From NCBI GenBank assembly GCA_017448975.1, contig JAFSKN010000052.1, positions 1-64,000 on the forward strand: DNA of 64,000 bases, read 5' to 3'. The position numbers were made by a program, and so were the translations under genes. The notes below the pieces were generated by a model, which saw only the letters and a program-made list of their open reading frames with translations, was not told the origin of the DNA and did no database searches. How positions within the stretch are numbered: the stretch's first letter is position 1; each line of letters opens with the position of its first letter. Source of the stretch: Clostridia bacterium (GTDB taxonomy: Bacteria > Bacillota > Clostridia > Christensenellales > Aristaeellaceae). Shown here in pieces: positions 1 to 64,000 of this stretch.

Positions 1-81
1 GGACCCATCCTGGCGAATCAACTTGAATAGAAAAAAACAAAACAATATCCGCCTGTCGCTGGGAGATACGAAAGTTTGAGG

Positions 82-206
82 GCTTCTGGCCCAAGAAAGC
101 CGGGAAAATCCCAGGGAAAAAGCTTGCTTTTCCTCGGGATTATTCCCTAGCTTTCCCCGGATGCTTTGCATCCGGGTTGGCCGCCAAAGGCGGCCGGGCC
201 AGAAGC
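82..206. other. Multi-hairpin structured element of unknown function
   Basis: An 11-base stem (82-92 with 196-206) encloses three further hairpins: an imperfect one around 105-150 with core AAAAGC-TT-GCTTTT, a perfect 9-base stem at 156-164/168-176, and a 7-base stem at 179-185/189-195 with loop AAA. This is a multi-branched fold rather than a simple terminator. No protein-coding frame is convincing in 1-414. It could be a small RNA, an intergenic repeat, or the 3' region of a gene lying left of the window. Confidence 0.4.
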
Positions 207-271
207 ACAAGGCTATCAAGTTGGTCATTTCTTCCAAGTAACAGCGGGAACTTGCTTTCTTTCCGCGTCAG

Positions 272-348
272 CTAATATCCGCGGGTGAGGGTCCAGGGAG
301 ATCATCTCCCTGGTGGGGTGTGGGGCAAAGCCCCACTGGTCTCCTGGT
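272..348. repeat. GC-rich intergenic hairpin pair
   Basis: Two adjacent inverted repeats are visible: CCAGGGAGAT/ATCTCCCTGG at 291-312, then GTGGGGC/GCCCCAC around 318-338. The following sequence (345-385) resembles the outer flank of the R1 repeats at 7065 and 60275 (TTAAAGTG...TTTA then GATGAC-like bases). It is probably an intergenic repeat; nothing coding is seen. Confidence 0.35.
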
Positions 349-414
349 TTCTTAAAGTGCTTTTTAGAGGATGACTGAACAATTACGGCACACCAAAGGA
401 GGGGCAAAACAAGA

Positions 415-972
415 ATGACCATACAGCCCTTTGCATTCCAGCTAAAAGACGGCAGAAAGGCCCTGATCCGCAGCCCGCGGGATGAAGACATTCAGGGCAT
501 GCTGGATTATCTGTATGTTTCCGCCGGGGAAACGGAATTCATTCTGCGCTATCCCGAGGAATGTGGCAAGTATACCCCGGAAGGGGAAAAGGCGCTGTTC
601 GACCGGGTGAACGCCTCCGATCACGAAGCCATGCTGGTGTGTCTGGTGGAAGGGAAAGTGGCCGGGAATTGCCAAATCGTATGGTCCACCGGCATGAAAA
701 CCCGGCACCGGGCCGTCGTCGCCATCGCGCTGCTGAAGGAGTTCTGGAACCAGGGCATCGGTACCCGGCTATTTCAGGAAATGATCCGCATCGCGGAGGA
801 AAACGAACACATCCTGCAAATGGAATTGGACTTTGTGGAAGGGAACACCCGCGCACGGGCCCTGTATGAAAAAATGGGCTTCCGCATCACCGGGGTGAAG
901 CCTAACGCCATCCGCTTGAAGGACGGCACGCTGCTGAACGAGTATTCCATGGTGCGGGAAATCAAGCGATAA
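415..972 (+). CDS. GNAT-family N-acetyltransferase
   Basis: A 185-residue protein of the Gcn5-related acetyltransferase fold, which moves the acetyl group of acetyl-CoA to an amine. The acetyl-CoA pyrophosphate loop is visible as NQGIGTRLFQEM near residues 112-123, followed by the usual strand and the RALYEKMGFRITG motif near 145-157. A strong AAAGGAGG site lies 10 bases before the ATG. It is monocistronic and ends at a rho-independent hairpin. The substrate cannot be told from sequence; small-molecule or ribosomal-protein substrates are both common in this family. Confidence 0.85.
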   Translation: MTIQPFAFQLKDGRKALIRSPRDEDIQGMLDYLYVSAGETEFILRYPEECGKYTPEGEKALFDRVNASDHEAMLVCLVEGKVAGNCQIVWSTGMKTRHRAVVAIALLKEFWNQGIGTRLFQEMIRIAEENEHILQMELDFVEGNTRARALYEKMGFRITGVKPNAIRLKDGTLLNEYSMVREIKR

Positions 973-975
973 AAA

Positions 976-1008
976 CGCCGGAGGGGCAAACCCTCCGGCG
1001 AAAATGTT
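976..1008. terminator. Terminator shared by the convergent acetyltransferase and ABC ATPase genes
   Basis: A perfect 10-base stem (976-985 with 991-1000), loop GCAAA, flanked by A-rich sequence on the left and AAAATGTTGTT on the right. It lies between two convergent genes and can serve both strands. Confidence 0.75.
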
Positions 1009-1017
1009 GTTGGGGAA

Positions 1018-2139
1018 TCAACGGTTCATGATGGTTTCTTCGGTGTCCTTATCGAAGAAGTGCAGGCGGGAAGTATCCAGGGCCACCTTCACGTCGTCGC
1101 CAGCGCGGGTCTTGGTGCGCGGATCGACGCGGGCGATCACGTTTTCTTCCTTGCCGGAGGTGGAGAAGTACAGATAGGTTTCAGAGCCCATCAATTCGGT
1201 CACTTCTACGTGCACCTTCATGGTGGCGTCGGGATGCTCGGCCACGAATTCGGGAGCGTCGTCGATGTTCTCGGGACGGATGCCCATGGTGACTTCCTTG
1301 CCGATGTAGCTCTCATCCTTGAACTTGGCGATCTTTTCCTGGGGCACAACGATCTTGTTGTCGCCGAACACAGCCACGATCTTGCCGTCTTCCTTCTGCA
1401 GGCGGACGTCGAAGAAGTTCATCTGGGGAGAACCGATGAAGCCGGCCACGAACTTGTTGGCGGGATAGTCGTAGTTGTTCTGGGGAGTGTCCACCTGCTG
1501 GATGAAGCCATCCTTCATGATCACGATACGGGAGCCCATGGTCATGGCCTCGGTCTGGTCGTGGGTAACGTAGATGAAGGTGGTCTGCAGGCGCTGATGC
1601 AGCTTGGTGATTTCGGTACGCATCTGCACGCGCAGCTTGGCGTCCAGGTTGGACAGAGGTTCGTCCATCAGGAAGACCTTGGGTTCACGCACGATGGCGC
1701 GGCCCAGAGCAACACGCTGGCGCTGACCGCCGGACAAAGCCTTGGGCTTACGGTTGAGCAGGTGGGCGATGTCCAGAACGCGGGCGGCTTCTTCCACGCG
1801 GCGCTTGATTTCATCCTTGGGGGTCTTGCGCAGCTTCAGGCCGAAAGCCATGTTGTCATAAACCGTCATATGGGGATACAGAGCGTAGTTCTGGAACACC
1901 ATGGCGATGTCGCGATCCTTGGGGGCAACGTCGTTCACCAGCTTGTCGCCGATGTACAGTTCGCCGTCGCTGATTTCTTCCAGACCGGCAACCATGCGCA
2001 GGGTAGTGGACTTACCGCAGCCAGAAGGGCCAACCAGAACGATAAATTCCTTATCTTCAATTTCCAGGTTGAAATCGCTTACGGCGGTGACGCCACCGGC
2101 ATAGACCTTGTAGATGTGCTGCAGAGATACGCTGCTCAT
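1018..2139 (-). CDS. Sugar ABC transporter ATP-binding protein, MsmK/UgpC type
   Basis: A 373-residue ABC ATPase: Walker [11 protein letters not shown], signature [37 protein letters not shown]-loop [11 protein letters not shown], and a C-terminal TOBE/OB regulatory domain (MGIRPENI) typical of the MsmK/UgpC/MalK group. These proteins energise uptake of oligosaccharides or glycerol-3-phosphate, and a single copy often serves many transporters. No permease or binding protein is adjacent, which fits a shared ATPase. The start is the ATG at 2139, with AGGAGGA 8 bases upstream; the reading frame runs open further upstream but without a ribosome site. Confidence 0.92.
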
Positions 2140-2211
2140 GAATGAATCCTCCTTCAATATTCTTCTTATGATCTGCCCGGAGGAAGACGATGCCCCCTCC
2201 AAGATGCTATT

Positions 2212-2240
2212 ATTATACATGCTTTTTCCCGCTTTGAAAA
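2212..2240 (-). promoter_or_regulatory. Probable promoter of the sugar ABC ATPase gene
   Basis: On the minus strand: -35 TTTTCA (2235-2240), 17-base spacer, -10 TATAAT (2212-2217), about 70 bases before the start codon. Confidence 0.5.
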
Positions 2241-2325
2241 TCCGCAGAATGAACAAAATTTCAGGAGATTATTCATGCAATAATTGTACTCATTGGCGCG
2301 CAATAAACCAAAATCAACGTAAACC

Positions 2326-2354
2326 TTGACTTTTCCCCTCTCCCGCGTCATAAT
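2326..2354 (+). promoter_or_regulatory. Probable promoter of the sirtuin gene
   Basis: TTGACT (2326-2331), 17-base spacer, CATAAT (2349-2354), 28 bases before the start codon. Confidence 0.6.
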
Positions 2355-2382
2355 ATTGTCTAAAAAAGGAGGCGTGCGAAAA

Positions 2383-3129
2383 ATGGAAGAAAACACGCTG
2401 GCAAAGCTTGCCCATTTGCTCAAAAACGCCCGGCGGGCCGTCTTTTTCGGCGGGGCAGGGGTATCCACAGAAAGCGGCATCCCGGATTTCCGCAGCACCG
2501 ACGGACTGTACCGCCAGCAGTGGAGCGATCCGCCGGAAACCATCTTAAGCCATGGGTACTTCTGCACGAAAACGGAAGCCTTTTACGATTTTTACAGGAA
2601 AAAGATGCTGTTCCCGGAGGCCCGGCCCAACCCGGCCCACCTGGCCCTGGCCGAACTGGAAAAGCGGGGCATCCTTTCCGCCGTGATCACCCAGAACATC
2701 GACGGGCTGCACCAGCTGGCGGGCAGCAAGAACGTAATCGAGCTCCATGGCACCGTGCTGCGCAATTCCTGCACCCGCTGCGGAAAGTCCTTTTCTATGG
2801 AAGAAATCCTGCATTCCCAGGGCGTGCCCCGCTGCGCCTGCGGCGGCGTGGTGAAGCCCGACGTGGTGTTTTACGGGGAACAGCTGCCCCCGGGGGCCAT
2901 CGAAGAAGCGCTGTACTTTATCGAACGGGCCGATCTGCTGATCATCGGCGGCACCTCGCTGTCGGTCTATCCCGCCGCGGGTTTTGTGGAAGGCTACCGG
3001 GGCGATCTGGTCATCATCAACCGTTCGCCCACCTCCATGGACCGGCGGGCCACCCTGTGCATCAGCGCGCCCATCGGCAAAACCCTGGCGGAAGCCATGA
3101 ATTTATTAAATTCTGTTGACATTCCGTAA
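2383..3129 (+). CDS. NAD-dependent protein deacylase (sirtuin)
   Basis: A 248-residue class of Sir2 enzymes that remove acyl groups from lysine using NAD. Visible motifs: GAGVSTESGIPDFRS (NAD binding), TQNIDGLH, the catalytic His in ELHG, and a zinc ribbon with CTRC and CAC cysteine pairs. Arg and Tyr positions that mark desuccinylases are not clear, so deacetylase is the default. The ATG at 2383 has AAAAAAGGAGG nine bases upstream. It is monocistronic, divergent from the sugar ABC ATPase gene, with its own promoter. Confidence 0.93.
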   Translation: MEENTLAKLAHLLKNARRAVFFGGAGVSTESGIPDFRSTDGLYRQQWSDPPETILSHGYFCTKTEAFYDFYRKKMLFPEARPNPAHLALAELEKRGILSAVITQNIDGLHQLAGSKNVIELHGTVLRNSCTRCGKSFSMEEILHSQGVPRCACGGVVKPDVVFYGEQLPPGAIEEALYFIERADLLIIGGTSLSVYPAAGFVEGYRGDLVIINRSPTSMDRRATLCISAPIGKTLAEAMNLLNSVDIP

Positions 3130-3217
3130 TATTTTTGATATATTTATGCGGTAGAAATGTATTTCATTCTGCTTTGAGAAAATCGGGCGCTGCGGCGCCT
3201 TATGGAAGGTGAAAGGA

Positions 3218-4363
3218 ATGTCGAAAAAGCGCGGCGCTGATGCTTATGGCAAGCTTGTGCGCATTCTGATCGTACTCTTTGTGCTCACTGTGATCTGCGG
3301 TGCCGGTTATTTCCTGCTGGATCAGTCCATTAAGGCCCAGGAGACGGAAAACGCCGCCCGCGCCCAGCAGGAAAACGACCGCCTGCAGGAAGCCTACCGC
3401 CAGGCGAAGGCGGAGGAACAGGCCGCCGCTGCCCAGACGGTGGAAACGCCGGAATGGCCCACCCCCAAGCAGGAGGGCTGGGATGTGGTCGATGTGAGCA
3501 ATTTCCCTCTGAGCAATACCAAAACCTATACCGCATCCCGGCAGGAACTGATTTCCAGCGGCATGCTGCTTGTGAACCGCTGGCACGCGGTGCCCGACGA
3601 TCTGGCCGAATGTGAGTTCCTGGGCGTGCACGCCACGGACAAAACCATCCCCACCGCCAACGCCAACGTGAAGCTGCTTTCTCCCGCCATCACCGCCCTG
3701 GGCAGCATGCTGTCCGCCGCCAAAGCGGAAGGGCTGGAGCATTACAACGTGGCGGAAGGCTACCGCCAGCGGGCCACCCAGCAGCAGTATTATGATACCG
3801 CCGCCGCCAAGTTCGCCGACAGCATGACCGGCGATAACCTGATCAATAAGGTCATCAGCGAGGGCGTCAGCGTGCCCGGCACCAGTGAGTACGAATCCGG
3901 CCTGTCCTTCCGCATGGACCGTTACGCCAAGGGCGACCCCATCATGGACAAAAAATTCCACGATCTGCCCCAGTCCGACTGGCTGGTGGAGCACAGCTGG
4001 GAATACGGCATCGTTTTCCGCTTCCCGGTGCAGGGCTACCCCAACGCCACCTTGACCGATAAGTCCTACAAAACCGGCCAGAACAGCAAGCTGAGCATTT
4101 ACCGCTATGTGGGCGTGCCCAACGCCGCGGTGATGCACATCATGAACTTCTGCATGGAGGAATACATTGAATACCTGATCGCCCATCCCCACATCGCCGT
4201 ATACAAGGATGGGGAGCTCAAGTATGAAATCATCCGCGTGACCGATTACAGCGGCGGCGACGCCACCGTGAACGTCACCCGGGCCGCCCGGGAAGTGATC
4301 GTGTCCGTGGACAATATGCAGGGCAACGGCATGGGCGGCCTGATCGTCGCCATGGCGTACTGA
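3218..4363 (+). CDS. Membrane-anchored VanY-fold protein, zinc ligands lost
   Basis: A 381-residue protein: one N-terminal membrane segment (about 12-33), a charged coiled-coil-like stretch (38-70), then a D-Ala-D-Ala carboxypeptidase VanY-like domain (about 105-300). The fold landmarks remain: VAEGYRQRATQQQYYD, DWLVEHSWEYGIVFRFP and YRYVG. The catalytic set does not: the SxHxxGxAxD box reads SEYESGLSFR (His to Tyr225, Asp to Arg232) and the usual EPWH before RYVG reads KLSI (Glu to Lys291, His to Ile294). It is therefore likely a non-catalytic wall-binding or regulatory protein. The ATG at 3218 is chosen over GTG 3209 because GGAAGG lies at the right distance. Confidence 0.75.
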   Translation: MSKKRGADAYGKLVRILIVLFVLTVICGAGYFLLDQSIKAQETENAARAQQENDRLQEAYRQAKAEEQAAAAQTVETPEWPTPKQEGWDVVDVSNFPLSNTKTYTASRQELISSGMLLVNRWHAVPDDLAECEFLGVHATDKTIPTANANVKLLSPAITALGSMLSAAKAEGLEHYNVAEGYRQRATQQQYYDTAAAKFADSMTGDNLINKVISEGVSVPGTSEYESGLSFRMDRYAKGDPIMDKKFHDLPQSDWLVEHSWEYGIVFRFPVQGYPNATLTDKSYKTGQNSKLSIYRYVGVPNAAVMHIMNFCMEEYIEYLIAHPHIAVYKDGELKYEIIRVTDYSGGDATVNVTRAAREVIVSVDNMQGNGMGGLIVAMAY

Positions 4364-4380
4364 TTCTGACCCGGAGAAGA

Positions 4381-4425
4381 TTCCCCCATCCCCCCTTCCA
4401 GGAAAGCCATAAGGGGGTGGAATTT
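4381..4425 (-). repeat. Degenerate R3 G-rich repeat arm
   Basis: The minus strand contains TTATGGCTTTCCTGGAAGGG followed by GGATGGGGGAA, matching the G-rich arm that precedes the R3 hairpins at 35866 and 15820. No long hairpin follows here. Confidence 0.4.
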
Positions 4426-4475
4426 TTCATTCTGTGAGAACGCATCCGTATCAGCGACCCCAAAATTGTTTCTCC

Positions 4476-4504
4476 CGCCGTCCGATTTTTCGGGCGGCGT
4501 TTTC
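4476..4504 (+). terminator. Terminator after the VanY-fold gene
   Basis: A 10-base stem (4476-4485/4490-4499) with a T4 loop, followed by TTTT. Confidence 0.65.
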
Positions 4505-4523
4505 AAGCGGAAAAAAATAAAGA

Positions 4524-4552
4524 TTGACAAAAACTGTGCGGTATGTTACCAT
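4524..4552 (+). promoter_or_regulatory. Promoter of the amino-acid ABC transporter operon
   Basis: TTGACA (4524-4529), 17-base spacer, TACCAT (4547-4552); start codon 67 bases further on. Confidence 0.55.
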
Positions 4553-4619
4553 GTAATTGCTTTACTGTGGTAAAGTGATAAAACACAGGACGCGATGTGC
4601 GGAAGAAGGAGTAGATTTT

Positions 4620-5435
4620 ATGAAAAAGACGCTTGCGCTGCTGTTGGCCGCTTTGATGGCACTGACTGCCATGGTGATCCCCGCTTTGGCGGAAGACGAC
4701 GGTTCCTTGCAATATATTTTAGACAAAGGCGAACTGATCCTGGGCTTGGATGACACCTTCCCGCCCATGGGTTATCGGGATGAAAATACCAATGAAATCA
4801 TCGGTTATGACATCGATCTGGCCAAGGAAGTCTGTGCCCGGCTGGGCGTGACCCTGAAATGCCAGCCTATCGACTGGAGCGCCAAGGAACTGGAGCTGGG
4901 CAAAAAGAATATCGACTGCATCTGGAACGGCATGTCCATCACGGATGAACGGTTGGAAAGCATGTCCATGTCTGTGGCGTACATGAATAACAAGATCGTC
5001 ATGGTGGCCAAGGATTCCGCCGGCTTCTCGTCCATTGCCGATATGGCGGGCAAGCGCATCGCCGTGCAGAGCGGCTCTTTCGCGGAAGAAGTGCTGGAAA
5101 CCTATGAGGAATACGCCGATTTCTATGCTTCCGTAGAAGTGCTGGCCTATGACGAATACCTGACCGCTCTGATGGATCTGCAGCAGAACGGTGTGGACGG
5201 CGTGCTGATCGACCTGGTGGTGGCGGAATTCCGCATCGCCGGTCTGGGTGATAAAAGCCTGATCGTGGTGGATTCTCTGGAAGATGACCTGTATGGCATC
5301 GGTTTCCGCAAAGAGGACGTGGCCCTGCGGGACAAGGTGAACGAACTGCTCTTTGAGATGGCGAAGGACGGCACCCTGGCCCAAATCAGCCAGAAGTGGT
5401 TTGGCAAGGATATTTCCATCGTGGAAGCGAACTAA
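4620..5435 (+). CDS. Amino-acid ABC transporter substrate-binding protein
   Basis: A 271-residue type 3 solute-binding protein (bacterial extracellular solute-binding family 3). A signal peptide ends at about PALA/EDD (residue 22). The family landmarks GELILGLDDTFPPMGYRDE, GYDIDLAKEVCARLGV, GKRIAVQSGSFAEE and the C-terminal KWFGKDIS are clear. No lipobox cysteine is present, unusual for a Gram-positive binding protein, so it may be released or held by its permease. It is the first gene of a three-gene operon with the permease and ATPase, for polar amino acids; the exact ligand is unknown. Confidence 0.9.
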   Translation: MKKTLALLLAALMALTAMVIPALAEDDGSLQYILDKGELILGLDDTFPPMGYRDENTNEIIGYDIDLAKEVCARLGVTLKCQPIDWSAKELELGKKNIDCIWNGMSITDERLESMSMSVAYMNNKIVMVAKDSAGFSSIADMAGKRIAVQSGSFAEEVLETYEEYADFYASVEVLAYDEYLTALMDLQQNGVDGVLIDLVVAEFRIAGLGDKSLIVVDSLEDDLYGIGFRKEDVALRDKVNELLFEMAKDGTLAQISQKWFGKDISIVEAN

Positions 5436-5455
5436 TATCATACCAAGCGCAGAAA

Positions 5456-5486
5456 CGGGGGCCAATGTATATTTGGCCCCCGCTTT
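5456..5486 (+). terminator. Intra-operon hairpin between binding protein and permease
   Basis: A perfect 10-base stem (5456-5465/5473-5482) followed by only CTTT. It sits 17 bases before the permease start. Such hairpins often lower downstream expression or protect the upstream message, giving an excess of binding protein. Confidence 0.6.
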
Positions 5487-5503
5487 GAATAGGGGGAAAA
5501 CGC

Positions 5504-6172
5504 GTGGGCATTAAATACCTTAACAATCCGGAAAAGCTGTGGAACCTGATTGCCATTTTGGGGAACGGCGTGGGGGTGACGGTTCAAATCTTTCTTCTCA
5601 CCCTGATCCTGTCCATTCCTCTGGGGATGCTGGTGGCTACGGGCCGCATGAGCCGCCGGGGATGGGTGAGCGGCCCTATTTCGGTATACATTTATATCAT
5701 GCGCGGAACGCCGCTGATGCTGCAAATCCTGTTCATATATTTCCTGCTGCCCACCACGGGTCCCATCTCCTTTGACCGGTTTTCCGCCGCCATCCTGGCC
5801 TTTACAATCAATTACGCCGCCTATTTCGCGGAAATCTTCCGGGGTGGCATCCAGTCCATCCCGCCGGGCCAGTGGGAAGCGGGCCAGGTGCTGGGTATGA
5901 AGAAAGCCCAGGTGTTTTTCCGGGTGGTGCTGCCCCAGGTGTGCAAGCGGGTGCTGCTGCCGGTGACGAACGAAGTGATCACCCTGGTGAAGGACACCGC
6001 ACTGGCCAGCACCATCGCCGTGACGGAATTGATGAGCCTGGCGAAGAAGCACGTTTCCTCTTCCACGTCCATTGAACCGTACCTCATTGCCATGCTGATT
6101 TATTTGCTCATGAACGGCATTACCGAGCAGGTCAGCCGTTGGCTGGAAAAGAAGCTCAGCTACTATCAGTAA
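5504..6172 (+). CDS. Amino-acid ABC transporter permease (HisMQ family)
   Basis: A 222-residue inner-membrane permease with about five membrane segments. The EAA loop is visible as GIQSIPPGQWEAGQVLGMKKAQVFFRVVLPQ (about residues 112-142), the contact site for the ATPase, and YIMRGTPLMLQ is typical of polar amino-acid permeases. The GTG start at 5504 is preceded by AGGGGGAA; no in-frame ATG fits the family length. It lies 15 bases before the ATPase gene. Confidence 0.92.
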   Translation: MGIKYLNNPEKLWNLIAILGNGVGVTVQIFLLTLILSIPLGMLVATGRMSRRGWVSGPISVYIYIMRGTPLMLQILFIYFLLPTTGPISFDRFSAAILAFTINYAAYFAEIFRGGIQSIPPGQWEAGQVLGMKKAQVFFRVVLPQVCKRVLLPVTNEVITLVKDTALASTIAVTELMSLAKKHVSSSTSIEPYLIAMLIYLLMNGITEQVSRWLEKKLSYYQ

Positions 6173-6187
6173 AAGGAGGGAGAAGCC

Positions 6188-6916
6188 ATGCTGAAGGTGA
6201 TTAACCTGGAAAAGCAATTTGACGGCTTAGGCGTGCTGAAGGGCATCTCCCTGGAGGTGCGCAGGGGCGAGGTGGTGGCCATCATCGGCCGCAGCGGCTC
6301 GGGCAAAAGCACCCTGATGCGCTGTGTGAACAATCTGGAAAAGGCCGACGGCGGCACCATTCTGGTGGACGGTCAGCCCCTGGTGAAGGACGGCGTTTAC
6401 GCCCCCGTCAAGAATCAGCGGAGCATCTGCCTGAAAATGGGCTACGTGTTTCAGAATTTCAACCTGTTTCCCCATATGAGCGTACTGAAAAACCTGACCG
6501 AGGCCCAGCATTGCGTGCTGAAACGGCCCAAGGCGGAGGCGGAAAAGTACGCCCGCCAGCTGCTCAAAAAGGTGGGCCTGGAGGACAAGGAGGCGGCTTA
6601 CCCCTGCCAGCTTTCCGGCGGCCAGCAGCAGCGGGTGGCCATCGCCCGGGCTTTGGCCATGGATCCGGAGCTGCTCTGCTTTGACGAACCCACCAGCGCC
6701 CTGGATCCCCTGCTCACCCAGGAGGTGCTGGGCGTGATCCGCAGCCTCGCCAAGGAAAAGCGCACCATGGTGGTGGTCACCCATGAAATGAATTTCGCCC
6801 GGGAGGTGGCCGACCGGGTGGTGTTCATGGAGGACGGCGTGATCGTGGCCGACGGCACGCCCCAGGAGGTTTTCGACAGCGAAAAGGTGAAAGCCTTCAT
6901 TGGCCTCGGCGACTGA
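6188..6916 (+). CDS. Amino-acid ABC transporter ATP-binding protein, GlnQ type
   Basis: A 242-residue ATPase with Walker A GRSGSGKST, Q-loop YVFQNFNLFPHMSV, signature LSGGQQQRVAIARALAM, Walker B LLCFDEPTSALDP and H-loop VVVTHEMNFAREV. It powers import with the two upstream genes. AAAAGGAGGG precedes the ATG by 8 bases. It ends the operon; an R1 repeat follows 28 bases after the stop. Confidence 0.95.
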   Translation: MLKVINLEKQFDGLGVLKGISLEVRRGEVVAIIGRSGSGKSTLMRCVNNLEKADGGTILVDGQPLVKDGVYAPVKNQRSICLKMGYVFQNFNLFPHMSVLKNLTEAQHCVLKRPKAEAEKYARQLLKKVGLEDKEAAYPCQLSGGQQQRVAIARALAMDPELLCFDEPTSALDPLLTQEVLGVIRSLAKEKRTMVVVTHEMNFAREVADRVVFMEDGVIVADGTPQEVFDSEKVKAFIGLGD

Positions 6917-6920
6917 CCGG

Positions 6921-7081
6921 TAAAGAACACTTTCAGTTACAAAAGAGTTGAGATTGGAGAGTTGAGAGTTGAGATTTATATAGTCGACCAAGAGGGGAAT
7001 TCCAGCGTTTTTCATCAAAAACTATCTCAACTCTCAACGCTTAACTCTCAACTCTCTTTCTGCTTTAAAGTGTGCTTTATA
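6921..7081. repeat. R1 heptamer inverted repeat, copy 1
   Basis: Left arm 6944-6984 and right arm 7021-7054 are inverted copies made of tandem heptamers of the GAGAGTT type; the loop side of the left arm reads GATTTATATAG. Outer arms also match inversely (TAAAGAACACTTT at 6921 and AAAGTGTGCTTTA near 7068, one mismatch), so the full unit is about 160 bases. It accounts for most of the gap between the ATPase gene and the DUF951 gene. Confidence 0.8.
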
Positions 7082-7156
7082 GAGTGACGGAATAACTGCT
7101 TTCCGTCTTTTTTTATGACGATATTGTAAACTTGCGCTTTCTGAAAAGAATTGTCA

Positions 7157-7185
7157 TTGAATAATTGTAAAAATGCGTATATAAT
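7157..7185 (+). promoter_or_regulatory. Promoter of the DUF951-lepB operon
   Basis: TTGAAT (7157-7162), 17-base spacer, consensus TATAAT (7180-7185), 31 bases before the GTG start. Confidence 0.7.
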
Positions 7186-7216
7186 AGACCCATCGATCAT
7201 CAGGGAGGGGAGCCGC

Positions 7217-7432
7217 GTGGACAACGACGTTTTTCTGGGCGATGTGATCCAGACCCGGAAGCCTCACCCCTGCGGCGGCGATACCTGGGTGGTCATCCGG
7301 ACGGGAGCCGATATCAAGATCAAATGCCAGGGCTGCGGACGGATCGTGATGCTGGACCGCGAGGTGTTTTTTAAGCGCCGGAAGAAGCTGATCCAGCGCA
7401 CCGCCGCGCCTGAGGCTGAAAGAGAGGAGTAA
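7217..7432 (+). CDS. DUF951 family protein
   Basis: A 71-residue protein with the DUF951 pattern: LGDVIQTRKPHPCGGDTWVV, then KCQGCGRIVMLDRE. The CxxC pair plus the earlier PCG suggests a small OB-like or zinc-binding fold; function is unknown in the family. The GTG at 7217 is chosen because GGGAGGGGAG precedes it and the family begins at this point; an upstream in-frame ATG at 7151 lies inside the promoter. It is cotranscribed with the signal peptidase gene 10 bases downstream. Confidence 0.85.
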   Translation: MDNDVFLGDVIQTRKPHPCGGDTWVVIRTGADIKIKCQGCGRIVMLDREVFFKRRKKLIQRTAAPEAEREE

Positions 7433-7442
7433 GAATCTGACC

Positions 7443-8096
7443 ATGCAGACGGAAAACAAGCCCGCCACCTTTTGGGAACGGCGCAAGGAAAGAATAGCGA
7501 AGCAGAAGGAAAAAGAAAAGAACAAACCCCTGGCCCTGAAAATTTGGAGCTGGGTGTGGACCCTCCTGGCAGCGGTGTTCATCGCCACCGCCGTGCGCGC
7601 CTTCATCGCGGAGCCTATCCGGGTGGACGGCACCAGCATGACCAACACCCTCAAGGACGGCGAAATCGTGCTGGCCACCAAATGGGATTATCTGCTGGGC
7701 AATCCCCAGCGCAACGATATCGTCATCTGCCGCTATCCCGGCCGCATGAACGAGCGGGGCGCCAGCCAGATCAACGTCAGCGCCGCCCTGTCCCTGGATA
7801 CCTACACCCTGTTCGTCAAGCGCCTGGTGGCCCTGCCCGGCGATACCGTGCAGATCACCGGCGGCCATCTGTACGTGAACGACGAATTGGTGGAGGACCC
7901 CGAATTTATGGCCAGCGTGCCCTCGGATTATGCCAAACGCACCCTGGGCGCGGATGAATATTTCGTCATGGGCGATAACCGCTTTTCCTCCCACGACAGC
8001 CGCGCCAGCGACGTAGGCCCCATTTCCCGCAATGCCATCATGGGCAAGGTGAAGGCCGTGCTCCTGCCCTTGAACCAGTTCCGCACCGTGAAATAA
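7443..8096 (+). CDS. lepB: Signal peptidase I
   Basis: A 217-residue membrane protease that removes signal peptides from exported proteins. A basic N-terminal tail (11-32) precedes one membrane segment (about 34-56). The Ser-Lys dyad is S65 in GTSMTNTL and K126 in FVKRLVALPGD; box E, MGDNRFSSHDSR, is intact. The ribosome site GAGAGGAG lies in the end of the DUF951 gene, so the two are translated from one message. Several secreted proteins encoded nearby (the NAGPA-type, PIG-L and phosphatase proteins) would be substrates. Confidence 0.95.
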   Translation: MQTENKPATFWERRKERIAKQKEKEKNKPLALKIWSWVWTLLAAVFIATAVRAFIAEPIRVDGTSMTNTLKDGEIVLATKWDYLLGNPQRNDIVICRYPGRMNERGASQINVSAALSLDTYTLFVKRLVALPGDTVQITGGHLYVNDELVEDPEFMASVPSDYAKRTLGADEYFVMGDNRFSSHDSRASDVGPISRNAIMGKVKAVLLPLNQFRTVK

Positions 8097-8111
8097 ACCG
8101 CCCCTTGCGGC

Positions 8112-8154
8112 AAAAAAACTCCTCCGCGCGTTTTCGACGCGGAGGAGTTTTTTG
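8112..8154. terminator. Bidirectional terminator between lepB and the NAGPA-type gene
   Basis: A stem of about 15 bases (AAAACTCCTCCGCG near 8115-8128 with CGCGGAGGAGTTTT near 8138-8151) with A-tract on the left and T-tract on the right, lying between convergent genes. Confidence 0.85.
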
Positions 8155-8163
8155 AAATTAAAA

Positions 8164-10050
8164 TCAGATGATGTTATCGGAATGGCCGATGCCGAACAGC
8201 TCGTTCTGCCTGCGGTTGGTGATGTCGCCGTAGTTGCCGGATTTGTTGATCTGGTGGCCCATGAACATCATCACGCTGGTGGCCCCGCCGTCTAAGTTGA
8301 TGGCGGAGGTGCAGCCCAGCTCAGCCATTTTTTTGCCCAGCCATACGCAGCCTTCGCCCTTGCTTTCGGAGGTGCGGCTTTCCACCACCACGGCGATGTA
8401 GTAGCCGGGTTCCACCACGCCCCAGGCGGTGCGGGGGTTGGGCGTGTTGCCAAATTCCGTGGAACGGGGGGATACTTCGCCGTTTTCCACCAGGATGGGG
8501 CCGAAGGACAGGGAATCGGTGGCGCCTGCGGCCAGCAGTTCCTTGGCGGTAACGGTGCCGTTTTTATGCAGGCTCACGGTGCCGTCGGGATACAGGGCCA
8601 TCACGTCCAAGGGCGGGTAGACGGTGGAGGTGGCCTTCTTGGGCCGGTCGAACAGCACCTTGCCGTCCCGGATGATCACGCCGATGGGATAGTTGTAGCT
8701 TTCCTCGTGATCCCGTTCGATGCGGTAAATGAAGTAGTCGGAATTGATGGCGAATACCACCTTGTGCTGCTGGGCGATGTTGTCCGCATAGGTCTTATAG
8801 CGGTCGCCGTAGGAGGTGTAGTGGGCTTCGTCGTAGGGGAAGAAATCAAACAGCTCGCTTTCGTCCCGGGTGAAGATCTGGGCCTCGTACCAGCGCAGGG
8901 GCTGCTTTTTGCTGTTGGTGCCGGTGCGGCGGTTGATTTCGATGCGCAGGGTCTGGGAGCAGTACAGCCACAGGCCCGCTGCCCCGTCCTGATACACGAA
9001 TTCTTCCTCGCCCTCCGGCAGGAAGCCTTCGGCGGTGAGGGTGGGGAACAGCTCATGAATGGTTTCGGGATTGGCGGCGGCGGTGAAGCCATTCTTTCCG
9101 GTACCGGCGTCCGGCGCCGCGGCGGTTTCAGCGGGCTTGGTTTCCGGCTGCCGGGTGGGTTCGGGCTGGGCGGTGGTCAGCACCACCGCGGGAATATCGT
9201 CCGCGGGACGCTGGGTGGGCTCCGGCTGGACGCTGGGGGCTTCCGTGACGGCGGCCTGAACGGCAACGCCATCGGAGAGCGTCAGCTCATAGGGGGAATT
9301 AAGGGTGCCGCTGCCGCCCCGGATGCGCAGCAGGCTTAAATCCACAGTGATGGCTGGGCGCACGCCCAAATCGCTGTTGCCCACGGAAATGCGGCCGATC
9401 TTGCCCTCGTCCATCACCCGGCGGTGCTGAAGGGGATAATCCGCGCTCCGGGTGCGGCTCCACCAGGGACTGTATTTATTGCCGCCCTTTGAATATTTGT
9501 ACAGATGAGGCTGGTTTCTGGTTTCTTTCCAGTAGTTATAGGAGGGCAGCTCAAAGATGGGCGGATCGACCGCCACGCTGGCCCATTCCGTGCTCAGGCA
9601 CAGCCGCGCGTTATTGGAGGAAAAACCGATGGAAGCGTCCTTCATTTCATCGGAGGTGATCAGGGTCACCAGGGCGTTGTCCTCCGTGCGAATCAGCAGG
9701 GCGGCCTGTTCTTCCGCCGTAAAGGCGTCGTTCAGGAACGTGCTGTTCAGGTAATTATACAAATCGCTGGATTCCCAGCCCTTGTAATGCTCGTGATCGC
9801 CGTGTACGGGCGCGGCGAACAGGATATATTCGCTGAGCAGGTAGGCTTCCCCGTTCGCGCTTTTCAGCACACGCCACACGATGGGCCGCACCGTGCCGTC
9901 GGCGTCTGTGGGATAGGAGCCGAAGGCAACATATTCATACCCGCCGCTGCGGGAATAGCCCCGGATGCCCGCCGCGTCCTCCGCCTGGGCGGAAAAGACG
10001 GCGCACAGCATAAGCAGCAATGCGAAAAGCAAAGATATTTTTCTGATCAT
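8164..10050 (-). CDS. Secreted DUF6273 / phosphodiester glycosidase (NAGPA-type) protein
   Basis: A 628-residue exported protein. After a signal peptide (1-23) comes a DUF6273-like domain (about 35-250; YVAFGSYPT, PIVWRVLKS, SDLYNYLNSTFLNDAF), a Thr/Pro/Glu-rich linker (about 260-320), and a C-terminal phosphodiester glycosidase domain of the NAGPA/DUF2233 family (about 350-628; AINSDYF, GVIIRDGKVL, NPRTAWGV, SAINLDGGATSVMMFMG). Relatives uncover N-acetylglucosamine-phosphodiester bonds, so a surface glycan or teichoic-acid phosphodiester is a plausible substrate; this is inference. The ATG at 10050 has GGGGGATG seven bases upstream. An R2 element lies just before it. Confidence 0.8.
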   Translation of the reverse strand: MIRKISLLFALLLMLCAVFSAQAEDAAGIRGYSRSGGYEYVAFGSYPTDADGTVRPIVWRVLKSANGEAYLLSEYILFAAPVHGDHEHYKGWESSDLYNYLNSTFLNDAFTAEEQAALLIRTEDNALVTLITSDEMKDASIGFSSNNARLCLSTEWASVAVDPPIFELPSYNYWKETRNQPHLYKYSKGGNKYSPWWSRTRSADYPLQHRRVMDEGKIGRISVGNSDLGVRPAITVDLSLLRIRGGSGTLNSPYELTLSDGVAVQAAVTEAPSVQPEPTQRPADDIPAVVLTTAQPEPTRQPETKPAETAAAPDAGTGKNGFTAAANPETIHELFPTLTAEGFLPEGEEEFVYQDGAAGLWLYCSQTLRIEINRRTGTNSKKQPLRWYEAQIFTRDESELFDFFPYDEAHYTSYGDRYKTYADNIAQQHKVVFAINSDYFIYRIERDHEESYNYPIGVIIRDGKVLFDRPKKATSTVYPPLDVMALYPDGTVSLHKNGTVTAKELLAAGATDSLSFGPILVENGEVSPRSTEFGNTPNPRTAWGVVEPGYYIAVVVESRTSESKGEGCVWLGKKMAELGCTSAINLDGGATSVMMFMGHQINKSGNYGDITNRRQNELFGIGHSDNII

Positions 10051-10126
10051 GTTCATCCCCCGATCCAATGGTTTTCCAGACTTGTTCTTCTGTGAAAGAC
10101 GGCGCACCCGCGCTGTCCTCCTGAAC

Positions 10127-10214
10127 AGTATACCATAACGCTTGCCGCTTTTCCCTCCGGGAAGCGGCAAGACGGCCGACCGCGCTTCGCGCCGGTCGCC
10201 TCGTTATTATACCA
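10127..10214 (-). repeat. R2 two-hairpin element, copy a
   Basis: An 85-base unit with ends TATACCATAACG and CGTTATTATACCA, containing two hairpins: CTTGCCGCTT/AAGCGGCAAG and CGACCGCGC/GCGCCGGTCG. It differs from copy b at 29665 by a single base in the core. The left end, read on the minus strand, supplies TATACT about 77 bases before the NAGPA-type gene start. Confidence 0.85.
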
Positions 10215-10304
10215 TATTTCCCCTTTCCTCACAAGCGGGGGAATGGGGGGATTTGCAAGATCGTTCCCGAAAAATGTTCCCTTAGCTTTCAATTGACAGG
10301 AGAT

Positions 10305-11069
10305 TTATGCCGTATGCTCTAAGCTCAGCTTGTCCGCGATCAGGGCAATGAACTCACCGTTGGTGGGCTTATCGTCCGGCTGGGCCACCTCGCAGCCGAA
10401 AGCTTTGTTCAGGGTATCCACCCGGCCCCGGCTCCAGGCGACCTCGATGGCGTGGCGGATGGCGCGCTCCACCTTGCTGGAGGTGGTGCCGAAGCGCCGG
10501 GCAATGGCGGGATACAGCTCCTTTGTGATGCCGCCGATCATTTCCGGCTTTTCGATCACCAGCTTGATGGCCTCCCGCAGGTACTGGTAGCCCTTGATGT
10601 GGGCGGGAATGCCCATGGCCAGGAACAGGTTGGAAATGCGGTCGTCCAGATTTTGCCCTGGGGCGTACAGCGGTTCCAGAGGAGCGGCGGCCTGATGGGC
10701 GGCCACCTCCCGGATACGGTCCACCAGCACGGGCAGATCCACCGGCTTGATCATGTAGTACATCACGCCCAACTCCACCGCCCGGCGGATAAAATCGTCC
10801 CGGCCCAGGGCGGTGACGGCGATCACCCGGGGCCGCTTTTCCAGAACTGTGCGCTGCAGCTGGGCCAGAACGCCGAAGCCGTCCAGAGACGGCATGATCA
10901 TATCCAGCAGCACGACATCCGGCTGCTTTTCCTGAATCAATTTCAATGCGTCCTGGCCGTTGGACGCCTCGCCCGCGATGGCAATGTCCTTCTGGGTTTG
11001 CAGGTACTGGATCAGGGCGGCGCGCAGTTCGTCATTGTCGTCTACGATGGCGGTATGGATCATGGTCAT
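10305..11069 (-). CDS. spo0A: Sporulation master regulator Spo0A
   Basis: A 254-residue response regulator. The receiver (about 4-122) has the acidic pocket DD (10-11), phospho-acceptor D56 in VVLLDMIMPSLDG, and the switch Lys in MIKPVDLP. The C-terminal Spo0A DNA-binding domain (about 145-250) is diagnostic: GIPAHIKGYQYLREAI, ELYPAIARRFGTTSSKVERAIRHAIEVAW and KPTNGEFIALIADKL. When phosphorylated it controls entry into sporulation by binding 0A boxes. The ATG at 11069 follows GAGGGGA by 11 bases. It stands alone with its own promoter. Confidence 0.97.
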   Translation of the reverse strand: MTMIHTAIVDDNDELRAALIQYLQTQKDIAIAGEASNGQDALKLIQEKQPDVVLLDMIMPSLDGFGVLAQLQRTVLEKRPRVIAVTALGRDDFIRRAVELGVMYYMIKPVDLPVLVDRIREVAAHQAAAPLEPLYAPGQNLDDRISNLFLAMGIPAHIKGYQYLREAIKLVIEKPEMIGGITKELYPAIARRFGTTSSKVERAIRHAIEVAWSRGRVDTLNKAFGCEVAQPDDKPTNGEFIALIADKLSLEHTA

Positions 11070-11212
11070 GGATGGTCAGCTCCCCTCAATAAAATAGAAT
11101 GAAGACATCCCGGCGGTACGCGGGATCATGGATGCGAACGGTGTGGGGTGCCTCTGCTGGATGCGCTCCCATTCCGCACCATTCCTTTCCTTGCTTGGAA
11201 GATTCGTCCATT

Positions 11213-11240
11213 ATTATAACGGAAAGAAGATAATTATCAA
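11213..11240 (-). promoter_or_regulatory. Probable spo0A promoter
   Basis: On the minus strand: TTGATA (11235-11240), 16-base spacer, TATAAT (11213-11218), about 145 bases upstream of the start, giving a long leader. Confidence 0.6.
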
Positions 11241-11265
11241 TGAAATAATAACTATAAGAATTGTT

Positions 11266-11272
11266 TTCGACA
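11266..11272 (-). promoter_or_regulatory. Candidate 0A box upstream of spo0A
   Basis: TGTCGAA on the minus strand, the core Spo0A binding heptamer, 26 bases upstream of the spo0A -35 box, suggesting autoregulation. A seven-base match can occur by chance. Confidence 0.4.
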
Positions 11273-11382
11273 AAACAGCGGGGAATGGGTGCCCCGGGGG
11301 AATGAATGCCGACAGAAAAACGGATGATTCAGCAAAAGCTGCGATGCAGAAACGAAAACACACGTTCTGATTTTCGCCGCCG

Positions 11383-11411
11383 TTGACGGCTGCGGCACGA
11401 TTTGCTATAAT
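11383..11411 (+). promoter_or_regulatory. Promoter of murQ
   Basis: TTGACG (11383-11388), 17-base spacer, TATAAT (11406-11411), 30 bases before the TTG start. Confidence 0.75.
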
Positions 11412-11440
11412 AAACGCATAAAAGATAGGAGCTGAGAAGT

Positions 11441-12358
11441 TTGAAATTTGAGAACTTATCCACCGAACAGGTGAATGAACAAAGCAAAAATCTTGATATG
11501 CTGTCCCCTTTGGAGGCGGCGCGGCTCATGAACCGCATGGATCGGCAGGCGGCGGAAGCGGTGGAACAGGCTTTGCCTCAAATCGCGGAGGCGGTAGAAA
11601 AAATCGCGGAGCGCATGAAAGCGGGGGGCAGGCTGATTTATATCGGCGCGGGCACCAGCGGACGGTTAGGCGTGCTGGACGCTTCCGAATGTCCGCCCAC
11701 CTTCGGCACGGACGAGGGGCTGGTGGTGGGCCTGATCGCCGGGGGCGATTACGCCCTGCGCCACGCCGTGGAACGGGCGGAGGACAAGCCGGAGCTGGCG
11801 GTGGAAGCGCTGAAAGAGATCGGCTTCAACGCAAAGGACGTGCTGGTGGGCATCAGCGCCAGCGGGTATGCCCCCTACTGCGTGGGCGGACTGGATTACG
11901 CCCGCGCTTTGGGCGCGCTGACCATTGGCCTTTCCTGCAACAGGGACGCCATCCAGTCCCGCCACGCGGACATCGCCATCGAAATGCCCACCGGGGCGGA
12001 GATTTTGTCCGGCTCCACAAGGCTGCGGGCGGGCACGGCCACCAAAATGGCCCTGAACATGCTCACCACCCTCACCATGGTGCAGCTTGGCAAGGTGTAC
12101 GGCAATCTGATGGTGGACATGCGGCCCACCAACCAGAAATTGCAGGACCGGGCGGTGCGCATCGTGCAGAAAGCCTTGGAGATCGAAGATAAGGCCGAGG
12201 CGGACGCGCTGCTGGAAAGCGCGGGCCGGGACGTGAAAACCGCCATCGTCATGCGCTCCTGCGGGGTGGATCAGGCAAAGGCCCGGGAAGCGCTGGAAAA
12301 GAACGGCGGCTTCGTGCGCAGGGCACAGGCACAGCTGAAAGTGGAAAGTGAAAAGTGA
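11441..12358 (+). CDS. murQ: N-acetylmuramic acid 6-phosphate etherase
   Basis: A 305-residue SIS-domain enzyme that splits the lactyl ether of MurNAc-6-phosphate to GlcNAc-6-phosphate and D-lactate during wall recycling. Motifs: GRLIYIGAGTSGRLGVLDASECPPTFG, the catalytic Glu region AVERAEDKPE, GISASGYAPYC and EILSGSTRLRAGTATKMALNM. The TTG start has AGGAGCT eight bases upstream. No MurP transporter or kinase is adjacent. The last residues (KVESEK) are encoded by the left arm of an R1 repeat that runs through the stop codon. Confidence 0.95.
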   Translation: MKFENLSTEQVNEQSKNLDMLSPLEAARLMNRMDRQAAEAVEQALPQIAEAVEKIAERMKAGGRLIYIGAGTSGRLGVLDASECPPTFGTDEGLVVGLIAGGDYALRHAVERAEDKPELAVEALKEIGFNAKDVLVGISASGYAPYCVGGLDYARALGALTIGLSCNRDAIQSRHADIAIEMPTGAEILSGSTRLRAGTATKMALNMLTTLTMVQLGKVYGNLMVDMRPTNQKLQDRAVRIVQKALEIEDKAEADALLESAGRDVKTAIVMRSCGVDQAKAREALEKNGGFVRRAQAQLKVESEK

Positions 12359-12440
12359 AGATTTAAATGGAAGATAATTGTCTTAGCGTAAATAAAAAAT
12401 TGACGCTATACATTTCACTTTCCACTTTTCACTTTTTCAC
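12337..12440. repeat. R1 heptamer inverted repeat, copy 2 (AGTGGAA class)
   Basis: Left arm AAAGTGGAAAGTGAAAAGTG (12338-12357) overlaps the end of murQ; right arm 12413-12440 is its inverse. A smaller TAGCGT/ACGCTA hairpin lies in the loop. The heptamer differs from copy 1 but the architecture is the same. Confidence 0.75.
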
Positions 12441-12480
12441 GCCTTGCTGACTGAAAAACTGTGAAAAAGGAGCGAATCCC

Positions 12481-13161
12481 ATGCGGGTATTGCTGGTGGA
12501 GGATGAAAAGGGCATTTCCTCGGCCATTTGCCAGATGCTGAAAAAAGAAAACTTTTCCGTGGACCCCGTGTACACCGGCACCGACGGGCTGGATTACGCC
12601 CTGGCGGGGATTTACGACGCCATCATTCTGGACGTGATGCTGCCGGGCATGGACGGCTTCCAGGTGCTGTCTTCTCTGCGGAAGGAAGGGATCAAGACCC
12701 CCGTGTGTATGGTCACCGCCCGGTCCGGCCTGGAGGATCGGGTGCGGGGGCTGGAAAAAGGCGCGGACTATTATCTGCCCAAACCCTTCCAAATGGCGGA
12801 GCTGATCGCCTGCCTGCGGGCCATCACCCGGCGGCGGGAGGACGCGCCGGTGATGGAGCTGGCCTTTGGGGATATCGTGCTCAATCAGCAGGAAGCCAAA
12901 CTGCTGTGCAGCGTTACGGGCCAGTCGGTGAAGCTCGGGGCAAAGGAATACCAGATCATGGAAATGCTGCTGCGCAATCCCCGCCAGATTTTGAACAAGG
13001 ACACCCTGTTCGAGCGCATATGGGGCTATGAAACCGACGCGGACATCAGCAATTTGGAGGTATATTTGTCCTTCGTGCGCAAGAAGCTGACCTTCGTGGG
13101 CTCCAAGGTAAAGATCAAAGCCACCCGGGGCATGGGCTATTCCTTGGAGGAAGGCGTATGA
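12481..13161 (+). CDS. Two-component response regulator, OmpR family
   Basis: A 226-residue regulator with a receiver (1-115; D51 in IILDVMLPGMDGFQVL, K in YLPKPFQMAE) and a winged-helix DNA-binding domain (about 130-225; LGAKEYQIMEMLLRNPRQILNKDTLFERIWGYE). AAAAGGAGC precedes the ATG. It overlaps the kinase gene by four bases (ATGA), so they are translationally coupled and work as a pair. Targets cannot be inferred; regulation of the small secreted protein downstream is possible. Confidence 0.93.
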   Translation: MRVLLVEDEKGISSAICQMLKKENFSVDPVYTGTDGLDYALAGIYDAIILDVMLPGMDGFQVLSSLRKEGIKTPVCMVTARSGLEDRVRGLEKGADYYLPKPFQMAELIACLRAITRRREDAPVMELAFGDIVLNQQEAKLLCSVTGQSVKLGAKEYQIMEMLLRNPRQILNKDTLFERIWGYETDADISNLEVYLSFVRKKLTFVGSKVKIKATRGMGYSLEEGV

Positions 13162-14456
13162 TCCGGAAGCTGCGGCGGCGCATGGTTCTGGTGGTGCTCA
13201 TTGGGCTTTTGCTGGCTTCCGCCGGGCTGGTGACCGCCATCAACTGGATGAACTGGAACAGCCTGGAACTGCAGGCGGGCCAGGTGCTGGATATGCTGGC
13301 TGAAAACAACGGGCAGCGCCCCGGGGGCGCCGATGCGGAAGGGCAGCGGCCCGCCAAGCCGGAGGGCACGCAGCCGCCGGACAGGGGCCCCGGCCCTACA
13401 CCTTCCGGAGAGCAGAAGAACAAAAAGAACCGGGGCAGCAAGGCCCTGATGAACGCCGCCAGCATGACCAACTACTATACGGCCACCCTCGACGAAGGGG
13501 GCCGGGTGCTTTCCTGGCACAGCGACCGCACCGACCTGTACACCGATCAGGAAATCGCCGACATGGCGCAGTGGGCGGTGCAGGCGGGCAAGGACCGGGG
13601 CCGGAACGACACCCGGTTTTACTGCCTGACGGAAAAGGGCGGAGAAAAGCTGCTCATCGTGGTGGACAGCCGCTTGGAGATTCAGAACGCCGAAAGCGTG
13701 CTGCGGCTGACGGTGCTGGTGGCGGTGATCGAGGACGCGCTGCTGAGCGTCGGCGCGGTGTGGCTCATCCGCAAATTGGTCAAGCCCGTGGACGAAGCCA
13801 TGGAAAAGCAGAAGCAGTTCGTATGGGACGCCAGCCACGAGCTGAAAACGCCCCTGGCGGTGATTTCCGCCAACGCCGACGTGCTGGCCGCCGAGGCGGG
13901 GGAGAGCAAGCCCCTTCAATATATCCAGTCCGAGGTGCAGCGGACGGACCGGCTGATCCAAAATTTGCTTACCCTGGCCCGCATGGAGAAGGGCACGGTG
14001 GAGGCGGCACACGTCCAATTCGATTTGAGCCGGGCGCTGCTGGAAGTGGCGCTGCCCTTTGAACCGACGGTGTTCGAGGAAGGGAAAAGCCTGGAAATGG
14101 ACATTCCGGAGGGCATCGAATACACCGGCGACGAAGAAATGATCAAGCAGCTGGCGGTGATATTGCTGAGCAATGCCGAAAAGTACTCCGACGAAGGGGG
14201 AAAAATCCGCGTTTCCCTGGAGGCCAAGGGCGAAAAACGCATCCTGCGGGTGCATAACACCGGCCCCGCCATCCCCCCGGAGGCTCAGCAGCGCATTTTT
14301 GACCGTTTCTACCGGGTGGATTCCTCCCACAACCGGGATGTGGAGGGCAACGGCTTAGGGCTGGCTATCGCCCAAAGCATCGTCAGCGCCCACAGGGGCA
14401 AAATCACCGTGCACAGCAGCCAGGGCGATGGAACCGAATTTACAGTGACCCTGTGA
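13158..14456 (+). CDS. Sensor histidine kinase
   Basis: A 432-residue membrane kinase: membrane segment 8-28, an extracytoplasmic region (about 30-180) that contains a Pro/Gly/Lys-rich low-complexity stretch (52-95), second membrane segment about 183-205, HisKA domain with H227 in WDASHELKTPLAVI, and an HATPase domain (N-box QLAVILLSNAEKYSDEG, GNGLGLAI). It phosphorylates the regulator encoded just upstream. There is no HAMP linker between the second membrane segment and the dimerisation helix. Confidence 0.92.
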   Translation: MIRKLRRRMVLVVLIGLLLASAGLVTAINWMNWNSLELQAGQVLDMLAENNGQRPGGADAEGQRPAKPEGTQPPDRGPGPTPSGEQKNKKNRGSKALMNAASMTNYYTATLDEGGRVLSWHSDRTDLYTDQEIADMAQWAVQAGKDRGRNDTRFYCLTEKGGEKLLIVVDSRLEIQNAESVLRLTVLVAVIEDALLSVGAVWLIRKLVKPVDEAMEKQKQFVWDASHELKTPLAVISANADVLAAEAGESKPLQYIQSEVQRTDRLIQNLLTLARMEKGTVEAAHVQFDLSRALLEVALPFEPTVFEEGKSLEMDIPEGIEYTGDEEMIKQLAVILLSNAEKYSDEGGKIRVSLEAKGEKRILRVHNTGPAIPPEAQQRIFDRFYRVDSSHNRDVEGNGLGLAIAQSIVSAHRGKITVHSSQGDGTEFTVTL

Positions 14457-14476
14457 CCGCGAAACAGAGGAAGGAC

Positions 14477-14890
14477 ATGAAAAAACTGCTTTCTTTTTTG
14501 ATGATCCTGGCGCTGCTGGGCGGGGGAGCGCTGGCAGAAGCTGTTCCCGCCCCGGAGCAGGTGACACAGATCATTTTGCGCTTTCAGGAAACGTACCCCG
14601 ACCGCTATTTGTGGAGCGGGGAGGACACGGATTTCCTGCAAACGGTCAGCGACGCCGCGTTCGGCGGCCTGCCTACCCGCCGGATGGAGCCTGTGGACTA
14701 TAACGCTTTGCGGCCCGGCGATATTCTGCGGCTCAAAAACGATACGTACAGCGTGATGATCCTTGAAAAATACGACAGTCACGTAACGGTGGTGGAGGTA
14801 TGGACGAACGGGCGCGTGTACTGGGGCCGCACCGTGAACAAAAGCGCCGTAGAGGCGGGAGATTACGTCATGACCCGCTATCCCGAATAA
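14477..14890 (+). CDS. Small secreted protein, unknown function
   Basis: A 137-residue protein with a signal peptide (1-20, GALA/EAV). The C-terminal half (LRPGDILRLKNDTYSVMILEKY, VTVVEVWTNGRVYWGRTV) resembles the beta-barrel part of NlpC/CHAP-type papain folds, but no catalytic Cys or His pair is visible, so activity is doubtful. The start is at 14477, after AGAGGAAGG, 20 bases past the kinase stop, so it is probably the third gene of the two-component operon and may be its output or an accessory ligand-binding protein. Confidence 0.6.
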   Translation: MKKLLSFLMILALLGGGALAEAVPAPEQVTQIILRFQETYPDRYLWSGEDTDFLQTVSDAAFGGLPTRRMEPVDYNALRPGDILRLKNDTYSVMILEKYDSHVTVVEVWTNGRVYWGRTVNKSAVEAGDYVMTRYPE

Positions 14891-14907
14891 ACGTACACCC
14901 ATGAAAA

Positions 14908-14946
14908 AACCCCCGCCTTTCAGCAATGTGAAAAGCGGGGGCTTTG
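14908..14946. terminator. Bidirectional terminator between the secreted-protein gene and tpiA
   Basis: CCCCCGC (14910-14916) pairs with GCGGGGG (14935-14941), extended by inner CTTT/AAAG pairs, with A-tract on the left and CTTTG on the right. Confidence 0.75.
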
Positions 14947-14958
14947 CTATAACAGCGA

Positions 14959-15711
14959 TTACTTATCGTAGTTCACGACCAGGGAGAAGTCGGGGGCTTT
15001 CAGGGAAGCGCCGCCGATGAGGCCGCCGTCGATTTCGGGCTGCGCCATGAGGCCCTTCACGTTCTTGGGGTTCATGCTGCCGCCGTACTGGATGCGCACA
15101 GCGTCGGCCACTTCCTTGCCATACTTGCGGCAAATACCGGCGCGGATGACGCCGATGGTCTCGTTGGCCTGTTCGTCGGTGGCGGTGAGGCCGGTGCCGA
15201 TGGCCCACACGGGTTCATAGGCCACCACAACGTTCTTGATTTCGTCGGGGGTCAGGCCGTTCAGGGCGATCAGGGTCTGGTATTCCACCAGGGCGTCGGT
15301 GTAGCCCGCTTCGCGTTCTTCCTTGCGCTCGCCCACGCAGATGATGGGGGTCAGGCCCGCTTTCACGGCGGCCAGGGTGCGCAGGTTCACGGTGGCGTCG
15401 GTTTCGCCGAAGTACTGACGGCGTTCGCTGTGGCCGATGATCACGTATTCCACGCCCGCTTCCTTCAGCATGGCGGCGGACAGTTCACCGGTGTAAGCGC
15501 CGGATTCCTTGAAATGCACGTTCTGCGCGCCCAGGTGGATGTTGGAGCCAGCGATTTCTTCCTTCACAGCCCAAATGTCCACAGCAGGCACGCACACCAC
15601 GACGGTAGCGTTGGCTTCGGCTACCAGGGGCTTGAGTTCCGCAACCAGGGCTTTCGCTTCGGCGGGGGTCTTGTTCATTTTCCAGTTACCGGCAATAATA
15701 GGCTTGCGCAT
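14959..15711 (-). CDS. tpiA: Triose-phosphate isomerase
   Basis: A 250-residue TIM-barrel enzyme interconverting dihydroxyacetone phosphate and glyceraldehyde-3-phosphate. All landmarks are present: N and K in GNWKMN (N8, K10), catalytic His in IIGHSERR, catalytic Glu in AYEPVWAIGTG, and the phosphate loop IQYGGSMNPKN. It is downstream of pgk on the same strand, but 218 bases with two strong hairpins separate them, so it may have partly independent expression. Confidence 0.97.
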   Translation of the reverse strand: MRKPIIAGNWKMNKTPAEAKALVAELKPLVAEANATVVVCVPAVDIWAVKEEIAGSNIHLGAQNVHFKESGAYTGELSAAMLKEAGVEYVIIGHSERRQYFGETDATVNLRTLAAVKAGLTPIICVGERKEEREAGYTDALVEYQTLIALNGLTPDEIKNVVVAYEPVWAIGTGLTATDEQANETIGVIRAGICRKYGKEVADAVRIQYGGSMNPKNVKGLMAQPEIDGGLIGGASLKAPDFSLVVNYDK

Positions 15712-15744
15712 GGGAAAACACCTCTTTCATTTATAATGTTTTTC

Positions 15745-15820
15745 CTGGGGGAAACCGCTCTTTGTGGGACAAAGAGCGGTTTCCCCCAGACCCCCTCCCG
15801 AGAAAGCCTCTAAGGGATAC
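15745..15820 (-). repeat. R3 hairpin repeat (copy 1)
   Basis: A perfect 20-base stem (15745-15764/15770-15789) with loop TGGGA, core GGGGGAAACCGCTCTTTG. On the minus strand it is preceded by GGCTTTCTCGGGAGGGGGTC, the G-rich flank shared with the other R3 copies. Confidence 0.75.
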
Positions 15821-15842
15821 TTCTTATCAGCCTTTTTCAAAC

Positions 15843-15918
15843 TATGTTCCCCTTGGAGGGCTTTCTTTGGGAGGGTGCGGGAGGGTCTTTCTTTCTCCTG
15901 AAAGAAAAACCCTCCCGC
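15843..15918 (+). repeat. R3 hairpin repeat (copy 2)
   Basis: The flank GGCTTTCTTTGGGAGGGTGC leads into a hairpin GCGGGAGGGT...ACCCTCCCGC (15877-15918). It faces copy 1 head to head, and together they fill the pgk-tpiA gap; either could attenuate or terminate pgk transcription. Confidence 0.65.
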
Positions 15919-15929
15919 TATAACCTTAA

Positions 15930-17237
15930 TTACTTGTCGTTCAGCGCCGCGACGCCGGGCAGGGTCTTGCCTTCTAAGTATTCCAGGGAAGCGCCGCCGC
16001 CGGTGGAGATATGGGTCATCTTGGGGGCCAGGCCCATCTGTTCCACAGCAGCCGCGCTGTCGCCGCCGCCAATGATGGTTACGGCGTCGCTGTCGGCCAT
16101 AGCCTGGGCCACGCCTAAAGTGCCCTTGGCCAGGGTGGGATTCTCAAACACGCCCATGGGGCCGTTCCAAACCACGGTCTTGGCAGCCTTGATGGCTTCG
16201 CCGAAGAGGGCCACGGTCTTGGGGCCGATGTCGCAGCCCTGCATATCGGCGGGGATCTTATCGGAATCCACGATCAGGGTGTCGATGGGGGCGTTGATGG
16301 GGTTGGGGAATTCCTTGACGCAGACGGAGTCGATGGGCAGAAGCAGCTTCACGCCTTTTTCCGCGGCCTTCTTCATCATGTCGTTGCAGTAGTCGATCTT
16401 GCTGGCGTCCAGCAGGGACTGGCCGATCTCATAGCCCTTGGCCTTGAGGAAGGTGAAGGCCATGCCGCCGCCGATGATCAGGGTGTCCACTTTTTCAAGC
16501 AGATTGTTGATCACGTTCAGCTTGTCTTCGATCTTCGCGCCGCCCAGGACAGCCACGAAGGGCCGGTCGGCGTTTTCCAGGGCCTTGCCCATGATGCGCA
16601 GTTCTTTTTCGATCAGGTAGCCGCAGACGGCGGGCAGGTAATGGGTTACGCCCTCGGTGGAGGCGTGGGCGCGATGGGCGGTGCCGAAAGCGTCGTTCAC
16701 GAACAGTTCAGCCATGGAAGCCAGGGCCTTGGCGAATTCGGGATCGTTCTTTTCTTCTTCGGCATGGAAGCGCAGGTTCTGCAGCACCATCACCTGGCCG
16801 GGCTTGAGGGCGGCGGCCTTGGCCTGGGCGTCGGGGCCGATGACGTCGCTGGCCATGATCACTTCCTGGCCCAGCAGCTCGGAAAGGCGCTTGGCAACGG
16901 GGGCCAGGCTCAGCTTCTTCACGTCGTTCTTCGCCTTTTCCAGGGCGGCGGCGGTGGCTTCGGCCTGTTCGGCTTCAGGCAGCTTTTCGATCTTGGCCTT
17001 TTCCTTCTTGTTCAGCTTGAGCTTGTCGTTGAACACGTTGTGGGGCTTGCCCATATGGCTGCACAGGATCAGGGCGGCGCCGTTGCTGAGCAGATACTTG
17101 ATGGTGGGCAGCGCGCCCTTGATGCGGTTTTCATCGGTGATGCGTTCGCCGTCCATGGGTACGTTGAAGTCTACGCGGCAAAGTACCTTTTTGCCCTGCA
17201 CGTTTACATCCTCGATGGTTTTCTTGTTCAGGCTCAT
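15930..17237 (-). CDS. pgk: Phosphoglycerate kinase with an internal insertion
   Basis: A 435-residue enzyme transferring phosphate from 1,3-bisphosphoglycerate to ADP. Family motifs: [19 protein letters not shown], the substrate Arg/His loops, [19 protein letters not shown], and [13 protein letters not shown] at the nucleotide site. Most bacterial PGKs are about 395 residues; here residues about 72-108 ([20 protein letters not shown] and neighbours) form an extra Lys/Glu/Ala-rich, probably helical, insertion right before [13 protein letters not shown]. The start at 17237 follows AAAAAGGAG. It is in the cggR operon. Confidence 0.95.
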
Positions 17238-17316
17238 GTTGATGCACTCCTTTTTCTTTCTTTTTTGAAATGGGGTGTTGTATGCCAAAGCCCTTTGAGG
17301 GCCGTGGTACCAGTGT

Positions 17317-18339
17317 TTAGCTCAGCAGGTTTACGATCCGCTGGGCGGCGGCCTCGTCGGTGATGAGGGAATCGTGGGCTTCGTGGCGGGAAGCGGCGAT
17401 GATGGCTTCCGCCTTGTGTTCCCCGGCGGCCACGGCCACCATTTTGCTTTCCTTGTAGGCTTTGCCGATGCCAAGGGACACGGTGCTGGTCTGCAATACG
17501 GTTTTCCCTTCGATGTTGAAGAAATCGCCGAAGGCTTCGCCCACCGCCCGCTGCTTTTTCAGCAGCTCCTGCGCTTCCACGCTCAAATGGCGGCGCTGGG
17601 CCATACTGTCCGCCCGGCCTACGCCGTGCACCACCAAATCGGCGCGCTGCAAAAGCTCCAGCGTTTCCCGGACCTCCGGCAGCTTCATCATCTCCTGAAG
17701 CGCCGCCGCGTCCAGGGAATCGGGCACGTGCATCACCCGATGATGGCCGCCGATCCTGCGGGCGATTTCTGCCGCTACGGTGTTGGCCTGGGTCTCCACG
17801 GAGGAACCCACGCCGCCGCGGGCGGGCACCACCATCACGTTCATGGGGGTGGCGGATTGGATGCCGTGGGCCAGCTCGCTCATGGTGCGGCCCCCGGTGA
17901 CGGCCAAGGTGGTGCCGCTTTGCAGCAGCTTGTGCACCCGGTGGGCAGCGGCCCGGCCAACCTCCTTCAATACCTGGGGATCGGTGTCCGCGTTCCCGGC
18001 AACCACCACCACGTGGGGCACCCCCAGGAGCTGGGAAAGGGCGTGCTCCAACTTGGTCAGGCCGAACATGGCACGGCTTAAATCGTGGGCGCCGGAAAGC
18101 ACTTCGATGGATTGGGGAGTCAATTGCATGCCCGCCGCGTCCATGGTGATCAGGCCCTGCTCTTTCAGGGCGGCGGCGGCGGCCCGCACCTCCCTTTCGG
18201 GCAGGTTCAGGCGCGCGGCCAAGGCCCGGCGGCCTACGGGCTGCATGCTTTCGATGGAGGAAAGCACCTGGGCCCGGCGGCCGATATCGGCCATCAGGTC
18301 GGGCGCGATGCGGCTTAAAACGGTCATTTCATCCAGCAC
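17317..18339 (-). CDS. cggR: Central glycolytic genes regulator (SorC/CggR family)
   Basis: A 340-residue transcription factor. An N-terminal winged helix (about 25-75; [29 protein letters not shown]) is followed by the sugar-phosphate-binding SorC domain (about 85-335; [54 protein letters not shown]). In Bacillus it represses the gapA operon until fructose-1,6-bisphosphate accumulates. Here it precedes pgk by 79 bases and no gap gene is present. The GTG at 18339 is preferred: AGGAGG lies nine bases upstream, while the next ATG is too far. Confidence 0.92.
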
Positions 18340-18374
18340 CGGCGATTTCCTCCTTTCTCCTCTGTGGTCATAGC

Positions 18375-18404
18375 TTGCCCCACTGGGCGAATGTTGACCC
18401 ACTG
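18375..18404 (-). promoter_or_regulatory. Direct-repeat operator, probable CggR binding site
   Basis: TTGCCCCACTG (18375-18385) and TTGACCCACTG (18394-18404) are direct repeats with one mismatch, 19 bases apart start to start. They lie immediately downstream of the cggR -10 box, the position where CggR tetramers block transcription in Bacillus. Confidence 0.6.
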
Positions 18405-18410
18405 AAAACA

Positions 18411-18439
18411 AGTATATCATATCAATTCTTGAATGTAAA
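18411..18439 (-). promoter_or_regulatory. Promoter of cggR-pgk(-tpiA)
   Basis: On the minus strand: TTTACA (18434-18439), 17-base spacer, TATACT (18411-18416), about 75 bases before the cggR start. Confidence 0.7.
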
Positions 18440-18495
18440 GAGAACGAAAGGCATTTAACGGATTCTTCATATATTTTTCATAGCGAAATGCGCCA

Positions 18496-18524
18496 TTGTG
18501 CAAAAACGATTTTTCCTGTATAAT
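18496..18524 (+). promoter_or_regulatory. Promoter of the MMPL gene
   Basis: TTGTGC (18496-18501), 17-base spacer, TATAAT (18519-18524), 49 bases before the ATG. Confidence 0.6.
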
Positions 18525-18573
18525 GCCATTGGAGACGCAGGCCAGGGCGAGAACAACACAGGGGGCATGATAT

Positions 18574-20790
18574 ATGAAGAAAGCCGCGAATTTCATCGTA
18601 TCCCGGCGATACTGGATCATGGGGGCGGCGGCGTGCCTGACGCTTATTTGCATGCTCCTTGCCCTGCGGGTGGGCGTCAATTACGATATGACGAAATACC
18701 TGCCGGATCAGTCCGCCATGAAAAAGGGTATGGACATCATGACGGCGGAGTTCCCCTCCATGGGCGCGGACAAGAGCATCCGGGTCATGGCGGAGGGCCT
18801 GGACGAAGAAAAGCAGGCGGAGCTGCTTACCAAGCTGAAAGCCCTCCCCTATGTGGAAAGCGTGGCCCACGACGGCAGCGAAAAGTATCATAAGGGCGAT
18901 TATTCCCTGTTCGTGATCAGCACGTCCTATGAGTACGGATCGCCGGAGGAGCGCGCCATCGAAAGCGCCCTCGCAAAGGATTTTCAGGAATACCGCACCG
19001 TGTACCGCAACGACAATCCGGGGGCGGACGGGGTATCGCCCTGGCTGCTGGGCGGGGCCATTGCGATTTTAGTGGCCATTTTGGCGGCCATGTGCGAAAG
19101 CTGGTTTGAACCGCTGCTGTTCCTCATCAACATCGGCATTGCCATTATGATCAACGAGGGCACCAATCTGGTCATGGGCCAGGTGTCCTACGTCACCTCC
19201 TCCATCGCGTCGGTTTTGCAGCTGGTGCTGTCCATCGACTATTCGGTGATGCTCATGAACCGCTACCGGCAGGAGAAGGCCCGGGGCCTGGAAAAGCGGA
19301 AAGCCATGGCGGCGGCGCTGTGCAACTGCGTGTCGCCCGTTACGGGCAGCGCCCTGACCACCGCCGCGGGCCTGCTGGCGCTGGCGTTCATGCAATTCAA
19401 AATCGGGCTGGATTTGGGCGTGGCGCTGGCGAAAGGCGTGCTGATCAGCCTGCTGTGCGTGCTGACGGTGCTGCCCGGCATCGTGCTTTTAGGGGACGGG
19501 ATGATCGAAAAAACCGCGAAAAAAACGCCCCATCTCTCCCTGGGCTGGCTGGCCCGGTTCAGCTACAAGCGGCGGTATTTTCTGTCCGTCCTGTTCGCTG
19601 TGATGTTCGGGGCGTTTTACTTCTTGCAGGGCAACACCCAGATCGCTTATACGCTGACCAAGGTGGACCCCATCGTGGACATTTTCCCGCCGGAAAACAT
19701 CCTGGTGATCGTGTATGAAAACGGGGACGAGGAACAGATGGCGGCCCTTTCGGACGCGCTGGAAAAGCATCCCGACGTGACCCAGGTGATGGGCTACCCT
19801 TCCATTTTCGGCAAGGCTTACGCGGCCTCCGAGCTGGCGGACGCCCTGGAGGGCCTGGCGGGCGGCATGGGCGTGGATGCGGGGGCGGCGGGGATCAGCT
19901 TCGACCCCTCCCTGCTGAACACGGTGTACAGCCTGTATTTCGCGGGCTCGGGCACCCCGGCCGAAGAACAAAAGCTGACCATTCTCCAATTGTTTGACTA
20001 TGTGCACGACAAGCTGCTGAAAAACCCGCTTTTGTCCGGCATGATCCCCGCCGAAATGCGGGAAACCGTGGCCGGGGCCAAGGAACAGCTGGAGGACGGC
20101 GTGCGCATGCTGAAATCCGACCGGTATTCCCGCATGATCGTATATACCTACCTGCCCGTGGAATCGGCGGAAACGGAAGCGCTTTTGAACACGATCGAGG
20201 ACGCGGGAAAGGAACTGACGGGAGAATATTACCTGATCGGCAATTCGGCCATGAGCCGGGAAATGCAGGGGTCCTTCGGGGATGAGCTGCGGACCATCAC
20301 CCTGCTCACCGCCGCCGCCATTTTCCTGATCGTGCTCTTTACCGCCCGTTCTTTCATCATTCCCGCGCTGCTGGTGCTGATCGTGCAGTGCGGCGTGTAC
20401 ATCACGGTCACGGCGGTGGGCTGGCAGGGGTACAGCATCTATTTCCTGGCCCTGCTGGTGGTGGAATGTATCCTCATGGGCGCCACCATCGACTACGGCA
20501 TCCTGTACGCCAGCTATTACCGGGAAAATCGGAAAACCCGGGGCGTGGCGGAAGCGCTGAAAGCCGCCTACGACGGATCGGTGCACGCCATCATGACCTC
20601 CGGGCTGATTTTGGTGCTGGTCACCGGCATCATCGGCTACACGTATTCGGATCCCACCATCGCGGAAATCTGCCGCACCATTTCCACCGGGGCCCTGTCC
20701 GCCATTCTGGTGATCCTGTTCCTGCTGCCCGGTTTGCTGGCGGCGCTGGACAGGCTGGTGGTGGGACGGAAGGGGAACGCTCACGATTGA
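18574..20790 (+). CDS. MMPL/RND-family membrane exporter
   Basis: A 738-residue integral membrane protein with the RND duplicated layout: a first membrane helix (14-34), an outer loop (35-150), five helices to about 320, then a repeat with helix about 340, a second large outer loop (365-560) and helices to the end. The MMPL signatures LQLVLSIDYSVMLMNRYRQE and ECILMGATIDYGILYASYYRE sit in the fourth helix of each half and hold the proton-relay Asp residues. Family members export lipids, glycolipids or peptides by proton antiport. The substrate is unknown and no partner gene is adjacent. Confidence 0.88.
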   Translation: MKKAANFIVSRRYWIMGAAACLTLICMLLALRVGVNYDMTKYLPDQSAMKKGMDIMTAEFPSMGADKSIRVMAEGLDEEKQAELLTKLKALPYVESVAHDGSEKYHKGDYSLFVISTSYEYGSPEERAIESALAKDFQEYRTVYRNDNPGADGVSPWLLGGAIAILVAILAAMCESWFEPLLFLINIGIAIMINEGTNLVMGQVSYVTSSIASVLQLVLSIDYSVMLMNRYRQEKARGLEKRKAMAAALCNCVSPVTGSALTTAAGLLALAFMQFKIGLDLGVALAKGVLISLLCVLTVLPGIVLLGDGMIEKTAKKTPHLSLGWLARFSYKRRYFLSVLFAVMFGAFYFLQGNTQIAYTLTKVDPIVDIFPPENILVIVYENGDEEQMAALSDALEKHPDVTQVMGYPSIFGKAYAASELADALEGLAGGMGVDAGAAGISFDPSLLNTVYSLYFAGSGTPAEEQKLTILQLFDYVHDKLLKNPLLSGMIPAEMRETVAGAKEQLEDGVRMLKSDRYSRMIVYTYLPVESAETEALLNTIEDAGKELTGEYYLIGNSAMSREMQGSFGDELRTITLLTAAAIFLIVLFTARSFIIPALLVLIVQCGVYITVTAVGWQGYSIYFLALLVVECILMGATIDYGILYASYYRENRKTRGVAEALKAAYDGSVHAIMTSGLILVLVTGIIGYTYSDPTIAEICRTISTGALSAILVILFLLPGLLAALDRLVVGRKGNAHD

Positions 20791-20814
20791 TAAAGCCATG
20801 CCTAACAGCATAAG

Positions 20815-20928
20815 AAAAGAGTGGAGAGTTGGGAGTGGAGAGTTGAGATTTATATAGCCGTCAATTTTGGCATCCAAGATGAAAAGACTATATTATCTCA
20901 ACTCCCAACGCTCCACTCTCAACTCAAA
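20815..20928. repeat. R1 heptamer inverted repeat, copy 3
   Basis: Left arm 20817-20860 and right arm 20888-20926 are inverse copies of tandem GAGAGTT/GGGAGTG heptamers with TTTATATAG at the loop side. It lies between the 3' ends of two convergent genes. Confidence 0.8.
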
Positions 20929-20970
20929 AAAGGGCCGCCTCCGTTCATGGGGCAGCCCTTTGCGTCCTGG

Positions 20971-22206
20971 TCAGTAACCGGGGATATTTTCCAGAAAATC
21001 GTTTTTCTCCACGTCGGGCCCCACGGCGGTATAGGCCAGCCCGAAGCGGTAGCAGCTGTAATCGCTGTCCCGGGGCTCCACGGTGAAGGGTTCGTACTTG
21101 CCGGTTTTGGGGTTCTTTTGGGCGGCGTCGTGCTGGGATACGTGCCATTTGTAGGCGTCCAGCGCCGCTTCATAGCCCGTGCGCCCGTTTACGGCGGCCA
21201 GGGGCTGATCCCAGTCCATTTCAATGGCGTCCTGCTTGTACAGGTGCAGGTACAGTTTTTTCACCTGCCACACGCCCCACTGGGCCGCGGTGTCGGGGTA
21301 GGTGCCAGCGTCCGCCGCTAAAGCGATGCAGCGCTGGGCCGCGTCGGCGCACACCCGGTGCGCCCCGTGGCCGTATTCGCCGTTCACGTCGTGGGTGATC
21401 ACCACTTCGGGCTTGTACTGCCGGTACAGCGCTGTGATGTACTGCCAGGTCTTGGTTTTGTTCCAAATATTATAGCCCTTGTCCAGCTTGGCGGAGTACA
21501 GATCGTCGAATGTGCCGATGACCGGATACTGGCGCACGCCCATTTCCCACAGACCGTTGAGCAGCTCGCTGCGGCGGGAGGTGATGCCGTCCTTGGTGGT
21601 GCCGTTGGTCATGTAGGCCACCACCACGTTCAGCTTCCGCTCCACCGCGTAGGTGGGAATGGCGCCGCCGAAAAACAGGATTTCATCGTCGGGATGGGCG
21701 GCGATCACCATGAGGTCGGCCTTTTCCGGGGTGGGCTCCCAGACCTGCACGAAGCCGGGCTTATCGCCCGGGCCGAAAGCGAAAATTTCGTTCACGATCA
21801 TCTGCGTCTGCTTTTCCGCCTTGGATTTCACCCGCAGCGCTTCTTCCCCGTCCGCCAGCGTCACATACTCGTGGGCGTAGGTCCCTGCGCTTTCGTAGAC
21901 CGTTTCCCATTTCCCGCCGCGCTTGGCCTGCAATTCCCAGGGGGTCAGGGTTTTGTGGGCGAAGCAGACGTACAGGCTGTAAATGGGGCTGCCCTTGGGG
22001 GCGGTCAGCTCCACGTAAGGGGTTTTCTGCTTATCGCTCATGTAGGCGGTGCGGTAGTCCCGGTCGTACATGCGGGTCAGCTTGAATTTGCCGGGAGACG
22101 CGGCGAATTTGCACTGATCGGTGATGTCCTTCGCTTCCTCCGCAAAGGCGGGCACGCAGCACAAAAACAGCAGGAGCAGCAGGGAAATCAGCAGGTGTTT
22201 TTTCAT
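20971..22206 (-). CDS. Secreted PIG-L family deacetylase
   Basis: A 411-residue exported protein: signal peptide (1-22), an N-terminal beta-rich discoidin-like carbohydrate-binding region (about 28-145; FKLTRMYDRDYRTAYMSDK), and a PIG-L/LmbE deacetylase domain (about 163-380). The zinc motif AHPDDE starts at residue 170 and the second motif THDVNGEYGHGAH lies near 281-293, so the metal site is complete. Relatives remove acetyl groups from GlcNAc-type sugars; export points to a surface or environmental glycan. AGGAGG precedes the ATG at 22206. Confidence 0.88.
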   Translation of the reverse strand: MKKHLLISLLLLLFLCCVPAFAEEAKDITDQCKFAASPGKFKLTRMYDRDYRTAYMSDKQKTPYVELTAPKGSPIYSLYVCFAHKTLTPWELQAKRGGKWETVYESAGTYAHEYVTLADGEEALRVKSKAEKQTQMIVNEIFAFGPGDKPGFVQVWEPTPEKADLMVIAAHPDDEILFFGGAIPTYAVERKLNVVVAYMTNGTTKDGITSRRSELLNGLWEMGVRQYPVIGTFDDLYSAKLDKGYNIWNKTKTWQYITALYRQYKPEVVITHDVNGEYGHGAHRVCADAAQRCIALAADAGTYPDTAAQWGVWQVKKLYLHLYKQDAIEMDWDQPLAAVNGRTGYEAALDAYKWHVSQHDAAQKNPKTGKYEPFTVEPRDSDYSCYRFGLAYTAVGPDVEKNDFLENIPGY

Positions 22207-22267
22207 GGAAGAACCTCCTGGCTTGTTTTACTGTAATCGTTCAGCCACAACGCGCAAGGAAGCGGTA

Positions 22268-22396
22268 TCAAAAAGTGAAAAGTGGAAAGTAAAAAGTGAA
22301 AAGTGAAATGAGAGCATGTCCCGCAATAACTGCTTCCAGACAAAACGCCGACAAATCATGATTTCCACTTTCCACTTTTCAATTTCCACTTTTCGG
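22268..22396. repeat. R1 heptamer inverted repeat, copy 4 (AGTGGAA class)
   Basis: Left arm from 22270 (AAAAGTGAAAAGTGGAAAGT and on) and right arm 22361-22395 (TTTCCACTTTCCACTTTTCA and on) are inverse copies. This is the second example of the AGTGGAA heptamer class after copy 2. Confidence 0.75.
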
Positions 22397-22424
22397 TTCC
22401 TTTGGCTGAACAGATACTTTACAC

Positions 22425-22461
22425 AGAAAAAATGCCGCGTCCTATGGAATTGGGACGCGGC
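22425..22461 (-). terminator. Terminator of ispH-rpsA
   Basis: On the minus strand the stem GCCGCGTCC/GGACGCGGC (22453-22461 with 22434-22442) is followed by ATTTTTT. Confidence 0.85.
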
Positions 22462-22478
22462 GATTGAGCTTCGGACGA

Positions 22479-23672
22479 TTATTCGGCGTCGGCGGGAGCT
22501 TCAGCGGGGGCTTCCTCGGCTTCGCCGGGGATTTCCAAGGCTTCTTCTTCCGTGAAGGCTTCGTCGGCCAGGGCTTCGCGGATGCTCAGGCTGATGCGCT
22601 TGGCTTCGGGATCAACGCCCAGCACCTTCACGCGCACGACCTGCCCCACCTGCAGCACGTCTTCCACCTTGGCGATGCGGGTGAGGGCGCACTGGGAAAT
22701 ATGCACCAGGCCGTCCACGCCGGGCTCCAGCTCGATGAACGCGCCGAAGGGGCGGATGCGGACCACTTTGCGCTCTAAGATCGCGCCCACGGGATACTTT
22801 TCTTCGATGTTGTCCCAGGGCATGGGCTGCAGCTGCTTGTAACCCAGCTGAATGCGTTCCCGTTCGCGGTCCAGCTTCAGCACCTTCACTTCCACTTCCT
22901 GGTTCACCTGCAGCACATCGCTGGGATGATTCACGCGGTTCCAGGCCAGGTCGGTGATGTGGATCAGGCCGTCCACGCCGTCTAAATCGACGAACGCGCC
23001 GAAATCGGCAAAGCGGCGAACGATGCCCTTCACCACAGCGCCCTCTTCCAGCTTGTCCCAAGCGGCGGCCTTCTTGGCGGCGCTTTCTTCTTCAATGACC
23101 TGCTTGCGGCTGGCCACGATGCGCTTCTTCTGCTTGTCCACGTCGATGATCTTCAGCTTCATGGGCTGGCCCACGAACTGGCCGATCTTTTCAACGTAGC
23201 GCTGCGCCAGCTGGGAAGCGGGCACGAAGGCGCGGATGCCGCCCTCGACGCTGGCAAGCAGGCCGCCCTTGACGGCTTCCTTGCCCACGGCGTCGATGTA
23301 TTCGTTGTTTTCAAACTTTTCCATCAGCGCTTCCCAAGCCTTGCGGTTCACGATATTGCGCTGGGAAAGCAGGACGTTGCCTTCGCCGTCGTTTACCTTA
23401 ACGACCTCGACCTCGATCTCGTCGTTGAGCTTCACGTCCTGATCAACCAATTCGGAGCGCTTGATCAAACCATCGGACTTATAACCGATGTTGACGCAAA
23501 CTTCGTCATCGTTGATTTGCACGACGGTGCCAGTTACGGTCTGGCCCGTACGGATGCGAACCACGGTCTTTTCAATGTCTTCCATGGTCAGGGCCTGATT
23601 CTCCTGCACTTCCTGTTCAACATTGGCGACGGGTTCCTGGGTTTCCTGGTCGATGCGTTCCTGTTCGTTCAT
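22479..23672 (-). CDS. rpsA: Internal in-frame start giving a free ribosomal protein S1
   Basis: Within the fusion gene, the minus strand reads AAGGAGG (23684-23690), an 11-base gap, then ATG at 23672, in frame with residue M278 of the fusion. This is exactly the junction between the IspH and S1 parts, and the seven-base Shine-Dalgarno match is among the best in the window. It would yield a 397-residue S1 protein in addition to, or more than, the full fusion. That both products are made is inference. Confidence 0.65.
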   Translation of the reverse strand: MNEQERIDQETQEPVANVEQEVQENQALTMEDIEKTVVRIRTGQTVTGTVVQINDDEVCVNIGYKSDGLIKRSELVDQDVKLNDEIEVEVVKVNDGEGNVLLSQRNIVNRKAWEALMEKFENNEYIDAVGKEAVKGGLLASVEGGIRAFVPASQLAQRYVEKIGQFVGQPMKLKIIDVDKQKKRIVASRKQVIEEESAAKKAAAWDKLEEGAVVKGIVRRFADFGAFVDLDGVDGLIHITDLAWNRVNHPSDVLQVNQEVEVKVLKLDRERERIQLGYKQLQPMPWDNIEEKYPVGAILERKVVRIRPFGAFIELEPGVDGLVHISQCALTRIAKVEDVLQVGQVVRVKVLGVDPEAKRISLSIREALADEAFTEEEALEIPGEAEEAPAEAPADAE

Positions 23673-24503
23673 GCGTGTGACAACCTCCTTAAATGACCAA
23701 TCCGGTGTGGATGCGCCGGCGGCTATTCCTATGTGATGATTGTGGATATTTGCAAAGTGTGAAGGAATCTCCTCCGCACGTTCCACCAAAATGGTGCGCG
23801 GGCAGATGGCCCGGCATTCCTCATATAATTTGCGCGTGTTGGCGCTGCTCCTGCCGCCCACCACGATCATGGCGTCCACCTGGGCGGCCAGGGCCTTTGC
23901 TTCCTGCTGGCGCATTTGGGTGGCGGGGCAGATGGTGCAGCGGACGTCCAGGTTTTTGAAGCGCCCGTTCAGCTTTTTCAAAATCTTTTCCCACGCGCTC
24001 AGGGAAAAGGTGGTTTGGGAAACGGCCAGCGCCCGGTCCATTTCCGGCAGGGCGTCCACGTCCGCTTCCGTGCGCACGATGCAGCACTTGCCGGGACACC
24101 AGGCGGCGGTGCCCTGAACCTCGGGATGATCCGGCTCGCCCACCAGGATCACCGGGATGCCCTGTTCGCCGCTTTCCCGCACGATGCGGTGCAGGGCACG
24201 GACGGAAGCGCAGGTGCAGTCCCGAACGATCAGGCCCTGCCTGCGGCACTGCTCCTCAATCTCCGGCGGCACGCCGTGGCTGCGCAGCAGGATCATGCCG
24301 CTCTTTGCGTCCTCTACCCGCTCCACGGGAATCACGCCTTCCCGCCGCAGGGCGCTCACGGCTTCGGGATTGTGGATCAGCTCCCCCAAGGAATAGCAGG
24401 GGATTCCCTGTTCCCTCGCCTCCCGCGCGGCGCTGAACGCCAGCTCCATGGCCTTGCGCACTCCGGCACAATAGCCCGCGTGGCGTGCGATGGTGTACGG
24501 CAT
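22479..24503 (-). CDS. ispH: IspH-ribosomal protein S1 fusion (HMBPP reductase / S1)
   Basis: A 674-residue two-part protein. Residues 1-277 are IspH, the last enzyme of the MEP isoprenoid pathway: iron-sulfur cysteines C12 (AGYCAGV), C96 or C98 (RDCTCASV) and C189 or C192 (RCTICPATQ), plus SHGVPP and the C-terminal GASTPDW. Residues 278-674 are ribosomal protein S1 with four S1 repeats (GQTVTGTVVQI, GGIRAFVPASQL, FGAFVDLDGVDGLIHITDL, FGAFIELEPGVDGLVHISQ) and an acidic tail. Such fusions are known in Clostridia. The ATG at 24503 has GGGGTGG five bases upstream. A strong internal ribosome site before residue 278 is described separately. Confidence 0.93.
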   Translation of the reverse strand: MPYTIARHAGYCAGVRKAMELAFSAAREAREQGIPCYSLGELIHNPEAVSALRREGVIPVERVEDAKSGMILLRSHGVPPEIEEQCRRQGLIVRDCTCASVRALHRIVRESGEQGIPVILVGEPDHPEVQGTAAWCPGKCCIVRTEADVDALPEMDRALAVSQTTFSLSAWEKILKKLNGRFKNLDVRCTICPATQMRQQEAKALAAQVDAMIVVGGRSSANTRKLYEECRAICPRTILVERAEEIPSHFANIHNHHIGIAAGASTPDWSFKEVVTRMNEQERIDQETQEPVANVEQEVQENQALTMEDIEKTVVRIRTGQTVTGTVVQINDDEVCVNIGYKSDGLIKRSELVDQDVKLNDEIEVEVVKVNDGEGNVLLSQRNIVNRKAWEALMEKFENNEYIDAVGKEAVKGGLLASVEGGIRAFVPASQLAQRYVEKIGQFVGQPMKLKIIDVDKQKKRIVASRKQVIEEESAAKKAAAWDKLEEGAVVKGIVRRFADFGAFVDLDGVDGLIHITDLAWNRVNHPSDVLQVNQEVEVKVLKLDRERERIQLGYKQLQPMPWDNIEEKYPVGAILERKVVRIRPFGAFIELEPGVDGLVHISQCALTRIAKVEDVLQVGQVVRVKVLGVDPEAKRISLSIREALADEAFTEEEALEIPGEAEEAPAEAPADAE

Positions 24504-24624
24504 GAAGACCACCCCATACTAAGAGCATTTTATCCTTTTTCGCCGTCCTTTCCCTTTTTCCTGCTATTTACAAAAATTATTTTAAATTTTTTTCGCGGGA
24601 GAAAAGGGAACGGGCGCGGGAGGC

Positions 24625-26844
24625 TCAGCGCTCCCGTTTTTCCATACCGGCGACCAGCTTTTCCACGTGCCGCCGGGCGAAATTGGCCCCCGCCTGGGCA
24701 TGATCCTGGCTTTCCGCCTGATCGCCCATGAGCAGCTGAAACTGGCTTACCTTCAGGCCCAAAGCCTCCCGCATATCCTGGTCGCTGCCCCGGGGTGCCA
24801 CCAGGTAATAGCACAGCAGGGAATCCTTCTGCCCCATGCGGTGGGCGCGGTCCTCCGCCTGGGCGTGGACGGCCGGGCTCCAGTCCAGCTCCCCGAACAC
24901 CACGCAGGTGGCCCGCTGGAGATTCAGGCCGCTGGCAGCCCGCATGGAGACCACGCACAGGTCCGTTTTGCCGGTCATGAACCGATCCGCCGCTTCTTCC
25001 TTCCGGTTGGCGGCTTCCCGGCCCGTAATGAACACGGGGCGTTCGTTTTTGAGCTCCGTTTTGAAAATATCCATGACAGCGTGGTGATGGGCGAACAGCA
25101 GCACCTTTTCCCCGGCGTTCACCAAAGCCTTGACGAACTGGCACACGTAGGGGGCCTTCGCCAAGCCCGTTGCCTGGCGGGCCTCCTGGGAAATCTGATC
25201 CTCCAGCAGTGCCCGCGCGGAGGGAGACAGCGCCTGATCCTGCCGCCAGCGGTACAGCTTTTCCCACACCGGGGCCATGAGCCGGGCGTACAGGGCGTCG
25301 TCCGCGTCGATTTCCTGCACCAGCCGCCGTTTTTCCGGCAGCTCGGGCAGCACCTCCTGCTTGGTGCGGCGCAGCATCAGGCCCTCCCGCCGCAGGTGGT
25401 CGCCCAGCAAATCGGGCTTCTGTACGATGCGGTTGCCGTACCCGGCGCACCATTCCCGGGTGAAGGTTTCAAAGTCGCCTAAGAAATGAAAGTCCAAAAT
25501 GTTGATGACGTTCCAGATTTCGCTGCCGTAATTGTAGATGGGCGTGCCGGACAGGCCGATCACCCGCTGGCAGCTTTCGGACAGCAGGCTGGCCGCGCTG
25601 TATTTTTCCGTTCCGGCCCGGCGCAATTCCTGGATTTCATCAAAAATCACGGTATGGAAACCCATGCCGGGCAGAGCCTGCTTCCAGCCCCGCAGCAGCA
25701 GATAATGCAGGATGTACACGTCCGCTTCCGGCAGGGGATAGGGGGTCAGGCCCTTTACGATATGCACCCGGGGCGGGCGGCCCTCGATGCGCAGAAAGCG
25801 CAGGGTTTCCGCCAGCCAGTTGCGGCACAGGTGGGGCGGCGGCACGATGAGCAGGGGGAAAATCCCCTCCTCCGCCGCGCAGGCCAGGGCCTGCACCGTT
25901 TTGCCCAGGCCCATTTCATCCGCCAGCAGGGAACGGGGCGTCAGCAGCAGCCAGCGCAGGCCGATTTGCTGGAAGGGCCGCAGCTCGCCTGAAAACACAG
26001 CGGGGGCGGGCTGGGGTGCGGGCAGCAGGGTGCGGGCCCGCTCCCGCTCCCGGTAATAGTCCCGGGCCTGGTTCAGGGCCTCCCGCCAGCGTTCCCGGTC
26101 CCGGGGGGCAATTTCCAGCGGGTAGCGCTGCATCAGCCAGCTTACGTCCCCTACGATGCGCCGGTGGGCGGTGAAGCGGGCTTCGCCGCGCCGGGCGTCG
26201 CTGCCGGGAAACAGGCGCTTGGCCAGTTCCGTCACCGTGGGGTCGCCCTTGATCACCCAGCATTTCCGCCGGGCGTTGTAGGACAGCACGCCATAATAAT
26301 AGGAAGCGGGTTCCCCGTCCCGCAGGAAGGGGGGCACGTCCTCCTGGGACAGCTCCCGCAGGATGCCGTCCTCCAGGGAAAGGGGCGGGGCGTCTTCCGG
26401 CGGGGCTTCTTCGGTTATTTCCATAGGCGCGTCCGGGCGCGGTTCGGGAATTGTTTCGGCTTGCTTTTCGCCCGCCGTGTCCGTGGCGACGCCCCAAAGC
26501 TTGTACAGGCTGACCGGATAAATGGGAATCCCGCAAACGAACCCCGGCAGGGAGGGCAGGGCCTTTTCGGACAGCAGGATCAGGGCGGTGAGCTTCCCTG
26601 TTTCGGCGTAGCGGCGCAATTGCTTTTCCACCGGGGTTTTGTCCGGCCTGCCGCGCTTGATCTCGATGCCCACCGTATCGCACAGGAAATCGATGCGGCA
26701 CCGGGGAGCCAGGGGCGCTTCATGGCGGAAGGGGATGTCCGCCCGCTGCAGGGCGTCCGCCGTCAGGCCGTGCAGATCGTATTCATCCCGCGCCTGGGGC
26801 GCGCGGATAGCCGCCAGGGCAGTCAGCACTTTTTCCGCCGTCAT
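24625..26844 (-). CDS. SNF2-family ATPase with a PD-(D/E)XK-like N-terminal domain
   Basis: A 739-residue protein. Residues about 15-95 carry the nuclease-like pattern RIDFLCDTVGIEIKRG (D52, E61, K63) followed by EKQLRRYAE, matching the D...ExK...Q order of PD-(D/E)XK enzymes. Residues 285-720 form a SNF2/DEAD-like ATPase: Walker A LLADEMGLGKT (307-317), DEIQ box (402-405), SGTP, and helicase-C motif QAEDRAHRMGQ. The linker (180-250; GVLSYNARRKCWVIKG, WLMQRYPLEI) is shared with other bacterial SNF2 proteins. It probably remodels or translocates on DNA, perhaps cutting it. ispH follows 121 bases downstream on the same strand. Confidence 0.82.
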   Translation of the reverse strand: MTAEKVLTALAAIRAPQARDEYDLHGLTADALQRADIPFRHEAPLAPRCRIDFLCDTVGIEIKRGRPDKTPVEKQLRRYAETGKLTALILLSEKALPSLPGFVCGIPIYPVSLYKLWGVATDTAGEKQAETIPEPRPDAPMEITEEAPPEDAPPLSLEDGILRELSQEDVPPFLRDGEPASYYYGVLSYNARRKCWVIKGDPTVTELAKRLFPGSDARRGEARFTAHRRIVGDVSWLMQRYPLEIAPRDRERWREALNQARDYYRERERARTLLPAPQPAPAVFSGELRPFQQIGLRWLLLTPRSLLADEMGLGKTVQALACAAEEGIFPLLIVPPPHLCRNWLAETLRFLRIEGRPPRVHIVKGLTPYPLPEADVYILHYLLLRGWKQALPGMGFHTVIFDEIQELRRAGTEKYSAASLLSESCQRVIGLSGTPIYNYGSEIWNVINILDFHFLGDFETFTREWCAGYGNRIVQKPDLLGDHLRREGLMLRRTKQEVLPELPEKRRLVQEIDADDALYARLMAPVWEKLYRWRQDQALSPSARALLEDQISQEARQATGLAKAPYVCQFVKALVNAGEKVLLFAHHHAVMDIFKTELKNERPVFITGREAANRKEEAADRFMTGKTDLCVVSMRAASGLNLQRATCVVFGELDWSPAVHAQAEDRAHRMGQKDSLLCYYLVAPRGSDQDMREALGLKVSQFQLLMGDQAESQDHAQAGANFARRHVEKLVAGMEKRER

Positions 26845-26877
26845 GGTCCGCGCCTCCCATCGATGTGTTATGAGCGT

Positions 26878-26906
26878 ATTATACTATGATTCCGGCTCGG
26901 AAGCAA
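26878..26906 (-). promoter_or_regulatory. Promoter of the SNF2 gene
   Basis: On the minus strand: TTGCTT (26901-26906), 17-base spacer, TATAAT (26878-26883), 33 bases before the start codon. Confidence 0.65.
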
Positions 26907-26946
26907 AGCAAAATAATTACATAACTGCATCATCTCGATGTTTTTG

Positions 26947-26975
26947 TTGACAAAAACAACAAATTCCAGTATCAT
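26947..26975 (+). promoter_or_regulatory. Promoter of the sugar-kinase-like gene
   Basis: TTGACA (26947-26952), 17-base spacer, TATCAT (26970-26975). A hairpin CGCCCGG/CCGGGCG (26986-27004) follows in the leader. Confidence 0.65.
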
Positions 26976-27039
26976 ACAGCTGTGACGCCCGGGAAAGCCG
27001 GGCGAACTTTCATGAAGAATGAAAAAATGGGGGAAAGAC

Positions 27040-28173
27040 ATGGATCAGGATATCGCGCGCAAGCTTCTCAAAGTTGGGGAAGCGTTTCGCATCAAGGGGC
27101 CCTTTTTCAATTATGAGGAAGTGAGCCAGGGCAACGTAAACAGGACCTACAAAGTGAACTATATCCGGGACGACGGCACCGGCATGGCGGTGATCAAGCC
27201 TTATCTGGTGCAGCGGGTGAACACCTACGCCTTCAAAAACCCCATCCAGCTGATGGAAAACATTGACAAGGTGACGGAGTACATCCGTAAAAAAGCGCCG
27301 GACAAGGTGAGCCTGCATTACCACCATACCGAGGACGCAAGCGGTGAAAGAAAAACCTACCTGTCGGACGAGGAAGACAGCTTTTGGCGCATCTGCAATT
27401 ACGTGCCATCCGTCACATTCGACTCCTGCGACGATATCCGCGTGGTGCGCAACGCCGGAGAGGCTTTTGGCGAATTCCAAATGCTGCTCAGCGATTTTGA
27501 CGCCACTCAGCTCTATTACACCATCCCCGATTTTCACGATACCCGCAAGCGCTACGAGACCATGCTCAAGGACGTGGCGCGGGACGAGTGCGGCAGGGTG
27601 GCCGAGGTCAGGGAAGAAATCGACTGGCTGCTGTCCGTGCAGGATCAGGCCTGCCGCCTGACCGATCTGTTCAATGAGGGCAAGCTGCCCCTGCGCGTGA
27701 CCCACAACGATACCAAGATCAACAACGTGCTGTTTGACGAAGTCACCCACGAGGCCCTGGTGGTGGTGGACCTGGACACAGTTATGCCCGGCCTGGTGGG
27801 CCACGATTTCGGCGACGCCATCCGTTTCGCCGCCAACTTCGTGGAGGAGGACTGGGAGGATTACCAGAAGGCGGGCGTGAACCTGAATATTTTCTGGGCT
27901 TTCGCGGAAGGCTTCCTGAAAAAGACGGCCAAGACTTTAACGCCTCTGGAGGTGGAAACCCTGGGCATGTCCAGCTTCGTGCTGGCTTGCGAGCTGGCCA
28001 CCCGCTTCCTGGACGACTATATCAATGGCGATAAGTATTTCAACGTGAAAAAACCCAAGCACAACCTGATCCGCACCCGCTGCCAGATCGCCCTGGCCAA
28101 AGATATGCTGGAAAAGCAGGACGCCATGAACGCCATCGTGCGGGAATGCGCCCGGAAGTATCAGAACGCCTGA
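27040..28173 (+). CDS. Phosphotransferase of the APH/choline-kinase fold, NahK-like
   Basis: A 377-residue kinase-fold protein. The catalytic loop VTHNDTKINNVLFD and metal-binding VVDLDTVMPGLVGHDFGDAIRF match N-acetylhexosamine 1-kinases and related aminoglycoside-phosphotransferase-fold sugar kinases; NRTYKV near the start is the nucleotide loop. It probably makes a hexosamine-1-phosphate in glycan salvage, but the substrate is inferred from the motif only. The ATG at 27040 is used because GGGGGAAAG precedes it; the ATG at 27019 has no ribosome site. It is monocistronic. Confidence 0.82.
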   Translation: MDQDIARKLLKVGEAFRIKGPFFNYEEVSQGNVNRTYKVNYIRDDGTGMAVIKPYLVQRVNTYAFKNPIQLMENIDKVTEYIRKKAPDKVSLHYHHTEDASGERKTYLSDEEDSFWRICNYVPSVTFDSCDDIRVVRNAGEAFGEFQMLLSDFDATQLYYTIPDFHDTRKRYETMLKDVARDECGRVAEVREEIDWLLSVQDQACRLTDLFNEGKLPLRVTHNDTKINNVLFDEVTHEALVVVDLDTVMPGLVGHDFGDAIRFAANFVEEDWEDYQKAGVNLNIFWAFAEGFLKKTAKTLTPLEVETLGMSSFVLACELATRFLDDYINGDKYFNVKKPKHNLIRTRCQIALAKDMLEKQDAMNAIVRECARKYQNA

Positions 28174-28191
28174 TAAGCAAATTCGTATATT

Positions 28192-28222
28192 GCAAAAGCG
28201 CCGGAACGCCCGGCGCTTTTGC
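28192..28222 (+). terminator. Terminator after the sugar-kinase-like gene
   Basis: A perfect 13-base stem (28192-28204/28210-28222) with A- and T-tracts inside its base; it can act in both directions. Confidence 0.8.
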
Positions 28223-28248
28223 TGTGTGCGGCTTGAAGTGATTTCATT

Positions 28249-28354
28249 CAGAGTTGAGAGTGAAGCATTGAGAGTTGAGATGATATAGTGTTTTTCGCAA
28301 GAGAACCCTGTTGATGGACTATATAAATCTCAACTCTTCACGCTCAACTCTAAC
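28249..28354. repeat. R1 heptamer inverted repeat, copy 5
   Basis: Left arm CAGAGTTGAGAGTGAAGCAT (28249-28268 and on) and right arm 28317-28352 (CTATATAAATCTCAACTCTT and on). It lies between the 3' ends of two convergent genes. Confidence 0.78.
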
Positions 28355-28402
28355 TCCCGCTGCTTGAAAGTGCTCTTGAAGAAACGGTAATAGAGACCCT
28401 TT

Positions 28403-29629
28403 TCACCTCTGCGGGGGCAGGTGTTCCAAAATCACGCCCACAGGCGCGGCCTCCGGAAAGCCCGGCCAGCCCGTACCCGCTTTGCTGTCCGCGTCCTTGC
28501 CGCAGGGGGTGGGTACGTTCAGGTACGCCGCTTTCTCCACGTCGCCTTTCAGCAGGTTGTCAAAAAACGCGGTGACGAAGTGGCAGTTCAGGTCGTTCAG
28601 CCGCCGGGTGTCCCACACGGGGTCGGACCAGCGCTTGATGATCTCCCAGGAGGCGGATTGGGCCTCAATCGGGGCGGGATTGTTGGCTACGTTGTGGCCG
28701 CAGCGCTCATAGCTGATGAAAATGCGGTCGGAATTCGCCGCCCCTTCGCAGCACTGCCGCACCGCGTCATAGCCCACGGTTTGATCGGAGGTGCCGCAGA
28801 ACCAGAGGGTGGGAACGTCGATGTCTTCGGACAGGGCGGGATCGAACCAGAAGGTGGCCGGGGCGAACAGCACGGCGGCCTTCACGGTTTTATTGCCGTG
28901 CCAATCTGCCGCTTCCTTCACTTCCTCCGCCACGGGGGCGAAGACGTCTGCCAGCACTTTATCGCTGATTCTCGCGCCGATTGTGCGCAGCGCGCCGTAG
29001 CCGCCCATGGAAAAGCCGATCAGGCCCACGGTGTCGGGCAGCAGCATGCCCCGCAGGAAGCCTTCGCTGTTCAGCTGCTTCAATTGGGAAATGACGAACC
29101 GCTGATCCAGAGAACGGTGGATCACGGCGCTTTCAATGGAGCCCTGGGCCGGGAAATCCGGGTAAGTGTTGTCCGTGTGCCCGATGGAGAGCACCACGTA
29201 GCCTTTGGAGGACAGATTTTCCGCCAAATTGACCAGCAAAATGCGGGAACCGGGATAACCGTGGGAAATCACCACCACCGGGCAGGGACCGGCGGTGACG
29301 TCCGGCGCCGCATCCCGGAACGCCCGGCCTTCAATTTGGTAGGGCGTCAGATTATTCAGGTCCGCCCGGCCCATATAATCGGTGTATACCGCCCGGGTAT
29401 CATCCGTGCCCGGCAGGGCGGGATACCAAACTTCCACCGTCAGGGGCCGGTCGTACCGGGGATAGCGCCCCTCCCGCTTCCCGGCCAGCACGTCCGCCTG
29501 ATCGGGCTGGGTCAATGTGATGGTGCGCACGCCGGTCACCGTATTTCCCCGGGGGGCCAGCACCGGCGCGCCGGGCAGGGCATCGCCTAACATGGCGCCC
29601 ATGGGATGCTGCTTCTGCCAATCGCTCAT
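28403..29629 (-). CDS. Alpha/beta hydrolase, PAF-acetylhydrolase/dienelactone-hydrolase-like
   Basis: A 408-residue protein with an alpha/beta-hydrolase core: oxyanion region VVVISHGYPGSR, nucleophile elbow GFSMGGYG, a probable acid in the PTLWFCGTSDQTVGYDAV region, and catalytic His in YERCGHNVANN. No signal peptide is visible, so it is likely cytoplasmic. Family members hydrolyse short esters or lipids; the substrate is unknown. The ATG at 29629 follows AAGGAGCGA. An R2 element ends 36 bases upstream and provides a TATAAT oriented toward this gene. Confidence 0.8.
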   Translation of the reverse strand: MSDWQKQHPMGAMLGDALPGAPVLAPRGNTVTGVRTITLTQPDQADVLAGKREGRYPRYDRPLTVEVWYPALPGTDDTRAVYTDYMGRADLNNLTPYQIEGRAFRDAAPDVTAGPCPVVVISHGYPGSRILLVNLAENLSSKGYVVLSIGHTDNTYPDFPAQGSIESAVIHRSLDQRFVISQLKQLNSEGFLRGMLLPDTVGLIGFSMGGYGALRTIGARISDKVLADVFAPVAEEVKEAADWHGNKTVKAAVLFAPATFWFDPALSEDIDVPTLWFCGTSDQTVGYDAVRQCCEGAANSDRIFISYERCGHNVANNPAPIEAQSASWEIIKRWSDPVWDTRRLNDLNCHFVTAFFDNLLKGDVEKAAYLNVPTPCGKDADSKAGTGWPGFPEAAPVGVILEHLPPQR

Positions 29630-29662
29630 AAAAATCGCTCCTTGCTTTACGGAATAATTTGA

Positions 29663-29750
29663 ATTATACCATAACGCTTGCCGCTTTTCCCTCCGGGAAG
29701 CGGCAAGACGGCCGACCGCGCTTTGCGCCGGTCGCCTCGTTATTATACCA
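29663..29750 (-). repeat. R2 two-hairpin element, copy b
   Basis: Almost identical to copy a, with one base difference (CTTTGCG for CTTCGCG) across the core. It lies between divergent genes; the TATACC end faces the hydrolase gene and reads TATAAT (29663-29668) on the minus strand. Confidence 0.85.
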
Positions 29751-29791
29751 TTGCACTCCCAGTGAGTAAACCCTATAAGATGAAAAAAAGA

Positions 29792-29820
29792 TTGCAAAGG
29801 CTGTTCACAGGCCGTATAAT
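29792..29820 (+). promoter_or_regulatory. Promoter of the 559-residue unknown gene
   Basis: TTGCAA (29792-29797), 17-base spacer, TATAAT (29815-29820), 26 bases before the ATG. Confidence 0.7.
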
Positions 29821-29846
29821 GGAACAAAAGAAGGAGGCGCGTCCCC

Positions 29847-31526
29847 ATGACTCTGTACGATCAGCTGTCCCCGGAAGGAAAAACGCTGCTGGACGAAGCC
29901 AAGAAAAGGCTTTCGGCGGCCTATGATCCCGCCCTGCGCCTGGTTTCCTGGCGGTTCGACGCGGAGAAGGAGGTCAGCCTTCGTTCGTCCCTGTACTACG
30001 CCCTGGCCCTCATGATCCGGGATGAAGCGGGAGCCTGGGACACCGTCGAGGACATTTGCCGGGCGGTGCTGGCTCTGCAGATCGACGCGCCGGGGGAAAT
30101 CTTCCACGGCGTGTTCCGCCACAATCCCCATGAAAAATATCCTCCCGCCGGGGCGCTGGATTATAAGCGGCTGGGTCTGTACGGGCGCTATTGGGCGGAC
30201 TGCACGTGGGAGCGGGTGACGGACAGCTTTCATCAAAAGCTCGCCGCCCATCCCGTATGGAGCGAAAGCGCCGGGGAAATCGAAGGGCTGCTGCGCAAGG
30301 CGCTGACCGATACCGTGCCCGTGGTGTGGGACACCTACGAGCCTAACCTCCGGGAATTTCTGCTCATGTGCTTTGCCATGCTGCTGCGCCACGGGGAAGG
30401 GCGTATGCGTGAAGCCCTGAAAAAGGACATGCTTCACAGCGCGCGCCTTGCCATAGAGGGCGGCATCGTCCGCAGCAAAACCAATTTCACGCCCCTGAAT
30501 ACCAACATCCAGTGCATGCACATTTTCCTGCTGGACTTTTTCGGGACGCTTTTGAACGAGCCCGCCTGGCGGGATTACGCCGTTTCCTACGCCCAGGGGA
30601 TGCTTTCCCGCTACCGGGAGCATCACGCCTGCGCCGAGTTCAATTCCCCCACCTACTGCGGGGTAGACCTGTCCACTCTGGGATTTGTGCGGCGGTACAG
30701 CGATAACGAACCGCTGAAAGCTCTGGCGGAAGAACTGGAAAGCGGCATCTGGCACGACATGGCGGACTTTTATAACCCGGCCATGCGCAATTTCTGCGGA
30801 CCCTATTCCCGGGCCTATGAGCTGGAAATGGGTGCGCACACCTGTTTCTGCGATATGCTGTACTGGGCGCTGGGGGAGAAGGACTTCCCCTGGCATCCCT
30901 TCTCCGTGGAAAGCGTGAACAATCCCCTGATGCTGTTGGGGGATATCCGCATGCCAGAAGACGTGAAACGGGCCTTTTTGACGCCCAAGCAGGACGCGAC
31001 CGTGCGCCGCGTCTTCCGGGAGCTCTCCGAACGGGGCGACCCGGAAAACAACAGCGCCCTGTGCACGGCGGAGGCCTGGATCACCCCGGACCTGATGGCG
31101 GGGGTTCTGCGGGGCAGCGAAAACCCCAGCCACCAACTGCATCCCCTGGTGGTGTTCTGGCGGCAGAAAACGGGCCTTGGCACCATCAAGCTGCTGCGCT
31201 GCCTGCCGGACGGGCAGATGACCCACCTGCACACCGTTTTCTTTCACGGGGAAATGGAAAAAAATCGCCTGACCATGGACGTGAACGCACAGGTCAAGCG
31301 GGATGTGGATATTTTCTTTGAGATCGAATGTGGCGATATAGACGCCGCCGTGATCGACGAAAACGCATGGCGCTTGCCGGGCCTGACGGTGGCGCTGTCC
31401 GCCCAGGCTCCCCGGCCCATGGTGCGGAAAATCGACGCTCGCACCCTGTGGGTGATCTATCCCGCCCGGATCAGCCAGCCGGACACCATGCGCATGCGGT
31501 TTGAAATGACGCTGAACCTGTCGTAA
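29847..31526 (+). CDS. Conserved hypothetical, probably helical-barrel fold
   Basis: I do not recognise this 559-residue protein. It has no signal peptide or membrane segment. The first two-thirds are helix-rich with aromatic and acidic patches (EIFHGVFRHNPHEKYPP, EFNSPTYCGVDL, NFCGPYSRAYE), which by eye resembles alpha/alpha-toroid proteins acting on glycans; the last third (about 400-559) looks beta-rich, as in polysaccharide lyases and their relatives. That is a fold guess, not a function. AGGAGG precedes the ATG, and it has its own promoter, divergent from the hydrolase and convergent with the thioesterase. Confidence 0.55.
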   Translation: MTLYDQLSPEGKTLLDEAKKRLSAAYDPALRLVSWRFDAEKEVSLRSSLYYALALMIRDEAGAWDTVEDICRAVLALQIDAPGEIFHGVFRHNPHEKYPPAGALDYKRLGLYGRYWADCTWERVTDSFHQKLAAHPVWSESAGEIEGLLRKALTDTVPVVWDTYEPNLREFLLMCFAMLLRHGEGRMREALKKDMLHSARLAIEGGIVRSKTNFTPLNTNIQCMHIFLLDFFGTLLNEPAWRDYAVSYAQGMLSRYREHHACAEFNSPTYCGVDLSTLGFVRRYSDNEPLKALAEELESGIWHDMADFYNPAMRNFCGPYSRAYELEMGAHTCFCDMLYWALGEKDFPWHPFSVESVNNPLMLLGDIRMPEDVKRAFLTPKQDATVRRVFRELSERGDPENNSALCTAEAWITPDLMAGVLRGSENPSHQLHPLVVFWRQKTGLGTIKLLRCLPDGQMTHLHTVFFHGEMEKNRLTMDVNAQVKRDVDIFFEIECGDIDAAVIDENAWRLPGLTVALSAQAPRPMVRKIDARTLWVIYPARISQPDTMRMRFEMTLNLS

Positions 31527-31529
31527 GGC

Positions 31530-32261
31530 TTATCTTTCTTTCAGCTTTCCGCCCAGTTCAAAGTGCAGCTTATCCTCGTGATAGCCTGCCACGCGGTAAT
31601 TCAGGCCGTTTTTGTACACCCGCAGGGTGATTTCCTGATCGGGCAGCACTTCGGAATCGTAGTTCACCAGCAGGGTTTCCAGGCAATATTTGCTCATGAT
31701 TTCCACGCCCAGCGCGTCGCACGCCCAATCGGCGTAGCGGGTGTTGTTGACGTGCTGGTTTACGTCCAGGTCGAAATAGACGGGCTTGCGCCAGAGGGTT
31801 TTTTCCTCGCCGTCCACCGTATCTACCGTAGCGGGCAGGCCGATGGGCACGGGCAGGTCGGCGTTGTCCGGCAAAATCTTGGCAATATCCCCCGGCGGCA
31901 GCATGCGGCGGCTTTCGATGTCCAGCAGCGCCCAGAGGGTGGCGGCGCAGCCGATGGTATTGCCGTCCTCATCCCGGAAAATGAAATAGCGGGGGAAGAA
32001 CCAGCGGCGATTGGCGGTGGGGAAGGTTTCGGCGGTGATGCGGTCGCCGATCCTGGGGTACTTGTCCATGTGGATTTCACAGCGGGTGAGGATCCACACG
32101 ATGTTCTTCTGAATCAGCGCGTTCCGCCCGCAGCCCAAAAGCTCCGAGTGCGTGCCCGCCAATTCCTGCATGATCTGCATGACGGCGCTGGGCCGAAGCG
32201 TGCCCATGAAATCGCAGTCGCTGGTACGGATTAAGAATTCTTCCTGATAAGTCTTGTACAT
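31530..32261 (-). CDS. Acyl-ACP thioesterase (FatA/FatB-like)
   Basis: A 243-residue double-hotdog thioesterase that releases fatty acids from acyl carrier protein. The N-terminal hotdog holds TYQEEFLIRTSDCDFMGTLR and the C-terminal one holds DLDVNQHVNNTRYADWACDAL, the conserved Asn/His active-site segment of this family. The ATG at 32261 follows CGAGGAAAAG; the frame runs further upstream without a ribosome site. It is the last gene of a leftward string that includes mnmG. Confidence 0.88.
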   Translation of the reverse strand: MYKTYQEEFLIRTSDCDFMGTLRPSAVMQIMQELAGTHSELLGCGRNALIQKNIVWILTRCEIHMDKYPRIGDRITAETFPTANRRWFFPRYFIFRDEDGNTIGCAATLWALLDIESRRMLPPGDIAKILPDNADLPVPIGLPATVDTVDGEEKTLWRKPVYFDLDVNQHVNNTRYADWACDALGVEIMSKYCLETLLVNYDSEVLPDQEITLRVYKNGLNYRVAGYHEDKLHFELGGKLKER

Positions 32262-32278
32262 AACTTTTCCTCGATTCG

Positions 32279-32506
32279 TTATTGAAATTCGCTGGGAAAC
32301 ACGGTATACATGCCATAGAGCAGACCGATGCCCAGAAGCACGTCTAATACGCCTATCCATACGGATACTTGAACTTTTAAAACGGATAGAACGCAATTAA
32401 TGCCTATATACAGGATTGCCAAAAACAGCGCCAGGTAAAATTTTCGGCTGAATGCTTTCCCTTTATTGCTTGCTTTCTGCGCGTGGTGCTTTTTATTCTT
32501 CCCCAT
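32279..32506 (-). CDS. Small two-helix membrane protein
   Basis: A 75-residue protein: a very basic N-terminus (KNKKHHAQKASNKGK), then two membrane segments (about 25-43 and 48-66). No family recognised. It starts 6 bases after the mnmG stop; the ribosome site is AAGGA inside the end of mnmG, so translation is probably coupled. The thioesterase gene follows after 17 bases. Confidence 0.6.
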   Translation of the reverse strand: MGKNKKHHAQKASNKGKAFSRKFYLALFLAILYIGINCVLSVLKVQVSVWIGVLDVLLGIGLLYGMYTVFPSEFQ

Positions 32507-32512
32507 CTTTAC

Positions 32513-34291
32513 TTACGCATCCTTTTTTTCGCTATTCCGCTTGAGCCACACCATCAGCACCGCGATGTCCGCCGGGTTCACCCCGGGAATGCGGCTGGCC
32601 TGGCCCAGGGACAGGGGCTGGCGGGCCTGGAGCTTTTCCCGGGCTTCCAAACGCAGGGCGTCGATGGCATGATAATCGGTATCGGGGGGAAGGACGGCTT
32701 CCTCCATGGCCCGGGTCTGCTTGATCTGGGCCATTTCCTTTTGCAGATAGCCTTCGTACTTGATTTGGATTTCCGCCTGTTCTCTGGCCCCGGCGGTGTA
32801 GTCCCAGCTCTCCGGCAGGGTCAAATGGGCGTCCGGGTGGCGCAATTCCTTATCCAGACCAACGTCGGAGAGGCGCTTGACCAGTTCCTCCGTTTCCCGC
32901 TGCTTCTGTTCGGCGCGGCGCAGGCGCGCGTCGGAGATCAGGCCCAAATCCCGGGCTTTCAGGGTCAAACGTAAATCGGCGTTGTCCTGGCGCAGGTACA
33001 GGCGGTGTTCGGCCCGGCTGGTCATCATGCGGTAGGGCTCATCGGTGCCCTTGGTGGTCAAATCGTCGGCCATCACGCCGATATAAGCCTGGTCCCGGGT
33101 GAGCAGGAAGGGTTCTTGCTCCTTACAGTACAGGCAGGCGTTGATGGCGGCGTACAGGCCCTGGGCCGCCGCTTCCTCATAGCCCGAGGTGCCGTTAATT
33201 TGGCCCGCGGTGTAGAGGCCGGGGATATGCCGCGCCCCCAGGTAGGGGGTCAGGGCCAGGGGATCGATGCAGTCGTATTCGATGGCGTAGGCCAGGCGGG
33301 TGAGGACGCAGCGCTCCAGACCCGGAATGGTGCGGTACATCTGCCACTGCACGTCCTCCGGCATGGAGGAGCTCATGCCCTGCACGTACCATTCGGGGTA
33401 GCCGTCCCCCTCCGGCTCTAAGAAAAGCTGGTGCCGGTCCTTGTCGGCGAAGCGCACGATCTTGGTTTCGATGGAGGGGCAGTAGCGGGCCCCGGTGCCG
33501 TTGATCTGGCCGGTGAACATGGGGGCCCGGTGGAGGTTTTGACGGATGATCTCGTGGGTTTTTTCGTTGGTCCAGGTAAGGTAACAGCTGATTTTGTTCT
33601 TGGGCGGCACGTCCGTCATAAAGGAGAAGGGCGTCACCGGTTCGTCGCCGGGCTGCACCTCCATTTTGTCAAAATCAATGCTGTTTTCCGCCACGCGGGC
33701 CGGGGTGCCGGTCTTGAAGCGGCGCAGGGAAAAGCCCAAATCAGCCAACGACTTGCTCAAATAATTGGCGGGCATCAGGCCCTGGGGCCCCGCGTCCCAT
33801 TCCGCTTCCCCGATGATGATGCGGCTTTTCAGGTACACCCCGGTGCACACCACTACCGCCCGGCAGGGAATCACGTCGCCGGTCAGGGTCTTGACGCCGG
33901 ACACCCTGCCGTTCTGCGTCAATATTTCCGCCGCTTCCCCCTGGCGCAGGGTCAGACGCTCCTGATTGAACAGGGTTTTCAGCATCCGCAGATGGTACGC
34001 CCGCTTATCCGCCTGGATGCGCAGACTATGGACGGCGGGGCCTTTCCCTCGGTTCAGCATCCGGCTTTGCAGAGTAATATCATCCGCCGCCAGGCCCATT
34101 TCGCCGCCCAGGGCGTCCACCTCGCGAACCAAATGGCCCTTGCCCGTGCCCCCGATGGAGGGGTTGCAAGGCATCAGCGCCACAGATTCCAGGTTCAAGG
34201 TCAGCAGCATGGTATCCAGGCCCATGCGCGCGCCGCACAGCGCGGCTTCGCAGCCCGCGTGGCCCGCGCCAATCACTACAAGGTCAGCCAA
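32513..34291 (-). CDS. mnmG: tRNA uridine-5-carboxymethylaminomethyl modification enzyme MnmG
   Basis: A 592-residue FAD enzyme that, with MnmE, modifies U34 of several tRNAs. N-terminal FAD site [14 protein letters not shown], then [42 protein letters not shown] and the C-terminal helical MnmE-contact domain with [17 protein letters not shown]. The start is TTG at 34291 with GGAGG eight bases upstream. It is somewhat shorter than the usual 620-630. It is not next to mnmE, rsmG or parB as in many genomes but sits among small membrane-protein genes. Confidence 0.95.
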
Positions 34292-34310
34292 AGAAGTAGT
34301 CCTCCGCTAT

Positions 34311-34721
34311 TTATTTCATTTGTTCCGAGTTCGTTTTTTCTTCTGCAAAAAGCTCTTCCAGATAGAAAGAAACTACCAAGGCAATCAATCCAAACCATTT
34401 CAAAGGAAGATAGATTTCTTCAGCAAAGGTCATCCATCCAATGCGAGGGAGGAGATCAGCGGAGGTAATGCACAGAAAAGCCGCGGCGCGGAAGGCAAAA
34501 CCGATTTTTTTCGGTTTTGTCAAGTCCTTTGTCTGAAATATCTGGATCAGCATAAGCGTAATCAAGCTCAGCGAGCATCCCAATTCAAGCAAAACTGCCC
34601 AAAGCTGGTCTTTCCAAATGAATCCTGTCGCAACAGCTGTGAAAAGCCATAAGAAACCCAAAATAAACACAGCCCGATCTATCGCTGATAGCTGAGCCCA
34701 TTTCTCTCCGATTTTCCGCAT
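34311..34721 (-). CDS. Four-helix membrane protein, unknown
   Basis: A 136-residue protein with about four membrane segments (18-35, 40-60, 73-90, 103-122) and charged ends. No family recognised. GGGAGGC precedes the ATG. It lies 19 bases upstream of mnmG and downstream of another small membrane gene; its lower G+C content than its neighbours, judged by eye, hints at acquisition. Confidence 0.6.
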   Translation of the reverse strand: MRKIGEKWAQLSAIDRAVFILGFLWLFTAVATGFIWKDQLWAVLLELGCSLSLITLMLIQIFQTKDLTKPKKIGFAFRAAAFLCITSADLLPRIGWMTFAEEIYLPLKWFGLIALVVSFYLEELFAEEKTNSEQMK

Positions 34722-34754
34722 GCATGTGCCTCCCTCTTTGACGATCCCTTCGCT

Positions 34755-34949
34755 TCAGTTCTTCTTCTTTTTCAGTGTTAAAACAATGCGCCTGATTTGC
34801 AGCACAAGAAAGCAGACCCCTACCGCCACGGCAATCACTTTATACACCGTGCCGGTTTCCTTCAGCACAAACATTTCCAGCAGCACCAGCACAAAAAACA
34901 GCAATCCAATCGCATCCGCTGCAATATTCCATGCCCGCTCGTTTTTCAT
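34755..34949 (-). CDS. Small two-helix membrane protein
   Basis: A 64-residue protein with two membrane segments (about 11-29 and 36-54) and a Lys-rich C-terminus (LKKKKN). No family recognised. AAAGGAGCG precedes the ATG by 8 bases. It belongs to the run of small genes between ywlG and mnmG. Confidence 0.55.
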   Translation of the reverse strand: MKNERAWNIAADAIGLLFFVLVLLEMFVLKETGTVYKVIAVAVGVCFLVLQIRRIVLTLKKKKN

Positions 34950-34982
34950 GATGATTCGCTCCTTTCTTTTGGTCTGATTGCG

Positions 34983-35108
34983 TTATTGATAAATCGCCCG
35001 TTCCCCGCCTACATAGGGCAGCCGGAAAATAGAATGACCGCCTGGAACTTCAGCACGTACTTTCGCTTCCATCATCCGCAGGTCAAACCGAAGCTTATTC
35101 TCCGGCAT
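34983..35108 (-). CDS. 41-residue ORF ending in a copy of the YwlG C-terminus
   Basis: A short frame, ATG at 35108 to TAA at 34983, whose start overlaps the previous small gene by 14 bases, suggesting coupled translation. Its end RLPYVGGERAIYQ is nearly the same as the C-terminus RLPYVGGERAVYAN of the upstream YwlG-family gene, and the DNA matches over about 40 bases with a handful of changes. It may be a short functional peptide or the scar of a duplicated gene tail. Confidence 0.4.
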   Translation of the reverse strand: MPENKLRFDLRMMEAKVRAEVPGGHSIFRLPYVGGERAIYQ

Positions 35109-35223
35109 TGTCCGATTCTTCATTTTCTCTTTTCTTCTTTGAGGACCTCTTCACGATTTTATTCGCCCAAAAATGAACGAATATATCTGCAATTTCCACG
35201 ATGATGTCGATAATAGTATCCAT
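35095..35223 (-). CDS. Small protein with hydrophobic N-terminus and basic tail
   Basis: A 42-residue frame from ATG 35223 to TAA 35095: a hydrophobic, amphipathic start (MDTIIDIIVEIADIFVHFW) then a very basic run (NKIVKRSSKKKRE) and an acidic end. GAGGTGG lies eight bases upstream of the ATG. The layout resembles short membrane-active peptides, type I toxins or membrane-binding small proteins, but there is no further evidence. It begins 37 bases after the ywlG stop. Confidence 0.5.
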   Translation of the reverse strand: MDTIIDIIVEIADIFVHFWANKIVKRSSKKKRENEESDNAGE

Positions 35224-35260
35224 CAAAACCACCTCAATAAATCACGATTGTGCACTCAGT

Positions 35261-35809
35261 TTAATTCGCGTAAACCGCCCGCTCCCCTCCCACATAGGGC
35301 AGGCGGGAATAAGCGCACACCAGATTGGCGTGGCCGATTTGCCGGATTTCGCCCCGGTAGGGCACGGCCACGGGGCGCAGGTGCATGCCGATCAGGGTGT
35401 CGCCGATGTCCAGGCCCGCGTCGGCCTGGACGTTCATCACCAGACAAGGGTCTTCCATCTGCTTCCACGCCGCGGCGGGCACGCTGCCGCCCGCCTTGGG
35501 CTGGGGGATGGCGTTGACCCGAATATAACGGTTTTCCTTAGCGGCAGAAAGGGGCATGACCAGAGAACGGTTCAAATGCTCGCAGCACTGGAAAATGGGT
35601 ACGAAGCCCCGCTGGCCGCACACGTTCAGCACGGCCCCGGCCACCCATTCCCCGATTTCCGGGGCGCTGGCCTTGCCGATCTGCCCGCCCGCGATCTCGC
35701 TGGTGGAGCAGCCGATCACGATTTGCGCGCCGGGCTGCAATTTCGCCGCTTTCGCCAAATCCAGAATGGCTTTCGTCACCTGGGCGCGGATCACTTGTTC
35801 GTCAGTCAT
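35261..35809 (-). CDS. TIGR01440/UPF0340 (YwlG) family protein
   Basis: A 182-residue member of the UPF0340 family, widely conserved in Firmicutes and of unknown function. Recognised from VIGCSTSEIAGGQIGKAS, FQCCEHLNRSLV, AGLDIGDTLIGMHLRPV and the C-terminal YVGGERAVY. AAAGGA precedes the ATG at a rather long 11 bases. It heads a leftward string of small genes and mnmG. Confidence 0.85.
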   Translation of the reverse strand: MTDEQVIRAQVTKAILDLAKAAKLQPGAQIVIGCSTSEIAGGQIGKASAPEIGEWVAGAVLNVCGQRGFVPIFQCCEHLNRSLVMPLSAAKENRYIRVNAIPQPKAGGSVPAAAWKQMEDPCLVMNVQADAGLDIGDTLIGMHLRPVAVPYRGEIRQIGHANLVCAYSRLPYVGGERAVYAN

Positions 35810-35865
35810 TTCATAATTATCCTTTCAAAACTTGATGCGATTGCAAGAAAAAGAGAGATTGTTTT

Positions 35866-35936
35866 CCTTTATGGCTTTCTTGGAGGGGGTGCAGGGGGAA
35901 CCATTCTTTGGCTTCCAAAGAATGGTTCCCCCTGCC
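35866..35936 (+). repeat. R3 hairpin repeat (copy 3)
   Basis: The flank TATGGCTTTCTTGGAGGGGG leads into a perfect 20-base stem (35891-35910/35916-35935) with loop GCTTC and core GGGGGAACCATTCTTTG. It directly follows the RNA methyltransferase stop and can terminate that leftward operon. Confidence 0.78.
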
Positions 35937-35943
35937 TCTGTTC

Positions 35944-36663
35944 CTATCTCCTAAACGCGTACATCCCGATGGCGGCGGCAATGGCTAAATTCAGGGAATC
36001 CACCTCGTCGCTGCTGGGGATGCGCACAGGCTGGCCCACCCGCTGAAATTCGGGGGGCAGGCCCGCGCCCTCGTTGCCGAAAATCAGGGCACAGGGGTGC
36101 GGGGCGTCTTTGGCCGCGTCGTCCATGTGCACGGAGCCGTCCAGCATGAAGGGGTACGCCGCGCGGGGTCCAAATTCCTGCCAATAAGCGGAAAAATCGC
36201 CGTATTCCGTCACGCGCAGGGAAAAGAACGCGCCCATGCTGGCCCGGACCACCTTGGGGTCGTACACGTCCGCTGCCGGGCGGATGATGGCGATATCGTG
36301 ATAGCCAAAACCCAGGGCCGTGCGCAGGATGGTGCCCAAATTGCCCTGATCGGAAATGTGATGCAGCACGATGTGGTCGCAGGCCCCGTCCAGGGGCAGG
36401 GGCCGCTTTTCAAACACCGCCGCCGCGAAGCAGTTGTCCTTCCCGGAAATGCGGGAGAGGGCCTTATCTGCCGTTTCTATGCGAATATGCTTTTCTTCCG
36501 CCAGGGCCATCAGTTTTTTTACGCCCTCGCTGTCCTGGCCCCTGGAGGAAACGAGCAGCCGCCGCATGAGCTCGGGCCGCTTGGTCATGGCTTCTAAGGA
36601 GGGGAACAGCCCCGGGGCATAGGAATAATCCAGTTCGCGCTTGTAGGCTTCCAACGCGGGCAT
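35944..36663 (-). CDS. SpoU/TrmH-family RNA 2'-O-methyltransferase
   Basis: A 239-residue SPOUT enzyme. An N-terminal RNA-binding segment (1-100) precedes the knotted domain with the three TrmH motifs: HHISDQGNLGTILRTALGFG (motif 1), ALIFGNEGAGLP (motif 2) and VDSLNLAIAAAIGMY (motif 3). It probably methylates a ribose in 23S rRNA or tRNA; the site is not known. It starts 6 bases after the aldehyde dehydrogenase stop, so the two are cotranscribed. Confidence 0.9.
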   Translation of the reverse strand: MPALEAYKRELDYSYAPGLFPSLEAMTKRPELMRRLLVSSRGQDSEGVKKLMALAEEKHIRIETADKALSRISGKDNCFAAAVFEKRPLPLDGACDHIVLHHISDQGNLGTILRTALGFGYHDIAIIRPAADVYDPKVVRASMGAFFSLRVTEYGDFSAYWQEFGPRAAYPFMLDGSVHMDDAAKDAPHPCALIFGNEGAGLPPEFQRVGQPVRIPSSDEVDSLNLAIAAAIGMYAFRR

Positions 36664-36669
36664 GGTTCG

Positions 36670-38031
36670 TCACCTCAAAAATTTCTTGATCAGATTCAGC
36701 TTTTTCTTGGAATAGGGGGGATAGCGCATTTGAATATCCGGCCAGTTGCCCTTCAATACCACGGCTTTTTCGTGGGTGAAAGTCTCAAAGGAGTATTTGC
36801 CGTGATAGCGGCCCGTGCCGCTTTGACCCACGCCGCCGAAGGGCAGACGGTTGGAGGACAAATGCACCACCGTATCGTTGACGCACCCGCCGCCGAAGGG
36901 CACCTGCTGCAGCACCTTTTCCTTTACCCCCGCCCGGCGGGTGAACAGGTACAGGGCCAGGGGCCTCTCCCGGCTGTTGATCAGGGGGATGATTTCATCA
37001 ATGGTTTTGAACGGGATCACCGGCAGTACCGGGCCGAAGATTTCCTCCCGCATGACGGGGGCATCCCAGGAAACGTCCGTCAAAATGGTGGGTTCGATGC
37101 GTTCCCCGTCCCCGTTTCCGCCGCAGAAAATCTTTTCGCCCTGGATCAGGTTCATCACCCGCTGATAGTGCTTTGCGTTCACCATTTTGGGCCATTGGGG
37201 GCTGATGAACGGGTCGCCGTAAAATTCCTCCCAGCACCGCCGGATCCCCGCCAGCAACTTGTCCTTCACCCGTTCCTGCACCAGCAGGTAATCGGGGGCA
37301 ACGCAGGTTTGTCCCGAATTGAGGGCCTTGCCAAAGGCAATGCGCCGGGCGGCCACGGCAATGTCCGCCGATTCCTCCACGATGCAGGGGCTTTTGCCGC
37401 CCAGCTCCAGGGTGACGGGAGTCACATACCGGGCGGCCTTTTCCAGCACCACCTTGCCCATGTTCACCCCGCCGGTAAAGAAAATATAATCGAAGCGTTC
37501 TTCCAGCAGGGCCTGATTTTCCGCCCGGCTGCCTAAGATCACCGCCGCCTGCTCCGAGGGGAAGCAGGAGGACACCAGATCAGAAATCACCTGGGCGGTG
37601 GCCGGGGCGTAGGCGCTGGGCTTCACGATGCAGTGATTGCCAGCCGCGATGGCTCCGATCAGAGGATTCAGCGTGAGCTGGAAGGGATAATTCCAGGGGG
37701 CCATGATGAGCACCACGCCGTAAGGCTCCTTTAAAACGCAGCTGCTGCCGGGAAACAGGGACAGGGGCAAGGGCGGCCGCTTGGGCCGGGCCCAGCGGGA
37801 TAAGTGCCGCAGGAAGCAGGAGATTTCGGAAAGCACGATGCCGATTTCCGTCATGTAGGCTTCCTCGTGGCTCTTGCCCAAATCCATTTGCAGGGCTAAG
37901 CAGATGCGGTCCTCCCACTGGACGATGCGCTTATACAGCCGATCCAATTGATCCAGCCGCGATTCCACGCCCCGGGGGTTCACCGCGTAAAAGGCGCGGC
38001 GCTGCAATTCCACCAATTCATGAATGGTCAT
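36670..38031 (-). CDS. NAD(P)-dependent aldehyde dehydrogenase
   Basis: A 453-residue enzyme of the class 3-like aldehyde dehydrogenases that oxidise aliphatic or aromatic aldehydes. Motifs: APWNYPFQLTLNPLIGAIAAGN, FFTGGVNMGKVVLEKAA, the general base Glu in LELGGKSP, and catalytic Cys in NSGQTCVAPDY. The C-terminal ALYLFTRR and LPFGGVGQSGTGRYHGKYSFETFTH are typical. Its start overlaps the helicase stop by 14 bases (GGAGGA within the helicase gene), indicating coupled translation. Confidence 0.93.
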   Translation of the reverse strand: MTIHELVELQRRAFYAVNPRGVESRLDQLDRLYKRIVQWEDRICLALQMDLGKSHEEAYMTEIGIVLSEISCFLRHLSRWARPKRPPLPLSLFPGSSCVLKEPYGVVLIMAPWNYPFQLTLNPLIGAIAAGNHCIVKPSAYAPATAQVISDLVSSCFPSEQAAVILGSRAENQALLEERFDYIFFTGGVNMGKVVLEKAARYVTPVTLELGGKSPCIVEESADIAVAARRIAFGKALNSGQTCVAPDYLLVQERVKDKLLAGIRRCWEEFYGDPFISPQWPKMVNAKHYQRVMNLIQGEKIFCGGNGDGERIEPTILTDVSWDAPVMREEIFGPVLPVIPFKTIDEIIPLINSRERPLALYLFTRRAGVKEKVLQQVPFGGGCVNDTVVHLSSNRLPFGGVGQSGTGRYHGKYSFETFTHEKAVVLKGNWPDIQMRYPPYSKKKLNLIKKFLR

Positions 38032-40282
38032 GGAGCAAATCCTCCAACAGCTTCTTTGCCATTTCCTTGCCCTTGGGCCCTACCTCGCCCACGGGACCCA
38101 CGCAGGAGGGGCAGCCCTGGGGACAATCGCAGTCGGTCACCAGGGTGAGGGCATGGGTCAACAGAATATCCCGCATGCGGAAGGCCTTTTCCGCCAGGCC
38201 CACGCCGCCGGGGCAGTTATCGTACAAAATCAGGGTGGGCTTTTCCGTGAAGGGGCACTTCACCTGATAGCTCACCGACAGATCCCGGGGGGAGCACATG
38301 AGATACAGAGGGGCCAAAATGCGCAGCAGATTGGCGATGCCGAGCATGCCGCTTTGCAGATCGTCCTTTTCGTACTTCTCCGCGATGCTGTCCGGCACGG
38401 TGCGCCACATGGCGGTGGTGTGCATTTCCGTTTCCGGCAGGCGCACGGGGCCGAAGCCCACGTTTTCGTTGTTGTCAAAGCGCATCTTTTTGAAGATTTT
38501 TACCAGCGCCACCACCTTCACCTCGCCCAGGGCCGCCCCGTCCGCTTCCTTTTCGATGTCCAGCAGGGACAGGCTCACGTTCAAATCGGCGTCGGTGTAA
38601 TAATCCACGTTCACCCGGCGGATGAAGGCCTTGCAGGCGTCGAAGTCCAGTTCCTCCACCTGGTAGGTCTGCCCCTCGTGCATATAGATGGCGTTGGGGT
38701 GCAGCAGCATGGGCGCGGTGAAGCGGTCCATTTCACCCACGATGCGGGGATGGGCCGGGTCGGTGATGTCGTTGATGAGGAAGTTTTCCGTCATGGCGGT
38801 GCGCAGGCTCATTTCGCTGGCGGGGAAATCCTCCGCCATCCAGTGGTAGGTGCCGCCCACGTTCCTAAGGATATTGCTTTCCTCCAAATATTCCAGCATT
38901 TCCGCGCCCCCCGCCGCGTTGCCCAGGGTTTCCCCGGCCTTGAAGGGCAGCTCATAGGCGGCGCACTTGAAGTGGCTGAGTAAGATATACAGGTTGTCCG
39001 GGTTCAGCAGGGCGTTTTCGGCGGGCTGGGTGAAAAAGTAATCGGGGTGGGTGACGATGAACTGATCCAGGGCGCTGCTGCTGGCTACCATGAACGTGGC
39101 GCTGACCCCGTGCCGCCGGCCCGCCCGGCCGCTCTGCTGCCAGGTGCTGGCGATGGTGCCGGGATAGCCGCACAGCACGCAGGCCTCCAGGGCCCCGATG
39201 TCGATGCCGAGTTCCAGCGCGTTGGTGGACACCACGGCCTGAATGTCCCCGGCGCGAAGGCCCTTTTCGATCTCCCGCCGCTCGGAGGGCAGATAGCCGC
39301 CCCGGTAGCCCCGCACCTTGCCGCTGTTGCCGATGGGGTCGGACACCAGTTCTTTTAATTGCCGGGTCAGCACTTCCACTTGCAAACGGCTCTTGGCGAA
39401 CACGATGCTCTGCACCCCATTTTTCACCAGCATGGACGCGATGGCCCGGGTTTCGGGCAGCACGCCCTTGCGGATGCCAAGCTGCCGGTTCATCACCGGG
39501 GGATTGTAGAAGATATAATGCTTTTCCCCGGCAGGCGCGCCGTTGTTATCGATGAGCGTCACGGGCCGCCCGATGAGGGTTTCCGCCAACTCCTTGGGAT
39601 TCTGGATGGTGGCGGAGCACAGGATGAACTGGGGGTGGCTGCCGTAAAACGTGCACAGGCGCATAAGCCGCCGCAGTACGTTGGCCAAATTGCTGCCGAA
39701 CACGCCCCGGTAGGTATGGATTTCGTCCACCACGATGTATTTCAGGTTTTCAAACAGCTTCACCCATTGGGTGTGGTGGGGCAGGATGCCGCTGTGCAGC
39801 ATGTCCGGGTTGGTGACCACCACATGCCCCGCCTGCCGCACGGCCCGGCGGGCGGCGGCGGGGGTGTCGCCGTCGTAGGTGAAGGTTTTGATGTCCGCGC
39901 CCAAAAGCCCGATCAGCTCGTACAGCTCGGCCACCTGATCGGCGGACAGGGCCTTGGTGGGGAACAGGTACAGGGCCCGGGCGTCGGGATTTTTGAGGAT
40001 TTCCGCCAGCACGGGCAGATTGTAGCATAGGGTTTTCCCGGAGGCCGTGGGCGTGACCACCACATAATCCTTCCCCGCCTGAGACGCGGCGAAGCATTCC
40101 GCCTGATGGGTGTACAATTGATGCACCCCATGTTTTCCCAGGGCGGCGGGCAGACGGGGATCGACGCCCTCCGGCCAGGGAGCGTACTTCGCCTCCCGGG
40201 GCGGCACGGTGCGCCACGCCGTCACGTTTTCCATAAAGAACGGGTCGTTTTTTAATTTTTCCAGCATTTGATTCAGATTCAT
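38018..40282 (-). CDS. DEAD/DEAH helicase with DUF1998 domain (MrfA/YprA-like)
   Basis: A 754-residue superfamily 2 helicase: Q-like TPTASGKTLCYNLP Walker A, DEIH box in YIVVDEIHTYRGVFGSN, CSATIQNP, helicase-C motif SGRAGRRHG, and a C-terminal DUF1998 region with a cysteine cluster DCDCPQGCPSC. In Bacillus this helicase acts with the exonuclease MrfB to repair mitomycin-type lesions; no mrfB gene is adjacent here. It is cotranscribed with the aldehyde dehydrogenase and RNA methyltransferase genes. Confidence 0.9.
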   Translation of the reverse strand: MNLNQMLEKLKNDPFFMENVTAWRTVPPREAKYAPWPEGVDPRLPAALGKHGVHQLYTHQAECFAASQAGKDYVVVTPTASGKTLCYNLPVLAEILKNPDARALYLFPTKALSADQVAELYELIGLLGADIKTFTYDGDTPAAARRAVRQAGHVVVTNPDMLHSGILPHHTQWVKLFENLKYIVVDEIHTYRGVFGSNLANVLRRLMRLCTFYGSHPQFILCSATIQNPKELAETLIGRPVTLIDNNGAPAGEKHYIFYNPPVMNRQLGIRKGVLPETRAIASMLVKNGVQSIVFAKSRLQVEVLTRQLKELVSDPIGNSGKVRGYRGGYLPSERREIEKGLRAGDIQAVVSTNALELGIDIGALEACVLCGYPGTIASTWQQSGRAGRRHGVSATFMVASSSALDQFIVTHPDYFFTQPAENALLNPDNLYILLSHFKCAAYELPFKAGETLGNAAGGAEMLEYLEESNILRNVGGTYHWMAEDFPASEMSLRTAMTENFLINDITDPAHPRIVGEMDRFTAPMLLHPNAIYMHEGQTYQVEELDFDACKAFIRRVNVDYYTDADLNVSLSLLDIEKEADGAALGEVKVVALVKIFKKMRFDNNENVGFGPVRLPETEMHTTAMWRTVPDSIAEKYEKDDLQSGMLGIANLLRILAPLYLMCSPRDLSVSYQVKCPFTEKPTLILYDNCPGGVGLAEKAFRMRDILLTHALTLVTDCDCPQGCPSCVGPVGEVGPKGKEMAKKLLEDLLHDHS

Positions 40283-40315
40283 TGCAGCCCCCTGTAATGA
40301 TTGAAAAACTCTTTT

Positions 40316-40723
40316 TTATCGCGCCAGCCCCAAATTCTTTTTCAGCGCGTCCTGGAGCACCTGGGAGAAATTGATATTCTTTTCCAGGGCGGCGGCGTTC
40401 AGCCAGGCGGGGAGCGTGACGGTGCGGTTGACGGAACGGTTCACCTTGGCCAGACGGATCGAGGGCATGTACACGTCCACCAGCACCACGCGCTCATTGT
40501 CTTCCGCCTGGACAGCGTTCAAGGCAGAAGGAGTGGGGATGGGCTCACCGTCTTCTTCCATGCCATAGAGCACAGCGCCCAGCAGTTCTCGGGCGGAGAG
40601 CAGGGCGTCGTCATCGTTTTCGCCGCTGGTAGCACAATCCAGATCGGGAAAAACCACGGCGATTTCCTGGTCGGGCTCATAGGTGAAAACGGCGGGGAAG
40701 AAATAACGTTCGGGCTGTTTCAT
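40316..40723 (-). CDS. HicB-family antitoxin-like protein (solitary)
   Basis: A 135-residue protein with a partial RNase H-like HicB fold (YFFPAVFTYEPDQEIAVVFPDLDCATSGENDDDALLSARELL) and a ribbon-helix-helix-like C-terminus (RTVTLPAWLNAAALEKNINFSQVLQDALK), which normally binds the hicAB promoter. No HicA toxin fits in the 68 bases upstream or 33 bases downstream, so it is an orphan that may act as a plain regulator. The ATG at 40723 follows AAAGGAAA. It leads the mrfA-like operon. Confidence 0.82.
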   Translation of the reverse strand: MKQPERYFFPAVFTYEPDQEIAVVFPDLDCATSGENDDDALLSARELLGAVLYGMEEDGEPIPTPSALNAVQAEDNERVVLVDVYMPSIRLAKVNRSVNRTVTLPAWLNAAALEKNINFSQVLQDALKKNLGLAR

Positions 40724-40791
40724 GGGCAGTTTCCTTTCATGATCTTCCAATGTCAATGAAAATCCGTGCATGTATGAATAAAACGTCTGAT

Positions 40792-42099
40792 CTATGCCGC
40801 GTCGTCCATCGGTTCTTCGGCAGTGTATTGTTCCACCAGCGCGTCATAGGCGGAAATGGCGCCGTCCAACAGCTTGAACAGGTCGGCTTCGGCGATCCTG
40901 CCCTCCGCGTCCATGCCCTCAAAATGCAGCGGGTAAATCACGGGCGGGTTTTCCAGGGTCAGCTGCTCCATGGAGCGAAGCTGCGCCGTGCTCTGATACA
41001 CCAGGCTGATTTTGTAGTACGCTTCGTTCTCCGCCGTGACCCAGCGCTCGAACACCAGCTTCACGCCGATGGGCGTATGCTGCTCCACCGTTTCCGGCAG
41101 CAGGTAATCCCCGTAATTCAGCGCGGCCAGCACGCTGGCGACATTGGCGTCATGCCCGCAGAGGAAGGAAAATTTACGTCCTTCCGCGCTCAGCTCGGCG
41201 CGGATTTCTTCCAGCAGCGGGTGCGCCACGTTGACGGAAACCAGGGGCGAGCAGAACAGCATGTCGCTGTACGTATCCACGATGGAATGGATCAGCCGCC
41301 AGTCCTCGTCCGTCAGGTCATGGCCAAAAGCGGCTTTCTGTTTGTCCGGTTCCTCATAGTATTGCAGGATCATGGCGTCCGCCACGCTGGTGGCGTTTTT
41401 GATGGGGCCGGTCATTTTCGGCTCTTTGCCCGTTTCCAGGGTGAGAACGGTTTCGCCTGCTTTAAGATCGCCGTATTTTTCCGCTTGATAGGCTTCGCTC
41501 TGTTCAATGTCAGCCGTGTCCATCAGCAGGGAAATGGCGTCGTTCAGGTTGGACAGAATACCGTCCAGCCCGGCTTCGCCGCCCTTTTCGGCAATTTGGG
41601 TGATGGCATCCTGCATGTATTCCTCCGTAACGAAGTTCAGGGACGGTTCAAAAACGGGGTCCATGGTATCATAGGTTACGTGGGTTTCGATGGGCACTGC
41701 CGACACAGGCAGCAAACCGGCGGAGAAGTACCGCGCGGTAGCGATGGTACGCTGCTTGGCGTTGGCGTAGAAGCGGACGGCTCCTTCTTCCGGCTGATAA
41801 TTCTCGGGGAAAAGGCCCTCCTGTTCCAGCCACAGCCGGAAATACTGGCCCATCAAAGTTTCCAGCACCGCGCCACGCAGGGAAAGCTCGCTGGGATTGG
41901 AGGTCCACTGGAACCATTCGTGGGGCGTGATGTCGCCAAGCATCGAACCGCTGCCCGACAGGGGTGAACGGATGTTGTGGCGGCTCAGGATCACCACGCG
42001 ATCCAGAGTGCAGGCGGATTGCTCGGGCAGTTCAGCGAATGCCGTGCAGCAGGCGAGGATGCAGGAGAACACCAACAGGATCGAGAGCAGTTTCTTCAT
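40792..42099 (-). CDS. Secreted histidine acid phosphatase (Agp/phytase-like)
   Basis: A 435-residue exported enzyme: signal peptide 1-22 (AFA/ELP), phosphate-binding RHNIRSP (R40-P46) with the nucleophilic His41, and the late GHDANV motif supplying the second catalytic His and Asp. Family members act on glucose-1-phosphate, phytate or other phosphomonoesters outside the membrane. AAGGAGG precedes the ATG at 42099. It has its own promoter. Confidence 0.88.
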   Translation of the reverse strand: MKKLLSILLVFSCILACCTAFAELPEQSACTLDRVVILSRHNIRSPLSGSGSMLGDITPHEWFQWTSNPSELSLRGAVLETLMGQYFRLWLEQEGLFPENYQPEEGAVRFYANAKQRTIATARYFSAGLLPVSAVPIETHVTYDTMDPVFEPSLNFVTEEYMQDAITQIAEKGGEAGLDGILSNLNDAISLLMDTADIEQSEAYQAEKYGDLKAGETVLTLETGKEPKMTGPIKNATSVADAMILQYYEEPDKQKAAFGHDLTDEDWRLIHSIVDTYSDMLFCSPLVSVNVAHPLLEEIRAELSAEGRKFSFLCGHDANVASVLAALNYGDYLLPETVEQHTPIGVKLVFERWVTAENEAYYKISLVYQSTAQLRSMEQLTLENPPVIYPLHFEGMDAEGRIAEADLFKLLDGAISAYDALVEQYTAEEPMDDAA

Positions 42100-42123
42100 A
42101 GCGTTTTTCCTCCTTATGAGACA

Positions 42124-42152
42124 ATAATAGCACATATAAAAATATTTGTCAA
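42124..42152 (-). promoter_or_regulatory. Promoter of the acid phosphatase gene
   Basis: On the minus strand: TTGACA (42147-42152), 17-base spacer, TATTAT (42124-42129). Confidence 0.75.
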
Positions 42153-42211
42153 TGAATAAGAAATATAAAGCAAAAAATCCCGCCGCTTGCGCGACAGGAT
42201 TTTCGCTTTAG

Positions 42212-42554
42212 TGGAGGTGAGGGGAATCGAACCCCTGTCCGAAGATTCAGCTGCATGGTTTTCTCCGAGCGCAGGCAGGGTTTTGACATTCCCTCCCGCG
42301 CACGCCCCCTGCCGGGCTTGCGCGTTCAGTAGCCTCTTGTGCCGAGCTGCTCCGAGGCCCCCGCAGCTCCGTTCCCTACATCAATGACGCCGGTGGGCCG
42401 AGCCGTAGGCGCTCGGTGTCGACGCGCTGCTCTTAGGCAGCGAAAGCGTACTGAGTATTGTCAGTTAATTTTATTTTCCCCGTTTTAACGCGGTCAGGGT
42501 CCGCGGCTCGCTTACCATACCTCCGACGATCCCCGTCGAAACCAGTGCACCCCC
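42212..42554 (-). ncRNA. ssrA: Transfer-messenger RNA (tmRNA)
   Basis: The 5' end GGGGGTGCACTGG (from 42554) pairs with the 3' end CACCTCC (42213-42219) to make the tRNA-like acceptor stem, and the T arm GGGGTTCGATTCCCC lies at the 3' end. The tag reading frame ends DNTQYAFAA followed by TAA (42433-42435). CCA is not encoded: the DNA continues ACT after the acceptor stem. It rescues stalled ribosomes together with SmpB, whose gene lies just upstream on the same strand. Confidence 0.93.
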
Positions 42555-42559
42555 ATGAA

Positions 42560-42662
42560 TCAGAGTTGAGATTTGAGATTTATTTAGTTGATTTGTTGAG
42601 AATTCATGACCTACGATCAAAATGATTATCTCAAGTCTCAACTCTTCACTCTCAACTCTATT
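42560..42662. repeat. R1 heptamer inverted repeat, copy 6
   Basis: Left arm CAGAGTTGAGATTTGAGATT (42561-42580 and on) and right arm 42626-42660 (TTATCTCAAGTCTCAACTCT and on), lying between the smpB stop and the tmRNA 5' end. Confidence 0.75.
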
Positions 42663-42665
42663 CTT

Positions 42666-43139
42666 TCATTCTCCCCGGTTGTTGGTGCGCACCATGCGGG
42701 CCATTTCCCGCTTCACGTCCCGCTCGGCGGTGCTGGCGCGCTTGTCGTGCAGGTGTTTGCCCACGCACAGGCCCAGGTTCAATTTCATGCGGCCGTCTTT
42801 CAGGTACACGTCCAGGGGCACCAGCGCGTAGCCCTGGCGCTGCACCTGGCCGCCTAACTTGCGGATCTCGCTTTTATGCAGCAGCAGGCGTTTGGGGCGC
42901 AGGGGGTCGGTGTTGAAGATGTTGCCCTGCTCGTAGGGGCTGATGTGCATGCCCTGCACGAAAATTTCCCCGTCCTTCACCATGGCGTAGCTTTCCTTCA
43001 GGTTCACCTTGCCCTGGCGCATGGATTTGACTTCCGTGCCCTTGAGCTCAATGCCGCACTCGATGCTTTCCTCGATGAAGAAGTCGTGCCGGGCCTTTTT
43101 GTTCTGGGCAATGGGCTTCACGCCCTTTTTCTTGGCCAT
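42666..43139 (-). CDS. smpB: SsrA-binding protein SmpB
   Basis: A 157-residue protein that binds tmRNA and brings it to stalled ribosomes. Recognised from [40 protein letters not shown] and the C-terminal basic tail [19 protein letters not shown]. The ATG at 43139 is chosen (AAGGAGG 8 bases upstream) over one two codons earlier, which is too close. ssrA lies 111 bases downstream on the same strand, so partner protein and RNA may be cotranscribed. Confidence 0.96.
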
Positions 43140-43178
43140 CGGCATCCCCTCCTTCCGCATCATTTCCTGTGCCGAAAG

Positions 43179-43207
43179 ATTATAACACAAAATAAATGGA
43201 ATTGCAA
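43179..43207 (-). promoter_or_regulatory. Promoter of smpB
   Basis: On the minus strand: TTGCAA (43202-43207), 17-base spacer, TATAAT (43179-43184), 39 bases before the start. Confidence 0.7.
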
Positions 43208-43221
43208 TGGGATGCGTTCCT

Positions 43222-43310
43222 ATGTTATAATAACGAGGCGACCGGCGCGGAGCGCGGTCGGCCGTCTCGCCGCTTCCGAATGGAAAAGCGGCGAGCGTTA
43301 TGTTATAATA
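43222..43310 (+). repeat. R2 two-hairpin element, copy c (inverted)
   Basis: Same architecture as copies a and b in opposite orientation, more diverged. In the first hairpin both sides changed together (CTTGCCG/CGGCAAG to CTCGCCG/CGGCGAG), which supports selection on base pairing. The TATAAT at 43304-43309 in its right end lies 20 bases before proA. Confidence 0.75.
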
Positions 43311-43329
43311 TGCATCGGGAGGGATGAAC

Positions 43330-44604
43330 ATGCAAGTAAAAGAATTGGCACAGAAAGCCCGCAGCGCTTCCTATACCTTATCCGCCCTGCCCGCGGAGCA
43401 AAGAAACGAGGCGCTCAAAAACATACAGCAGGCGCTGAAAGCCCGCGCACAGGACATTTTTGCACAGAATAAACTGGACTGCGCCCAGGCGGAGGAAGAA
43501 AAACTGGCCTTCCCGCTGCTCAAACGCCTGAAATTCGACGAAGGAAAGCTCAAGGACGTATTGGACGGCATTTCTTCGCTGATCGCCCTGCCCGATCCCC
43601 TGGGCCGCACCACCCTGGCCCGGGAGCTTGCGCCGGGGCTGGATTTATACCGGGTCAGCTGCCCCATCGGCGTGATCGGGGTGATTTTTGAATCCCGGCC
43701 CGACGCTCTGGTGCAGATCGCGTGCCTGTGCCTGAAAAGCGGCAACGCGGCCCTGCTGAAAGGGGGCAGGGAAGCCCTGCGCACCAACCGCGCGCTTATG
43801 GCCGCCATGGAGGAAGGGGCCAAGGGCTTGCTGCCGGAGGGCTGGGCCGCCCTGCTGGAAACCCGGGACGACGTAAACGAAATGCTTTCCCAGGACGACA
43901 GCATCGACCTCATCATTCCCCGGGGCAGCAACGCCTTTGTGCGCTACATCATGGATCACACCCGCATCCCTGTCATGGGCCACGCGGAGGGCCTGTGCCA
44001 CACTTACGTGGACGCTTCCGCCGATATGGATATGGCCGTGAAAGTGACCGTGGACGCCAAGACCCAGGCACTGGCGGTGTGCAACGCCACGGAAACGTTG
44101 CTGGTGCACAAAGATATCGCTGCCGAATTCCTGCCCCCCTGCGAGGCCGCGCTGAAAGCCAAGGGCGTGGAAATCCGGGGCGACCAGCGCACCCAGGCCA
44201 TCATTGACTGCATCCCCGCCACGGAGCAGGATTGGGCTACGGAATATTTGGACGCCATCCTGTCCGTCAAGATCGTGGATTCCATCGACGAGGCCATCGC
44301 CCACATCAACCGCTTCGGCTCCCACCACACCGACGCCATCCTGGCACAGAATGAAAATGCCCAGCGCCGTTTCCTCACCGGGGTAGACAGCGCCGGGGTG
44401 TACGTGAACTGCTCCACCCGCTTTGCCGACGGCTTCCGCTACGGCTTCGGGGCCGAGGTGGGCATTTCCACCGGCAAGCTCCACGCCCGCGGCCCCGTGG
44501 GCCTGGAGGGCCTTTGCACCTACAAATACCACCTGCTGGGCTCCGGCCAGACCGTGGAGGACACCGTGACCGGGCACGTTAAGTATACCCATCGGGATTT
44601 GTGA
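43330..44604 (+). CDS. proA: Glutamate-5-semialdehyde dehydrogenase (gamma-glutamyl phosphate reductase)
   Basis: A 424-residue enzyme reducing gamma-glutamyl phosphate to glutamate semialdehyde, the second step of proline synthesis. Motifs: [46 protein letters not shown], and the active-site Cys in [15 protein letters not shown]; the end [12 protein letters not shown] is typical. The ATG at 43330 follows GGGAGGG with good spacing; the ATG two codons earlier is too close. proB is not adjacent. Confidence 0.96.
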
Positions 44605-44750
44605 TCTTTTATGTTTTAGAGTGCGATCTGCCTTCTAAAAAGCTGAGGACGCTGCTGGTTTGGGTAGAAATGCGGCAAAAGGAACTGCAAGAAAACGGGG
44701 ATTTGCTGTCCACTGGCAAAAAATATTTCAAAGTGGAACCCCTGCGCTGA
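44601..44750 (+). pseudogene. C-terminal remnant of a DUF4160 gene
   Basis: An open frame (LPSKKLRTLLVWVEMRQKEL and LLSTGKKYFKVEPLR) matches the C-terminal half of DUF4160 proteins, which normally precede DUF2442 genes. The N-terminal part with its HxH motif is missing; the frame abuts the proA stop. The partner DUF2442 gene follows intact 14 bases downstream. Confidence 0.55.
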
Positions 44751-44764
44751 GGGGAGCGAGGGTC

Positions 44765-45007
44765 ATGATTTATCCAAAGGCCGTTGTGGTAAAGCCGCTT
44801 CCTGATTATACGCTTCAAGTAGATTTTAATAATGGTGAACGCCGCCTGTTTGATGTGAAGCCTTATCTGCGCGGAGAATGGTTCTCCGAGTTGCTGGATG
44901 AAAAGGTCTTTCATTCCGTAAAGGTGGAAGGGCTGTCCGTGGCATGGCCGGACGGGCAGGACATTGCGCCCGATTGCCTGTATCAAAACGCTGTGTTGGT
45001 AAACTGA
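44765..45007 (+). CDS. DUF2442 protein
   Basis: An 80-residue DUF2442 protein (VKPLPDYTLQVDFNNGERRLFDVKPYL, then VKVEGLSVAWPDGQDIAPDCLYQNA). These proteins commonly sit beside DUF4160 genes in mobile, toxin-antitoxin-like pairs; here the DUF4160 partner is broken. The ATG at 44765 follows GAGGGGAGCGAGG. A terminator follows within 6 bases. Confidence 0.85.
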   Translation: MIYPKAVVVKPLPDYTLQVDFNNGERRLFDVKPYLRGEWFSELLDEKVFHSVKVEGLSVAWPDGQDIAPDCLYQNAVLVN

Positions 45008-45010
45008 GAG

Positions 45011-45040
45011 AATCCAGGGAAAGCGCGCCCTGGATTTTTT
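45011..45040 (+). terminator. Terminator after the DUF2442 gene
   Basis: AATCCAGGG (45011-45019) pairs with CCCTGGATT (45028-45036), followed by a T-tract. Confidence 0.8.
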
Positions 45041-45093
45041 ATGCCTTGCTATGCTTGGCGCACAAAAAAACCAGCCATTTCTGACTGGTTCAC

Positions 45094-45138
45094 TGGAGCT
45101 GATACCCAGATTCGAACTGGGGACCTCATCCTTACCAA
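45094..45138 (-). repeat. Left attachment site, tRNA-Thr 3' fragment
   Basis: 45 bases identical to 56451-56495, starting TGGAGCTGATACCC. After ACCAA it diverges from the tRNA, so only the anticodon loop to CCA part is present. Confidence 0.9.
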
Positions 45139-45239
45139 TTATATCGAATGTATTATCTGGTGTTTTCCGCTGTTGTCCGATTTTTTTCCAAAATCCCCGT
45201 TATGTTAGATGGGATAAGGATTCTTGCTATCTCTTGTTA

Positions 45240-45765
45240 TTACGGAGAAGCGGGAACAAGGAGCACAAAGCGGCACATATAGAGACAGCGTTTCTGAGCG
45301 ACCTTGAACTGGTGCTTGGACAGATGGCGACGGAAGAAAAAAGCAATGAACTGACCGCCATTCCTAAACTGCTGGAAATACTGGCTTTGACGAAATGTAC
45401 GGTAACAATTGACGCCATGGGAACACATCGGGACATAGCGGAAGCGATTCATGACAAAGGCGCAGATTATATCCTCCCAGTAAAGGAAAACCAGCCGCCG
45501 CTGCTGGACGACATCAAGCTATATGCTGAATCGGATGTCTTGCCGCAGGATAAAGACGTGTTGAAACAGGCTTATCGTTATGCGGAAGTAAATGAAAAAG
45601 GGCATGGACGGATTGAAAAGCGTGAATGCTGGCTGTTTGATGATGCTGAATGGTTAAAGGAACGTCATGATTGGCCTTTTCTGCATGGCGTCGCAGTCAT
45701 ACGCAGTACCCGCACAATGCTGGACACTGGAGAAGTCAGCAGTGTAAACATCGAATTCCAGCTTT
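45240..45765 (+). pseudogene. ISAs1-family transposase fragment
   Basis: The frame contains the ISAs1 core HIETAFLSDLELVLGQ, EEKSNELTAIPKLLEILAL, VTIDAMGTHRDIAEAIHDKGADYILPVKENQ. Both the N-terminal part and the C-terminal domain are missing; the right side runs into the end of another transposase fragment on the opposite strand at about 45765. Not functional. Confidence 0.75.
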
Positions 45766-46142
45766 GTAAACGCCTTATATGAAGCAAAAAACGTGTTAAG
45801 CCCCAGTTCTTCAAGTATCTTTTCTAAAAGCACCTGGCAGAACATCTTTGGATGTCCGAAGCAATCAGGACTTCCTTCGTTTATGGAAAGGCGATAAGTT
45901 TCAATTGCTTTATTCTCGGAACAGTATGGAAGCAAAGAGGGAATCAAAGGATTACCTGCCTTAAAGGACTTCTTCAGACGCTCGACATAGTCCGGTTGCC
46001 CATCATTGAAGCGGGACAGAGGACCGATATTCATGATGACTTTCTTGCTGGATACTTTATAGCCATCTTTGTTCCTGATCCGGACTGACTCGACAAGCCG
46101 GAGATAAGTTTTTCCGTTATTTTGCACAGCTTCAACGAACAT
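45766..46142 (-). pseudogene. IS1634/IS1380-like transposase N-terminal fragment
   Basis: The frame starting at 46142 reads MFVEAVQNNGKTYLRLVESVR and KVIMNIGPLSRFNDGQPDY, the N-terminus of IS1634-like transposases, up to about SYKAFTKLEFDV, where similarity ends at the junction with the ISAs1 fragment. The catalytic DDE part is gone. Confidence 0.6.
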
Positions 46143-46253
46143 AGAATTACCCTTCGATAAGCACTTCGTACCTACTTAATTATTATATCATAAACCAACA
46201 AAAAAGCAAGGGTTTTCCTTGCAAAATCAACATTTTCAGGCGTTTTTTTGAGA

Positions 46254-46315
46254 CTGTTTTATATCATCAACTGGCAAACTCGGGCTGTTTTATATCATCA
46301 ACTGGCAAACTCGGG
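46254..46315. repeat. Two perfect tandem copies of a 31-base unit
   Basis: The unit starting CTGTTTTATATCATCAACTG is repeated exactly at 46254-46284 and 46285-46315. It lies between the IS remnants and the promoter of the signalling cassette; it may be a leftover insertion-sequence end or a regulator site. Confidence 0.8.
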
Positions 46316-46408
46316 GAGAGCAGAAAGAAAACAGAAAGTGCGGTGATTCAGCCAGCAAACGGCATCATCAAAAGGCTCGAATTTTGCGGAAACGCAAGGA
46401 ATCAAAAA

Positions 46409-46437
46409 TTGACGAAGCAAAAGAACCATGCTATAAT
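46409..46437 (+). promoter_or_regulatory. Promoter of the island signalling cassette
   Basis: TTGACG (46409-46414), 17-base spacer, TATAAT (46432-46437). The leader to the permease-fusion start is about 185 bases and holds a 35-codon frame (ATG 46492) with a good AAAGGAGC site, possibly a leader peptide. No cyclic-di-GMP riboswitch consensus was seen. Confidence 0.7.
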
Positions 46438-46630
46438 AAAAAAAATATTTGATCGTCGATTTCTTCTTCAGCAGCGCCGCGAAAGGAGCATGATGGAGCA
46501 GCTTGACTATGACGTGGAGCTCACCTGTTTGAAGCGGAAAACGAGTTTCTCCGGATCAGGATCCCATCTGTTTCCCCGGTGCATTCACAGAAAATGAAAA
46601 GCAAGATTTTAGTGCAGAGGAGAGACCTAC

Positions 46631-49600
46631 ATGAACGAAACACTATCTGCTGACAACAGCACCACAAAACTGCAGCCCTATCTTTCGCCGCTGGCCGTCT
46701 GGGCGTTATCGGTTGGCTCGGCCATAGGCTGGGGCTCTCTGGTAGTTACCAGCAGCGCCTACCTGTCCCAGGCCGGACCGGCAGGGTCCATTATCGGTCT
46801 GCTGATCGGCTTTGTCATGATGTTGATGGTGTCCAGCCATTACCATTTTTTGGCTAACCGTTATCCCTCGGTCGGCGGCCTTTATCATTATGTGAAAATG
46901 ATCCTCGGCTACGACTTTGGCTTCATTATTGCCTGGTTCATGTTTCTGATCTACATATCCATCTTCTGGGCCAACGCCACGAGTATTCCTCTGTTCGCAC
47001 GGTATTTCCTTCAGGGAGTATTCAAGCAGGGGTATCTCTTTACGGTATTCAACTATGAGGTCTACCTTGGCGAAGCGCTGGTGACGCTAGCTGTGATGTG
47101 GCTCGTCGGTCTGCTGTGCATGAAGAGCAAGAAGGCGACGGCTCGTGCGATGGTGGTCATGGTCCTGATTTTCACCGTTGGCATTGCGGTTTGCTTTGTT
47201 GTTGCAATGGTGGGCCACAAGAACTCCGGAATGACAATGGCCCCTGCCTTCCTGCCTGACACAAACGTCCTCCGTCAGGTCATCCGTATCGGCTTTTTAT
47301 CACCGTGGGCCTTTATTGGTTTTGAAAGTGTATCTCATTCTGCCGAAGAATACCGGTTCAAACACGACAACATGTTCCGGATCCTCTTTATATCTGTGGC
47401 TGTCACGACAGCTCTGTATATCTTTATCATCCTGATGAGCGTTTCCGCCTATCCGGAGGGATGCACCAGCTGGCTCGACTATATCAGCCGTCTGAACGAG
47501 TTTGAAGGGATCGAGGGGCTTCCTGCTTTTTACGCCGCCTACCATTATCTTGGCGATACAGGCGTTTATATCCTGATGGCTTCCCTGCTGGCGCTGGTGC
47601 TGACAAGCCTGATCAGTATGCTGCGCACCGTCAGCCGCCTGTGCTACGCCGTCGCGCAGGACGGCATCCTGCCGAAGCGCTTTTCCGAGCTCAATAAAAA
47701 GCAGATACCGGTCAACACGATTCTTCTGGTGCTCCTTATCTCCACACCCATCCCGTTTCTCGGCAGAACCGCGATCGGCTGGATCGTGGATACCACGACG
47801 ATCGGGGCGACCATCATATACGGCTTTGTGTCCATTGTGGTGTTTAAGGCTTCCGGGAAGGAGGGCGTGAAAGGTAACCACTTTATCAGCGGTATATGTC
47901 TGTTTATTTTGGTCGCTTTCCTGGTCTTCCTGCTGTTCCCGAGCGTTTTCTCCGACTACACCATCGAGACCGAAACCTATGTGCTCATGGCCGGCTGGTC
48001 TATCCTCGGACTGATTTATTTTAACCTTGTTATCCGGAAGGATCATGACAGGAAATTTGGCAGAGCCATCTACGTCTGGATCTTCCTGCTTATCTTCGTG
48101 GTTCTGAATGGCATGACCTGGTCGGAAAGACTGAATGAAAACAGGGAAAACCATATTATGGCGGAGATTTCCGACTATTATGACGGCACGACTGACAGCG
48201 AGACGCAGGCCATGGACAAGGATGACTATCTTGCTCTCCAGCTCGAGCGTCTTCATGCCGCGGACAATGTCAGCGCTCTGGTCATCATCTCACTGTTCGG
48301 CGTGTCCCTCGTCGTCATGTTTATCAATTATACGACCATAAATAAGTGGGAAAGGAAGGCCGCCAGCGAGCGCGATCAGGCCCGCACAATCGTATTGACA
48401 GACCCTCTGACCAGGGTTAAGAGCAAGCAGGCGTTTCTCATACGTGAGAAGGAGTTCGACGATGCCATTGCGGCGGGAACAGCAGAGAAATTCGCCGTTG
48501 CTGTTTGTGATGTAAACGGGCTGAAGGTTATCAATGACACTCTTGGCCATAAAGCGGGCGATGAATACATCATCAAAGCCAGCAGGATGATCTGCGACAT
48601 TTTCCAGCACAGCCCGGTTTACCGGACGGGCGGAGACGAATTCGTGGTGGTGCTGACCGGGCGCGATTATCTCATCCGGAAGGAATTGGTGCTGGCGCTG
48701 CACGACCGCTCAGTAGAACATATCAGCACGAATGAAGTCGTTATCTCAGGCGGCCTGTCAGATTACAAGCCCGGCGAGGATACCAGCTTCCACGACGCGT
48801 TTGAACGCGCGGACGCACTGATGTATGAAGAAAAGAAGCTGCTGAAGGGCATGGGTGCCATCTCGCGTGAAGACGCGGAGACGGACGGCAAGCCGATGTT
48901 CCAGATGGATGGGGACGGGGAAATACTGCACTTCAATCGCCGCATTCTCATCGTGGAGGATGAGGAGATCAACCGATCTATCCTGGGCCATATTCTCAAA
49001 GAAGACTATGAAATTCTGTACGCCGCAAACGGCCTCGAAGCGCTGGAGCAGGTCAAAATCCATAAAGACGAGCTTGCGATCGTGCTGCTGGATCTTCATA
49101 TGCCGCAGCTGAGTGGGATGGAAGTTCTGAAGGTGATGAAGGAAGAGGATGAGCTGCGGGATATCCCGGTCATCGTCATGACGTCAGACCAGACCGCGGA
49201 GGTCGATTGCCTGAAGATCGGCGCCATCGACTTTATTCCCAAGCCATATCCTTCCGCCGAAATCATCCAGGCCCGCATCACCCGGTGCGTCGAACTGACA
49301 GAAAAACGGAGCATCATCCAGTCCACGGAACGCGACAGCCTGACGGGTCTGTTCAATCTGGATTACTTCCTGCGTTTCGTGCGGGTGTACGACCAGCATT
49401 ACATGGAGATGCCCATGGACGCCATTATTCTGGATATCAACCATTTCCACATGCTCAACGAGCGCTACGGAAAACAGTACGGCGACAGCATCCTTGCGCG
49501 GCTCGGCAGCCGCGTCCGTCAGCTCTCGCGTGAGATCGGCGGTGTGGCCTGCCGCCGGAACGCGGACACCTTCTACATTTACTGTCCGCACCAGGAGGAT

Positions 49601-50629
49601 TACAGCCTCATTCTGGACAAGGCTTCGGAGGGCCTCGTGGGCGAAAACGTCTCGGAGGACCGGGTCCGGCTGCGCATGGGCGTTTACTCCCGGGTGGATA
49701 AGTCGCTCCAGATCGAGCGCCGCTTTGATCATGCGAAGACAGCGGCGAATACGGCCAAGAGCGGTTATCTGAAAGCGATCGGCATTTATGACACCGAGAT
49801 GTATGAGGAGGAACTGTTCAGAGAGCGTCTGCTGGAGGATTTCAAGCCGTCTCTGGAGAACGGCCGCTTCATGGTTTGCTTTCAGCCCAAGTTCGATATC
49901 CGTCCCGATCAGCCTGTGCTGGCCAGCGCGGAGGCGCTGGTGCGCTGGGATCATCCGGAACTGGGGCTCATCAAGCCGGCCCTGTTTATCCCGCTGTTAG
50001 AGGACAACGGCCTGATCCTGGAGCTCGACCGCTTCGTGTGGCGCAAAACCGCCGCGAGGATCCGGGAATGGAAGGACCGCCAGGGCTTCTCCGTTCCGGT
50101 ATCTGTGAACGTGTCCCGCATCGATATGCTGACGCCGAACCTGAAGAGCGTTTTCAAGGAGATCCTGGAGGAGTACAGCCTCGATGCGAAGGATCTGATT
50201 TTGGAAATCACGGAATCGGCTTATACGGGCGATTCGGATCAGGTCATCGCCACGGCCATGGACCTGCGCGGGATGGGGATGGGCTTCCGCATCGAGATGG
50301 ACGACTTCGGCACCGGCTATTCGTCGCTGGGCATGCTGTCGAAGCTGCCCATCGACGCGCTGAAGCTTGATATGAGCTTCATACGCAGCGCCTTCCGGGG
50401 GACAAGGGACATGCGCATGATCGAGCTGATCATCGACATTGCGAATTATCTGCATGTGCCTGTGGTGGCCGAAGGCGTGGAGACCGAGGAACAGTATCTT
50501 GCCCTCAGGGAGCTGGGCTGCGATATGGCGCAGGGCTATTATTTCTCCAAGCCCGTACCGGCGGAGTCCTTCGAGCAAATCCTGCGGGAGCGGATAAAAG
50601 CCGCGGCGGACGGCGCGGCTATCAAATGA
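46631..50629 (+). CDS. APC-type permease fused to GGDEF-REC-GGDEF-EAL domains
   Basis: A 1332-residue membrane signalling protein. Residues about 15-500 are a 12-helix amino acid/polyamine permease of the APC fold (SVGSAIGWGSLVV in the first helix), then one more outside loop (505-555) and a helix (about 556-575). The cytoplasmic part has GGDEF 1 (600-760, intact GGDEF at 667-671), a receiver (778-895, phospho-acceptor D821 in VLLDLHMPQ), GGDEF 2 (905-1065, degenerate: RNADTF at 976-981), and EAL (1080-1320, E1101 in EALVRW, with VNVS, EITES, DDFGTGYSS, KLD and AEGVE all present). It should make and/or break cyclic-di-GMP under control of a receiver and perhaps of transport. GAGGAGAG precedes the ATG. 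Confidence 0.92.
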   Translation: MNETLSADNSTTKLQPYLSPLAVWALSVGSAIGWGSLVVTSSAYLSQAGPAGSIIGLLIGFVMMLMVSSHYHFLANRYPSVGGLYHYVKMILGYDFGFIIAWFMFLIYISIFWANATSIPLFARYFLQGVFKQGYLFTVFNYEVYLGEALVTLAVMWLVGLLCMKSKKATARAMVVMVLIFTVGIAVCFVVAMVGHKNSGMTMAPAFLPDTNVLRQVIRIGFLSPWAFIGFESVSHSAEEYRFKHDNMFRILFISVAVTTALYIFIILMSVSAYPEGCTSWLDYISRLNEFEGIEGLPAFYAAYHYLGDTGVYILMASLLALVLTSLISMLRTVSRLCYAVAQDGILPKRFSELNKKQIPVNTILLVLLISTPIPFLGRTAIGWIVDTTTIGATIIYGFVSIVVFKASGKEGVKGNHFISGICLFILVAFLVFLLFPSVFSDYTIETETYVLMAGWSILGLIYFNLVIRKDHDRKFGRAIYVWIFLLIFVVLNGMTWSERLNENRENHIMAEISDYYDGTTDSETQAMDKDDYLALQLERLHAADNVSALVIISLFGVSLVVMFINYTTINKWERKAASERDQARTIVLTDPLTRVKSKQAFLIREKEFDDAIAAGTAEKFAVAVCDVNGLKVINDTLGHKAGDEYIIKASRMICDIFQHSPVYRTGGDEFVVVLTGRDYLIRKELVLALHDRSVEHISTNEVVISGGLSDYKPGEDTSFHDAFERADALMYEEKKLLKGMGAISREDAETDGKPMFQMDGDGEILHFNRRILIVEDEEINRSILGHILKEDYEILYAANGLEALEQVKIHKDELAIVLLDLHMPQLSGMEVLKVMKEEDELRDIPVIVMTSDQTAEVDCLKIGAIDFIPKPYPSAEIIQARITRCVELTEKRSIIQSTERDSLTGLFNLDYFLRFVRVYDQHYMEMPMDAIILDINHFHMLNERYGKQYGDSILARLGSRVRQLSREIGGVACRRNADTFYIYCPHQEDYSLILDKASEGLVGENVSEDRVRLRMGVYSRVDKSLQIERRFDHAKTAANTAKSGYLKAIGIYDTEMYEEELFRERLLEDFKPSLENGRFMVCFQPKFDIRPDQPVLASAEALVRWDHPELGLIKPALFIPLLEDNGLILELDRFVWRKTAARIREWKDRQGFSVPVSVNVSRIDMLTPNLKSVFKEILEEYSLDAKDLILEITESAYTGDSDQVIATAMDLRGMGMGFRIEMDDFGTGYSSLGMLSKLPIDALKLDMSFIRSAFRGTRDMRMIELIIDIANYLHVPVVAEGVETEEQYLALRELGCDMAQGYYFSKPVPAESFEQILRERIKAAADGAAIK

Positions 50630-50652
50630 AACAAAAACGGAGGTAGAAGAAA

Positions 50653-50991
50653 ATGACGCTTGACGCATTAAAAGCTTTCGGCGCGAATACCGCCGAGGGA
50701 ATGGCACGGTGCCTGAACAACGAGGCTTTTTATCTGAAGATGGTCGCCATGACGCTGGCGGACGGGAACTTTGATGCGCTGAAGACTGCCATGGATGCCG
50801 GAGACATCAGCAGGGCTTTTGCTGCTGCCCATTCGTTGAAGGGTACGACCGGCAACGTGGCGCTTACGCCGATTTATGAGCCGGTTTGCGCGCTGACGGA
50901 GCTGCTGCGCGGCAAGGACACGCAAGCTGAGAGCGGCGATGCGCTGCTGGAGCAGATCATGGCAGCTCGGGAACAGGCGCTGCGTCTGTGA
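50653..50991 (+). CDS. Free-standing histidine phosphotransfer (Hpt) protein
   Basis: A 112-residue all-helical Hpt protein with phospho-accepting H60 in AAHSLKGTTGNV. Hpt proteins carry phosphate between the receivers of a hybrid kinase and a final receiver. It lies 23 bases after the permease-fusion gene, which holds a receiver, and upstream of the hybrid kinase gene with two receivers, so it is very likely the link between them. ACGGAGG precedes the ATG. Confidence 0.9.
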   Translation: MTLDALKAFGANTAEGMARCLNNEAFYLKMVAMTLADGNFDALKTAMDAGDISRAFAAAHSLKGTTGNVALTPIYEPVCALTELLRGKDTQAESGDALLEQIMAAREQALRL

Positions 50992-51075
50992 CGCATACAG
51001 AAACAGCCAACTGCGAAACACTGTTATCGCGATCAGCCGCGGCGGTGGAAAAACAGAAAGAGGAGAAGAATCAAA

Positions 51076-51732
51076 ATGAAAAAGCATATTGTCTGTTTTG
51101 GCGATTCCAATACGCACGGCTACTGCGCCGATCCAAACGACTGTGCCGACGGCGGCGATCGCTTTAACGAGAGAGAGCGTTGGACATGCCTGCTTCAAAA
51201 TCGTCTTGGCGAGGACTTCCTTGTGCTGGAGGAGGGGCTCTCCGGCCGCACGACCGTGTTCTCTGATCCCCTGCACGAGAGCATGCCGGGCCTCGAGACC
51301 ATTTATCCCTGCCTGATGAGCCATGAGCCTGTGGACCTGCTGATCATCATGCTGGGCACCAACGACACCAAGGAACGCTTCGCGGCGAACGCGCCTGCCA
51401 TCGCCATTGGTATGGAGAGACTGCTTCTCAAGTGTAAAAGTATCCCCTGCTGGGGCGGGAAGCAGCCTAATATTCTGGTTGTCTGTCCGCCCCCCCTGGG
51501 AGAAGGCTTTCATGACGAAGTAATGGGCAAGGGCTGCGTTGAAAAAGCTGCCGCGCTGCCTCCGTATATGGAGGCGGTTGCCCGCCGTAACGGCGCGCGT
51601 TACCTCAACGCGGAGATGTGCGAGTTCAACTCAATAGACTTCACCCATCTGACCAGACGCGGGCACGCGCAGCTGGCCGATACGCTCTTGCCGCTTGTGA
51701 GGGAGCTGCTTGCTTACCGTGAAAACACGTGA
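51076..51732 (+). CDS. SGNH/GDSL hydrolase
   Basis: A 218-residue esterase-fold protein with the four SGNH blocks: GDSNTHG (nucleophile Ser), GL near EEGLSGRTT, GTND, and DFTHLTRRGH (Asp/His). No signal peptide is visible, so it probably acts in the cytoplasm. Relatives include arylesterases and deacetylases of small molecules. Its place between the Hpt and kinase genes suggests it makes or removes a ligand tied to the signalling system; this is inference from position. GAGGAG precedes the ATG. Confidence 0.88.
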   Translation: MKKHIVCFGDSNTHGYCADPNDCADGGDRFNERERWTCLLQNRLGEDFLVLEEGLSGRTTVFSDPLHESMPGLETIYPCLMSHEPVDLLIIMLGTNDTKERFAANAPAIAIGMERLLLKCKSIPCWGGKQPNILVVCPPPLGEGFHDEVMGKGCVEKAAALPPYMEAVARRNGARYLNAEMCEFNSIDFTHLTRRGHAQLADTLLPLVRELLAYRENT

Positions 51733-51792
51733 CGATTTGCAGATGAGGTGGCGGTCGCGGCAGCGAAATAGCGAAGGGAGGCGGAATATGCT

Positions 51793-54330
51793 GTGAAAAA
51801 GAATTTGGTCATAGCTGTCAACGTGTTCATCACGGTGGCTATGCTGACCTTTGTGGCTCTTTATTCCAGCTTTGAGCACAGGGATACGACTCAAAGGCAG
51901 ATCGAGCATTTTGAAAACACCGCGGTCACCATGGAGCGTGTTACGGAGAATTATCTGGAGGGAGAACAGCGCATCTGTGACGTGTGGGCGCGCTACATCA
52001 ACAGCAAGGAAATGACCATGGAGGAAGCTGTCTCCTTCATCAGCATCTCGCATGTCCTCCCGAACGCCTCAGCGCATATCGTTTATCTGGATACGCTGTC
52101 CGGCCTGTCTACGAGAGCAAAGAAGGACATATCCGACGATTATTCCGTCTCCTATACGCGGATGGATCTTCTGAACGATGTGAGCTGGATCTATGATATC
52201 GGGCGATCCATCAACATTTCCCGTGCCTATACGAACCCGGTCAACGGGGAACAGTCCCTCGCGTTCTGCAATTTTATCACGCTTCACGATCCAGAAACCG
52301 GCGATTCCCGAGATGCCGTTTTGCTGCGGGTGCTGCCGATCTCGGAGCTGGAGCAGAAGTGGGTCTTCCCCCAGGAGGAATTCGAGAATGCCGAGCTTTC
52401 CATAATCGACGCGGACGGCGATTATATTATCAAGGGCCATTCCTACAAAAACTCCAGTTTCTTTGAGTTTTATAAATCTTACAATGTGATTGATTCCATC
52501 TCTGCTCAGGATCTTTATGGAAAAGTCACTTCGTCGACCGGCTCTTTCATTATGCGCAATTCCCGCGGCGAGGAATGCATCCTCGCCTATACCCCCGTTG
52601 CCGCGACGGGCGGATGGACGCTCCTGAGCTTCATGCCGATGAAGGACCTGAACGTAAATACCGAAAACTGGCTGTTGATCGGCGTTGTTTCCGCAGGCCT
52701 CCTGATCCTGTTCGTATTCGATCTGGCAGTCATGCTCTATTTCAATAAGAGGCTCCATGCAGCAGCCAGAGAAGCGGAGGCGGCGAACAAGGCAAAAACT
52801 GACTTCCTCTCCACCATGTCCCACGATATTCGGACGCCCATGAACGCAATCATGGGGCTTACAACACTTACGGAGAAAAACCTGGGCGATCCGGAATCGG
52901 TTGTCGACAATCTTCGGAAAATCGGCCTCGCCAGCAATCATCTGCTGACGCTGATCAACGATATCCTGGATATTTCCAAAGTGGAAAGCGGCAAGCTGAA
53001 TCTGAGCCCGCTGACCTTCTCTATCGTCGAGACGGCGGAGAACCTGATCAACATCTCCCAGCCGATGATCAAAGAAAAGAATATTGATTTCAGCTTCAGG
53101 ATTGACAGCATGGAAAAGGAATATCTGTACGCCGACCAGCTGCGGCTGAATCAGATCTATATCAACATTCTTTCCAACGCCATCAAATATACGGAGCCGG
53201 GCGGGCGGGTCAGCGTGGATATGCGGGAGAAAGAAAGTGCGGTCGCGGGCAGCGTCAAGCTGATCTACGTTGTTTCCGATACCGGCATAGGCATGAGCCC
53301 CGAATTCATGAAAAAGATGTATGAGCCATTCTCCCGCCAGACGGACAGCCGCGTGAACACCATTCAGGGCACGGGACTTGGGCTTGCGATCACCAAGCAG
53401 ATGGTGGAGCTGATGAACGGCACCATCGAATGCCAAAGCGAGCAGGGCAAAGGCACCACCTTTACGATCACACTGGATATTCCCGTTGCGGACAAGCAGT
53501 TGGAAGAAATGCGGCTCGATCCCATCGATGTGCTGATTGTAGATGACGACGAGGTTCTGCTGGAGACTGCTGTGGATACGATAGAATCACTGGGCGTCAC
53601 TGTGGAGAAAGCGAAGGACGGGCTGAGCGCTCTTGGGATGATCCGGCACCGTAAGGAGGCCGGAAACCAATACGGCGTGGCGATCCTGGACTGGAAGATG
53701 CCCGGAATGGACGGCGTAACCACCGTCCGGCACATCCGCACGGAGATCGACGCCAATATCCCCATTCTTCTGATCTCCTCTTACGACTGGTCGGACATCG
53801 AGGACACGGCGAAAGAAGCCGGCGTAAACGGCTTTATCAGCAAGCCGCTGTTCCGGTCCAAACTCTACGAAAAATTCAACGAACTGCTGGGAAAGGAGGC
53901 AAAGTCCATTGAGCCGGAAGATGATTATTCCGACCTTGCTGGGTTGAACATCCTTATCGCAGAGGATAACGACATCAACTGGGAGATCATATCCGCCATG
54001 CTCTCCATGTTTGGCATCACGACGGAACGCGCGGAAAACGGCCAGATATGCGTTGAAAAAATGATTGAAGCGGGAAAAGGGAAATACGCCCTGATCTTCA
54101 TGGATATCCAGATGCCGATCATGAACGGGCTGGAAGCGACAAAGAATATCCGCGCGTTGGACGACCCCTGGGCCTCTTCCATCCCGATCATCGCCATGAC
54201 AGCCGACGCGTTCTCGGAAAACGTCGCGGAATGCATGAGCGTGGGCATGAACGGACACATCGCAAAACCCATCGACATAAAGCTTGTCATCAAAGAAATA
54301 CGGAGAATCAAGGAGGAAAAGAGACCATGA
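51793..54330 (+). CDS. Hybrid sensor histidine kinase with two receivers
   Basis: An 845-residue membrane kinase: helix 5-25, a large outside sensor region (about 30-295) resembling a Cache domain, helix about 297-318, HisKA with H344 in STMSHDIRTPMNAIMG, HATPase (QIYINILSNAIKYT, DTGIGMSPEF, GTGLGLAIT), receiver 1 (about 578-700, D633 in AILDWKMPGMDG) and receiver 2 (about 715-840, D771 in IFMDIQMPIMNG). The GTG start at 51793 is preceded by GGGAGG. The stop overlaps the next gene by four bases (ATGA), coupling it to the lipoprotein. Confidence 0.93.
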   Translation: MKKNLVIAVNVFITVAMLTFVALYSSFEHRDTTQRQIEHFENTAVTMERVTENYLEGEQRICDVWARYINSKEMTMEEAVSFISISHVLPNASAHIVYLDTLSGLSTRAKKDISDDYSVSYTRMDLLNDVSWIYDIGRSINISRAYTNPVNGEQSLAFCNFITLHDPETGDSRDAVLLRVLPISELEQKWVFPQEEFENAELSIIDADGDYIIKGHSYKNSSFFEFYKSYNVIDSISAQDLYGKVTSSTGSFIMRNSRGEECILAYTPVAATGGWTLLSFMPMKDLNVNTENWLLIGVVSAGLLILFVFDLAVMLYFNKRLHAAAREAEAANKAKTDFLSTMSHDIRTPMNAIMGLTTLTEKNLGDPESVVDNLRKIGLASNHLLTLINDILDISKVESGKLNLSPLTFSIVETAENLINISQPMIKEKNIDFSFRIDSMEKEYLYADQLRLNQIYINILSNAIKYTEPGGRVSVDMREKESAVAGSVKLIYVVSDTGIGMSPEFMKKMYEPFSRQTDSRVNTIQGTGLGLAITKQMVELMNGTIECQSEQGKGTTFTITLDIPVADKQLEEMRLDPIDVLIVDDDEVLLETAVDTIESLGVTVEKAKDGLSALGMIRHRKEAGNQYGVAILDWKMPGMDGVTTVRHIRTEIDANIPILLISSYDWSDIEDTAKEAGVNGFISKPLFRSKLYEKFNELLGKEAKSIEPEDDYSDLAGLNILIAEDNDINWEIISAMLSMFGITTERAENGQICVEKMIEAGKGKYALIFMDIQMPIMNGLEATKNIRALDDPWASSIPIIAMTADAFSENVAECMSVGMNGHIAKPIDIKLVIKEIRRIKEEKRP

Positions 54331-55613
54331 AAAAACTGATCTGCATCATTTTAATCTTTTGCATGGCCGTAACGCTGACGGGCTGCGGCGACAAAAAGCA
54401 GGAAGCCGACGCCGGATTCAAACCGGCTCTTGATACAAGCACCAGCTGCAATATCACGATAGCCGGAAGCTATGATAACTTTGAGGCGTTGGAGGCTGAA
54501 TTTGACAGGTTCAACGAGAAATATCCGAATGTGCGGCTCAGCTATGTGAAGCTGGACGACTACAACAACACGCTGGGTACGGTGCTGGAAGGCAATGACG
54601 CCCCCAACATCTTCTTCTCCTATACATGGATGATCGGAAATGAAAAATACGCTCCGGTCGTCGCTCACATGGAGGATCTTTCCGCCTCCTCCCTGGGGCT
54701 GGATCTGACCTGCATCCGCCCCGGCCTGATTAACCGCGACGCGGAAGGCCGTGTATTTCTGGTGCCGGTTTTCTCCAGGACCTATGGCATGCTGGTCAAC
54801 AACGATCTGTTTAAAAAGGAAGGCCTCAGCGTCCCGAGCACGTGGACAGAACTGCTGGCTGTGTGCGAAGCGTTCCGCGGCAAGGGATACTTAAGCCCGA
54901 TGATGGGCTACAGCCTCAAGTCTTCCAGTTGTTTCATGAACACGATCGCTTATCCGCTGTTTGTGGCCACGCTTGCCAAAAACCCGGAAGCACTGAAGCT
55001 TGCCAATGATCTGGACCCCGCGGCGGGAGAATACATGCGCCCGGCCCTGGAAGCCGTGGAGCAGCTGATTCAGAGCGGCTGCGTCAATCTTACCGCGTGT
55101 GATCAGATCGGGGACAACTATACCCAAGTGATCCTGCGTTTTTTTGAAGGCGACGTGCCGATGATGATCTGCGCCGGAGATACCGTGTCCGGAACCAAGA
55201 AACGGGAAAAACAGTCTGAAGCGTTTTCCAATGCGCCTTTCAAGTACTCATTTGCCCCGATCCCCATGGCGGATGACGGCGGATATTTTATCGACAGTCC
55301 TTCCATAGAGTTTTCCGTGAACAAGAACTGCGATAATCTGGCTATGACGAACGAGTTTATGCGGTTTCTGATCACAAACAAAGAATTGAATGAGATGGCT
55401 TCCGTAAAGCGTCTGGTAACGCCCACCACAGATATGTCTTTTGATGCGGTTTACGCGCCTTTCGGACAGGTGCCATCAAATCGGACCCTATCTCCGGAAA
55501 TGCTTGGCATTACGGATGCGCTCACGGCTCAAATCCGGCTCGCGGCGTTCTTTGTTGGAAAAGGAAATATCACCGTGGATGAAGCTGTAGCGATGTATGG
55601 AAGCCTTGAATAA
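54327..55613 (+). CDS. Orphan extracellular solute-binding lipoprotein (family 1)
   Basis: A 428-residue lipoprotein: signal with lipobox LTGC (Cys20), then a type 1 sugar/oligosaccharide-like binding fold (ITIAGSYDNFEALEAEFDRFNEKYPNV, FLVPVFSRTYGMLVNNDLFKKEGL, VPSTWTELLAVCEAFR). No permease or ATPase genes accompany it. Its start overlaps the kinase stop (ATGA, with AAGGAGG in the kinase end), which argues that it presents a ligand to the kinase sensor domain rather than feeding transport. Confidence 0.9.
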   Translation: MKKLICIILIFCMAVTLTGCGDKKQEADAGFKPALDTSTSCNITIAGSYDNFEALEAEFDRFNEKYPNVRLSYVKLDDYNNTLGTVLEGNDAPNIFFSYTWMIGNEKYAPVVAHMEDLSASSLGLDLTCIRPGLINRDAEGRVFLVPVFSRTYGMLVNNDLFKKEGLSVPSTWTELLAVCEAFRGKGYLSPMMGYSLKSSSCFMNTIAYPLFVATLAKNPEALKLANDLDPAAGEYMRPALEAVEQLIQSGCVNLTACDQIGDNYTQVILRFFEGDVPMMICAGDTVSGTKKREKQSEAFSNAPFKYSFAPIPMADDGGYFIDSPSIEFSVNKNCDNLAMTNEFMRFLITNKELNEMASVKRLVTPTTDMSFDAVYAPFGQVPSNRTLSPEMLGITDALTAQIRLAAFFVGKGNITVDEAVAMYGSLE

Positions 55614-55941
55614 GAGCAGCAGCTGATTAGGCTTCAGGCGAGGGTATGACAGGTTCGATCGCCGGGATACGGCAGCCGGTATCCTGCTCATCATCAGCAA
55701 GGACGCGCTGTGACCGGCAGATGGCGGGGAACGCTCGAGTTTATGATCATAATACGATTCGCGTTCTAAAGCCGTAACAGATTTTGGATGGTTTTTTCGC
55801 CCTGACAAAGCTGAACGGAGGGAGGCATCGTAGGGCCGAAGCGCCCGGAAAACAGTCAAGTGGACTGTTTTTATCGGAGATTAGGCGGAAGCCCTGAGCC
55901 GAAAGCTACGTTGACTGGAGACGAACCGCCGATGACCATCT
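55614..55941. other. Non-coding stretch at the right end of the island
   Basis: No convincing gene, tRNA or promoter is visible in these 328 bases. The sequence is probably decayed island DNA, including where the N-terminal half of the integrase should lie. A short inverted repeat, AGTCAAGTGGACT, sits near 55855. Confidence 0.4.
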
Positions 55942-56301
55942 GTGGTGGGATTATTGCGGATGCTTCGTAAAGAACAAGCCGAAACAGTGATTAGCCCTTT
56001 TGTATTCTCACAAGATGGAAGCGCTGAACCGATTCACCCCACAAGCCCGGAACACTACATGCGGAAATTTGCCAAACGATACGGAATTGACAATCTGCAT
56101 CCGCACAAGCTCCGTCATAGTTTCGCAAGTGTAGCCTTGACGAATAACGCTGACCCTGCATCCGTTTCTGAAATCCTGGGCCATGCTGACCCGTCTATCA
56201 CGCTGCGGGTTTACACTCACGCGAACGCCGAAAGCATGAAGCGGGCCGGGGATATTTTCAGGGAAGCATTGAAGGAAAAAACGGAAGAATCCGCACAATG
56301 A
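55942..56301 (+). pseudogene. Tyrosine recombinase (integrase) C-terminal remnant
   Basis: The 119-residue frame holds the end of the catalytic domain: HPHKLRHSFASVAL (second Arg and the His-x-x-Arg box), EILGHADPSITLRVYTHA (His/Trp position and the nucleophilic Tyr). The N-terminal SAM-like domain and the first catalytic Arg are missing, so it cannot be active alone. Its place 150 bases from the tRNA-Thr attachment site is where the island integrase would be expected. Confidence 0.82.
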
Positions 56302-56306
56302 AAAAG

Positions 56307-56338
56307 GGCCGGGGAACAGCTTCCCGGCCTGTTTTTTT
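56307..56338 (+). terminator. Terminator after the integrase remnant
   Basis: GGCCGGG (56307-56313) pairs with CCCGGCC (56323-56329), followed by TGTTTTTTT. Confidence 0.8.
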
Positions 56339-56410
56339 GTCCCCGTGTGGGGGTCTGTGTGGGTTTCTCCCTTTTCGCGGCGAGGAAAAGCGCTTCAAAA
56401 AGGGCAAAGA

Positions 56411-56450
56411 AAAACCCCTCCAGCCCTTGTAAATCAAGGCTTTCGGGGTT
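56411..56450 (-). terminator. Probable terminator of tRNA-Thr
   Basis: On the minus strand AACCCC/GGGGTT outer and CCTTG/CAAGG inner pairings form an imperfect hairpin followed by TTTTTC, directly after the CCA end of the tRNA. Confidence 0.6.
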
Positions 56451-56526
<76 letters not shown>

Positions 56527-56547
56527 ATTAAGCGGGGCAACGGTGAT

Positions 56548-56576
56548 ATATTACACCCAAACCGGGAAAAATGCAA
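56548..56576 (-). promoter_or_regulatory. Promoter of tRNA-Thr
   Basis: On the minus strand: TTGCAT (56571-56576), 17-base spacer, TAATAT (56548-56553), 21 bases before the tRNA 5' end. Confidence 0.65.
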
Positions 56577-56647
56577 GAGGGAAAATCAAAAAAATTTTTG
56601 TATACAATATGGGGCGGTTTTTTTCCGTCGGTTTCCTTTGGCTGCGC

Positions 56648-56676
56648 TTGCGCGTACCTTCATACCGCGCTATAAT
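56648..56676 (+). promoter_or_regulatory. Promoter of the SpoU-type methyltransferase gene
   Basis: TTGCGC (56648-56653), 17-base spacer, TATAAT (56671-56676), 30 bases before the ATG. Confidence 0.65.
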
Positions 56677-56706
56677 GAACCCATCCTATCGTAGGGGGAC
56701 GCGCCT

Positions 56707-57516
56707 ATGCCCATCGTGGAGATTCAGAATTTATCCGCCCCGGAAACGGCCCTGTTCAGCCAGTTGACCGACGCCCAGCTTCGCAGCAAGCAGGAGCCGG
56801 AAAAGGGGATTTTTATTGCCGAGGGGCCCAAGGTGACCTGGGCGGCCCTGAACGCGGGCTGCGAACCGGTGGCGCTGCTCATGCGCCGGAAGTTCCTGGA
56901 CGGTTTGGGCGCGGAAATCATTCGCCGCTGCGGGGACATTCCCGTTTACACGGGCGACGATGGCGCGCTGGCGGATTTGACGGGCTTTCGCCTGCAGCGC
57001 TCCTGGGTGCTGTGCGCCATGCGCCGACCTGCTCCGCAAACGGTGGAGGCGGTGATCAAAGGCGCCCGGCGGGTGGCGCTGCTGGAGGGCATCACGGAGC
57101 CGTCCAACGTGGGCGCGATTTTCCGTTCTGCCGCCGCCCTGGGGGCCGACGCGGTGCTGCTGTCGCCCACCTGCTGCGACCCGCTGCATCGAAGGGCGGT
57201 GCGGGTCTGCATGGGCGCGGTGTTTCAGGTGCCCTGGGCGCGCCTGGAAAATGCCGACCTGACGCCCCTGAAAAACGCGGGTTTTCAAATCGCCGGGCTG
57301 GCTCTGCGGGACAATTGCCTTTCCCTGGACGATCCCCTGCTGCCCTGCCTGCCTAAACTGGTGATCGCTCTGGGCACGGAGGACACGGGCCTCACCGAAG
57401 AAACCATCCGCCAGTGCGATCACATTGTGAAAATCCCCATGGCCGCCGGGATCGATTCCCTGAACGTAGCGGCTGCCGCCGCCGTGGCATTCTGGCAGCT
57501 TCGGCAGAGGGGGTAA
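56707..57516 (+). CDS. SpoU/TrmH-family RNA methyltransferase
   Basis: A 269-residue SPOUT enzyme with an N-terminal L30-like RNA-binding domain (1-105; FIAEGPKVTWAALNAG) and TrmH motifs LLEGITEPSNVGAIFRSAAALGADAVLL, VIALGTEDTGL and IPMAAGIDSLNVAAAAAVAFW. It is distinct from the other SpoU protein at 35.9 kb. It likely adds a 2'-O-methyl group to rRNA or tRNA. It is monocistronic and ends at an R3-type hairpin. Confidence 0.9.
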   Translation: MPIVEIQNLSAPETALFSQLTDAQLRSKQEPEKGIFIAEGPKVTWAALNAGCEPVALLMRRKFLDGLGAEIIRRCGDIPVYTGDDGALADLTGFRLQRSWVLCAMRRPAPQTVEAVIKGARRVALLEGITEPSNVGAIFRSAAALGADAVLLSPTCCDPLHRRAVRVCMGAVFQVPWARLENADLTPLKNAGFQIAGLALRDNCLSLDDPLLPCLPKLVIALGTEDTGLTEETIRQCDHIVKIPMAAGIDSLNVAAAAAVAFWQLRQRG

Positions 57517-57533
57517 GGAATTCATATATTTCT

Positions 57534-57576
57534 GGGGAAACCATTCTTTGACCTTCAAAGAATGGTTTCCCCCTGT
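57534..57576. repeat. R3-type hairpin (copy 4)
   Basis: A perfect 17-base stem (57534-57550/57556-57572), loop ACCTT, core GGGGAAACCATTCTTTG, nearly identical to the stem at 35896-35910. It lies between convergent genes and can act as a terminator. Confidence 0.8.
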
Positions 57577-57593
57577 TACGTGTATGATTGCTC

Positions 57594-58448
57594 TTACTCC
57601 GCCGCTTTGCGGATGAATTTCAGGGCGTTTTTCAGGGCGGGCAGGTTTTGTTCGTGGCCCTCGAATTCGTAGGACACCACGCCCTTGTAGCCCGCGTCTT
57701 TCAGGATGGACAGGCATTTGCGGATGGGCACCACGCCATGGCCCGCCACGGTGCCGCGGATGTAATTGCCGTTGCGGGTGTGGATCCAGCCGTCGCCGGG
57801 ATCGTCATCCGCCCAGGATTTGAAGATGAAGTCCTTCACGTGGGCGTGGAAGGCGTAGGGCGCGGCGATGGGCACGGCCCGCAGGGGATTGTCGTCGGCG
57901 CAGAGGAAATTGCCCATGTCCACCAGCCACCCGTAGTTGGGATGGTTCACCGTGCGGATCAGGGTTTCCACCCGTTCCGCGTCCTGCAAAATCAGGCCGT
58001 GGTTTTCGGTGCAGGTGCGGATGCCCTTTGCCGCCGCGTATTCTGTCACTTCCCGGATGAGAGGCGCGACTTTTTCCACGCCCTGCCGCCACGTCATGCC
58101 CTCCGGCAGGCTCCAGAAAGCGTCGTGGCGCATGACGGGCGCACCTAAAATCTCCGCGATATCCACCTGGCCCTTGACGCGCTCCGCTTCGTTTTTCCGG
58201 TTCAGGAAATCCGCGCCCACGGTGTAGGCGGCGATGGGCAGGTTTTTGCTTTCGCAGTACGCCCGGATGTCCTTCGCCAGGGCGGAAAGGCTCTCGGCGG
58301 GCTGCACTTCCAGCTTTAAGTCGATGAACTCGATGGCGTCGAAGCCCATCTCCTTGGCTAAATCGATGATCTGAAAATAGTTGGCTTTGGTTTCGCCCAT
58401 GTACTGGGCGAAGCTGTAAGACGATACGCCGATTTTCATAGGTTTCAT
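57594..58448 (-). CDS. Sugar phosphate isomerase/epimerase, TIM-barrel
   Basis: A 284-residue xylose-isomerase-like TIM barrel (AP endonuclease 2 superfamily): KIGVSSYSFAQYM at the first strand, GFDAIEFIDLK, metal-site ENHGLI, VDMGNFL, HAHVKDF and a terminal Glu in SYEFEG. It is a paralogue of the gene at 59135-60037, and both are likely sugar or inositol isomerases/epimerases of unknown substrate. GGAG precedes the ATG at 58448 by nine bases. It is the last gene of an operon with a toxin-antitoxin pair in its middle. Confidence 0.88.
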   Translation of the reverse strand: MKPMKIGVSSYSFAQYMGETKANYFQIIDLAKEMGFDAIEFIDLKLEVQPAESLSALAKDIRAYCESKNLPIAAYTVGADFLNRKNEAERVKGQVDIAEILGAPVMRHDAFWSLPEGMTWRQGVEKVAPLIREVTEYAAAKGIRTCTENHGLILQDAERVETLIRTVNHPNYGWLVDMGNFLCADDNPLRAVPIAAPYAFHAHVKDFIFKSWADDDPGDGWIHTRNGNYIRGTVAGHGVVPIRKCLSILKDAGYKGVVSYEFEGHEQNLPALKNALKFIRKAAE

Positions 58449-58461
58449 AGGTGCATTCTCC

Positions 58462-58809
58462 TTATCTCATTGTTTCCAGAACAGTTTGCAGCGCTTGCTT
58501 CAGCGAGGGGAAATCATCGGAAATCGTATTCCAAACGATTCTCATTTGAATCCCTTCGTAATCGTGAACGATTCGATTCCTCATGCCGTACATTTGCCGC
58601 CATGGGATTTCGGGATGGGCGGCGGTAAACGCTTCATCCAGCCCGTTTTTTGATAACTCACCAATTTGAAGAACATGGAAAGCGCAGGCCTCCTGGAGCA
58701 TGCGCTGGCTCATAAAGGAATCAAATGTATGCCCCTGGCAGTACATGAGGGTCTGATCAATATGAGCAATGATTTTTTTCAAGGTCTGATAGGTTCTGCT
58801 ATTGCTCAT
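58462..58809 (-). CDS. hepT: HepT-like HEPN ribonuclease toxin
   Basis: A 115-residue HEPN protein (DUF86). The active motif Rx4HxY is intact: R77-NRIV-H82-D-Y84. In the characterised system HepT cuts RNA and is neutralised when MntA attaches AMP to the Tyr of this motif. The ATG at 58809 lies inside the end of mntA (11-base overlap), so the pair is translated together. Confidence 0.88.
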   Translation of the reverse strand: MSNSRTYQTLKKIIAHIDQTLMYCQGHTFDSFMSQRMLQEACAFHVLQIGELSKNGLDEAFTAAHPEIPWRQMYGMRNRIVHDYEGIQMRIVWNTISDDFPSLKQALQTVLETMR

Positions 58810-59098
58810 AAAGTAAAACCCCCGTCCTGCGGATTTCCTGATCAATGGGAGAATCCGGGATGACATCGGCCCTGTCGATCAGGTCAACGTCGCATTCCAT
58901 GGCTTGGCACACGTCCTCCAGCAGGCCGAAGAAAGAAAGCCCGCGCAGGCCGCTGTCCACCCAGATGTCCACGTCGCTTTTCACGGTTGCCTTGCCTTTG
59001 CTGTAGGAACCGAAAAGTACGGCTTTCCGCACATGGTTTTTGTGAAAAACAGGCGTCAGCAGGCTCCTGATTTGTTCGATTGTGTAAACATTCTGCAC
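58799..59098 (-). CDS. mntA: MntA-like nucleotidyltransferase antitoxin
   Basis: A 99-residue minimal nucleotidyltransferase with GSx10DxD: G30-S31, D42, D44. It would AMPylate and silence the HepT partner. The start is GTG at 59098 with GGAGGTG five bases upstream. It follows the upstream isomerase gene by 36 bases. Confidence 0.9.
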   Translation of the reverse strand: MQNVYTIEQIRSLLTPVFHKNHVRKAVLFGSYSKGKATVKSDVDIWVDSGLRGLSFFGLLEDVCQAMECDVDLIDRADVIPDSPIDQEIRRTGVLLYEQ

Positions 59099-59134
59099 AA
59101 AAGCACCTCCCGCACAGACCGGACGGCTGCTGCA

Positions 59135-60037
59135 TTATACTTCATTCCAAATCCGCCGTGCGTTCTGCATGCTCACGGCGGAGGCGTACTGGGCGTCCTC
59201 CAGCCCCTCGAATTCGATGGCGATATCGCCGTCGTAGCCGGAAGTTTTCAGGGAGCGCAGGATGGCCCAGATGTCCAGATCACCCTGGGCTAAAATGGCG
59301 CCCCGCAGGTATTTGCCTCCACGGGAACGGAACCAGCTTCCGGCACAGTCGAACTGGGTGGCGTCGCCGGGGTCCCGGGTGCGGATGTAAAAGTCCTTCA
59401 AATGCACCATGCGGGTCAGGGGGGCCAGGGCCTCGGCGGCCACGGCGGCGTCCTCATCCACGCACACGATGTTGCCAGTGTCCAGCAGAAGGCCGTAGTT
59501 TTCATCGTTCACCCGGTTCAGGATGCGCTCCACCCGGTCGCAGCCGTTGGCGAAGAAGCCGTGGTTTTCGATCATGGTTTTCACGCCCATTTCCCTGCCG
59601 TGGGTCGTTACCTGGGCGGCGGCGTCCGCCATGACCGGCATCCAGCGCTCAAAATCTTTCAGGGTGTTTTCCTTGTGGGGACGGCGGAAGCCGCACACGT
59701 CGTGCCGCATCCGGGGCACGCCCAAAGCCGCCGCGATATCCACCTCATGGCAGACGCGGGCGATTTCCTTTTCCAGCGCTTCCCCTTCCTTGCAGAAATC
59801 CGCCAGCACAGAATAATTCACCAGGGGAATGCCCGCGTCGGATGCCCGGCGCTTCACCTTGGCGATCAGCTCATTGTCGATTTTCCCCGTCTCCGGGTCG
59901 TCGAACCGGAAGGCGAAGGGCACCAGCTCCATACATTCCGCGCCGTGGGCCGCCGCCCAGTCGATGGCTTCCAGCAGGGTCAGCTTTCCCTGCTTGATAT
60001 CCAGGTCCAGAGAATAAGAACTCAATCCGATCCGCAT
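59135..60037 (-). CDS. Sugar phosphate isomerase/epimerase, TIM-barrel (paralogue)
   Basis: A 300-residue xylose-isomerase-like TIM barrel: RIGLSSYSLDLDI, CMELVPF, metal-site IENHGFFANG, LDTGNIV, MVHLKDFYIRTRDPG and IEFEG at the end. It matches the layout of the gene at 57594-58448 (ENHG, KDF, EFEG in the same order) and so arose with it by duplication. The ATG at 60037 follows GGAGG by eight bases. It heads the four-gene string isomerase-mntA-hepT-isomerase. Confidence 0.88.
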   Translation of the reverse strand: MRIGLSSYSLDLDIKQGKLTLLEAIDWAAAHGAECMELVPFAFRFDDPETGKIDNELIAKVKRRASDAGIPLVNYSVLADFCKEGEALEKEIARVCHEVDIAAALGVPRMRHDVCGFRRPHKENTLKDFERWMPVMADAAAQVTTHGREMGVKTMIENHGFFANGCDRVERILNRVNDENYGLLLDTGNIVCVDEDAAVAAEALAPLTRMVHLKDFYIRTRDPGDATQFDCAGSWFRSRGGKYLRGAILAQGDLDIWAILRSLKTSGYDGDIAIEFEGLEDAQYASAVSMQNARRIWNEV

Positions 60038-60138
60038 AAACCGTACCTCCATCCCAAATGCTGCAAACAGTATAACACAAAAACGCGCCGCTGGAAAGCG
60101 CTGCGAGAAAAAAGAGGAAGCTGTCTGGATATGACATG

Positions 60139-60294
60139 AAAGAACACTTTAAGTTACAAAAAGAGTTGAGAGTGGAGAGTTGAGAGTGGAGATTTATATA
60201 GTCAGTCAAACGGAGCCCCCCTCGTTTTTAAATCAATTCATCTCAACTCTCAACTCTTAACTCTCTTTCTGCGTTAAAGTGTCCTTTACTGAGT
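60139..60294. repeat. R1 heptamer inverted repeat, copy 7
   Basis: Left arm 60161-60199 (AAGAGTTGAGAGTGGAGAGT and on) and right arm 60238-60266 are inverse. As in copy 1, outer arms AAAGAACACTTTAA (60139) and TTAAAGTGTCCTTT (60274) also match inversely. Copies 1 and 7 define the complete unit. Confidence 0.8.
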
Positions 60295-60306
60295 ATGGCA
60301 GGGGCC

Positions 60307-60870
60307 TTATATGACCCCCAAATGCTCCAAGAGGGTTTTGATCCCCAGCAGGATCAGGATCACGCCGCCCAAGATTTCGGCCTTTTTTTCATACTTCGCG
60401 CCGAACAGGCTGCCCGTCTTCACGCCGATCATGGAAAGGATCAGGGTGGTGATGCCGATCAGCGTCACGGAGGGGACGATGCGCACGTCCAAAAAAGCGA
60501 AAGTCACGCCCACGGCCAGGGCGTCGATGCTGGTGGCTACCGCCAGGGGCAGCATGGAGCGGAAAGCCAGGGCACCGTCCGTTTCCGCCGCCTCCTTTTC
60601 AAACACGGCCTCCCGGATCATGTTGCCGCCGATCAGCACCAGCAGGATAAACGCGATCCAATGGGCGTAGGCGGTAATGGCGTCCCGGAACTGGGCCGCA
60701 AGCAGGTAGCCCAGCAGCGGCATCAGCGCCTGGAAGACGCCGAACCAGAGGCCCACGATCAGGGCGTGGCGCAGGGTGATCTTTTTCAGGGCCAGCCCCT
60801 TGCACACGGCCACGGCGAAAGCGTCCATGCTCAGGCCCACGGCCAGGATGAAAAGAGAAAGAAAATCCAT
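60307..60870 (-). CDS. mntP: Manganese efflux pump MntP family protein
   Basis: A 187-residue membrane protein with six helices and the duplicated MntP motif: GLSMDAFAVAVCKGL in the first helix and ATSIDALAVGVTFAF in the fourth, whose Asp residues bind the ion. It exports Mn(II). The ATG at 60870 is chosen; GGAGG lies 11 bases upstream. No yybP-ykoY manganese riboswitch was found in the 230-base leader region. Confidence 0.9.
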   Translation of the reverse strand: MDFLSLFILAVGLSMDAFAVAVCKGLALKKITLRHALIVGLWFGVFQALMPLLGYLLAAQFRDAITAYAHWIAFILLVLIGGNMIREAVFEKEAAETDGALAFRSMLPLAVATSIDALAVGVTFAFLDVRIVPSVTLIGITTLILSMIGVKTGSLFGAKYEKKAEILGGVILILLGIKTLLEHLGVI

Positions 60871-60895
60871 ATTGCGCCAAACCTCCAATGGAAAA

Positions 60896-61074
60896 GACCC
60901 GCTGGAATCCTGCGGGTCAAACCATCAACAAACCCCGGGATGCATCGAAGGGCCCGCAGGCCCTTCGATTTTTATTCCGCAGGCGGCGGCGTGTACGTCG
61001 CCGAGGAGCAAATGAAATTTGCTTCCGCTATCAATTTCTTGTCGATGCTCTGACCCGCTGGAATCCTGCGGGTC
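60896..61074. repeat. Hairpin cluster with duplicated 23-base palindrome
   Basis: The palindrome GACCCGCTGG...CCTGCGGGTC is present twice without change (60896-60918 and 61052-61074), flanking an 11-base stem hairpin ATCGAAGGGCC/GGCCCTTCGAT (60944-60969). It fills the gap between yajC and mntP; the copy next to yajC likely terminates it. Confidence 0.7.
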
Positions 61075-61101
61075 TTATCGTTCGCAAAGGGTCGGCGGAG
61101 A

Positions 61102-61512
61102 TCAGTTCAGCACTTCGCCGTCGTTCTCCACGGACACTTCTTCCACCTGACGGATGGCCCAGCGCGCCACAGTCATTTCGTAGGGCTGGCCGCCCTTCTG
61201 GCCCACGGCCAGGGTGATGGTATCATCCTTGATGCCCATGATGGTGCCGTAGATGCCGCCGATGGTGGTAATGCGGTCGCCGTGCTTGAGGTTATTCAGC
61301 ATTTCCTTGACTTTCTTGTCCTTCTTGCGCTGGGGACGGATGAGCATAAAATAGAACACCGCGCCCATCAGCACCAGGGGCAGCACCATTTGCAGCAGCG
61401 CCGCCACGGGGGACATTTCAGCCGCCTGCCCGGCAGTGTCGGCAGCCGCGGTCGCCGCGCTTGCGTCTTCCGCCAGGGCAGAGGTGATTCCAAACAGCCA
61501 ATTTTCAATCAT
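61102..61512 (-). CDS. yajC: Preprotein translocase subunit YajC
   Basis: A 136-residue membrane protein of the SecDF-YajC complex. After an Ala-rich N-terminus comes one helix (about 43-62, LLQMVLPLVLMGAVFYFMLI) followed by the family signature RPQRKKDKKVKEMLNNLKHGDRITTIGGIYGTI. The N-terminal 40 residues are longer than usual. The ATG at 61512 is used; the upstream in-frame TTG lacks a ribosome site. Confidence 0.93.
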   Translation of the reverse strand: MIENWLFGITSALAEDASAATAAADTAGQAAEMSPVAALLQMVLPLVLMGAVFYFMLIRPQRKKDKKVKEMLNNLKHGDRITTIGGIYGTIMGIKDDTITLAVGQKGGQPYEMTVARWAIRQVEEVSVENDGEVLN

Positions 61513-61553
61513 GGATCGAGTACCGCCTTTCAACCGTAAATGTGTACTTGGCT

Positions 61554-61582
61554 ATTATATAATGAAATCTCCTCCCTGTAAA
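61554..61582 (-). promoter_or_regulatory. Promoter of yajC
   Basis: On the minus strand: TTTACA (61577-61582), 17-base spacer, TATAAT (61554-61559), 41 bases before the start. Confidence 0.75.
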
Positions 61583-61698
61583 CCCCATGGACAGGGGAAA
61601 ATTTCCGTGAAAAGCGGCGGAAAAGAGGCAGAAACGGGAAAAGACTGAAAAACGCAGGCGGGAGCGCTGGCGAGAGCGCCTTTGCAGGATGGAAAATG

Positions 61699-61821
61699 AT
61701 AAGAGTAGAGCGTGAAGCGTTGAGAGTTGAGATTTATATAAGTGAAAGGAAGTCCAGACAGTCAGCGAAATAGTATATCTAACTATATCTCAGCGCTCAA
61801 CTCCCAACGCTCAACTCTTCA
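61699..61821. repeat. R1 heptamer inverted repeat, copy 8
   Basis: Left arm AAGAGTAGAGCGTGAAGCGT (61701-61720 and on) and right arm 61783-61820 are inverse. The right arm begins one base after the stop codon of the P-loop ATPase gene, so the transcript of that gene runs straight into it. Confidence 0.78.
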
Positions 61822-62838
61822 TGGCAGGGATTCCAGCAGTTCCCCTTTGATTTCCTCCAATCGGTCGTAGTCCATGGCGTCGATATAGTATCTTTCCAGG
61901 GCGTCGTGCTTTTGCTTGGCCTGGGACAGGGCCTCCACCGCCTGAGTTTGCAGCAGATCGCAGGCGGCGCGGTCAAAGGCAAGGCGGGAGGCTTCTCCCC
62001 GCAGCGCGTTTTCGTCCATGTCGGGGGCGAATACCGCACCGTCCATGAGCATTGCGGTGGTGAACACCGTGCTGCCCGCCGTCACGTGGCCAAACTTGCC
62101 CGCGTCCAGGGGGTCGTGCCAGGCACAGCAGGCCATGCCCTGCCGCCCGGCGGCTTCCCACACGGGACGCAGCAGGGCGTCAACGTCAAAACCCCAGGGC
62201 ACGTCTAAGCAGCAGGCCGTTTCATTGATCAGGGCGTCTGTTTCCTGCACCACGCCCTTCCAGGTGATGGCCTGGCAGAAGGCGTGGCTTTCCCCGCCGG
62301 GGCCGGCGGCAGGCAGCAGGGCCACCAGTTCCCGCTGGAGGGCCCGCTTTTCCTTTTCCGGCAGGGCGGCGTCATACACCGCCGCCGCGTCCTGCCGCAC
62401 GGCCAGGGCGGCGCGCAGATACCGGTACGCCTGGGCGTAGCATCCGGCGATCTCCCGGTTCAGGGCGGCGATTTCCTCTCCCTGGCGCACGAGCTGTTCT
62501 TCGTCCAGGCATACGCCAAGGTTCAGGATGCCGTCCCGCGCCCCGGGCAGGGCAGGGTCCACGATGTGGGGCGCGGTGCCGTCCAGAATCAGGAAACCAA
62601 CGGCGGGCACGGCCACCGCGTCCAAGCTGTCCGGGTCGCCGGAGCAGTGGTAAACTTCCGTTTCAAGCCCCAAACGCTCATAGTGCTTTCCCACCTTTCC
62701 CATGAGGGTGCTTTTTCCCACGCCGGGGCCGCCTTTCAGGATCACCGTGCGAAGGGCCTTACGGCGCAGCGATTCAAAGAAGCCTACGAATCCGGCGGCG
62801 GTGTTGCCGCCGGGAAACAAATGCCGGGTACGCGCCAT
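61819..62838 (-). CDS. P-loop ATPase of unknown role (PRK06851-like)
   Basis: A 339-residue protein with Walker A LKGGPGVGKSTLMGKV near residues 34-49, then VYHCSGDPDSLDAV and FLILDGTAPHIVDP, a layout found in a Firmicutes family (PRK06851-like) whose role is not known. A second half (about 195-330) repeats the theme without a clear Walker A. GGAAGGAAC precedes the ATG at 62838; the frame continues upstream without support. Confidence 0.75.
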   Translation of the reverse strand: MARTRHLFPGGNTAAGFVGFFESLRRKALRTVILKGGPGVGKSTLMGKVGKHYERLGLETEVYHCSGDPDSLDAVAVPAVGFLILDGTAPHIVDPALPGARDGILNLGVCLDEEQLVRQGEEIAALNREIAGCYAQAYRYLRAALAVRQDAAAVYDAALPEKEKRALQRELVALLPAAGPGGESHAFCQAITWKGVVQETDALINETACCLDVPWGFDVDALLRPVWEAAGRQGMACCAWHDPLDAGKFGHVTAGSTVFTTAMLMDGAVFAPDMDENALRGEASRLAFDRAACDLLQTQAVEALSQAKQKHDALERYYIDAMDYDRLEEIKGELLESLP

Positions 62839-62934
62839 GCATGTTCCTTCCTTTCCGCCGGGGCGGCTGGCCGCCGCTGTGCCCGGACAAACCACAGTAT
62901 GCGCAAAAGGGAAAAAACATGCCGGGACCGGTGC

Positions 62935-62963
62935 TTGAATAAACCGGCGCGATCCTGTATAAT
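62935..62963 (+). promoter_or_regulatory. Promoter of recD2
   Basis: TTGAAT (62935-62940), 17-base spacer, TATAAT (62958-62963), 38 bases before the ATG. Confidence 0.7.
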
Positions 62964-63001
62964 GGCTGTGGCGCAAATACATGCCGTCAGGGAGGAAGCC
63001 T

Positions 63002-64000
63002 ATGTCCGAAAGAACCGGCGCGCTGCCCGAAGCGGGCCAGCTGGAAGCCGTGATCGAGAATACCGTTTTCCGTAACGAGGAAAACGGCTATTCCATTATG
63101 GAAGCGCGGGCGGGCCGGGAAAAAATCACCGTGGTGGGCACGCTGCCCGCATTGGCTGCCGGGGAACAGGTGATGCTGGAAGGCGCGTGGGTGGAGCATC
63201 CCCAGTACGGCAGGCAATGGAAGGCCACGGCCTGGGAAATCAGAAAGCCCACCACCCTGCTTGGCATCGAGCGCTATTTGGGCTCCGGCCTGATCCCCGG
63301 CATCGGCGCCGCCACGGCCAGGCTGCTGGTGCAGGAATTCGGGGAACGCACCTTGGATATTCTGTCCGAGCATCCTGAGCAGCTCACCCGGGTGCCGGGC
63401 ATCGGAAAAAAGCGGGCCCAGCAGTTGGGCCAAGCCTTCCAGGAGCAGCACGGGGCCCGGGAAGCCATGGTGTTCCTCCAATCCTACGGCGTATCGCCCG
63501 CCCTGGCGGTGAAAATCAGCAAGCGTTACGGGGCAGACGCACAAAGGAAGATTCGGGAAAACCCCTACCGGCTCATCGACGATATCGAGGGCGTGGGCTT
63601 TCTGACGGCGGACCGCATCGCCCTTTCTTTGGGGATTCCCCAGGACAGCGAATATCGCCTGCGGGCGGGGATCAAGTACGCCCTCCAGGAAGCGGCAGCG
63701 GGGGAGGGGCACACCTACCTGCCCCGGGAAACGCTGCTGGAACGGGCGGCCCGGGGCCTGCGGGTCAGCGGGGAATTGCTGACCCATGAATTGGACGGCC
63801 TGCTGTTCGCCCGGGAGATCATCGCCATGGACGCGGAGAACACGCAAGCCATGATGCTGGCCCCGTATTTTTACGCGGAAAAGGAAATCGCCCGGTATTT
63901 GAAGCTGCTCATGGGCGCGGCGGGAACGAAAAACGAACCGGTAGGCCCGCGCATCGGAGATTTTGAAAAAAAGAACGGCATCCAATTCAGCGAAAACCAG
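63002..64000 (+). CDS. recD2: RecD2-type ATP-dependent DNA helicase, N-terminal part
   Basis: The first 333 residues of RecD2, cut by the window end. The N-terminal OB-like domain (ENTVFRNEENGYSIMEA), helix-hairpin-helix repeats (GSGLIPGIGAATARLLVQEFG, RVPGIGKKRAQQL) and LIDDIEGVGFLTADRIALSLGI are diagnostic of this 5'-3' helicase, which works in repair outside RecBCD. The ATPase core would follow right of the window. CAGGGAGG precedes the ATG. Confidence 0.93.
   Translation, partial: MSERTGALPEAGQLEAVIENTVFRNEENGYSIMEARAGREKITVVGTLPALAAGEQVMLEGAWVEHPQYGRQWKATAWEIRKPTTLLGIERYLGSGLIPGIGAATARLLVQEFGERTLDILSEHPEQLTRVPGIGKKRAQQLGQAFQEQHGAREAMVFLQSYGVSPALAVKISKRYGADAQRKIRENPYRLIDDIEGVGFLTADRIALSLGIPQDSEYRLRAGIKYALQEAAAGEGHTYLPRETLLERAARGLRVSGELLTHELDGLLFAREIIAMDAENTQAMMLAPYFYAEKEIARYLKLLMGAAGTKNEPVGPRIGDFEKKNGIQFSENQ

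Follow-up and report, generated by a model that had tools for sequence, protein, structure and literature searches.

The closest known kinds of protein to the one described here are the SLC5-STAC proteins, such as CbrA, and Amt5. In published work, STAC links SLC5 transporters to histidine kinases or to a diguanylate cyclase (PMC7096432). CbrA and CrbS resemble the protein encoded in the window (the whole stretch of 64,000 nucleotides analysed) in carrying an N-terminal transporter domain on a signalling protein (PMC7096432; cryo-EM preprint PMC13022988). Ks-Amt5 is similar in that a transporter fold was repurposed as a sensor, with loss of transport in Amt5 and a C-terminal output, but it has the Amt fold, forms a trimer and has only a kinase output (PMC5764959). 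The initial annotation held that transporters rarely carry output domains; this needs qualifying, as both systems were already published (PMC7096432, PMC5764959). The window protein differs from SLC5-STAC proteins in that its transporter is of the APC amino-acid permease family, its coupler is a membrane hairpin rather than a cytoplasmic four-helix bundle, and the outputs found here include HD-GYP and a GGDEF-REC-GGDEF-EAL chain. In Pfam, the transporter part matches only AA_permease models, no Amt match was found, and nothing matches between residues 442 and 589, the segment of the hairpin (the models searched may not include STAC).

Yeast Gap1 is an amino-acid permease-type protein that acts as a receptor, and a fold of this type is proposed as a receptor here too. 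To our knowledge, Gap1 and yeast Ssy1, both eukaryotic, have no joined enzyme domain. Ssy1 is likewise an amino-acid permease-type protein acting as a receptor (PMC12958826). The second half of the window chain resembles REC-GGDEF-EAL response-regulator phosphodiesterases, from which it differs in sharing one chain with a membrane cyclase; the NCBIfam PvrR and DibA models score on the protein, far below their cut-offs. The 5TMR and S-component receptors have a different fold from the APC permease. They are alike in placing a transporter-related membrane module before HK, GGDEF, EAL and PAS outputs (PMC11109136). Among the literature titles listed, with subscription journals thinly covered, none deals with a fusion of an APC permease to GGDEF, EAL, HD-GYP or kinase domains. 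We consider it reasonably likely that the window protein is a two-input cyclic-di-GMP switch, a receptor cyclase combined with a response-regulator phosphodiesterase, that traces to one gene fusion.

The fusion gene (Table 1) has an ATG start, preceded by a purine-rich, ribosome-site-like stretch, and zero internal stops. The order of domains is APC permease, two extra membrane helices, GGDEF, receiver, degenerate GGDEF and EAL, and the intact frame and Pfam matches confirm the single permease-GGDEF-REC-GGDEF-EAL chain first annotated. The membrane part had been counted as 12 helices. Twelve permease helices are indeed present, but two further helices (479-497 and 547-565, flanking a loop of about 49 residues) bring the total to 14; hydropathy identified 13 segments, to which TM6 was added by homology. 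The promoter-like site is weak, since the region contains no more of them (8) than its shuffled versions do (mean 8.4), and the terminator-like hairpin is only suggestive (14 sites, shuffle mean 11.8). No riboswitch was found upstream of the fusion gene at Rfam gathering scores. The only Rfam matches in the whole window are one tmRNA and one tRNA.

Table 1. Features of the permease fusion locus (positions in the window).
Feature	Position	Strand	Basis or detail
Promoter-like site, 11/12 match, TG before second hexamer	46409..46437	+	Consensus scan
Whole fusion gene	46631..50629	+	1332 aa intact reading frame, Pfam domains
APC permease domain, residues 17-470, 12 helices	46679..48040	+	Pfam AA_permease_2, hydropathy
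TM13, outer loop, TM14 and linker, residues 471-580	48041..48370	+	No Pfam match
GGDEF1, residues 589-736, catalytic residues intact	48395..48838	+	Pfam, alignment
Receiver domain, residues 772-881, D821	48944..49273	+	Pfam Response_reg
GGDEF2, degenerate, NADTF at 977-981	49331..49762	+	Sequence
EAL domain, catalytic set present	49838..50554	+	Pfam and alignment
HPt protein, 112 aa, His60 in AHSLKG	50653..50991	+	Pfam Hpt, E 1.5e-7
GDSL hydrolase, between HPt and kinase genes	51076..51732	+	Domain match
Hybrid histidine kinase HisKA-HATPase-REC-REC, 845 aa	51793..54330	+	Domain matches
Solute-binding lipoprotein (SBP_bac_1)	54327..55613	+	ATG overlaps kinase stop as ATGA
Terminator-like 10-pair hairpin and T run, past the gene set	56306..56330	+	Consensus scan

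Pfam identified GGDEF in two stretches, the better of which is GGDEF1, with an intact motif at 667-671. In an alignment of 71 sequences (70 of 76 listed relatives given), D627, K632, N635, D636 and G668-F671 are invariant and G667 is present in at least 90%, as predicted for an active diguanylate cyclase with its nucleotide and metal residues. The receiver has the E776/D777 acidic pair, the putative acceptor D821, and K871. EAL (1070-1308, E 1.1e-61) retains the metal and base residues E1101, N1160, E1192, D1224, D1225, K1245, E1281 and Q1301 expected of a phosphodiesterase. D777, D821, K871 and the EAL catalytic residues just listed are invariant in 31 aligned sequences, including the window protein (30 of 40 listed relatives given). 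A C-terminal extension of relatives, considered as a joined HPt, was rejected as it looks PAS-like by eye; such a tail was seen in 8 of 13 fusion tails inspected, and the window protein has none. Whole fusions reach at least 1447 residues from stop to stop in 34 of 44 cases.

The nearest relatives of the window bacterium in this analysis are from ruminant guts. The domain order of the window protein recurs in 44 of the best 80 GTDB loci (40 whole and 4 cut); these 80 were drawn from at least 594 stretches, at least 587 of them confirmed, and thus the counts lean to near relatives. The spread is patchy, as only 4 of 398 phylum-wide match at E <= 1e-80, the window genome being one of the four. 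At E <= 0.001, 16 of 60 relatives match, stand-alone permeases included. The database labels of the relatives name Bacillota, Actinomycetota, Spirochaetota, Chloroflexota and Pseudomonadota; the majority belong to metagenome bins with unconfirmed labels, and we draw no conclusion from them. Ruminococcus sp. YE71 and Lachnospiraceae bacterium AC2029 are among the records that carry no such mark. The permease module precedes GGDEF alone, GGDEF-REC-GGDEF-EAL, HD-GYP and HK-REC(-REC) and, in our reading of sequence by eye, PAS-PAS-GGDEF and PAS-PAS-HK. The TM13/14 segment occurs in the cyclase and HD-GYP versions and in some of the kinase ones; its profile has no match in 9 of 18 kinase frames. 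Of four AA_permease_2 proteins identified in the window genome, three are signalling fusions and one is a separate stand-alone permease.

The permease matches the APC-family profile over its 12-helix domain (AA_permease_2 at 18-442, E 2.9e-32, 112.6 bits against a cut-off of 27), and its closest sequence matches among solved chains come from CAT4 (9sqh, 9hjk) and from an amino acid transporter of a bacterium (5oqt). Since relatives couple this importer-shaped part to several other signalling outputs, it is probably a receptor. Its annotation as an input module is supported by outputs that change behind the permease while the predicted substrate-lining helices are among the best conserved: over 106 signalling rows, the mean top-residue share is 0.75-0.77 in TM1, TM3, TM6 and 378-409 compared to 0.49-0.59 in TM5, TM11, TM12 and TM14, although such pocket-helix conservation is also expected of plain transporters and the stand-alone control is 8 rows. 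GkApcT carries a TM5 lysine. Its absence might have suggested that proton coupling is lost, but it does not discriminate, as the 8 stand-alone relatives lack it along with the signalling permeases.

A rather unlikely alternative is that the protein is a true transporter tied to signalling, its enzymes reporting flux or, in reverse, gating transport. The TM1 glycines and TM6 motif of the pocket are kept in signalling permeases, and CbrA combines histidine transport with a kinase (PMC7096432), as this reading would have it; however, the swapping of kinase, HD-GYP and GGDEF outputs behind the permease is more in keeping with an input than with an importer under regulation, and the genome retains its separate stand-alone permease. 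It is less probable still that the permease is only an anchor or dimer scaffold, with signals entering via the receiver and perhaps the TM13-TM14 loop. Every cyclase and HD-GYP version found has TM13/14 adjacent to its output, and the SLC5 domain of CbrA can be deleted with target expression retained (PMC7096432). An anchor would not need the 26 residues that are invariant across the 106 diverse rows, 13 of them in TM1, TM3, TM6 and 378-409, and the outer loop and TM14 drift (0.40 and 0.49) while the pocket helices hold. We prefer a receptor, and count against it the low conservation of the outer loop and TM14, the kinase frames that lack a TM13/14 match and the report that CbrA kinase activity is unchanged by histidine (PMC7096432).

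The permease tree, of 114 parts (12 of 126 distinct frames, with permease parts below 400 residues, were left out), places 8 stand-alone and 106 signalling permeases on opposite sides of a branch with support 84, a value from a quick search in which stand-alone branches are very long. The output label changes 14 times on this tree, compared to a shuffled mean of 55.1. The 47 fused GGDEF2-EAL rows (46 single-frame and L064) form one group with support 100, in a tree whose rows were nearly all gathered because a permease was nearby. These 47, with 8 separate REC-GGDEF-EAL genes, 2 permease-free rows and 1 other, make up a 58-row set with support 98. Five of the 13 separate REC-GGDEF-EAL genes (L053, L060, L010, L135, L089) do not cluster with the fused rows; one of the five is from the window's own C61 cassette. 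The EAL tree leaves out 4 repeated-locus frames, 4 with no GGDEF before EAL and 3 with EAL below 200 residues.

For seven of 35 permease-GGDEF frames (L045, L050, L053, L056, L065, L079, L089), REC-GGDEF-EAL is encoded close by in a frame of its own on the same strand, and cassettes of HK, REC-GGDEF-EAL and HPt with no permease in the stretch seen occur in two genomes (L141, L142). The separate parts break after GGDEF1, so homologues are not always split between permease and GGDEF1. Given this break, and fused GGDEF-EAL parts that form one group beside separate genes, the window protein appears to be a permease-receptor cyclase that was fused, a single time, to a phosphodiesterase of the phosphorelay kind. 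The permease with cyclic-di-GMP domains stands as annotated, but what had been called one complete control unit is most likely two joined systems. As the halves are kept as separate genes in some relatives, the likeliest arrangement is that the permease acts on GGDEF1 and the receiver on the EAL part. The window genome is in 80 contigs and 85% complete, and relative L064 reads as two overlapping frames, but a chimera, a broken gene or a join made in assembly can be dismissed, because the same order recurs in the independent GTDB copies, a full-length paralogue in the same genome is 54% identical, and the fused EAL parts form a single group.

The HPt gene starts 23 bases past the stop of the fusion gene, and from this adjacency we propose its product as phosphodonor of D821. 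The window genome has two HPt domains above cut-off, each of them next to a permease signalling gene. Among relatives such an HPt neighbour is uncommon: one lies within 6 kb on the same strand of 14 of 109 signalling frames (L060 counted twice; many contigs are short), among them five window-type fusions besides the window's own. Other HPt genes of the genus have no such partners in the stretches fetched (L138, L139, L140, L144). The HPt and hybrid kinase genes downstream support the suggestion that the receiver brings a second input from a phosphorelay.

For the two-input switch, we suggest that the APC-fold permease would bind a small ligand, which is probably an amino acid. Its inward or outward state would pass via TM13, the loop and TM14, and then a short helix in the cytoplasm, to GGDEF1, where cyclic-di-GMP would be made. 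The hybrid kinase, perhaps with input from the binding lipoprotein that partners it, would start a phosphate relay to the neighbouring HPt and on to D821. The state of D821 would set EAL activity with degenerate GGDEF2 as go-between, and the GGDEF1 and EAL halves would oppose each other.

Amino-acid sensing by rumen and gut bacteria, and the inputs of many GGDEF/EAL proteins, are poorly known. One transporter-derived module precedes cyclases, two phosphodiesterase classes and histidine kinases, in natural split and joined versions, and provides a comparative set for how an enzyme reads transporter conformational change, a point still open for CbrA. The label "amino acid permease" can hide receptors, as may be so for the three signalling fusions among the four AA_permease_2 proteins identified in the window genome. 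More tentatively, these proteins could be an as yet undescribed class of bacterial APC-fold receptors that are no longer mainly importers, with a single-chain comparator in the window type. If so, rumen and gut bacteria would have a plug-in sensor that connects a single conserved type of ligand to six or more output arrangements, and the window chain would compare an outside amino acid, through cyclic-di-GMP synthesis, with a second ligand, through lipoprotein, kinase, HPt and cyclic-di-GMP breakdown.

The initial annotation had described a permease and a cyclic-di-GMP control unit in one 1332-residue chain, and the intact reading frame bears this out. The motifs read earlier also hold: GGDEF at 667, D821 in the receiver, a degenerate second GGDEF (NADTF at 977-981) and the full EAL set. 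Residues D627, K632, N635, D636 and G668-F671 of the first GGDEF domain are invariant in 71 aligned sequences (the window protein and 70 of 76 relatives); D821 and the EAL catalytic residues are likewise invariant among 31 sequences (the window protein and 30 of 40 relatives). Hydropathy places two helices beyond the permease's twelve (TM13 and TM14), separated by a loop of ~49 residues; TM6 fell below threshold and was positioned by homology. Many fusions (e.g., L012, L013 and L024) carry ~130 additional residues C-terminal of EAL, PAS-like by eye, which the window protein lacks.

Features of the window protein (residues) and of its surroundings (window positions)
Feature	Position	Basis
tmRNA adjoining smpB	42209-43331	
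DDE transposase-like frame, upstream of fusion gene	45051-45782	
Promoter-like site	46409-46437	
Fusion gene (+)	46631-50629	
AA_permease_2	residues 18-442	Pfam, above cut-off
TM13	residues 479-497	hydropathy
TM14	residues 547-565	hydropathy
GGDEF, two stretches	residues 589-736 (best)	Pfam, above cut-off
Response_reg	residues 772-881	Pfam, above cut-off
EAL	residues 1070-1308	Pfam, above cut-off
GDSL hydrolase gene	51076-51732	
Lipoprotein gene	54327-55613	
Terminator-like hairpin	56306-56330	

Three of the genome's four AA_permease_2 proteins are signalling proteins, the window protein included. A full-length paralogue on contig C42 is 54% identical; on contig C61 the permease is followed by HisKA-HATPase-REC-REC instead, in the gene order HK-REC, REC-GGDEF-EAL, HPt, permease-kinase. 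In this genome, cyclase and kinase versions have the TM13-loop-TM14 hairpin in common.

A GTDB scan with the permease and hairpin (an alignment of three, 585 residues) matched at least 594 stretches, of which at least 587 were confirmed. The best 80 loci of these hold 85 distinct permease frames. The domain order of the window protein recurs as a whole chain in 40 of them and in 4 more cut by contig ends; the others are 32 permease-GGDEF, 5 HD-GYP and 3 kinase versions, and L064 (6932-11244), where the permease and GGDEF-REC-GGDEF-EAL parts are split over two overlapping frames. From all sources, 126 distinct frames comprise 44 whole fusions, 35 whole permease-GGDEF frames (including L102, broken, and L132, with PAS-like stretches), 5 HD-GYP and 18 kinase frames, the remainder being stand-alone permeases and fragments. 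The HD-GYP-like domains follow the same permease module in L067, L068, L073 (recorded as Ruminococcus sp. YE71), L090 and L091; HD was identified by Pfam only in L067, and a profile seeded with that sequence detected it in the remaining four. By our reading, a putative PAS-PAS pair precedes GGDEF in L111-L113 and the kinase in L099. The TM13/14 profile had no match in 9 of the 18 kinase frames, and by eye the hairpin is shorter in two kinase genes (L029 and L061). Two genomes of another family in the phylum encode tandem permease-kinase pairs of 815-848 aa (L123-L126). Six consecutive signalling genes occupy L060:2-13733: HK-REC, REC-GGDEF-EAL, HPt, permease-HK-REC-REC, permease-GGDEF-REC-GGDEF-EAL and permease-GGDEF.

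A tree was built from 114 permease parts, excluding 12 short ones; in it, the 8 stand-alone permeases are separated from the 106 signalling ones by a branch with support 84. Output type requires 14 changes, versus a shuffled mean of 55.1; the fused label alone requires 9, and strongly supported branches force at least six of these. By contrast, a single group with support 100 unites all 47 fused GGDEF2-EAL parts, L064 being treated as fused. Both trees would be accounted for if the fusion arose once and some lineages later lost the second half or exchanged the first.

Seven of the 35 permease-GGDEF frames have a same-strand REC-GGDEF-EAL neighbour; the two stop-to-stop frames are directly consecutive in L056, 14 bases apart in L053 and overlap by 22 bases in L065. 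Because the first EAL tree drew almost all its rows from loci fetched via a permease, we added the REC-GGDEF-EAL genes of L141 and L142. In each of these two cassettes the gene is accompanied by HK-REC-REC and HPt, and the stretch (a contig of 3 kb in L142) shows no permease; permease-kinase genes occur elsewhere in both genomes. The two added genes fall in one 58-row set (support 98) together with the fused group, 8 of the 13 separate genes and one further row; outside it lie the separate genes of L053, L060, L010 (the window genome's own C61), L135 and L089. By this grouping, the REC-GGDEF2-EAL half of the window protein belongs to a putative phosphorelay-phosphodiesterase kind that also exists alone. 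For the reading of the chain as two joined systems, a permease-receptor cyclase and such a phosphodiesterase, the support from the permease-free genes is roughly balanced by the five outliers, leaving its likelihood unchanged. In the same genus, a REC-HD-GYP-GGDEF frame adjoining an HPt frame (L145:259-2795) is another putative phosphorelay phosphodiesterase.

An HPt gene (112-aa product) begins 23 bases downstream of the fusion-gene stop, followed by the GDSL hydrolase, for which no role is apparent, a hybrid kinase of 845 aa that carries two receivers, and a solute-binding lipoprotein; the start codon (ATG) of the last overlaps the stop of the kinase gene. Two HPt domains exceed the cut-off in the genome, which is 85% complete: this one and another on C61. 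A single transcript for these genes is plausible; in this region neither the promoter-like nor the terminator-like sites clearly exceed their frequency in shuffled sequence, and terminator-like sites of lesser strength fall within the gene set. The lipoprotein-kinase pair recalls LuxPQ or TorTS, and the scanned neighbours include no transporter gene.

Over 106 signalling rows, 26 permease positions are invariant (including G29, G33, G35, N115, T117, W226, G230, R379 and D387), 13 of them in TM1, TM3, TM6 and 378-409. The share of the top residue averages 0.75-0.77 in those segments, 0.72 in TM8, 0.49-0.59 in TM5, TM11, TM12 and TM14, and 0.40 in the loop. T117 is present in all 106 signalling rows, versus 2 of the 8 stand-alone ones. 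In this fold TM1, 3, 6, 8 and 10 line the pocket; by sequence, CAT4 and 5oqt are the closest chains with solved structures. The pattern fits a putative ligand pocket kept while outputs change, and fits receptor and transporter alike, without separating the two.

Two points stand against the reading of a permease sensor joined to a phosphorelay phosphodiesterase. HPt frames are scarce: of 109 signalling frames, 14 have one within 6 kb on the same strand (L060 enters the count twice), and several HPt genes of the genus lack these partners in the fetched stretches (L138, L139, L140 and L144). In CbrA, an SLC5-STAC protein and the best studied analogue we met, ligand is reported to have left kinase activity unchanged (PMC7096432), although the structure of CbrA, described in a preprint, shows contact between transporter and STAC (PMC13022988). 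Titles found by full-text searches of open-access literature included none on an APC permease as input with a hairpin in the membrane as coupler, on this output set or on the joined chain. SLC5-STAC proteins, whose outputs are kinases or a diguanylate cyclase, and the ammonium sensor kinase Amt5 already establish transporter-signalling fusion in general, whereas the APC input, the hairpin coupler, the outputs and the joined cyclase/phosphodiesterase chain appear, by those titles, to be new.
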